This document shows, one piece after another, positions 1 through 34,951 of a stretch of 34,951 nt of DNA; the stretch's first letter is position 1; every line of letters starts with the position of its first letter. Source of the DNA: an uncultured Clostridia bacterium (GTDB lineage: Bacteria; Bacillota; Clostridia; Oscillospirales; Acutalibacteraceae); assembly GCA_946041635.1 (NCBI GenBank), contig CAMGDG010000007.1, positions 1 to 34,951 on the forward strand, given 5' to 3'. The position numbers and the translations under genes are program-made. The notes under the pieces are model-generated. The model was not told the origin of the DNA, did no database searches, and worked only from the letters and a program-made list of their open reading frames with translations.

Positions 1-131
1 CCCCCTCTGACGAGGGGGCTGTCGTGGCGTTGTCACGACCGGGGGAGAGAAAAACTATTTGTTTTTTGCAAATAGTGTCTCTCCCTTTGTCTTTTGCTTC
101 GCAAAATCCACCTCCCTCGTCAGAGGGAGGA
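1..131. repeat. MITE-like nested inverted-repeat element (may be truncated by the window start)
   Basis: CCCTCTGACGAGGG near the left edge is the inverted counterpart of CCCTCGTCAGAGGG near the right edge. Nested hairpins lie inside: GTCGTG..CACGAC, GGGGAGAGA..CTATTTG/CAAATAG..TCTCTCCC and TTTTGCTTCGCAAAA. No ORF. Confidence 0.6.
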
Positions 132-152
132 AAAGGATTGTTGTAATATTAA

Positions 153-189
153 GGGCTCGCTCCCGCCGTCAAATTACAGTAGAATTATC
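153..189. repeat. Dispersed repeat copy, inverted relative to 24051-24087
   Basis: CTCCCGCCGTCAAATTACAGTAGAATTATC (160-189) is the exact reverse complement of 24051-24080. With the flanking GGGCTYG the match is 36/37. Confidence 0.85.
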
Positions 190-190
190 T

Positions 191-382
191 TCTGCCTTGC
201 GGCAGAGTGATATTATTGTCCCCGGACAATAGTGTTATTGAATCCTTCGGATTCAGTGTTATTTTATTCGCAACAAACTCGCGAAGCGAATAACACTGTG
301 CGAAGCACAATAAAACTGCGAAGCAATACAACTCGCCGTATGGCGAATAAAACTGGCGTTGTATCCTTACGGGTACAACGCC
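191..382. repeat. Array of short hairpins separated by a conserved 9-nt spacer
   Basis: Spacer AGTGWTATT at 206-214, 231-239, 255-263. Its reverse complement AATAMMACT is at 289-297, 309-317, 325-333, 346-354. Different small hairpins lie between spacers. Confidence 0.75.
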
Positions 383-414
383 TTCCTCGCCGTGTTTTTA
401 TGTTATTTTAAAAC

Positions 415-1851
415 TTAATACGCCTTGCCCCAATAGAGCATTTTTGTTGCCGGCTTGCCGCAGCAAACGCATTTATCGGTAATTTGCTCCTGCTCAAAGG
501 GGATACAGCGTGAGGAAACTCCCGCCTTGTCTTTAAGCGCGTCCTCACACTCACGGTCACCGCACCACATAGCCTTTATAAAGCCGGGCTTATTATCGGC
601 GATGTCGCACAGCTCGTCAAGATTATGAGCCGTAAAGGTCATATTCTCACGGCGTTTAAGTGCGGAATTATAAAGTCCCTGATGAACTGCTTCCAGCAAT
701 TCGGGAATTTTAGTTTCAAGCTCGTCCAGAGATACAAAATACTTCTCTCTTGTATCACGGCGCACAACTACGCACTGGTTTTTCTCAATATCCTTGGGTC
801 CGATTTCCAAACGGAGGGGTACGCCCTTCATTTCATACTCGGCATATTTCCAGCCGGGAGTGTTATCGGTCAAATCTATCTTTGCACGGGCGAATTTTGA
901 AATATTCTCATAAATTTCCTGTGCTTTTTCCTTTACGCCCTCTTTATGAGCGGCAACGGGAATAACAACAACCTGTATGGGAGCGATTTTCGGGGGAAGA
1001 ACAAGTCCGTTATCGTCACCGTGAGTCATAATTATTGCGCCGATAAGGCGTGTAGTGCAGCCCCACGAGGTCTGGAACGGATATTTAAGCTTATTGTCCT
1101 TATCCTGGAACTGAATACCGAAAGCTTTTGCAAAACCGTCGCCGAAATAGTGGCTTGTACCGGACTGCAAGGCTTTACCGTCGTGCATTAAAGCCTCAAT
1201 GGTATATGTATCCTCTGCACCTGCAAAACGCTCTTTTTCGGTTTTAACGCCTTTAACAACGGGCATTGCAAGATAATTTTCGCAGAAATCCGCATACACA
1301 TTCAGCATCTTGATTGTTTCTTCCTGTGCCTCTTCTGCTGTTGCATGGATTGTATGCCCCTCCTGCCAGAGAAATTCTCTTGTGCGCAGGAACGGTCTTG
1401 TAGTTTTTTCCCAACGGACAACAGATACCCATTGATTGTAAAGCTTGGGCAGGTCACGGTAGGAATGAACTATATTTGCATAATGCTCGCAGAAAAGAGT
1501 CTCGGAGGTAGGTCGAACGCAAAGACGCTCCTCAAGCTTTTCGCTTCCGCCGTAAGTTACCCACGCAACCTCGGGAGCAAAGCCCTCAACATGGTCTTTT
1601 TCCTTGTTGAGAAGGCTTTCGGGAATGAACATGGGCATACAAACATTTTCATGCCCCGTTGCCTTAAACATTCCGTCAAGAGTTTTTTGGATGTTTTCCC
1701 AAATAGCATAGCCGTAAGGCCGTATTACCATACAGCCCTTTACGCTTGTGTATTCAACAAGCTCCGCTTTTTTCACCACATCGGTGTACCATTTGGCAAA
1801 ATCCTCATCCATTGAGGTGATTTCCTCAACCATCTTTTTTTGTTCAGCCAT
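415..1851 (-). CDS. proS: Prolyl-tRNA synthetase (archaeal/eukaryotic-like type)
   Basis: 478 aa; class II aaRS sequence with [19 protein letters not shown] and C-terminal Cys-rich [15 protein letters not shown], typical of short ProRS. Confidence 0.95.
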
Positions 1852-1867
1852 TTTTATCCCTCTAACT

Positions 1868-1900
1868 TAAAAATTACAGGGACAGCGTATGTGTCCCTGC
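1868..1900 (-). terminator. Intrinsic terminator-like hairpin between acpP and proS
   Basis: Minus strand CAGGGACA-loop-TGTCCCTG followed by TAATTTTT. Confidence 0.6.
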
Positions 1901-1931
1901 CATAAAAATCATATCCGCCGAAAACGGTTTA

Positions 1932-2156
1932 TCAATGTTCTTCAATAAACTTAACAATATCGGCAACAGTCTTAATATTTTCAAGATCCTCATCGGAAAT
2001 TTCCATATCGAACTCGTCCTCAAAGGTCATAACAAGATCTGCAAGGTCAATACTGTCTGCGCCCAAATCTTCAAGAAGCACGGAATCCATTGTAACATCT
2101 TCCTCTTCAAGCTCCAACTGGTCGCAGATTATATCACGGATTTTCTCAAAAACCAT
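1932..2156 (-). CDS. acpP: Acyl carrier protein
   Basis: 74 aa acidic protein with phosphopantetheine site motif GADSIDLADLVM. Confidence 0.9.
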   Translation of the reverse strand: MVFEKIRDIICDQLELEEEDVTMDSVLLEDLGADSIDLADLVMTFEDEFDMEISDEDLENIKTVADIVKFIEEH

Positions 2157-2223
2157 CGTAACACCTCCCTAAAATATTGTCCAAACATAATACTAATTAT
2201 TTTTAACGGTTTTGTCAACACCT

Positions 2224-3747
2224 TTATGGTATTTTTATAAAATCTTTAAGGAATGTAAAGTCAATATACTTTACATCTTTGATGATTTCGTAAAAGGCTT
2301 TGCATATTTCCGCACAGCCCCCGACCGTATCGCTTTCCGCATTAAAAGGCATTACAGGGTCGTGAACCGAAAGGCGGAGTAAAAACCAGCCTTTTCGCTT
2401 TTCATCGTCAAAAGACACCCTGACGCCCTCGTAATTATCAGGTGCGAGGCGCATTTCGCCGCTGTTTTCGGCGATTACCTTTATTTTTTCAATGAGTTCT
2501 TCACCGATTTCTCTGAAATTCGGCGCAGTAATATTAAACCGAAGCTCTTTTTCCTCAACGGGTTTTTTAAGGGCCTTAATACAGTCGCCTATTTTTTTAC
2601 CGTCTTTCCAAAGAACCGCCGCCTTAATAATAATCTTTGTGATAAGGTATGCGCCGTCGTCAAGATAATAGTTTTCTTTAAATGCGGCATGCCCCGAGGT
2701 TTCAATGGCAAGGGGCGTATTTTCACCTGAATCTGTGCGGCGTACTGCCTCGTCAATTACATTTTTATAGCCTCTTTTAAAGCGGATATGGCGTCCGCCC
2801 AAAGTGTTTTCAATAAAATCGTGAAGTCCGTCGCTTGTAACGGAGTCTGTTACAACCGTACCGCCCTTGTTGTTTTCAAGAGCGATGACAGACGCCAGCG
2901 CAACTATGGAATTGCGGTTTATTTCGTCGCCTTTTTCATCAACGCATGAGGCACGGTCAACATCCGTATCAAAAATTACGCCTAAATCGCAATTGTTCTC
3001 AACAGTCGCCTTACGAATAAACTCCATTGCCGTTTTATTTTCGGGGTTCGGTATATGATTGGGAAACATTCCGTCAATCTCCAAGAACTGACTTGCCGAA
3101 ACATCCGCACCCAAAGGAGCAAGCACCTTTTCGGCATAAAATCCGCCAACACCGTTGCCTGCGTCAACGGCAATTTTAAAGCCTGCGAGAGGTTTCTCGT
3201 AATTTTCAGCCCCAACTTCTTTTTTTATCATATTGCGGAGTATTTCGGAATACTCGGAAATATAGTCGATTTCCGTTATACTGCCCTTTTGACTTCCTGC
3301 TCTTTCCCCTGCATTTTCTGCGGCGGTGAGAATTTCGGTTAATTCTTCACCCGAAAGTCCGCCGTCACGGGTAAAAAATTTAAGCCCGTTGCGGTCATAA
3401 GGATGATGGCTTGCCGTAATCTGCACAGCACCGTCACAACCCATTGTAACGGTTGTCATAAACATTGCGGGAGTTGAGCAATATGAGCAGTAAAGCACAT
3501 TTACGCCCATATTAACAAGCGTTTCTGTTACGGCGTCTTTTATGCGCATTGCGGAAATTCTTGAATCGTGACCTACCGAAACGGTAAGGTCATTACACTC
3601 TTTTCCCGTCTTTTTTGAAAGAAAATCAATAAACGCTCCGCTGATTGCGGATACTGCCTCATCGGTCAGTTCGTATTGGGGGTGTTCCGTGGTTTCAATC
3701 GCCGTTCCCCGCACATCCGTTCCGCTTTTTAATTGTGTAAGCTTCAT
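2224..3747 (-). CDS. Phosphomannomutase/phosphoglucomutase family protein
   Basis: TASHHPYDRNGLKFF (active-site Ser loop) and DTDVDRA (metal loop) of the alpha-D-phosphohexomutase family. Confidence 0.88.
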   Translation of the reverse strand: MKLTQLKSGTDVRGTAIETTEHPQYELTDEAVSAISGAFIDFLSKKTGKECNDLTVSVGHDSRISAMRIKDAVTETLVNMGVNVLYCSYCSTPAMFMTTVTMGCDGAVQITASHHPYDRNGLKFFTRDGGLSGEELTEILTAAENAGERAGSQKGSITEIDYISEYSEILRNMIKKEVGAENYEKPLAGFKIAVDAGNGVGGFYAEKVLAPLGADVSASQFLEIDGMFPNHIPNPENKTAMEFIRKATVENNCDLGVIFDTDVDRASCVDEKGDEINRNSIVALASVIALENNKGGTVVTDSVTSDGLHDFIENTLGGRHIRFKRGYKNVIDEAVRRTDSGENTPLAIETSGHAAFKENYYLDDGAYLITKIIIKAAVLWKDGKKIGDCIKALKKPVEEKELRFNITAPNFREIGEELIEKIKVIAENSGEMRLAPDNYEGVRVSFDDEKRKGWFLLRLSVHDPVMPFNAESDTVGGCAEICKAFYEIIKDVKYIDFTFLKDFIKIP

Positions 3748-5021
3748 TATATCAACCCTCTTTTATTAAGCTCCTCCGCCGCCAGCATTATGCCGATTTT
3801 TCCGCTGTGGAAATTAAGACCGCCCTGCATCCAAACGGCAAACGGCTCTCGAAGCGGCGCATCCGCCGAAAGCTCAATTGACGAGCCGGAGGTAAACGCA
3901 CCTGCCGACATAATTACCTGACTGTCATAGCCCGGCATATCCCACGGCTCGGGAGTAACATATGAATCAATGGGGGCTCCTTTTTGAAGTCCCTGACAAA
4001 ATGCTATAAGATTTTCCGCTTTTTCAAGGCAAATTGCCTGTATTATATCGTGGCGTGTTTCGTCGGTTTCGGGAGTGACCTTAAATCCCAAATCAGAGAA
4101 AAGCGACGCCGCAAATACCGCTGTTTTAAGCGCCTCGCCCACCACATGGGGAGCATGGAAAAGCCCCATAAACAGATTTCTGTTCTGCCCCAAGGTTGAG
4201 CCCAATTCCGTTCCCAAACCGGGAGTAGTAAGGCGGTAGCCGCAAAGCTCCACTAAATCAGCCCTGCCTGCTATGTAGCCGCCTGACGGTGCAATGCCGC
4301 CGCCGGGATTTTTTATAAGAGAGCCTGCCATTAAATCTGCACCCACATCGCAGGGCTCTTTTTTCTCGGTAAATTCACCGTAACAATTATCCACCATAAC
4401 TATTGCACGGCTGTTTACTTTATGAACAATATCGCAAACTTTTTCTATCTCGTCAATAGAAATTGTGTGGCGCAGGGAATAACCTCGGGAGCGCTGAATA
4501 TATACCATTCTGACATCGCTTTGTGATGCCGCTGTTTCAATCGCCGCAAAATCAAGCTCGTCATTATCGGTCATATCCACCTGACCGTATTTTACGCCGA
4601 AATCCGCCAAAGTGCCCTGTCCCGAGTTTTTTCCGCCGATACCGATTACGGGGTGAATTGTGTCATAGGGAGCACCCGTAACGCACAGCAGCTTATCCCC
4701 GGGGCGCAAAATTCCGTAAAGACAAACGGCAAGGGTGTGTGTGCCGCAGGCAAGAGCACCTGCACGGATAATTGCGCTCTCGGCGCCGAAAATATCGGCG
4801 GTAAGGCGGTCAAGCTTATCCCTGCCCTTGTCGCTGTAACCGTATCCTGTTGTGGTGTTAAAATCCGTTTCGTCAACACGGTTTTTTATGAAAGCAGAAA
4901 GCACCTTTTGCTGATTGTATTCCGTTATTTCGTCAATGCCCCAAAAGGCTTTTTCCGCCTTTTTAAGAGCAGTTTCCGAAAGAGATTTTACTCTTTCGCT
5001 GATTTCAAAAAATTCAAGCAT
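3747..5021 (-). CDS. Methionine gamma-lyase family / 'aluminum resistance' family PLP enzyme
   Basis: 424 aa; TTGYGYSDKGRDKLDRL, VDNCYGEFTE, SLIKNPGGGIAPSGGYIAG (PLP-lysine context). Confidence 0.82.
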   Translation of the reverse strand: MLEFFEISERVKSLSETALKKAEKAFWGIDEITEYNQQKVLSAFIKNRVDETDFNTTTGYGYSDKGRDKLDRLTADIFGAESAIIRAGALACGTHTLAVCLYGILRPGDKLLCVTGAPYDTIHPVIGIGGKNSGQGTLADFGVKYGQVDMTDNDELDFAAIETAASQSDVRMVYIQRSRGYSLRHTISIDEIEKVCDIVHKVNSRAIVMVDNCYGEFTEKKEPCDVGADLMAGSLIKNPGGGIAPSGGYIAGRADLVELCGYRLTTPGLGTELGSTLGQNRNLFMGLFHAPHVVGEALKTAVFAASLFSDLGFKVTPETDETRHDIIQAICLEKAENLIAFCQGLQKGAPIDSYVTPEPWDMPGYDSQVIMSAGAFTSGSSIELSADAPLREPFAVWMQGGLNFHSGKIGIMLAAEELNKRGLI

Positions 5022-5026
5022 ACCGT

Positions 5027-5743
5027 TTATCCTTTGCTTTTGTATTCATATATTTCCCCGGCTTTTTCAAAGCCGATATTTTCGTAAAAATCAAGATTGT
5101 GTTCTTCGCACACAAGATACACATCTTCGCACGGAGAAATCGTTAGAAGTTTTTTAACTATCGCTGTTCCCTTTCCCCGATTTCTGTATTGAGCCTTTGT
5201 ATAAATATCGGAAATTATCGCCGCATCTTCATTAAAAGAAATAAATCCGCCGCTGATAAGTTCGCCGTTTTCTTCAATTAACGCTCCCTCACAGCGGCCT
5301 TTAAGATTAAGATACATCTTATATGATATATCATCGGCGAAATCGGGCAAAAGCTCCGTATTAAGCCTTTTTATTTCTCCGAATCGGGTATATTTTATGC
5401 CCGTGCTCTGCGAAGCGGACTGAACCGAAATATGCAATAGATATTTTTTATCTATCGGTAAAAACGGTAATTTGTCGGGAGAAACAACTATGCCGTTTAT
5501 TATGGCAGAAAGCTCCTCAAAATCCGTATTTTCATCGGCAAACAGCAAGGTTTTATCCTCTTGACACACCGATAAAACCGCTGTTATATTACCTTTTTCA
5601 TCATACTGTACCCACAGATTGCCGCTTTTAACATCGTTTTCAAGATAGAATTGTGTGTATGACAAAAAAACTGCCGTTCGGTCTTTTCCCAAATAGACAA
5701 AAATTAACTTATCCACATATTCTGCGGCTTTAACCATTTGCAA
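5027..5743 (-). CDS. GNAT family N-acetyltransferase
   Basis: C-terminal GNAT motif: AIISDIYTKAQYRNRGKGTAIVKKLL ... FYENIGFEKAGEIYEY. Confidence 0.75.
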   Translation of the reverse strand: MQMVKAAEYVDKLIFVYLGKDRTAVFLSYTQFYLENDVKSGNLWVQYDEKGNITAVLSVCQEDKTLLFADENTDFEELSAIINGIVVSPDKLPFLPIDKKYLLHISVQSASQSTGIKYTRFGEIKRLNTELLPDFADDISYKMYLNLKGRCEGALIEENGELISGGFISFNEDAAIISDIYTKAQYRNRGKGTAIVKKLLTISPCEDVYLVCEEHNLDFYENIGFEKAGEIYEYKSKG

Positions 5744-6755
5744 ATTCCTCTAAAAGCGCCTTTGTCAGTTTTTCCACGCTCTCCATATCCCTAACTGCGC
5801 CCACAGAGGAGGCAGAATGAATGTATCTGCACGGCAGAGACACGGCAATAGTCTGAATACCTCCTGACGCCTTGTGTATGGCAGAAGCGTCGTTCCCGCC
5901 TGCCACAACGGTTTTGGTCTGGCAGGGAATCCCTTGCTTTTCGGCAATTTCGAAGGCTTTTTTATATAAATCCTTATTATAAACCGTACCTCTGTCCATA
6001 AAGGAAACAACTGCGCCGCCGCACACCTTGCAAACCTTTTTGCGGTCGGGAGTATCGGGAATATCTGAGGCTGTTGTGGTCTCAACTACTATTGCGTAAT
6101 CGGGATTAACCGTGTATGCGCTGACGGCGGCTCCCCTTGTTCCGACTTCCTCCTGAACGGTAAAAACACAGGTGTAGTCAATTTTTGACTTTTCCTGCAA
6201 CAATTCCAAAAGCACGGCACAGCCTACACGGTCATCAAGTGCCTTTGACTTAACAAATCCGTCGCCGAAGCAAACAAAATCCGATTTAAAATATCCGAAA
6301 TCACCGAGAGCAATTTTCTTTTCTGCCTCTTCACGGCTGTTAAAACCGAAATCCGCTGAAATATCGGTAATTTTCGGGATTGTTTTGCCCTCGTCACCCT
6401 CACATTGGTGAATTGCCTTGCCGCCTGCAACGCCGTTACAGCCGTTTACGGTAATCCGTTTCCCGAAAAGTGCCGAATCGTCTAATCCGCCAACGGGCGC
6501 AAGACAAATATATCCCTCCTCGGTGATATATGTTACAATAAATCCCACCTCGTCCATGTGGGCAAAAAGCGCAACATGATTTTTAGGCTTTTTTTCACCT
6601 TTTTTATTTACAATCAAATTGCCGAGGGCGTCAATTTTATATGAGCAATCCTCGGGGAGCATGGATATTATCATATCCCTTACGCTTTTTTCATCACCCG
6701 ATGTACCGTTGCACATACATAATTTTTCAAGCAGCTTCATTTTCATTCCTTTCAC
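5730..6755 (-). CDS. M42 family metallopeptidase
   Basis: LFAHMDEVGFIV, KALDDRVGCAVLLELL, VQEEVGTRGAAV; overlaps the upstream M42 gene by 4 nt. Confidence 0.88.
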   Translation of the reverse strand: MKGMKMKLLEKLCMCNGTSGDEKSVRDMIISMLPEDCSYKIDALGNLIVNKKGEKKPKNHVALFAHMDEVGFIVTYITEEGYICLAPVGGLDDSALFGKRITVNGCNGVAGGKAIHQCEGDEGKTIPKITDISADFGFNSREEAEKKIALGDFGYFKSDFVCFGDGFVKSKALDDRVGCAVLLELLQEKSKIDYTCVFTVQEEVGTRGAAVSAYTVNPDYAIVVETTTASDIPDTPDRKKVCKVCGGAVVSFMDRGTVYNKDLYKKAFEIAEKQGIPCQTKTVVAGGNDASAIHKASGGIQTIAVSLPCRYIHSASSVGAVRDMESVEKLTKALLEEFANG

Positions 6756-7753
6756 ACCCTTTCAAGAAAACTGGCAATAAGCTTTGCGCAGTTTTCAATA
6801 TCACGCACATCTGCCGTTTCAACAGGCGTATGCATATATTTTTGCGGCAGAGAAACAAGGGCTGAGGGTACACCGCCCCGTGATACGGTTATATGGTCGG
6901 CATTGGTGCCTGTTCTGCCGTTCATTATCTCTTTTTGATACGGAATACCTTTTTCCTCTGCAATTTTTACAAGCAATTCCGACAAGCCTCGGTCAAGTAT
7001 GGGAGAAAAACCAATCATGGGGCCTTTTCCCAATTTTCCGCACTCACGGATATTTGAATCGGGAGTGTGAGCAAAGCTTACATCAACCGCCAAGGACAAA
7101 TCCGCTCCTGCATTAAATGCGGCGCAGGTTGCCCCTGATCCCCCTGTTTCTTCCTGTGCGGACAAAACAAGGGTAATTTTATTCTCGGTTTTTGTGTATT
7201 CAAGGGCTTTTAAAAGCACTGCGACGCCGCCTCTGTCATCAATGTACGGTGAAGAGACTGCATTTTCGCCCATTTCATAAAAGCAGGGCTTAAAGCTGAC
7301 CTTATCGCCCAAGGCAACAGCATTTTCAGCCTGCTCTTTTGTCATTCCTATGTCTGCAACGCATGTTCCGTCCTTTGAAACACGGCTTTCGCCCTCTGAA
7401 AGATGAGGCGGAACGGTGCATACAACGCCGAAAATATCTTTTTTACCGTGAATAATTAACTCCGCACCTTCAACGGTACGCATATCCACGCCGCCGACCT
7501 TGCTGAGACGCAAAAATCCGCCGTCTTCAATACCCGTTACCACAAAGCCTATTGTATCAAGGTGCGCATCCAGCAAAATGTGCTTTCCTTTTCCCTCACG
7601 CCCAATAATAATACTGCCTGTGTCGTCACAGGATACGCTTCCGTATTGTGAAAAAAGCTCCTTTAAGCTTTCAAAGGAGCTTTTCTCCTCCCCCGCAACG
7701 CCTGCGTGAGAGGTTAATTTTTGTAAAAGTAATTTGGTTTCCAAATAAATCAC
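6752..7753 (-). CDS. M42 family metallopeptidase (second paralog)
   Basis: LLDAHLDTIGFVV, PYIDDRGGVAVLLKAL, SAQEETGGSGA; adjacent divergent paralog of 5730-6755. Confidence 0.85.
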   Translation of the reverse strand: MIYLETKLLLQKLTSHAGVAGEEKSSFESLKELFSQYGSVSCDDTGSIIIGREGKGKHILLDAHLDTIGFVVTGIEDGGFLRLSKVGGVDMRTVEGAELIIHGKKDIFGVVCTVPPHLSEGESRVSKDGTCVADIGMTKEQAENAVALGDKVSFKPCFYEMGENAVSSPYIDDRGGVAVLLKALEYTKTENKITLVLSAQEETGGSGATCAAFNAGADLSLAVDVSFAHTPDSNIRECGKLGKGPMIGFSPILDRGLSELLVKIAEEKGIPYQKEIMNGRTGTNADHITVSRGGVPSALVSLPQKYMHTPVETADVRDIENCAKLIASFLERV

Positions 7754-7783
7754 CCTTATATTACGGAAAATATAACAACAAAA

Positions 7784-9064
7784 TTAGATTTCAACGCCGC
7801 CTACGGGACGTATCATCAAAACATAGCAAGAACCGTCACCGAACACGCTTTCCATTGCGTTTTTATAATCGCTCAAAAGCTCTTCGGGCACAAATGCCTG
7901 AATTGTACCTGCAAAGCCGCCGCCGTGAACACGCCAAGCGCCCTTGCCCGAAAGTATGCTCTCGCTTATTGCAAGCGCCAGCGACACAGGCTGAACAGAG
8001 GGCTGTTTGGTTGAAAATACATTCTGATTATACATATATGAAGAAGCGCCGCTTTCAAGTATGTATTCCTTAAAGGCTTCAAAGTCGCCTTTTTTCAATG
8101 CGTCAACTTCATCTAAAACTCTTGCGTTATCAGCGAAGAAATGGATTGCACGAAGAACTGCTCTGTCGCCCAATTTTTCACGGATTGCGGGGATATTCTT
8201 CTTAAACTCGGCCTCGTCCACCTCACGGAGCACCTTTTTGCCGAAGAACTCGGCTACCGACTCCATCTCTCTGCGGATTGCCGCATAATCGTCGGTCAAA
8301 TCTGAGTGGCTTCCCTTTGTATCCACTATGCAAAGAGCATGGCCGCAGGAAGCAAAGTCAAACTTAACCTCGTTGATTACAGGCTCGGAAGGATCGTTAA
8401 AATCAATAGTAACAAAGCCGCCGACAGAGCACGCCGTCTGATCCATAAGACCGCAGGGCTTGTCAAAATAAACATTTTCCGCATACTGTGCAATTTTTGC
8501 GATTGTTACGGAGTCAACCTTTCCGTCGTTATAAAGGTAGTTGAGCATTGTTCCCACAAGCACCTCATAAGCCGCTGACGAGGAAAGCCCTGAGCCTGAA
8601 AGCACGCTGGACATTGTTGCGGCGTCAAATCCGCCGATTTCATAACCGTACTTTTTAAAGCCTGCGCACATACCTCTTACAAGAGCGGGCGAATGGCCTT
8701 TTTCATCCTCTTTTATTTCAAGGTCGGTAATATCGCACACATCCATATCGTAGCCTCTTGACTTAACACGAACTATGTTTTCATCATTTTTTGCGGCAAC
8801 TGCGATAGCGTCAAGGTTAATTCCTGCCGCCAACACTCTTCCGTGGTTATGGTCGGTATGATTGCCACCTACCTCTGTTCTGCCGGGAGCAGAGAAAAGT
8901 CTTGCGTCCCTGTCCTCACCGAACAGCTTTGCAAAATCATCGGCAAGGCTTACATATCGCTCATGCTGTGCTTTAACTGCCTCGTCTGTAACATATACTC
9001 TTTTAAAGCGGCTGTCGTATGCACCGCTTTCAATTTCATTCTTCAACAGGCTGATTTTTGCCAT
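7784..9064 (-). CDS. galK: Galactokinase
   Basis: APGRTEVGGNHTDHNHGRVLA signature, SGSGLSSSAAYEVL (GHMP motif), WRVHGGGFAGTIQAF. Confidence 0.93.
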   Translation of the reverse strand: MAKISLLKNEIESGAYDSRFKRVYVTDEAVKAQHERYVSLADDFAKLFGEDRDARLFSAPGRTEVGGNHTDHNHGRVLAAGINLDAIAVAAKNDENIVRVKSRGYDMDVCDITDLEIKEDEKGHSPALVRGMCAGFKKYGYEIGGFDAATMSSVLSGSGLSSSAAYEVLVGTMLNYLYNDGKVDSVTIAKIAQYAENVYFDKPCGLMDQTACSVGGFVTIDFNDPSEPVINEVKFDFASCGHALCIVDTKGSHSDLTDDYAAIRREMESVAEFFGKKVLREVDEAEFKKNIPAIREKLGDRAVLRAIHFFADNARVLDEVDALKKGDFEAFKEYILESGASSYMYNQNVFSTKQPSVQPVSLALAISESILSGKGAWRVHGGGFAGTIQAFVPEELLSDYKNAMESVFGDGSCYVLMIRPVGGVEI

Positions 9065-9782
9065 TTTGACTGTCCCCTTTTCTTTTTTCTAATACTATAT
9101 TTATGACCAAAGTCGAAATTCCGGAAATAATAAGCAGCCCCACGATAGGTCCCATAAATTTCCATGTGAACGGCTGAGAAATGTTACCGCCCATCACGCT
9201 GTATGTCCATATCTTCGGGAAAAATCCTATTACAGACGCAATTAAAAAGCGACCTATGGGGAATTCCATTCCGCCGTATATTTTACTGACCATATTTACG
9301 GGAATTGACGGAATAAGACGGAGCGCCACAAGCACGCCGAGCTTTGCGGGGCCTGCCTTCAACATCATTTCACGCACATTATCGTATTTTTTAAGATTTT
9401 TCATTGCCGTTCCGCCGCCGAGCTTTTTGCCCCAATAATATTTTGTAATGAGAACAAGGCAAAAGCCCGCAACATTTATTATAATGGCGTTAACACGGCT
9501 GAACATAACGCCCGTCATCATAAAAATAAACGGAAACGGAATGGGAATTATGTTTTTCAGCGCAAATACGCACATAATTGCAATTACAATAAGCCATTTA
9601 TTGGGCAAGCTTTGAATAAGCTCCTGCATTTCGGTGAGAGCTTTTAAAAAATCAGCCCAGCCGCCCTCTGCAACGGCGGTACTCATAAAAAAGGTTATAA
9701 CGGCAAGCACAGCCGCCGCCGCAAACAATCCTATTGTGCTTAAATTCAAAGCGCCTTTTCGGTCAAGATTGTGTTTTTCCAT
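9036..9782 (-). CDS. VTT/TVP38-TMEM64 family membrane protein
   Basis: Multiple hydrophobic helices; VALRLIPSIPVNMVSKIYGGMEFPIGRFLIASVIGFFPKIW is typical of the SNARE-associated (VTT) domain. Confidence 0.78.
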   Translation of the reverse strand: MEKHNLDRKGALNLSTIGLFAAAAVLAVITFFMSTAVAEGGWADFLKALTEMQELIQSLPNKWLIVIAIMCVFALKNIIPIPFPFIFMMTGVMFSRVNAIIINVAGFCLVLITKYYWGKKLGGGTAMKNLKKYDNVREMMLKAGPAKLGVLVALRLIPSIPVNMVSKIYGGMEFPIGRFLIASVIGFFPKIWTYSVMGGNISQPFTWKFMGPIVGLLIISGISTLVINIVLEKRKGDSQNGKNQPVEE

Positions 9783-9980
9783 TTAATCACCGCTTTTATA
9801 TCCCCTTAGCACAGCCTGAATACACCCCATAAAATCAGGAGTGGATTTATCGGCCTTGCTAAATTTACCCATACATCATAATTTTATATTATTTATCGCA
9901 AAAGGTCAATATTTTTATTGTTATATTATTGCATTTTGTGATAGAATAATACAGTATTATATATAAAGGCAGTGATTATA

Positions 9981-10937
9981 ATGAAAATAGTTGTTCTTGA
10001 TTCCTATGCGTTAAACCCCGGGGACTTATCCTGGGACTGGCTGAAAGCCTTAGGAGAGTGTGAGATTTACGACAGAACCCCCGCCGATAAAATTCTCGAA
10101 CGGTGTATGGGAGCAGATATTATACTCACAAATAAAACTCCCCTCACAAGAGAAACGCTTACAAAGCTTCACGGTCTTAAATACATAGCCTTGCTTTCCA
10201 CCGGCTACAATATTGTGGACTGCGCATGTGCAAGGGAATTGGGCGTTCCCGTGTCAAACATTCCCGCATATTCCACAAACGCAGTAGCGCAGTTAACCTT
10301 TTCCCTGATACTTGAAATAACAAACGGGGCAGGGCTGCACAGCGAAAGCGTAAGAGCGGGTGAATGGAGCAGTTGCCCCGATTTTTGCTATTGGAAAACG
10401 CCTCTTACGGAGCTTTGCGGAAAAACCATAGGCATTGTGGGCTTCGGTCAGATAGGTCAGGCGGTTGCCGATATTGCCGAGGCGTTTAAGATGAACATCG
10501 TTGCGGTTTCAGGTCACGAAACAGACCAAAGTCACCGCAAAAACTTTAAGTGGACCGATATGGACACTCTTGCAAGAACAAGCGACATAATTACCTTCCA
10601 TTGTCCGCTGACCGAGAAGACAACGGGGCTTGTAAATGAAGAGTTTATCGAAAAGTGCAAAGACGGTGCAATAATAATAAACACTTCTCGGGGACCTGTT
10701 GTTAACGATAATGCGCTGGCAAAGGCTCTTAACAGCGGCAAGCTCCGCGGAGCAGGGCTTGATGTATTAAGCGTTGAGCCGCCGCAGAAGGACAATCCGT
10801 TGCTCAGCGCAAAGAATTGCATAATAACTCCCCATATTGCTTGGGCGGCCTTTGAAACAAGAGAAAGGCTTATGAATATACTCCGTGAAAATCTTACTGC
10901 ATATTTTAACGGTACTCCGCAAAATGTGGTAAATTGA
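9981..10937 (+). CDS. D-2-hydroxyacid dehydrogenase
   Basis: GIVGFGQIGQAVADIA (NAD-binding), CPLTEKTTGLVNEEF, INTSRGPVVN, GLDVLSVEPP, NCIITPHIAWA. ATG at 9981 preferred over the GTG at 9972. Confidence 0.9.
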   Translation: MKIVVLDSYALNPGDLSWDWLKALGECEIYDRTPADKILERCMGADIILTNKTPLTRETLTKLHGLKYIALLSTGYNIVDCACARELGVPVSNIPAYSTNAVAQLTFSLILEITNGAGLHSESVRAGEWSSCPDFCYWKTPLTELCGKTIGIVGFGQIGQAVADIAEAFKMNIVAVSGHETDQSHRKNFKWTDMDTLARTSDIITFHCPLTEKTTGLVNEEFIEKCKDGAIIINTSRGPVVNDNALAKALNSGKLRGAGLDVLSVEPPQKDNPLLSAKNCIITPHIAWAAFETRERLMNILRENLTAYFNGTPQNVVN

Positions 10938-10947
10938 ATACAAAGCA

Positions 10948-10984
10948 AAATCCCGCCGCCCTCACTCAGAGAACGGTGGGATTT
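10948..10984 (+). terminator. Intrinsic terminator-like hairpin after the hydroxyacid dehydrogenase
   Basis: AAATCCCGCCG ... CGGTGGGATTT. Confidence 0.6.
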
Positions 10985-10994
10985 CAATTTCCGT

Positions 10995-11162
10995 ATAAAA
11001 AAGAAAAAACCGACTTCCTGTCGGTTAATTTCTTGTTTGAGACTCCGTTTACCGCCGGACCTCAAAATAGGAGTAGGTTGTTCAAGATCTATCAGACTGT
11101 TCACAAACAAATACGGGACATTGGGTAAGACGCCCTGCAAGTGATTGCGGATACAATCTGTT
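10995..11162 (-). ncRNA. Candidate standalone structured RNA (6S-like is one possibility; family not confirmed)
   Basis: Minus strand TTGACA at 11194-11189 with a TAAATA-like -10 near 11172-11167. About 165 nt of non-coding sequence follow, ending in an ACCGACAGGAAGTCGGT hairpin and TTTTTC. No credible ORF. Confidence 0.55.
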
Positions 11163-11195
11163 TGCATATTTAAGATAACATAGGAGTTTGTCAAA

Positions 11196-11215
11196 GTTCA
11201 CACGAAAATGTGAAC
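11196..11215. promoter_or_regulatory. Perfect inverted repeat GTTCACA-CGAAAA-TGTGAAC
   Basis: 7-bp perfect arms directly abutting the -35 of the candidate ncRNA. Confidence 0.5.
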
Positions 11216-11325
11216 AAATTGTTAACATTTTGTGTTTTTCCTGCTTTTTTATGGTAGTTTTCTTGAAATTTACACTATTTGGCTTTGCAGGGAATTATGT
11301 TTTTCTGCTGTTTTTCAAATAATTG

Positions 11326-11354
11326 TTGACAGTTTAATTTTAATAATGTATAAT
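11326..11354 (+). promoter_or_regulatory. SigmaA-type promoter of rpsU
   Basis: TTGACA (11326-11331), 17-bp spacer, TATAAT (11349-11354): full consensus. Confidence 0.9.
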
Positions 11355-11390
11355 ACACAATGTATCCCAATGTAAAGGGAGGGATTTTTA

Positions 11391-11567
11391 ATGAGTCAGG
11401 TAAAAGTTAAAGAGAACGAGTCCTTGGAAAGTGCTCTCAGAAGATTTAAAAGACAGACTTCCCGTGACGGCGTAATTCAGGAAGTACGCAAAAGAGAGCA
11501 TTATGAAAAGCCTTCTGTAAAAAGAAAAAAGAAGTCTGAGGCTGCCCGCAAGCGCAAGTATAAATAA
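11391..11567 (+). CDS. rpsU: 30S ribosomal protein S21
   Basis: Translates to [58 protein letters not shown] (58 aa), classic bS21; RBS AAAGGGAGGG upstream. Absent from the supplied ORF list, whose shortest listed entry is 60 aa. Confidence 0.96.
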
Positions 11568-11615
11568 GTTGTTACTTATTTTGGGCAAGGCTCTATTCGC
11601 TAATGCAAAAAAGAG

Positions 11616-11650
11616 AGCGGGTTGTCGTCTTTTGACAGCCCGCTGTTTTT
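11616..11650 (+). terminator. Intrinsic terminator after rpsU
   Basis: AGCGGGTTGTC-loop-GACAGCCCGCTGTTTTT. Confidence 0.85.
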
Positions 11651-11672
11651 ATAATTTGATGTGAGGTTAATT

Positions 11673-12236
11673 ATGGCTGATACATATAAAAAAAGCATAC
11701 TTGACATTATTTTAAAATCTTCGCCCATGCCAAAATACCGTTTTAAAAGCGTGTTGGATATAACGGCAGAGGATTTCAAAAAAATGGGTGCGGAAGCAGT
11801 CGCTCTCGATATTGATAACACAATTTGTAACGACGGTAAGGATAATTGCATCGACGGTCTTGAAGATTGGCTCAAAGAGATTCAGGGTGCAGGAATAAAA
11901 GTGATGATTATTTCAAATGCTATTCCGCCCCGCCCTGTAAAAATAGCGCAGAAGCTCTCGCTTCCTTGCCTTTGCTACGCAAAAAAGCCACTTTCTTATA
12001 AATTGCGCAAAGGTGCAAAGATGATGGGAGTTGAAACAAACCGTCTCGCCATGGTGGGTGACCAGCTTTTTGCCGATGTTAAGGCGGCAAACGGCTGCGG
12101 TGCAATAGCGGTAAGAGTTGACCCCTTAAAAGGAGAAACGAGATATCCCCGTTATTATGCAATGCGGCGCAAAAAAGAAGCGGCTGTCTTGGAAGAATTC
12201 GAAAAGCGTCACGGGTACGGTGTTTACGATGAATAA
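11673..12236 (+). CDS. YqeG family HAD IIIA-type phosphatase
   Basis: AVALDIDNTIC (HAD motif I), MVGDQLFADVKAANGCG (motif IV). Start placed at the ATG behind GTGAGG. Confidence 0.85.
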   Translation: MADTYKKSILDIILKSSPMPKYRFKSVLDITAEDFKKMGAEAVALDIDNTICNDGKDNCIDGLEDWLKEIQGAGIKVMIISNAIPPRPVKIAQKLSLPCLCYAKKPLSYKLRKGAKMMGVETNRLAMVGDQLFADVKAANGCGAIAVRVDPLKGETRYPRYYAMRRKKEAAVLEEFEKRHGYGVYDE

Positions 12237-13293
12237 ATTACAAAAGCTTTTATCGGAACTCGGGGAAGGCTACTCTGCTTTAATAATTTCCCCGGAAAAC
12301 AGAAAATACTTCACAGGCTTTGATTCCTCAAACGGATATTTGCTTGTAAATTCAAAAATAGCGGTTTTTATTACCGACGGCAGATATATTGAAGCGGCGC
12401 AAAATACCGTTCACTCCTGTCAGATTGTGCTGCAAAAACGGATTTATCCGCAGATTGCCGAAATCCTCGGCGAAATGGGATGCCGAAATCTGCTCGTTGA
12501 ATCGTCAAGAATAACTGTCGATGTATATAACTCTCTCAAAGGGGTTTTAAAAGACACCAAAATTACCACCGACAACACACTTGACCGTCTTATAAACACC
12601 CTGCGCAGTATCAAAACGGAAGACGAGGTTGAAAGCATCGTAAAAGCCCAGCGCATTGCCCAAGATGCCTTTGACCGTATTTTAGGGTTTATAAAGCCGG
12701 GCGTTACAGAAAAAGAAATCGCATTGGAGCTTGATTTTTATATGCTCCGAGGCGGCGCAGAGGCTCTGTCCTTTGAAACTATTGCGGTAAGCGGTAAAAA
12801 TTCCTCAATGCCCCACGGCGTTCCCTCTTTCAAGAAAATCGAAGCGGGAGATTTTGTCACAATGGATTTCGGTGCAATCGTAGGCGGCTATCACAGCGAT
12901 ATGACGCGCACCGTTGCGGTGGGCTATGCCACCGATGAGATGAAAAACGTTTACAACACGGTATTAAACGCTCAAATCCTTTGCCTTAACTCCCTTAAAG
13001 CAGGACTTTCCTGCAAGGAGGGGGACGGTATTGCCCGCAAATACATTGAAAATGAAGGCTACGGCGAATATTTTACACATTCAACCGGCCACGGCGTAGG
13101 TATTGAAATCCACGAATATCCAAACCTTTCCCCTGCTTCCGAAAGCGTTTTGCAAGCCGGCAATATCGTAACCGTTGAACCGGGCATTTATATTCCCGGT
13201 AAATTCGGCGTTCGGATTGAAGATATGGCATATATTACCGAAAACGGTTGCCGTAATCTGACAACCGCACCCAAGGAGCTAATAATACTGTAA
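12229..13293 (+). CDS. Xaa-Pro peptidase family protein (M24)
   Basis: FVTMDFGAIVGGYHSDMTRTVAVG, HSTGHGVGIEIHEYP, VTVEPGIYIPGKFGVRIEDM. Start at ATG 12229 overlapping the YqeG stop; the track start at 12157 is too long. Confidence 0.9.
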   Translation: MNKLQKLLSELGEGYSALIISPENRKYFTGFDSSNGYLLVNSKIAVFITDGRYIEAAQNTVHSCQIVLQKRIYPQIAEILGEMGCRNLLVESSRITVDVYNSLKGVLKDTKITTDNTLDRLINTLRSIKTEDEVESIVKAQRIAQDAFDRILGFIKPGVTEKEIALELDFYMLRGGAEALSFETIAVSGKNSSMPHGVPSFKKIEAGDFVTMDFGAIVGGYHSDMTRTVAVGYATDEMKNVYNTVLNAQILCLNSLKAGLSCKEGDGIARKYIENEGYGEYFTHSTGHGVGIEIHEYPNLSPASESVLQAGNIVTVEPGIYIPGKFGVRIEDMAYITENGCRNLTTAPKELIIL

Positions 13294-13557
13294 TTATCTT
13301 AAAAAAATTGCCGTTATTATTGCTCCCACACCTGCCGACGCCGCAAGTTCAAAAACAAAAAACAATCTTCCTTTTATTTTCTGCCGTCGTGTTTTCGGCA
13401 CGGCGGCGGAGTTTTGTATGGCTTTTAACGCACCGCCTTTAAGGCGGCTGTCGCTTTGAGCGCTGTATTCGGGCTTAATAAAAAACAATGCTTTTTCAAA
13501 ATAATCACAGCCCGTTTCGTGAACTTCCAACACTTGTCTGTTTACTCCCTTAACCAT
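13294..13557 (-). CDS. Small hypothetical protein with a C-terminal TM helix
   Basis: MVKGVNRQVLEVHETGCDYFEKALFFIKPEYSAQ...RLFFVFELAASAGVGAIITAIFLR; internal ATG at 13557 preferred. Confidence 0.65.
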   Translation of the reverse strand: MVKGVNRQVLEVHETGCDYFEKALFFIKPEYSAQSDSRLKGGALKAIQNSAAVPKTRRQKIKGRLFFVFELAASAGVGAIITAIFLR

Positions 13558-13988
13558 TTTTACGCCCTCACAAATTATCGTTATTATTCGGATATATTGT
13601 TGGATTTTTTTGCGGCGGTTATACCGAAAAAACAACTGATTTTGTTCACCGATTTTTGTCAATATGGGATTTTCAACAAATTTTATTACAATGGAAAATA
13701 TACAAACAGTATAATGGACTTTTCAACGAAATTGTTGAAAACTCTGTTGAAAATGTTTATAACCTGCCCTTTAATCCCTACATTTTAAAAGATTTTGCCT
13801 TTTTTCGACAATATTTGAAAACTTTTGTTAAAAACTTATCAAATACAAAATGTTGTAAATACTTTACTTTTTATACATTTTGGAGCTTTTATTTTTCAAA
13901 ATCGTTCAAATTTTTTTGTGCAATTTTCCATTAGTGAATTTTAATATATTTTTAGCAAATTTTCAGTCAATTTATGAAGGTGGTTTTT

Positions 13989-14789
13989 ATGGATAACCGA
14001 ATTGAAATCCCCTGCCCTGCCGTTTTTGATTTGGGGCTGTGCCTTGACTGCGGTCAGGCGTTTCGCTGGGTAAAAAAAGAGGAACGCTGGCATGGCGTTG
14101 CCTTTGGAAAAGCCCTCACCGTTGAGCAGCAGGAGGGCAAGCTGATTTTTTACAACTGCACCGAAGATGATTTTGAAAAAATATGGAAGCCGTATTTTGA
14201 TTTGGACTGCGACTATGAAAAAATTGTGACCTCATATGACGATGAGTATTTAAAAGCCGCCGTAAGCGAATACAGCGGCATACGGATTTTGCGGCAGGAT
14301 CCGTGGGAGGCGCTTTGCTCCTTTATTATTTCCCAAAACAACAATATTCCCCGAATCAAAGGTATTATCGAGCGGCTTTGTGATACTTTCGGCGAGGGGG
14401 ACGAGGGCAGTAAGTGCTTCCCGTCGGCAGAAAGGCTTGCCGCTTTATCGGTTGAGGATTTAGCCCCGTTGCGCTCCGGCTTTCGTGCCAAATACATAAT
14501 CGACGCCGCACAAAAGGTAACGGAAGGCTCGGTGGATTTTGCAAAAATTGAAAGTATGCCCATTGAGTTCGGCAGAGAGGAACTGCAAAAAATAAAGGGA
14601 GTGGGCGCAAAGGTTGCGGAATGTACACTCCTTTACGGATTTCATAAAACCGAGGCGTTCCCCGTTGATGTGTGGGTAAAGCGAATTATGGCGGAGATGT
14701 ACCCCGCAGGGCTTCCCGAATGTACGAAAGGCACCGAGGGCATAGCCCAGCAATACCTTTTCCATTGGCGAAGAATGAGGGATAAATAA
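13989..14789 (+). CDS. 8-oxoguanine DNA glycosylase (OGG1-like, HhH-GPD)
   Basis: CGQAFRW, LCSFIISQNNNIPRIKGIIERLC, LQKIKGVGAKVAECTLLYGFHKTEAFPVDVWVKRIM (HhH plus catalytic Lys/Asp region). Confidence 0.9.
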   Translation: MDNRIEIPCPAVFDLGLCLDCGQAFRWVKKEERWHGVAFGKALTVEQQEGKLIFYNCTEDDFEKIWKPYFDLDCDYEKIVTSYDDEYLKAAVSEYSGIRILRQDPWEALCSFIISQNNNIPRIKGIIERLCDTFGEGDEGSKCFPSAERLAALSVEDLAPLRSGFRAKYIIDAAQKVTEGSVDFAKIESMPIEFGREELQKIKGVGAKVAECTLLYGFHKTEAFPVDVWVKRIMAEMYPAGLPECTKGTEGIAQQYLFHWRRMRDK

Positions 14790-14802
14790 TACGATAAAAG
14801 TT

Positions 14803-14843
14803 AACAGGACTTTCCGTTTGCATTTCGGAAAGCCCTGTTTTTT
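14803..14843 (+). terminator. Intrinsic terminator between convergent genes
   Basis: AACAGGACTTTCCG-loop-CGGAAAGCCCTGTTTTTT. Confidence 0.8.
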
Positions 14844-14854
14844 ATGAACCTTTA

Positions 14855-15517
14855 TTACATCATTTCAATATCGCCGTAAACCCACTTGCCGTCATATTTG
14901 CAAAGGGTAATAATCTTTGCGGAGCTTTGCTTGTTTTTACTGCCCTCTATGGTATAGTCGAAATCAATTTCACGAAATTCCTCTGCCTTTGAAGGGTCAA
15001 AGTATCTTGCGGAGGAAAATCCGCCTTTTTCAAGCTTTGCAAGGATATTTAGAATTTTCTCTTCCTTTTCCTCAGGGGTGCAAACATTATCCTCTATTAT
15101 CTCGTATGTGATTTTATAATCCTCACCGAATTGGATTTTTAAAGCGTCCTCCTGAATTTCGGCTTGCTTTTTGAGAAAATCCGTATAGCAGTTTATCTCT
15201 GTTCCCAAGCTCCCTGTCAGGTCCTTATAAACGGCCGTTCTGTCCATTCCCTTATCGGAAATTTTATCTTCAAACGCCTTGTCCACATCCACAAAAGAGT
15301 AACTCATAACCGTTGCCATATCAGTCTTTACAACGGCGGGAATAATCGCATTTGCAAGCTCCTGTGCAGTCATGGAAGGCTCTGTTGTCGGCTCTGTTGA
15401 GGAGGTGGTTTCGTTGCTGTCTTTTCCGCCCTTGCAGGCTGAAAGACCTACCGCCATTGAAAGGACAAGCAAAGCGGATATAACCGCAAGGAGCTTCCTC
15501 GATTTAAACAATCTCAT
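14855..15517 (-). CDS. Putative lipoprotein
   Basis: N-terminal signal with lipobox LSAC followed by a Ser/Thr-rich linker. Confidence 0.7.
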   Translation of the reverse strand: MRLFKSRKLLAVISALLVLSMAVGLSACKGGKDSNETTSSTEPTTEPSMTAQELANAIIPAVVKTDMATVMSYSFVDVDKAFEDKISDKGMDRTAVYKDLTGSLGTEINCYTDFLKKQAEIQEDALKIQFGEDYKITYEIIEDNVCTPEEKEEKILNILAKLEKGGFSSARYFDPSKAEEFREIDFDYTIEGSKNKQSSAKIITLCKYDGKWVYGDIEMM

Positions 15518-15529
15518 ACCTGATCTCCC

Positions 15530-16405
15530 TTACTGCTGAGGCATCTGATTTTGAAGCATTGACGCCATCATTCCCTTTTTCTGCTTGCGGGGCTTGTATT
15601 TCGGAGGATTATTAAGCTTTTCCTTCGCTTTTTTTCCTGCCGAAGACGCAAGATAGGCGTTTACCGCATAAAGAGTATCGCGGAAATCATCGTCCGTTAT
15701 CTCCGCACTGCATCTTTCCAAAAGTTCTTTATCGTTATTGATTTCGCCTAAAATTGTAACTACTACAAGGTCCTGAACATCATTCGTTCCGTTCTCGTAA
15801 ATATCGCTGAGAATTTTGAAAAGCTTTTTAAGCATTTGCTTATTGTTAGAGCGTATTGTTTCCATAATATATGCATTTGCGTGATTTACAAAGAAATCCT
15901 CCGCCAAAAACTCGTCGTATCTTTGGAAATTATCCTTATACTCCTCTTTAAGCTCGGGATAAAGCGTGGCAATACGGTTTGCGAGAGTATTGGCGTCATA
16001 AGACATACCGTTTTTAACAGCCGTTCTCGAAATTGTTGCGGGAGCCTTTTTGGCGGCTTTTTTTGCCTTTTTGCCGTAAAAACTGTCAACCGTATCGTTA
16101 ATCTCATTGCAGAGCGACTTAATATCTCTTTCATCAAAGGAATCCAAGTCCATAAGATTAGACGCAGATTTGGCGAATTCGCCGTCGCCGTCCTTTTCGG
16201 ATATATCGAGTATATTGTCGTGGCTTACAAGACGAACGGTAAGACTGTTTTTGGTAATTTCGATATATGCGCTCTCTCCGTCCGTAAAAACAGGCGCATC
16301 GCCTTTTTCAATATTTTCGGGAACGCTCACCTTAAATCCGTTTGCTTCAAAATTATCACAACAGCCTTTTAAAATAAGTGAAAGTGCTTCTTTTCTTTCA
16401 AACAT
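15530..16405 (-). CDS. Hypothetical protein, possibly DUF7674-like
   Basis: 291 aa ORF with RBS context; helical C-terminal YPELKEEYKDNFQRYDEFLAEDFF... with a basic tail. Family assignment tentative. Confidence 0.6.
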   Translation of the reverse strand: MFERKEALSLILKGCCDNFEANGFKVSVPENIEKGDAPVFTDGESAYIEITKNSLTVRLVSHDNILDISEKDGDGEFAKSASNLMDLDSFDERDIKSLCNEINDTVDSFYGKKAKKAAKKAPATISRTAVKNGMSYDANTLANRIATLYPELKEEYKDNFQRYDEFLAEDFFVNHANAYIMETIRSNNKQMLKKLFKILSDIYENGTNDVQDLVVVTILGEINNDKELLERCSAEITDDDFRDTLYAVNAYLASSAGKKAKEKLNNPPKYKPRKQKKGMMASMLQNQMPQQ

Positions 16406-16490
16406 AGCTTTACCTCATTAAAACATAGTATTTCCCATATAATATAACACACTTATCGCCGTTTGTCATTAAAAATTTTTGAACATTTGA

Positions 16491-16519
16491 TTGATAAGTA
16501 AAATATAATATGGTATAAT
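16491..16519 (+). promoter_or_regulatory. SigmaA-type promoter of ddl
   Basis: TTGATA, 17 bp, TATAAT. Confidence 0.75.
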
Positions 16520-16550
16520 TTTATGAATTTCTGTTTTCGGAGTGATATTT

Positions 16551-17633
16551 ATGAAAAACGCACTCATTATTTTCGGCGGTGTTTCCTCGGAGCACGATAT
16601 TTCTCTGCTCTCTGCTTCATCGGTTATAAGAAACATTCCCAAGGATAAATATAATGTTTTTATGCTGGGAATTACAAAGCAGGGCGAGATGTATTTGTAT
16701 AACGGAGATTTTAACAATCTGCCCGAGGACAAATGGCTCAGTGACGAGACTTCACTTAAAAAAGCAGTAATTTCAACCGACAGAAATGACAGAGGTATTA
16801 TAGTTTTTCAGGAAAACGGTTTTGAAAAAATCAGAATTGATGTTTGTTTTCCCGTGCTCCACGGTAAAAACGGTGAGGACGGTACAATGCAGGGGCTTTT
16901 AACCGTTGCTGGTATTCCCTTTGTAGGGTGCGGAACAATGGCTTCCGCCGTTTGTATGGATAAAGCCATGACAAACAGTATTTGCGATATAAACGGTATT
17001 CCCCAGGCGAAGTGGAAATACATAACGCTTCACGATTTTACATTAAGAGGCAGGGAGTTTGCCCGTGAATGTGAGGAGTATCTCGGACTTCCCGTATTCA
17101 TTAAACCTGCCAACGCCGGCTCCTCGGTGGGAGTTCGCAAGGCAAAAACCGTTGATGAAATATATTCTTCTCTTGAATACGCTTTCGGTTTTGACAGCAG
17201 AGTTGTGGTAGAAGAAGGCATTGACGGCGCAGAGGTTGAATGTGCCGTAATGGGCAACGACGAGCCTTTTGCAGGTGAGGTTGGCGAAATTGAGCCCTGC
17301 AACGAGTTTTATGATTTTGACGCAAAGTATATAGACAACAAGAGCGGGTTACATATTCCCGCAAGGCTTTCAAAAGAAAAGCGTGAAGAAATCCGCGCCC
17401 TCGCAGTTAAAGCATACAAGGCATGGGGCTGTACGGGGCTTGCCAGAGTTGACTTTTTTGTAAGACGCAGTGACAAAAGCGTGCTTTTAAACGAGCCCAA
17501 CACAATCCCCGGCTTTACCGCTATCAGCATGTATCCCATGCTTATGGAAAAAGCGGGAATATCTTACGGCGAGCTCATCGACAAGCTTTGTACTCTTGCG
17601 ATTGAAAAGTGGGAAAAGGAATTTTCGGAATGA
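16551..17633 (+). CDS. ddl: D-alanine--D-alanine ligase
   Basis: GGVSSEHDISLLSA, FPVLHGKNGEDGTMQGLL, FIKPANAGSSVGVRKA, LNEPNTIPGFTAISMYPML. Confidence 0.93.
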   Translation: MKNALIIFGGVSSEHDISLLSASSVIRNIPKDKYNVFMLGITKQGEMYLYNGDFNNLPEDKWLSDETSLKKAVISTDRNDRGIIVFQENGFEKIRIDVCFPVLHGKNGEDGTMQGLLTVAGIPFVGCGTMASAVCMDKAMTNSICDINGIPQAKWKYITLHDFTLRGREFARECEEYLGLPVFIKPANAGSSVGVRKAKTVDEIYSSLEYAFGFDSRVVVEEGIDGAEVECAVMGNDEPFAGEVGEIEPCNEFYDFDAKYIDNKSGLHIPARLSKEKREEIRALAVKAYKAWGCTGLARVDFFVRRSDKSVLLNEPNTIPGFTAISMYPMLMEKAGISYGELIDKLCTLAIEKWEKEFSE

Positions 17634-18052
17634 AAAAGGACGCTATAATTAAAATTGTCAGTATTCAAACTACCGACGAGGGCAGAGATACGGCTGAAAT
17701 GACCGTTGCAGGCACCGTCTGCCACGAAAACGGCACAAGCGTTATTGAATACATTGAGGATAACGAAGAAACGGGCAAGGAGCGAACAAGCCTTACCGTT
17801 ACGGACAAAGCAACGGTAAGCATAGTTCGTGAGGGGCAGTTCAGCTCGGAAATGTGCGTTGAGAAAAGCCGCCGCCACCATACATATTACAAAACTCCCT
17901 ACGGTGAGTTTACCATGGGAATTTACGGAAATGATGTAAACTGGTTCAGAAACGGCAAAAACAGCGTGCTCAAATTGAAATATACCTTGGATTTTAACAA
18001 CGGTTATGTTTCGGAAAACAGTATGAACATTTATATTGAAGAAAAACAGTAG
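17630..18052 (+). CDS. DUF1934 domain-containing protein
   Basis: Overlaps the ddl stop (ATGA); GEFTMGIYGNDVNW ... LKYTLDFNNGYVSENSMNIYIEEK typical of DUF1934. Confidence 0.8.
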   Translation: MKKDAIIKIVSIQTTDEGRDTAEMTVAGTVCHENGTSVIEYIEDNEETGKERTSLTVTDKATVSIVREGQFSSEMCVEKSRRHHTYYKTPYGEFTMGIYGNDVNWFRNGKNSVLKLKYTLDFNNGYVSENSMNIYIEEKQ

Positions 18053-18106
18053 AGTAAGGGCAAATCCGCCGCGATAAACCGTGGTTCGGATTATTACCCT
18101 CACTCT
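18051..18106 (+). promoter_or_regulatory. Long imperfect hairpin in the argS leader
   Basis: AGAGT/ACTCT, AGGG/CCCT, AATCCG/CGGATT and CCGCG/CGTGG pair in nested order around loop ATAAAC; no U-tract follows. Confidence 0.65.
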
Positions 18107-18130
18107 AAATACGAAAGGAACGGACGGAAA

Positions 18131-19873
18131 ATGTCAGATACAGTAAAAAAAGCGACAGAACAGCTTCACTCTCTCATAATCGACGCTCTGGGCAGAGCCG
18201 TGGCTGAGGGTGAGCTTCCCGAAGAGGCAATTCCCGCATTTAACATTGAAATTCCCGCAAACCGTGACAACGGCGACTACTCAACAAACCTTGCATTCGT
18301 TTGTGCAAAGGCTTTTCGCTGTGCGCCGAGAAAAATTGCCAATGCAGTGGCAAAGCACATTGATTTGAACGGCACATATTTTTCCGATTGCTCCGTTGCA
18401 GGGGCAGGCTTTATCAATTTTACCCTTGCAGGAGAATTTTATGCCGATGTTCTTCTCGACATAAAAAATTCAGGCAAAAATTACGGCAGAAGCGATTACG
18501 GTAAGGGCAAAAGGGTAAATGTTGAATTTGTTTCGGCAAACCCCACAGGTCCTATGCACATAGGCAACGCAAGAGGCGGCGCATTGGGCGACTGTCTTGC
18601 GGCGGTGCTTTCGGCGGCAGGCTATGAGGTTGAGAGAGAATTTTACATTAACGACGCAGGCAATCAGATTGAAAAATTCGGAATGTCCCTTGATATTCGT
18701 TATCAACAGCTCCATTTGGGTGAAAATGCTCCCGAGCTTCCCGAGGACAGCTATCACGGTGCCGATATTATTGAGCGTGCAAAGGAATTTTCCGAAATTT
18801 ACGGTGATGAGTATATAAACAAAAGTGAAGCAGAGCGCAGAAATGCCCTTGTTGATTTTGCACTGCCCAAAAACATTGAGGGGCTTAAAACGGCTTTGGG
18901 CGCATACCGCATAAACTATGACACATGGTTCCATGAAAGCGAACTGCACAAGGGCGCAATAAAAGAGGTTGTGGATATTCTCACCGCCAACGGTATGACA
19001 TACGAAAAGGACGGCGCTCTCTGGTATAAAAACAAAGAGGTACAGACGAAAAAACTTTTATCCCAAGGCAAAACACAGGAGCAGATTGACAAGCTTGAAT
19101 TAAAGGACGATGTGCTTATCCGTCAAAACGGTAATCCCACATATTTTGCCGCTGATATTGCGTATCACCGCAACAAACTGGTTGACCGTGGCTTTGACAA
19201 AGCTATTGATGTTTGGGGTGCGGACCATCACGGCCATGTTGCCCGTCTTAAAGGCGCACTTGACTCAATAGGACTTGACGGCGACCGTCTTGATATAGTG
19301 CTTATGCAGCTTGTAAATCTTGTTAAGGACGGAAAGCCCGTTAAGGTTTCAAAGCGGAGCGGCAACGCAATCACTCTTGTGGATTTGCTTGACGAGGTTC
19401 CTGTTGATGCCGCAAGATTTTTCTTCAATCTCCGTGAGCCCGGCTCAACAATCGATTTTGATTTAGGACTTGCGGTAAGTGAAAACTCGCAAAACCCGGT
19501 TTATTACTGCCAATACGCCAACGCCCGTATTCACAGCATTATCCGCAAGGTGGAAGCAGACGGTATCTCGTTGCGTGACTGCACAAGAGATGAATTGAAA
19601 ACGCTTAATGCTCCCGAGGAAATTGAGCTTATCCGTCACCTTGCCGCATTTACGGAGGAAATTGTTGCGGCGGCAAAGAATTATGACCCTGCAAAAATCA
19701 CCCGTTACTGTATTGATTTGGCAACGCTTTTCCATAAATTCTATAACGCCTGCCGTGTTGCGGTGGAGGACGAAAAGCTTATGCAGGCACGCCTCACTCT
19801 TTGCTCCTGCGTATCAATGGTGCTTACAAATATTCTTACAATGTTTAGCATCTCCGCACCTGAGGCTATGTAA
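18131..19873 (+). CDS. argS: Arginyl-tRNA synthetase
   Basis: VEFVSANPTGPMHIGNARGGALGD (HIGH motif), MQLVNLVKDGKPVKVSKRSGNAITL. Confidence 0.96.
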   Translation: MSDTVKKATEQLHSLIIDALGRAVAEGELPEEAIPAFNIEIPANRDNGDYSTNLAFVCAKAFRCAPRKIANAVAKHIDLNGTYFSDCSVAGAGFINFTLAGEFYADVLLDIKNSGKNYGRSDYGKGKRVNVEFVSANPTGPMHIGNARGGALGDCLAAVLSAAGYEVEREFYINDAGNQIEKFGMSLDIRYQQLHLGENAPELPEDSYHGADIIERAKEFSEIYGDEYINKSEAERRNALVDFALPKNIEGLKTALGAYRINYDTWFHESELHKGAIKEVVDILTANGMTYEKDGALWYKNKEVQTKKLLSQGKTQEQIDKLELKDDVLIRQNGNPTYFAADIAYHRNKLVDRGFDKAIDVWGADHHGHVARLKGALDSIGLDGDRLDIVLMQLVNLVKDGKPVKVSKRSGNAITLVDLLDEVPVDAARFFFNLREPGSTIDFDLGLAVSENSQNPVYYCQYANARIHSIIRKVEADGISLRDCTRDELKTLNAPEEIELIRHLAAFTEEIVAAAKNYDPAKITRYCIDLATLFHKFYNACRVAVEDEKLMQARLTLCSCVSMVLTNILTMFSISAPEAM

Positions 19874-19895
19874 GGTAAATTGAATTTTATATACG

Positions 19896-19929
19896 AAACA
19901 GCCCGACAAAGCTTTGTCGGGCTGTTTTT
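19896..19929 (+). terminator. Intrinsic terminator after argS
   Basis: AAACAGCCCGACAAAGCTTTGTCGGGCTGTTTTT. Confidence 0.9.
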
Positions 19930-19966
19930 CATTTATTATTATAAACCATAAAAATTTATATAACTT

Positions 19967-20505
19967 GTAGGGGACGATGCCTTCATCGTCCCGCAAATTC
20001 ACATACACACCAACGGCGGCATTGTAGGGGCGAATCGCCCGTGAAATTTTCCGCAAAACCAATTCCAACCGGGTAGGGCGGGCGGCAAGCATTACTCGCC
20101 TGCCGGCTCAGACAGCGCTTCTGCTCATTCCATTCGCAGAGGTGTCCACTGGACACCCGCGCCCTACCTTATTTATTATGGTTTTATGCAAATTTCACGG
20201 GACGGTGTGGGCACCGTCCCCTACAAATCAATTACATCAATTATTCATTTCCCATTATATATCATTCATTATTCATTTTATTCCGGTGCGCCGAGTCGTC
20301 GCACCCTACAAAACCGCCATCGGCATGATGTAATTTTTCGGGCGATTCGTGAATCGCCCCTACAACCAAACACATAAAAATTCACAAAACTTGTAGGGGA
20401 CGATGCCTTCATCGTCCCAAGTAATTTAAAATGATTATATATTGTTTTGAGATATACACCTCATCAGTCGGCTTCGCCGACAGCTTCCCCTCAAGGGGAA
20501 GCCAT
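19967..20505. repeat. Cluster of GTAGGG/CCCTAC-edged intergenic hairpins
   Basis: Units at about 19967-19992, 20024-20043, 20073-20167 (outer GTAGGGC/GCCCTAC), 20199-20224, 20285-20309, 20340-20364, 20394-20418. A CAGTCGGCTTCGCCGACAG..CTTCCCCTCAAGGGGAAG unit lies at 20463-20505. Confidence 0.8.
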
Positions 20506-20623
20506 TTTGCGCCTGTTTTTTTTAGATTTTATTAAGATTAGTTTACATATATTTAATAATGCTCTTATATCATTGACTCGGGATATAATGCAACTTATTA
20601 TATGGCTGTGGGAAGTGATAATT

Positions 20624-21274
20624 ATGATGACTGAAACAAGCAAAAAAGGAAGAATTACATATCAAAAGCTTTTCTGGCTTTTTATGGCGGGAAGTCTTTT
20701 GGGCGTGGTGCTTGAAGGCTTTTGGTGCCTTATCGGCTACGGCAAATGGGAAACTCATGTGGTATCAATGTGGGGTCCGTTCTGCATAATCTACGGCTTC
20801 GGTGCGGCGGGATTTTATATAGGCGCCGTGCTTATGGAGAAAAAAAGCGTTTTCCTGCGATTTTTGGTTTTTGCCCTTATCGGCTCGGGCGTTGAATACA
20901 TCTGCGGCTGGATTCTTGAACACGGTCTTAATATGGAAGCGTGGAATTACCGTGCGCAGTTTTTGGATATTAACGGCTACATCAGCCTTAAAATGACAAT
21001 TATCTGGGGTGCTATCGGCACGCTTTTCGGTATGTCGGTTCCAAAACTCGATATGTTTTTTGAAAAAATGCAGGGCAAGGCGTGGAATATTGCCTGTGGC
21101 GTACTTTCGGTGTTTATGGCGGTAAATCTTATGTTTACGGCGGTGTGCATTGTACGGTGGTCGCAGAGGCACCAAGGAATCGCCGCCTCGGGTAAAATAA
21201 TCGAACACATCGACGAAAGGTACAATGACGAAATGATGGCGAAACGCTTTTGCGAGTGGGAATTTCTTAAATAA
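20624..21274 (+). CDS. Putative ABC-transporter permease-like membrane protein (PF06541-type)
   Basis: Multiple TM helices; FWCLIGYGKWETHVVSMWGPFCIIYGFGAAGFY and GVEYICGWILEHGLNMEAWNYRAQFLDINGYISLKMTIIWGAIGTLFG typical of this family. Start ATG 20624/20627 preferred over 20447. Confidence 0.75.
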   Translation: MMTETSKKGRITYQKLFWLFMAGSLLGVVLEGFWCLIGYGKWETHVVSMWGPFCIIYGFGAAGFYIGAVLMEKKSVFLRFLVFALIGSGVEYICGWILEHGLNMEAWNYRAQFLDINGYISLKMTIIWGAIGTLFGMSVPKLDMFFEKMQGKAWNIACGVLSVFMAVNLMFTAVCIVRWSQRHQGIAASGKIIEHIDERYNDEMMAKRFCEWEFLK

Positions 21275-21293
21275 ACATAATATAAACCGACAT

Positions 21294-21332
21294 AATGCGG
21301 TTTCGGCGGTGTATTTTCCCTGAAACCGCATT
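21294..21332 (+). terminator. Terminator-like hairpin
   Basis: AATGCGGTTTC ... GAAACCGCATT followed by AAATTTTG. Confidence 0.6.
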
Positions 21333-21372
21333 AAATTTTGCATAAATTGTTAATTTTTTGCCAAAAATCCTA

Positions 21373-21401
21373 TTGAAAAAATTTATCAGTAATTGTATAA
21401 T
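21373..21401 (+). promoter_or_regulatory. SigmaA-type promoter of the Fe-S scaffold/GGGtGRT operon
   Basis: TTGAAA, 17 bp, TATAAT. Confidence 0.8.
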
Positions 21402-21456
21402 TACAAGGATAGGAAAAAATCCTTGAGTGATTAAAAGAAAGGAGTTTCATTTTATT

Positions 21457-22152
21457 ATGATTAACTATTCACATGAAGTTGAAAAAATGTGCTGTGTTAA
21501 GAAAGGCCCTCATCACGGTCCCGCTCCCATTCCCGAAGAAGGCAAATGGGTAAAGGCTTATGAGATTAAGGATATTTCCGGCTTTTCACACGGTATCGGC
21601 TGGTGCGCTCCTCAGCAGGGCACCTGCAAGCTCTCTCTTAATGTTAAAGACGGTATTGTTGAGGAGGCTCTTGTTGAGACTATCGGCTGCTCCGGTATGA
21701 CTCACTCCGCCGCTATGGCTGCTGAGGTTCTCCCCGGCAAAACTCTTCTTGAATGCCTTAACACAGACCTTGTTTGCGACGCTATCAATGTTGCAATGCG
21801 TGAGATTTTCCTCCAGTTTGTTTACGGCAGAACACAGTCCGCTTTCTCCGAGGACGGTCTTACAGTAGGCGCAGGCCTTGAAGACCTTGGTAAGGGACTT
21901 CGTTCACAGGTTGGTACAATGTTCTCAACTAAGGTTAAGGGCGTTCGTTATATGGAAATGGCTGAGGGCTATGTTACAAGAATGGCTCTTGACAGCGATG
22001 ACCAGGTTATCGGCTACGAGTTCATCAAGCTGGGCAAGATGCTTGAAGACATCCGTCACGGCACACCCGCTGATGTTGCTCTTAAAAACAACACAGGCAC
22101 ATACGGTCGCTTTGCAGACGCTGCAAAGTATATTGACCCCAGAGAAGAATAA
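21457..22152 (+). CDS. Iron-sulfur cluster assembly scaffold-like (NifU_N/IscU-like) protein
   Basis: Cys motifs EKMCCVKK, GWCAPQQGTCKL, IGCSGMTHSAAMAAEVLPGKTLLECL; start at ATG 21457. Confidence 0.75.
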   Translation: MINYSHEVEKMCCVKKGPHHGPAPIPEEGKWVKAYEIKDISGFSHGIGWCAPQQGTCKLSLNVKDGIVEEALVETIGCSGMTHSAAMAAEVLPGKTLLECLNTDLVCDAINVAMREIFLQFVYGRTQSAFSEDGLTVGAGLEDLGKGLRSQVGTMFSTKVKGVRYMEMAEGYVTRMALDSDDQVIGYEFIKLGKMLEDIRHGTPADVALKNNTGTYGRFADAAKYIDPREE

Positions 22153-22172
22153 GAAAAGGGAGGGCATTTATA

Positions 22173-23180
22173 ATGGCTAATGATGTAAGATTCGAAGGCA
22201 AAGAGAGAAGAATGGCCAAAATTGAGAAGTGTCTTGCTGAGTACGGTATTGCTTCTCTTGAAGACGCAAAGGCTCTTTGCGAATCAAAAGGTATTGATGT
22301 TGAAGGCATCGTTAAGGGTGTTCAGCCCATCGCATTTGACAACGCTGTTTGGGCTTATACTCTCGGCGTTGCTCTTGCACTTAAATCAGGCGTTAAAACA
22401 GCTTCCGAAGCTGCCGCTACAATCGGTAAGGGACTTCAAGCGTTCTGCATTCCCGGCTCCGTTGCAGAGCAGAGAAATGTTGGCCTCGGTCACGGTAACC
22501 TTGGCGCAATGCTTCTTAAAGAGGAAACAAAGTGCTTTGCATTCCTTGCAGGTCACGAATCCTTTGCAGCCGCAGAGGGCGCAATCGGTATTGCAAGAAC
22601 CGCTAACAAGGTTCGTAAAGAACCCCTGCGCGTTATCCTTAACGGTCTCGGCAAGGACGCCGCTATGATTATTTCAAGAATTAACGGTTTCACATATGTT
22701 CAGACTGACTACGATTTCTTCACAGGAGAGCTCAAAGTTGTTAACGAAACAGCTTACTCCGACGGTGAGAGAGCAAATGTTAAGTGCTACGGCGCTAACG
22801 ATGTTCTTGAAGGCGTTGCAATCATGAAGAAAGAGGGCGTTGATGTTTCCATCACAGGTAACTCAACCAACCCCACTCGCTTCCAGCACCTTGTTGCCGG
22901 CACATATAAGAAATGGGCTATGGAAAACGGCGTTGACTACTTCTCGGTAGCCTCCGGCGGCGGCACGGGCCGTACACTCCACCCCGACAATGTTGCCGCA
23001 GGTCCTGCTTCTTACGGTCTTACAGACTCAATGGGTAGAATGCACGGTGACGCACAGTTTGCAGGTTCTTCTTCCGTTCCTGCTCACGTTGAAATGATGG
23101 GCTTAATCGGCATGGGCAACAACCCAATGGTTGGCGCAACAGTTGCCTGCGCAGTTGCAGTTGAAGAGGCAAGCAAATAA
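22173..23180 (+). CDS. GGGtGRT family protein (unknown function)
   Basis: Contains YFSVASGGGTGRTLHPDNVAAGPASYGLTDSMGRMHGDAQFAGSSSVPAHVEMMGLIGMGNNPMVGATVA, the signature of this family. Confidence 0.88.
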   Translation: MANDVRFEGKERRMAKIEKCLAEYGIASLEDAKALCESKGIDVEGIVKGVQPIAFDNAVWAYTLGVALALKSGVKTASEAAATIGKGLQAFCIPGSVAEQRNVGLGHGNLGAMLLKEETKCFAFLAGHESFAAAEGAIGIARTANKVRKEPLRVILNGLGKDAAMIISRINGFTYVQTDYDFFTGELKVVNETAYSDGERANVKCYGANDVLEGVAIMKKEGVDVSITGNSTNPTRFQHLVAGTYKKWAMENGVDYFSVASGGGTGRTLHPDNVAAGPASYGLTDSMGRMHGDAQFAGSSSVPAHVEMMGLIGMGNNPMVGATVACAVAVEEASK

Positions 23181-23215
23181 TTTATATAAGCATAAAAGAT
23201 TATATAAACATCAAG

Positions 23216-23245
23216 AAAGGCTTGGAAAAATCCAAGCCTTTTTGT
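23216..23245 (+). terminator. Intrinsic terminator after the GGGtGRT gene
   Basis: AAAGGCTTGG-AAAAAT-CCAAGCCTTTTTG. Confidence 0.85.
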
Positions 23246-23271
23246 TTTACGGTGAAATCGACGGCTGTTTT

Positions 23272-23529
23272 GTAGGGTGCGACGACCTCGGCGCACCGTT
23301 AATTTACAACAAATCACATATTTTCGCTTGTAGGGATGTGACCTAAGTGCCCGCCAAATAAATTGCATCCAGAAAATTTCCATTTTCAACTTTCAATTTT
23401 CAAATTAAAAAGCGCACTCCCTCAGTCTCGCTTTCGCTCGACAGCTCCCTCTGAGAGGGAGCGGAGCAGTCAGTGATACACCGTGGGTTTTGTGGGAAAT
23501 TTGCGGGCGACAAGTGAATCGCCCCTACT
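23272..23529. repeat. Intergenic hairpin repeats
   Basis: GTAGGGTGCGACGACCTCGGCGCACC; CTCCCTCAGTCTCGCTTTCGCTCGACAGCTCCCTCTGAGAGGGAG; GGGCGACAAGTGAATCGCCCCTAC. Confidence 0.7.
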
Positions 23530-23695
23530 TTTCATCAATATTTTCCAAAGCCATACGAACTGCGGCGATAACAAAAGCAGAAAAAGTGCAGTCTTTCCCC
23601 TGAATTGCCTTTTCCACTTGCTCAACCACATCAGTGGGAAAACGAACAGTTTTGTTTATTGTAGGCGGAACTGACGGAATTTTAAACTTACCCAT
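23525..23695 (-). CDS. Small ribbon-helix-helix-like protein
   Basis: MGKFKIPSVPPTINKTVRFPTDVVEQVEKAIQGKDCTFSAFVIAAVRMALENIDEK: beta-strand KTVRFP plus two helices. Confidence 0.7.
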   Translation of the reverse strand: MGKFKIPSVPPTINKTVRFPTDVVEQVEKAIQGKDCTFSAFVIAAVRMALENIDEK

Positions 23696-23752
23696 AAAAG
23701 CACCTCGCAATACATTTGTCTTGCTTATAGTGTATAGCGAACCGCATTAAAA

Positions 23753-23778
23753 ATATGCATTGCAATTGCAATGCATAT
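23753..23778. promoter_or_regulatory. Perfect 26-bp palindrome in a divergent promoter region
   Basis: ATATGCATTGCAATTGCAATGCATAT. Overlaps the -35 TTGCAA (23760-23765) of a TTGCAA-17-TATATT promoter driving 23807-23995. Confidence 0.8.
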
Positions 23779-23806
23779 ATGGTATATTATTGCAGAGGTG
23801 ATAAAA

Positions 23807-23995
23807 ATGGCTGAATTTTGTTTGAAATGTTGGAACGAATTGAACGGAACAAATGACGGAGAAGATAAGTATATTCTCTCAGAAGAATTTGATTTGTGCG
23901 AGAATTGCGGAGAATATACAAGAGTAATTATCAGCGAAAGAAGAATTACTCGTTGTGACAAACTGATACAAAAGTTTTTCCGATTAAATAAGTGA
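23807..23995 (+). CDS. Small zinc-ribbon-like protein
   Basis: MAEFCLKCWNEL...DLCENCGEYTRVI: two CxxC pairs; ATG behind GAGGTG. Confidence 0.65.
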   Translation: MAEFCLKCWNELNGTNDGEDKYILSEEFDLCENCGEYTRVIISERRITRCDKLIQKFFRLNK

Positions 23996-24023
23996 ATTTT
24001 ACGCAAAATCTTATGTTTTTGAT

Positions 24024-24245
24024 TGTAGGGGCGGGTCTCTGTGCCCGCCCGATAATTCTACTGTAATTTGACGGCGGGAGCAAGCCCCCGCCCTACCCGG
24101 TTGGAATTGATTTTGCGGAAATCACGCGGGCGATTCGTGAATCGCCCTACAAGCACACCACCTCTCTTGTTCCCCTGAAAGAGAAGATGTCAACGAAGTT
24201 GACAAAGGGGTTATTCTACGGGACGATGAAAGGCATCGTCCCCTA
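24024..24245. repeat. Cluster of intergenic hairpin repeats
   Basis: GTAGGGGCGGGTCTCTGTGCCCGCCC; CGGCGGGAGCAAGCCCCCGCCCTACCC; GGGCGATTCGTGAATCGCCCTAC; GGGACGATGAAAGGCATCGTCCCCTAC. Confidence 0.8.
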
Positions 24246-24360
24246 CAAACAACGGCAACACTTTTTAATCAAAGCACACCTATGAAAACTGCACAAAATA
24301 TATGAAATAATATATCAAAAGTCACAATTGAAAAATCGGGATTGTATGTTATAATTGTTT

Positions 24361-24470
24361 TGTTGCTTTGAAACACGCAAAGCTAATACAATCAGGTTAT
24401 ATTTCGTTATTTCTTAACGGATGAAAAAGGAACCCCTGCTGATTTACTCGGCAGGGGTTTGGTTTATTCT
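24361..24470 (+). ncRNA. Candidate small RNA with its own promoter and terminator
   Basis: TTGAAA (24328-24333), 16 bp, TATAAT (24350-24355). Hairpin GCTTTG-aaacacg-CAAAGC (24365-24383). Terminator AACCCCTGC..GCAGGGGTT (24431-24459) followed by T-rich TGGTTTATTCT. Confidence 0.5.
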
Positions 24471-24585
24471 GTTCTGTTGGTTTTTTCTGGTGACAAGTGA
24501 ATCGCGCCTACTGTCACGCCGTGGGTTTATGTGTGCTTGTCTCCTCTGAAAGGGGTGATATACGAATCGCTTATACAAGCACAGT

Positions 24586-25152
24586 TTATTTCCCCGAGTC
24601 ATATGTTCCTGAGAGCATATGCTCTTTTTTCTTTGTTTCCAGCATATCGAGGGAGCGTTCTTTGGCTTTTTTGAGCTTTGATATTTTGCGTGCAAACCCG
24701 ATAATTAAAAATACGGGAGCAGCAAGTGCAATAATAACTGTGAGATATCCCGCAAGCCACAAAAAAGAATATGTTGCCCACATTGCGCCGGCCTTTGCAA
24801 GTTTAAAAAACAAAGTTCCCAAAACCAAAAGCATCACGCCGCCGCAAGCGGTAACGGCGATGGATTTCTTTTGCAGCCTTATATCGCCGTTATAATTATT
24901 TTCAATCGTTTCAAAGTCATTTAAATACTGTGAGCGGGTGTATCTGACATCTTTATTTAAAGACGAATCAAGCTCCTCGCCGTTTTTATAAATGCCCTTT
25001 AAATATTCACGGCTTGAAAATTCTTCTTTTGATGGCTCTGTGCTTTCATTGCAGTCAAAAACGGTGCTGTAATCATATTTTGAACCGCTTTCGGGGATGT
25101 TCTCCGAAGGGTCCTCGGTATTCGCAGGTATTTTTACTTCATTTTCGTTCAT
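24586..25152 (-). CDS. Hypothetical membrane protein (paralog of 26744-27346)
   Basis: MNENE N-terminus, RYTRSQYL motif, two TM helices. Confidence 0.7.
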   Translation of the reverse strand: MNENEVKIPANTEDPSENIPESGSKYDYSTVFDCNESTEPSKEEFSSREYLKGIYKNGEELDSSLNKDVRYTRSQYLNDFETIENNYNGDIRLQKKSIAVTACGGVMLLVLGTLFFKLAKAGAMWATYSFLWLAGYLTVIIALAAPVFLIIGFARKISKLKKAKERSLDMLETKKKEHMLSGTYDSGK

Positions 25153-25198
25153 ACTGTCACCTCAAATTGCCATCGCACCTGCTTGTGCCGTTATGTAA

Positions 25199-26692
25199 TT
25201 ATCCAACCGATGAAATGAATTTGAGGAACTGCTCCTTACCCTTTTCCGTTCTCTCGAAAACACCGCACTGCTCCAAAATTGCCGTAAAGACAATGCCTAT
25301 CTCTTTTTCCAAAATTTCATCGCAGTTTTCGGCGGTTATTTCGTATTTCTCGGTTATCATATCAGCCCAATCCTTATGCTTGGCTATGGTTTCGTCGGCT
25401 GAAATATCCGAACCGTTAAGAATAGCCTCTTTCAATTTGCTCATTTCTGTTTTAAGTCTTGAAGGCAGAACTGCAAGCCCCATAACCTCGATAAGACCGA
25501 TATTTTCCTTTTTAATATGGTGATATTCGGGATGGGGATGGTAATATCCGTCGGGATACTCCTCTGTTGTTATATTGTTACGGAGAACAAGGTCAAACTC
25601 ATATTTACCGTTTGCAAAGCGGGCAATGGGAGTTATGGTGTTATGTATCTCGCCGTCGGTTTCGGCCAAAATGAATGCGTCCTCATCTGTATAGCCACGC
25701 CATGTTGCCAAAATTTTTCCGCCTAACTCGCAAAGTCTTTCGGCGCTGTCACCTCTGAGTCTGATAACCGACATGGGCCATTTTACAATGCCTGCTTCAA
25801 CATCTTCATAACCCTTGAAGGTAATCTCTGTTTCAATGGGAGCCTTTGCCATTGCAAACTCGTATCTGCCGCCTTGGAAATGCTCATGGGTGAGTATTGA
25901 GCCGCCTGAAATGGGCAAATCCGAATTTGAACCTATAAAATAATGGGGGAACATCTTTACAAAGTCAAAGAGTTTAACAAAATTTTCGTAGCAGACCTTC
26001 ATAGGCTCGTGCTCGCCGTCAAAAACAATGCAATGCTCATTGTAATAAACATAGGGCGAATACTGCATAAACCAATTTTTACCGCCCAGAGTTAAAGGAA
26101 TTATACGGTGATTTTGTCTTGCAGGGTGGTTAACTCTGCCGGCATACCCTTCATTTTCAATGCAGAGTGCACATTTGGGATAAACATTTGCCTGTTTCAT
26201 TTTAAGAGCCGCCGCAATGGCTCTGGGATCCTTTTCCGGCTTTGAAAGATTGACTGTAATATCAATATAGCCGTACTCTGTTTTTGTTACCCATTTTACA
26301 TCGTTTTTAATGCGGTAGTCACGGATATAATCAGTCTTACGGCTAAAATTATAGTAAAATTCTGTTGCCGCTTCGGGGGATTTTTCGTATTCCGAGAAAA
26401 ACTTTTTAATAACCTCGGAGGGTCTGGGAGTTAAAAGTCCCATAATTTTTGTGTCAAAAAGGTCACGGTAAACAACAGAGTCCTCGCAAAGACCGTTTTC
26501 GCAGGCATAGTCAAGTATGGATTTTAAAATATCCTCAAGCTCTGCGTTTTCGAGGGGCTCACATTCCTCAATTCCGTCAAGATTTAACGCTTCAAGTATT
26601 CTGTTCACCGAAAAAATCTTATCTTCTTTTTCAATAAGACCTGCTCTCTCGGCGTAGTTTACGAGAGAAACAACAGCAACATCAATTTTCAT
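25199..26692 (-). CDS. galT: UDP-glucose--hexose-1-phosphate uridylyltransferase (class II)
   Basis: GYAGRVNHPARQNHRIIPLTLGGKNWFMQYSPYVYYNEHCIVF, SNSDLPISGGSILTHEHFQGG. Confidence 0.93.
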   Translation of the reverse strand: MKIDVAVVSLVNYAERAGLIEKEDKIFSVNRILEALNLDGIEECEPLENAELEDILKSILDYACENGLCEDSVVYRDLFDTKIMGLLTPRPSEVIKKFFSEYEKSPEAATEFYYNFSRKTDYIRDYRIKNDVKWVTKTEYGYIDITVNLSKPEKDPRAIAAALKMKQANVYPKCALCIENEGYAGRVNHPARQNHRIIPLTLGGKNWFMQYSPYVYYNEHCIVFDGEHEPMKVCYENFVKLFDFVKMFPHYFIGSNSDLPISGGSILTHEHFQGGRYEFAMAKAPIETEITFKGYEDVEAGIVKWPMSVIRLRGDSAERLCELGGKILATWRGYTDEDAFILAETDGEIHNTITPIARFANGKYEFDLVLRNNITTEEYPDGYYHPHPEYHHIKKENIGLIEVMGLAVLPSRLKTEMSKLKEAILNGSDISADETIAKHKDWADMITEKYEITAENCDEILEKEIGIVFTAILEQCGVFERTEKGKEQFLKFISSVG

Positions 26693-26743
26693 GATTAAAC
26701 ACCCTTTTTAATATTTATTATTTTTAATTTTTAACATATTAAA

Positions 26744-27346
26744 TTACTTTTCGGGATTATATACTCCCAACAACATACTTTCTTTTTTAATTTCTTCCAG
26801 CCTCTGAACGGCTGTAATCTTATTCTTTTTCAGTCTTTTGTGATTTTTTATTAAACCGTAACCGAAATACAAAAACTGCATAACTCCCACGGCAAGCACA
26901 ATCCACGAAAACGCACCAAAAAACGCTGCTGCCGCCCAATAAGCCAGCAAATAAAATCCGGAAATTCGGGTGAAATTAGATTCCCATTCAAGTTGTTCGT
27001 ATATTTCTCTGTAAGGCTGAGCAACAAAATAGAAAACTACCGAAATTATTATTGACGCAACTAAAAGCGCCGTAATAATCAACAGTCTTTTTTTATTTGC
27101 TTTTATCTCCTTGGCATAGGTTTCCTCAATATTCGCCATTCTTTTAAGATATTGGGAGCGGGTAAACCGTGTTTCCTTATTAAGACACTCCATATCGTCA
27201 TTATATATCAAGCGGAGATAGTCTCGGTTCATATGGTCATGTTCAATAAAGGTTTCGGTATTGTAATCAAAAACAGAGTTGTACTCCTCGGCAAGATTTT
27301 TTTCGGGAGCATCGGAATTTATGCTGTTTTTCTCGTTTTCGTTCAT
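26744..27346 (-). CDS. Hypothetical membrane protein (paralog of 24586-25152)
   Basis: MNENE N-terminus, RFTRSQYL motif, two TM helices. Confidence 0.7.
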   Translation of the reverse strand: MNENEKNSINSDAPEKNLAEEYNSVFDYNTETFIEHDHMNRDYLRLIYNDDMECLNKETRFTRSQYLKRMANIEETYAKEIKANKKRLLIITALLVASIIISVVFYFVAQPYREIYEQLEWESNFTRISGFYLLAYWAAAAFFGAFSWIVLAVGVMQFLYFGYGLIKNHKRLKKNKITAVQRLEEIKKESMLLGVYNPEK

Positions 27347-27411
27347 ACTGTCACCTCTAATCGTGTATGTAAGTTACATATAATTTTGCGGCTGCTTTTG
27401 TGTGATATTGC

Positions 27412-27480
27412 GGGACGATGTGGGCATCGTCCCCTACGGGGTTGCGGAAATTTTGCGGGTGATATGTGAATCGCCCCTAC
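27412..27480. repeat. Two intergenic hairpin repeat units abutting the malic enzyme 3' end
   Basis: GGGACGATGTGGGCATCGTCCCCTAC and GGGTGATATGTGAATCGCCCCTAC. Confidence 0.75.
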
Positions 27481-27484
27481 TTAT

Positions 27485-28657
27485 TTACACTCTCGCTACA
27501 CCTGATTTTCTTGCGGCGTCCATAACGGCTTTTGCAACGGTTGTGCCTACTCGTTCATCAAAGGCTTTGGGTAAAATGTATTCGGGAGAAAGCTCCTCAT
27601 CGGAAACGAGAGAGGCGATTGCCTTTGCCGCCGCTATTTTCATTTCTTCGTTAATATCCCTTGCTCGGCAATCAAGCGCACCGCGGAAAATGCCGGGGAA
27701 CGCAAGCACATTGTTAATCTGATTGGGGAAGTCGCTTCTGCCCGTGCCTACAACAGCCGCACCTGCCTTAATTGCCAAATCGGGCATAATTTCCGGAACG
27801 GGATTTGCCATAGGAAATACTATGGGGTTTTCCGCCATGGATTTTATCATTTCTTTCGTTACAATTCCCGGTGCGGATACGCCGATGAAAATGTCTGCGC
27901 CTTTTATAGCGTCTTTAAGTGTTCCTCGGAGCTTGCCCTTATTTGTAATCTCCGCCATTTCTTTCTGTGCGGGATTCATCCAGTCTTCACCTGTGCAGAG
28001 TGCGCCCATTTTATCGCACATAATAATATTTCCCGCGCCCATTTTGTAAATAAGTTTGGCAATGGCTATTCCTGCCGCACCTGCACCGCTGAAAACAACC
28101 GTACAGTCTTCCAATTTTTTATTCACTACCCGTGTAGCGTTTGTAACCGCCGCCGCAACGACTACGGCTGTACCGTGCTGGTCGTCGTGGAATATGGGAA
28201 TATCGGTTTTCTCCTTTAATTTCCGTTCAATTTCAAAGCAACGGGGTGCGGCAATGTCCTCCAAATTCACACCGCCGAAGGAGCCTGCCAGAAGTGCAAT
28301 ACAATTTACAATCTCATCAACATCTTTACTTCTTACGCAAAGGGGAATAGCGTCAACTCCGCCGAATTCCTTGAACAGCACACATTTACCCTCCATTACG
28401 GGCATACCTGCCTCCGGTCCTATATCGCCAAGCCCCAAGACTGCCGTACCGTCCGTTACAACCGCAACCGTGTTCCAACGGCGTGTTAACTCATATGATT
28501 TGTTAATATCTTTTTGAATTTCAAGGCAGGGCTGTGCAACGCCGGGAGTGTAAGCGAGGGAAAGGGATTCCTTATCCCCTGCTTTCGCCCTTGCTTTGAT
28601 TTCGATTTTTCCCTGCCATTCATAGTGAAGCTTTAAACTTTCCTTTGCGTAATCCAT
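27485..28657 (-). CDS. NAD(P)-dependent malic enzyme
   Basis: LAYTPGVAQPCLEI, VTDGTAVLGLGDIGPEAGMPVMEGK, FHDDQHGTAVV. Start at MDYAKESLK (28657), not the longer track ORF. Confidence 0.93.
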   Translation of the reverse strand: MDYAKESLKLHYEWQGKIEIKARAKAGDKESLSLAYTPGVAQPCLEIQKDINKSYELTRRWNTVAVVTDGTAVLGLGDIGPEAGMPVMEGKCVLFKEFGGVDAIPLCVRSKDVDEIVNCIALLAGSFGGVNLEDIAAPRCFEIERKLKEKTDIPIFHDDQHGTAVVVAAAVTNATRVVNKKLEDCTVVFSGAGAAGIAIAKLIYKMGAGNIIMCDKMGALCTGEDWMNPAQKEMAEITNKGKLRGTLKDAIKGADIFIGVSAPGIVTKEMIKSMAENPIVFPMANPVPEIMPDLAIKAGAAVVGTGRSDFPNQINNVLAFPGIFRGALDCRARDINEEMKIAAAKAIASLVSDEELSPEYILPKAFDERVGTTVAKAVMDAARKSGVARV

Positions 28658-28726
28658 TGATGTTTCTCCTATTTTTAATATTCCTGTTTGTAGAGGCGGA
28701 TGCTCCCTACACACGATTTACAAATT

Positions 28727-30235
28727 TTAATGCTCAATCCAATCACGGGAGCGCTCAACGGCACGAAGCCAACCCTTATACAGTCTGTCACGCTCGTCTG
28801 TAATCATTTTCGGCTCAAAGACCTTATCCACCTTGCGGATTTTACTTATTTCATCGGTACTTTTCCAAAATCCCACGGCAAGTCCCGCAAGATACGCCGC
28901 ACCGATTGCCGTTGTTTCAACCATCTGAGGACGATTGACGCTTGTTCTTATCAAATCCGCCTGAATCTGCATCATAATATCGCTCACGGACGCACCGCCG
29001 TCAACACGCAATTCCGAAAGTTCAATATGGGAATCCTGCATCATGGCTTCCAGCAAATCCGTCATCTGATATGCGATTGCTTCAAGCACGCTTCTTGCAA
29101 TATGCTCGCTCTTTACGCCCCGTGTAAGCCCCACAATGGTACCCCTTGCATACATATCCCAATAAGGTGCGCCAAGGCCTGTAAAGGCAGGAACAAAATA
29201 TATACCGTTTGCATCGTCTACACTCTCCGCCAGTTCATCACAGCGGCGTGCAGAATCAATAAGATGCAAATCGTCACGGAGCCATTTTATAACGGAGCCT
29301 GCGTTAAACGCCGAGCCCTCAATAGCATAGGTCACCTTGCCGTTAAGCCCCCAGGCAACGCCCGTTACAAGATTATTTTCCGATTGTACTCTCTTTTCGC
29401 CTGTATTCATAAGCAGGAAACAGCCCGTGCCGTATGTATTCTTTGCCTGACCGCTCTCAAAACAGCCCTGACCGAAAAGTGCCGCAGGCTGGTCGCCGAT
29501 AGCCCCCGAGATGGGCACGCCTGCCAAATCCTCAATACCCATTACTCCTGCCGCCACGGTACCGTAAATCTCGCTTGACGGTACGCATTTGGGAAGCATT
29601 GCCATGGGTACGCCTATTTTTTCGCAAAGATATTCGTCCCAGCAAAGCTTGTCAACATCAAAAAGCATAGTTCTTGAAGCGTTTGAATAATCGGTAATAT
29701 GAACCTTGCCTCCTGTTAAATTCCATATAAGCCATGTTTCAACCGTACCGAAAAGAAGCTGACCTTTTTCGGCAAGCTCTCTTGCGCCCTTAACACGATC
29801 AAGTATCCACTTTATTTTAGTTGCGGAAAAATATGCGTCCACCACAAGTCCCGTGTGGTCCTTAATATACTGTGTAAGCTCTTTATCCGCCTTGATTTTC
29901 TCGCAGGTGTCCGCCGTTCTGCGGCACTGCCATACAATAGCGTTGTATATGGGTTTTCCTGTTGCTTTATCCCATATTATTGTGGTTTCGCGCTGATTTG
30001 TTATACCAATTGCGGCTATTTCTTCGGCAGTTGCTCCGCTTTTCGCCACAACCTCCATTACGGATTGAAGCTGTGAAAACAGTATCTCCATAGGATTGTG
30101 CTCCACCCAGCCCGCTTTGGGATAAATCTGCGTAAATTCATGCTGTGCCTTTGCGCAGATATTTCCCTTTTTGTCAAAAAGTATTGCGCGGGAGCTGGTT
30201 GTGCCCTGGTCGAGAGCCATAACATACTTTTTCAT
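28727..30235 (-). CDS. glpK: Glycerol kinase
   Basis: [61 protein letters not shown]. Confidence 0.96.
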
Positions 30236-30267
30236 AATATAACACCTCTGTACTAAATAGATTGTTT

Positions 30268-31851
30268 TTAACTATTCCCTGTTTTTAAGTTTTTTAACTT
30301 CCGGACTTTTGCATCGTCCAAAAGATTGTGTATGCCCTGCCAATGAAATACTCTGCGTTTAAACCAAAGGGAGGAAATATGCCTGTAAGCAAAAGACGGA
30401 CATGCCGTTTTAAGCTTTGCATAATTCACACCGTAAACATCAAGAAGGTTGTAATAATCCTCTGCCTTGTGAATAAACGTTGCAAATGACGGATATCCCT
30501 TTTCCGCCCAGCCTGCCTCGGCTATTGCACCCAATCGGGGGAATGTAAGAAATTCAAGACGCTTCATATCAGGCACATATTCCGTCCACATACAGCCCTC
30601 AACGCCCCATGTTTCACTGTCGTCATCGGTAAGTGCGCCGTCATAATTGCAAACCTTTTTCAAGGTGTTCCAGCCGTAGGGGAAATCGAGATAATAAGGA
30701 TAAGCATTTGTATTTATCATTTTTCTGCCGCGGTTTATCTCGCCTTTCAGTTGTTCGTTTCCGCCTGAAACGCCGCAAACCGTCCACGCAATATCGGCAG
30801 GAAGCTTTTCTGTGTCACCCGATAAATCGTAATTCCACATAACGGCAGAGTAACCGTGCTCTTTTAGATAATTATTAACTTTTGCCGTAAAATACATTTG
30901 CAGTTCGTTTTCGTCCTTCAAGCCGTTTTCCCTGATGGCACGCTGACAGTCGGGGCAAAGCTTCCAGCGCATTTTTACGGCCTCATCGCCGCCTATATGA
31001 ATAATCTTGTCGGGGAAAAGCTCCATAAGCTCGTCAAGCACGCCGAAAACAAAGCCATATGTGCTTTCCTTGCCGGCGCAAAGAATATCGTGCTTAACTC
31101 CCCAATGCGTTGCAACCTCTAACTCTCTGTTAAAGCAGGAAAGCTCGGGATAACAGGCTATTGCGGCAACACAGTGCCCCGGAATGTCAAATTCGGGAAT
31201 AACCTTTATTTTACGCTCGTGACAGTATGCGACAATTTCCTTTATATCCTCCTGTGTATAATATCCTTCATGAGGTGTGCTTTTAAAATTCGTGTGGCTT
31301 CTTTTTGAGCCTTTTTCCGTGAGCAGAGGATATTTTTTTATCTCAACACGCCAGCCCTGGTCCTCTGTCAAGTGCCAATGGAGAACATTTAACTTATGAA
31401 GCGCCATAAGGTCGATTATTCTCTTAACATCGGGAACAGAATAGAAATATCTGCCCGAATCAAGCATAAAACCTCGGTAAGAAAAGCGGGGATAATCCGT
31501 TATTTCCGTATAGGGCAGCTTGCCGTTGGTTTGCAGAAGCATCTGGCAAAGAGTCTGCATACCGTAAAACAACCCCGTTTCGGTTTTTGCATTTACGAAA
31601 ACACGGCGGTTTTCACATTTTATGGTGTAGCCCTCATCATGATCAACCGTATCGTCAATTTTAAAAACTATTGTTTTTTCCTCGCCCGTATCCTCTTGTA
31701 TGCGCACCTTTTTGTTAAGAGTTTTGCGTACAAAGGATATGAACATATCAGCAAAGGCGCACGGCGTAACCGTTGTGCCCGCATGAAGTGTAAAGCCTTT
31801 TCTTTCGCTGTTTGTAAGAATACTGACAGGCTGCGGAATTATATTGTACAT
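30268..31851 (-). CDS. Beta-N-acetylhexosaminidase (GH20)
   Basis: [50 protein letters not shown] (catalytic DE). Start at [10 protein letters not shown]; no obvious signal peptide. Confidence 0.92.
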
Positions 31852-31948
31852 CCTTGTTATCCTCCGGAGTATAATAACACAAATACATTTTATCATAAAT
31901 TTTTCCGGACTACAATATATAACAGTATAAAATAGTATATATTTTCTC

Positions 31949-31977
31949 TTGAAATTATGCTCGGAGTATAGTATAAT
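31949..31977 (+). promoter_or_regulatory. SigmaA-type promoter of ffs
   Basis: TTGAAA, 17 bp, TATAAT, about 18 nt upstream of the RNA stem. Confidence 0.85.
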
Positions 31978-31994
31978 ACAAAGATGTAAATACG

Positions 31995-32130
31995 CCTTAA
32001 TTCAGTCGTGTGCCGTGTGGGTCCTGTGCGGCGGTGCGCTGTGAACCATGTCAGGCGGGGAACCGAGCAGCATTAAACGGTATGCGCCGGGCGCCACAGT
32101 CTGCCTGCACGACACATGACTGAGTTAAGG
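31995..32130 (+). ncRNA. ffs: Signal recognition particle RNA (bacterial small/4.5S type)
   Basis: Long terminal stem CCTTAATTCAGTCGTGTG...CACATGACTGAGTTAAGG with the helix 8 region CATGTCAGGCGGGGAACCGAGCAGCA; located directly upstream of dnaX. Confidence 0.92.
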
Positions 32131-32159
32131 CTCTTTTTAAAAACAAGTTATGGTAAATA

Positions 32160-32177
32160 GCCGCGATAAACCGTGGT
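32160..32177 (+). promoter_or_regulatory. 18-nt hairpin element shared with the argS leader
   Basis: GCCGCGATAAACCGTGGT, identical to 18068-18085. Confidence 0.8.
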
Positions 32178-32195
32178 CAACAGGAGGGACAAGCC

Positions 32196-33872
32196 TTGTA
32201 CCGTGCCTTTTACAGAAAATACCGCCCGTCAACCTTTACTGATGTTGTGGGGCAGGAGCATATTACAAAAACCCTTGAAAATGCCGTGAAATCGGGCAAA
32301 ACCAGCCATGCATATCTTTTTACGGGCTCACGCGGTACGGGAAAAACCTCTTGTGCAAAAATTCTTGCAAAGGCGGTCAACTGTCTTAATCCTCAAAACG
32401 GCAATCCTTGCAACGAATGTGAAATCTGCCGTGGAATTGACAGCGGCTCAATCCTTGATATTATTGAAATTGACGCCGCATCGAACAACGGTGTTGACAA
32501 TATCCGTGATTTGCGTGAGGAGGCTAATTTTACTCCTGCCAGCGCAAAATACCGTGTGTATATCATCGACGAGGTGCATATGCTCTCCATCGGAGCTTTC
32601 AATGCGCTTTTGAAAACCCTTGAAGAGCCCCCTGCCCATGTGATTTTCATACTTGCCACCACCGAGGTGCATAAATTGCCCTCAACCATACTTTCACGCT
32701 GTCAGCGGTTCGATTTCAAGCGTATTCCCCCGGAGGAAATTGCCGGCAGGCTCAAAGAGGTTGCACAAAAAGAAAATCTGCGTCTTGCCGACGACGGCGC
32801 AATGCTGATTGCCCGAATTGCCGACGGTGCAATGCGCGACGCACTCTCCCTTCTTGACCGCTGTTCTTCTTATGACGGCGTTATTGACTCCGCCGCCGTT
32901 GCGGACAGCGCAGGTCTTGCAGGCAGAGAATATATTTTTGAGCTGTGCGACTGCATAATTCAAAAGGACAGCGCAAAAGCCCTTGAAATTATAAACAGAC
33001 TTTATAACGACTCCTGCGATATGGAAAGGCTGTTGATTGAGCTTACAAGTCATTTCAGAAATCTTATGGTGTCAAAGGCAGTAAAGAACATTGAAAATAT
33101 GATTATCTGCTCCGAGGGTGAGCTTAAAACAATCAGGGAGCAAAGCGAGAAAACCACGCTGGCTACAATAATGTCCTGCATTGATGTGCTTACCGACGCC
33201 GCCGCAGATATGAAGCAGGGCGCAAACAGGCGCACCGCCGCCGAGCTTTGCATTATAAGGCTTTGCACGCCCTCACTTGACGCCGATATTAACTCGGTGC
33301 TTCGCAGACTCGCAGAGTTGGAAAGCCTTGTGTCGTCGGGAAACATTCCGAGACCTACATCAAATGTCAACGAAGTAAGGGTTGAGGAAAAAGCGGTAAA
33401 TCCTCCCGCCCAAGAAACAGCGAAAAATGAGGAAATTAAAGAAAAAGCCGCTGAAAAGCCCACAAGCGCACCCGTTGCAGACGATGAAATTCCTCTGCCC
33501 GAGCCTCCCCCCGAAACAAAGGAGCCTGCCGAACCTCAAACATCGGCTGAGGGCACAATTCCCTTTGACCGCTGGCCCGAGGTGCTGGATAAAATCTTTT
33601 CAAAGGATAAGAGCCTTATCGTTATGCTTACAGGCTCAACGGCGTTTGTTCACAACGGCAAATATCTGCTTATAAAAGGCTCGCCCGTGTTGGAAATGTA
33701 CCTTAAAACAGGCGATTATTCAAAAATCATAAAAGAAGCCGTTGCCGGCGTTACAGGCAAAAACTATACTCTTGCCGTTTATAACAACAAGCAGGAAACC
33801 GCACCAAAAAATCCCTTGTCCGACTTGATTTCAAGGGCGAAAAGCTTAGGTGTGAATATTGAGGAGGAATAA
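32196..33872 (+). CDS. dnaX: DNA polymerase III subunit gamma/tau
   Basis: MYRAFYRKYRPSTFTDVVGQEHITKTL, GSRGTGKTSCAKILAKAVNC, four-Cys zinc module, EVHMLS; TTG start with RBS GGAGGGA. Confidence 0.96.
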   Translation: MYRAFYRKYRPSTFTDVVGQEHITKTLENAVKSGKTSHAYLFTGSRGTGKTSCAKILAKAVNCLNPQNGNPCNECEICRGIDSGSILDIIEIDAASNNGVDNIRDLREEANFTPASAKYRVYIIDEVHMLSIGAFNALLKTLEEPPAHVIFILATTEVHKLPSTILSRCQRFDFKRIPPEEIAGRLKEVAQKENLRLADDGAMLIARIADGAMRDALSLLDRCSSYDGVIDSAAVADSAGLAGREYIFELCDCIIQKDSAKALEIINRLYNDSCDMERLLIELTSHFRNLMVSKAVKNIENMIICSEGELKTIREQSEKTTLATIMSCIDVLTDAAADMKQGANRRTAAELCIIRLCTPSLDADINSVLRRLAELESLVSSGNIPRPTSNVNEVRVEEKAVNPPAQETAKNEEIKEKAAEKPTSAPVADDEIPLPEPPPETKEPAEPQTSAEGTIPFDRWPEVLDKIFSKDKSLIVMLTGSTAFVHNGKYLLIKGSPVLEMYLKTGDYSKIIKEAVAGVTGKNYTLAVYNNKQETAPKNPLSDLISRAKSLGVNIEEE

Positions 33873-33874
33873 AA

Positions 33875-34210
33875 ATGAAAGCAAGAATACCCAATCAGGG
33901 CGGTCAGGCAAATATGATGAAAAAACTTCAACAGATGCAGGACGATATGGCCCGTGTTCAAAAGGAATGCGAAGAGGCTCAGTACAGTGCATCATCAGGC
34001 GGCGGAGCTGTTGAGGTGACCGTTAACGGCTCACATCAGCTTGTTTCAGTTAAAATTCAGCCCGATGTGGTTGACCCCGAGGATGTTGAAATGCTTGAAG
34101 ATTTGCTTGTTGCGTCCGTAAACGAGGCAATGCGCAAGGCAGACGAAACATTGGAGAGAGAAATGGGCAAAATTACCGGCGGAATGAACATTCCCGGTCT
34201 CGGATTTTAA
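33875..34210 (+). CDS. YbaB/EbfC family nucleoid-associated protein
   Basis: MMKKLQQMQDDMARVQKE, VEVTVNGSHQLVSVKIQPDVV, small acidic protein between dnaX and recR. Confidence 0.93.
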   Translation: MKARIPNQGGQANMMKKLQQMQDDMARVQKECEEAQYSASSGGGAVEVTVNGSHQLVSVKIQPDVVDPEDVEMLEDLLVASVNEAMRKADETLEREMGKITGGMNIPGLGF

Positions 34211-34229
34211 ACTTTGAGGATTCGGCGTT

Positions 34230-34823
34230 ATGGCGATAGTTTCACTTGAAAAATTGATTGAGGAATTCAGAAAAATGCCCTCTGTCGGTGTAAAATCGGC
34301 GGAGAGAATGGCATATTATATTCTCGGTCTTGATGACGAGGGCACAAAAAGCCTTGTTGACGCCATTAGTAACGCCCACGAAAGCATACACACCTGCAAG
34401 GTTTGCTGTAATCTTACGGAGGGTGAAAAATGCGGAATTTGCGATAACCCCAACCGTGACGGCTCGGTAATCTGCGTTGTGGAGGACCCCCGTGATGTTG
34501 CGGCGTTTGAGCGTACTCACGAATACAAGGGAGTTTACCATGTGCTCCACGGCGTAATTTCCCCCATGAACGGCATAGGCCCCGATAACATACGAATTAA
34601 GGAGCTTATCAGCCGTATGGCGGACGATTCCGTCAACGAGGTAATAATGGCTACCAACCCCACGGCGGAGGGGGAGGCAACGGCTATGTATATCGCCCGT
34701 CTTTTAAAGCCTATGGGGATAAAAGTCAGCCGTTTGGCTTACGGTATTCCCGTTGGCAGCGATTTGGAATATGCCGACGAGGTAACACTTACCAGAGCCC
34801 TTGCAGGAAGAAACTTGCTGTAA
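34230..34823 (+). CDS. recR: Recombination protein RecR
   Basis: FRKMPSVGVKSAERMAYYIL, CKVCCNLTEGEKCGIC zinc finger, TOPRIM region ICVVEDPRDVAAFE. Confidence 0.96.
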   Translation: MAIVSLEKLIEEFRKMPSVGVKSAERMAYYILGLDDEGTKSLVDAISNAHESIHTCKVCCNLTEGEKCGICDNPNRDGSVICVVEDPRDVAAFERTHEYKGVYHVLHGVISPMNGIGPDNIRIKELISRMADDSVNEVIMATNPTAEGEATAMYIARLLKPMGIKVSRLAYGIPVGSDLEYADEVTLTRALAGRNLL

Positions 34824-34831
34824 TTTTCGTA

Positions 34832-34900
34832 GGGCGGGGGCTTGCCCCCGCCGTGGGGTTTGATATTATTTTCGGCGGGAGCAAGCCCCCGCCTTACCGA
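34832..34900. repeat. Paired intergenic hairpin repeats
   Basis: GTAGGGCGGGGGCTTGCCCCCGCC and CGGCGGGAGCAAGCCCCCGCC. Confidence 0.75.
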
Positions 34901-34951
34901 TGCAATTTGAAAACCGTGTAGGGAACGACCAAATCCATAAAATTTTATGTA

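Follow-up and report, generated by a model that had tools for sequence, protein, structure and literature searches.

The hairpin array at positions 191 to 382 of the window, that is, of the whole stretch of 34,951 nucleotides analysed here, is a copy of the Gut-1 motif (Rfam RF01706) that falls below the family's threshold. It is probably a MITE-like copy, lacking an ORF, of a small mobile element built on a PF05635/TIGR02436 gene. The motif is known, yet unexplained. The reading starts from features that were observed directly: membership in a repeat family, the layout of the array, its dispersal, its absence at the orthologous site, the linkage of such arrays to PF05635, a linker of 7 nt and a period of 7.

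Structure of the array in the window

Read on the minus strand, the array comprises eight hairpins with conserved linkers and is directional. An outer hairpin (h0) is followed by four forward hairpins (h1 to h4), a segment designated P1', and three hairpins with inverted linkers (h5 to h7) (Table 1). The array begins about 35 nt past the stop codon of a 478-aa ORF which, from reading of the protein, we take to be proS (prolyl-tRNA synthetase); its orthologues in relatives show 64-92% identity. The array lies near the start of its contig, and the genomes compared with it are drafts.

Table 1. Features of the array and its surroundings (positions in the window; sequences read on the minus strand)
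Feature	Position	Strand	Sequence	Remark
proS	415..1851	-		478-aa ORF; 3' end adjoins the array, same direction as the array
Outer hairpin h0	355..382	-	GGCGTTGTACCCGTAAGGATACAACGCC	28 nt, larger than the other hairpins
Rfam Gut-1 match	285..355	-		36.3 bits, E 0.0011 over the window
P1 strand	343..352	-	TTTTATTCGC	linker plus 5' arm of h1; exact complement at 262-271
h1	333..346	-	TCGCC-ATAC-GGCGA	stem invariant within the subfamily
Heptamer linker	326..332	-	GTTGTAT	
h2	317..325	-	TGC-TTC-GCA	
Heptamer linker	310..316	-	GTTTTAT	
h3	297..309	-	TGTGC-TTC-GCACA	8 different stems among 12 loci
Heptamer linker	290..296	-	GTGTTAT	
h4	279..289	-	TCGC-TTC-GCGA	7 stems among 12 loci
P1'	262..271	-	GCGAATAAAA	reverse complement of P1
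h5	239..255	-	TGAATCC-GAA-GGATTCA	
Inverted heptamer	232..238	-	ATAACAC	
h6	214..231	-	TATTGTC-CGGG-GACAATA	9 stems among 10 loci
Inverted heptamer	207..213	-	ATATCAC	
h7	191..206	-	TCTGCC-GCAA-GGCAGA	right end of the array

Hairpins of varying sequence were found at the position of h0 in other arrays (L057, L093, L105, L108 and L060). P1' was present in the remaining parsed members of the subfamily too, its presence being a requirement of the parse. A scan for P1/P1' alone was not discriminating and gave chance matches in 12 of 29 control loci. The invariance of the h1 stem within the subfamily is expected if P1' binds the h1 stem as well.

A first-pass annotation of this DNA had described about eight mini-hairpins with an invariant 9-nt spacer and different stems, arranged in two converging halves, and had asked whether shuffled sequence would give comparable recurrence of the spacer. 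The array was not a product of chance. The 35-kb window has nine matches to AGTKNTATT, of which seven are at 206-354 (three on the plus strand and four on the minus strand), against 2.6 matches in total per 35 kb when the window was shuffled. DNA folding of the array stretch gave z-scores of -6.3 and -7.5 against dinucleotide shuffles, and RNA folding gave a z-score of -7.0. The short stems of the window were not outstanding against shuffles by hairpin-chain score over the whole window; linker recurrence and folding were therefore used as evidence instead.

The conserved spacer was upheld, but its length was not, as its terminal A and T belong to the neighbouring stems, and hairpins that directly adjoin in the window are separated by exactly 7 unpaired nt at each of the five such sites (5/5). 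Similarly, the linkers of the second half are indeed inverted, but the array is directional on the minus strand, and the supposed centre of convergence (264-285) is actually P1' plus part of h4. The array had rightly been set apart from a simple tandem repeat and from CRISPR, which has identical unidirectional repeats and unique spacers of constant length, whereas the 7-nt repeat of the window array inverts in the second half and its inserts are palindromic.

Identity with Gut-1 and turnover of the stems

The window copy matched positions 1-77 of the Gut-1 model end to end, with a score below the RF01706 gathering cut-off (50 bits), and it is therefore not the new repeat class that had been considered at first. 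The original description of the motif, in 2010, came from metagenomes of the human gut (Weinberg et al. 2010, PMC2864571). Its three hairpins with conserved linkers are shared by the window match. The window genome (a 1.48-Mb draft, 83% complete) holds 12 Gut-1 matches, six of which exceed the cut-off (50.8-69.1 bits), and the over-threshold members in this genome and in its relatives have the architecture of the window array. Several matches of the window genome stand in opposed pairs, because Rfam models one half of the array and the second half is an inversion of the first. The Rfam family corresponds to the forward half, whereas the present description adds the inverted second half, P1' and a linked gene.

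Gut-1 was present in 35 of 60 relatives, with up to 48 matches per genome, and in 3 of 299 genomes of a phylum-wide sample. A search of relatives for the same arrays, as had been suggested, recovered the layout with different self-complementary stems; it recurs in most of the 29 best Gut-1 loci read in relatives. Most complete copies of the window's linker subfamily have four forward and three reverse hairpins plus P1', and this subfamily also includes arrays beside PF05635 genes (L093, L105, L108, L114 and L170).

The earlier impression that stems vary while self-complementarity and linker are kept was borne out across loci. For h3 to h7, 2-15% of arm combinations drawn across loci pair, against 100% within a locus by construction. 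In a wider set, a perfect stem of at least 4 bp was detected in 65% of the inter-linker segments versus 10.6% of shuffled ones, and a 5-bp stem in 49% versus 2%. Exactly one 20-nt unit separates L165 from L167, orthologous arrays in two close relatives. Modular growth, which had also been proposed, is seen in this gain or loss of one unit between orthologous arrays (G022 versus G023), but not as open-ended growth, the layout being largely fixed (4+3).

Linkage to PF05635/TIGR02436 genes

Some arrays are followed directly by a gene for a PF05635 (TIGR02436) four-helix-bundle protein, 2rld being the one solved relative found by sequence. PF05635 was detected in 28 of 32 Gut-1-positive genomes versus 2 of 14 Gut-1-negative ones (p = 3.4e-6); this set of 46 genomes was picked to hold nearly all Gut-1 positives, and related genomes within it are not independent. 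In the same 46 genomes, no association with Gut-1 was found for RVT_1 (p = 0.75) or for Y1_Tnp (p = 0.76), the latter having no match in the window genome. Mobilisation by a reverse transcriptase and by IS200/IS605 or RAYT transposases was rejected, because RVT_1 and Y1_Tnp, respectively, were missing from several array-rich genomes in addition to showing no association.

A strict scan for converging clusters of exact 6-mers, beside or around the gene, detected them at 46 of 86 PF05635 loci and at 0 of 29 proS control loci. With a relaxed scan of the 86 loci, repeats were found within 200 nt upstream at 43 and on both sides of the ORF at 21, over a sizeable background (6 of 29 controls anywhere in 4.4 kb), and no array was detected nearby at about a quarter of the PF05635 loci in the order.

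Two layouts were observed, with the ORF either beside a complete array or between its halves (L141, L147, L166 and L169). The two resemble circular permutations of each other. Where the ORF lies beside the array, the last linker often runs directly into a -35/-10 promoter of the gene with a spacing of 17 nt (TTGAAA-17-TATAAT), as was seen at about a dozen loci including L093, L099, L105, L108, L136, L146, L159, L168 and L170. PF05635 gave no match in the window genome, an 83%-complete draft; its array copies are therefore ORF-less, and the window copy would be non-autonomous.

Other genes were met in similar positions. A small ORF, presumably glyoxalase-like, is enclosed by two Gut-1 arrays at L031 (G000 contig C6, 440-1260), and other ORFs follow the array at L044 and L052. 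Arrays may carry genes other than PF05635. A Gut-1-type array together with a PF05635 gene was also present on two human-faecal scaffolds that are phage by their deposit label (MT835815 and MT835590; L222 and L223).

In the open-licence literature, no paper was found that ties PF05635/TIGR02436 to heptamers, hairpin arrays or Gut-1, and the link may be noted elsewhere. A figure legend on novel CRISPR-module associations in the FLSHclust survey names '23S rRNA IVP' (PMC10910872); the repeat arrays beside PF05635 genes are a possible reason to recheck that association.

Heptamer arrays in five phyla

Many PF05635 genes of the order are without hairpins and have short tandem repeats on their flanks instead. 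The same was examined in a set of plasmid PF05635 loci from Cyanobacteriota, Bacteroidota, Spirochaetota, Bacillota and Chloroflexota (n = 18, mostly Nostocales). Inverted 6-mers occurred on both flanks at 18 of 18 loci, with at least three copies on each side at 16 of them (controls 0/290), and a period of 7 was found at 17. An example from Nostoc has the form (AATTCGT)n - PF05635 gene - (ACGAATT)n, with tandem heptamers and no hairpins.

The linker lengths of Gut-1 peak at 7 in both halves (42/157; control flat, 6%). The side peaks at 5 and 3 are what would result from stems lengthened by one base at either end of the linker. The best reading of Gut-1 is an array of heptamers that self-complementary inserts break up. 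The simplest joint reading of both kinds of locus is that the heptamer array is the functional unit and that the Gut-1 hairpins are inserts which vanish on a single strand.

On a plasmid of Nostoc sp. UHCC 0870 (L229), the heptamers flanking a PF05635 gene are apparently broken by hairpin-like inserts (GGACTAACGTCC), which suggests an origin of such interruptions outside the gut Clostridia as well.

DNA or RNA

Gut-1 was rated "certainly" an RNA by its discoverers, with no function given in the part of the report that concerns it (PMC2864571). It could accordingly be a structured small RNA, or a 3' UTR RNA made by upstream read-through, whose PF05635 neighbours are incidental or encode a protein partner. 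RNAalifold analysis of seven TGATAT-subfamily copies agrees with this, as 14 pairs were changed on both sides, and so does the finding that arrays follow tRNA, tmRNA and protein genes in the same direction. In RNA form, too, some loops and stems would be stable.

The composition of the loops and stems, however, points away from RNA. The loops of the forward half are of the type C(TNY)G (61 versus 3) and those of the reverse half of the type C(RNA)G (51 versus 2), and the units are therefore inverted as DNA modules. The second half repeats the loops and linkers of the first as reverse complements, so that one strand is as well made as the other. C(GNA)G and C(GNNA)G loops, both unusually stable in DNA, occur in the 3' half of either strand. 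Among the tetraloops of the reverse half, GNYA outnumbers GNRA, and UNCG does not belong to the common loops. A discussion of d(GNA) triloops closed by a C-G pair is given in PMC5815330, where the likeness of GNA loops and RNA GNRA loops is stressed. The stems showed no excess of G-U, with five G.T and five A.C mismatches in a small sample, and by this equality neither strand behaves as RNA. In addition, hairpins are entirely lacking from the tandem-heptamer relatives that surround PF05635 genes. Taken together, the kinds of loop and the symmetry of the strands speak for a DNA element rather than a non-coding RNA, short of proof given the small samples. The processed RNA that the first-pass annotation had envisaged is disfavoured, and we regard an RNA as an unlikely explanation of Gut-1.

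Dispersal of the arrays

On the evidence of the loci compared, the array is a dispersed, lineage-specific insertion. In relatives, 29 orthologous loci were read and the array follows proS in none of them (0/29), and its interpretation as a conserved proS regulator was rejected on this account. In the region between ychF and tRNA-Arg, insertions differ by species and some species have none. Arrays from two different families of the order (L035 and L036) are 98% identical over 158 nt, and another pair (L034 and L036) is 93% identical over 216 nt. Outside CAATGATAT...ATATCATTG, similarity among copies of the TGATAT subfamily ends abruptly. A mobile or mobilised element would be expected to show such dispersal; no transposition, excision or junction-level event was seen among the compared loci.

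Mobility could also be provided by an ordinary DDE or HUH transposase binding at the linkers of a MITE, with the PF05635 gene as cargo or regulator. The outer ends CAATGATAT and ATATCATTG are inverted repeats, Gut-1 matches are more numerous than PF05635 genes, and a 9-bp direct repeat (TATACTAAA) flanks the array at L103, all of which would suit such a transposase. However, this was the sole candidate target duplication among 20 elements, with nothing consistent at the 19 others; a Y1 transposase, the type covered by the co-occurrence analysis, does not co-occur with Gut-1, and the heptamers track PF05635 in five phyla. An ordinary transposase was thus judged improbable.

The array would be immobile if it served as a 3' end or attenuator element, in which the hairpins keep 3' exonucleases off transcripts or control the gene that follows. 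Arrays often sit after terminators and stop codons, the promoter abuts the last linker, and an alternative pairing of the h1 arm with P1' is possible. The sites described above argue in the other direction, since orthologous positions such as that after proS are not conserved, the ychF-tRNA-Arg insertions differ between species, and near-identical arrays stand at different genes in different families. We consider this role quite unlikely.

Near-perfect palindromes and the gain or loss of one unit would also fit replication errors that generate palindromes in an AT-rich stretch between genes, with the array as their by-product, but this explanation is scarcely credible, because the layout and the subfamily-specific heptamers are conserved across genomes and the arrays are tied to one gene family.

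Proposed organization of the element

The mobile element based on PF05635, which remains the preferred reading, would in its complete form consist of an outer hairpin or terminator, forward heptamers with mini-hairpins, P1', inverted heptamers with mini-hairpins, and one PF05635/TIGR02436 gene. Its ends would be defined by the two converging arrays. In a solved relative, the protein is a pentamer (Lin 2006, cited in PMC4990558). We infer that the PF05635 protein may bind several heptamers on one exposed strand, which would be DNA and not RNA. The self-complementary inserts would fold away on that strand and make the heptamers effectively adjacent, as they literally are in the tandem-heptamer elements of other phyla. 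The protein would serve ORF-less copies in trans, and the promoter by the last linker would permit autoregulation of the PF05635 gene. The copy after proS is probably a passenger that is tolerated because it is placed in the 3' untranslated region.

A broader proposal is put forward tentatively. PF05635 genes across bacteria may be the only gene of undescribed minimal mobile elements with converging 7-nt repeats that are recognised as single-stranded DNA, and the inserts of the gut Clostridia, with their DNA-type C(GNA)G and C(GNNA)G loops, may have been mistaken for a Gut-1 RNA. This would give one explanation for three orphan observations, namely the Gut-1 'RNA', heptanucleotide repeats and a four-helix-bundle family whose function is unknown. 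Should the reading as DNA prove true, the Rfam family would need relabelling, and there would be a single-gene mobile element without a recognisable transposase. The small protein is predicted to bind its own 7-nt repeat, both with and without hairpin inserts.

Comparison with known systems

REP/BIME elements with RAYT transposases are hairpin arrays in two orientations with conserved feet, dispersed intergenically. Gut-1 arrays resemble them in the two orientations of the hairpins, the conserved linkers and the dispersal in intergenic regions. However, REP stems are conserved in sequence, whereas the stems of the present arrays vary freely between loci, and REP/BIME has a Y1 transposase (RAYT), whereas the present arrays are without Y1 association in the 46 genomes. 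The heptanucleotide short tandem repeats (STRR) of cyanobacteria are 7-bp tandem repeats, and repeats of this length here flank PF05635 genes in Nostoc and its relatives. Avd of diversity-generating retroelements is a distant homologue of the PF05635 proteins, 2 of 13 members reaching it at E 0.001.

The closest relation by protein family is to the 23S rRNA IVS protein (PF05635/TIGR02436), as in the Coxiella IVS, which belongs to the same family as the gene of the complete elements (PMC4990558). IVS elements were proposed to be mobile and to carry inverted repeats (PMC4990558). They lie in a 23S rRNA helix, whereas the present elements are intergenic and the window copy is 3' of proS. Heptamer arrays, which are present in these elements, receive no mention in the portions of PMC4990558 on the Coxiella IVS.

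Other repeats and RNAs

The array end is joined directly to a fragment of a different, unrelated intergenic repeat at 153-189 (GTAGGGGCGGG... type), which also occurs at 24051-24087 and has further genomic copies; this fragment was rejected as the right end of the element. Positions 1-168 are occupied by a dispersed repeat with inverted ends (CCCTCTGACGAGGG and CCTCCCTCGTCAGAGGG) and about ten full or partial copies in the genome. In a relative (G014, L185), ends like those of this repeat flank a small ORF between ychF and tRNA-Arg, which resembles a DUF559-type protein, and the 1-168 repeat may be another ORF-less element.

At L030 (G000 contig C20), one Gut-1 copy resembles a recombinant of TGATAT-type and TGAAAT-type halves and adjoins a duplication that takes in part of a tRNA 3' end. 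Inserts of about 200 bp at tRNA 3' ends (L032, 650-860; L030, 1600-1800), which leave a duplicated tRNA 3' end, are a separate kind of element. The window also contains a bacterial small SRP RNA at 32015-32113 (63.9 bits).
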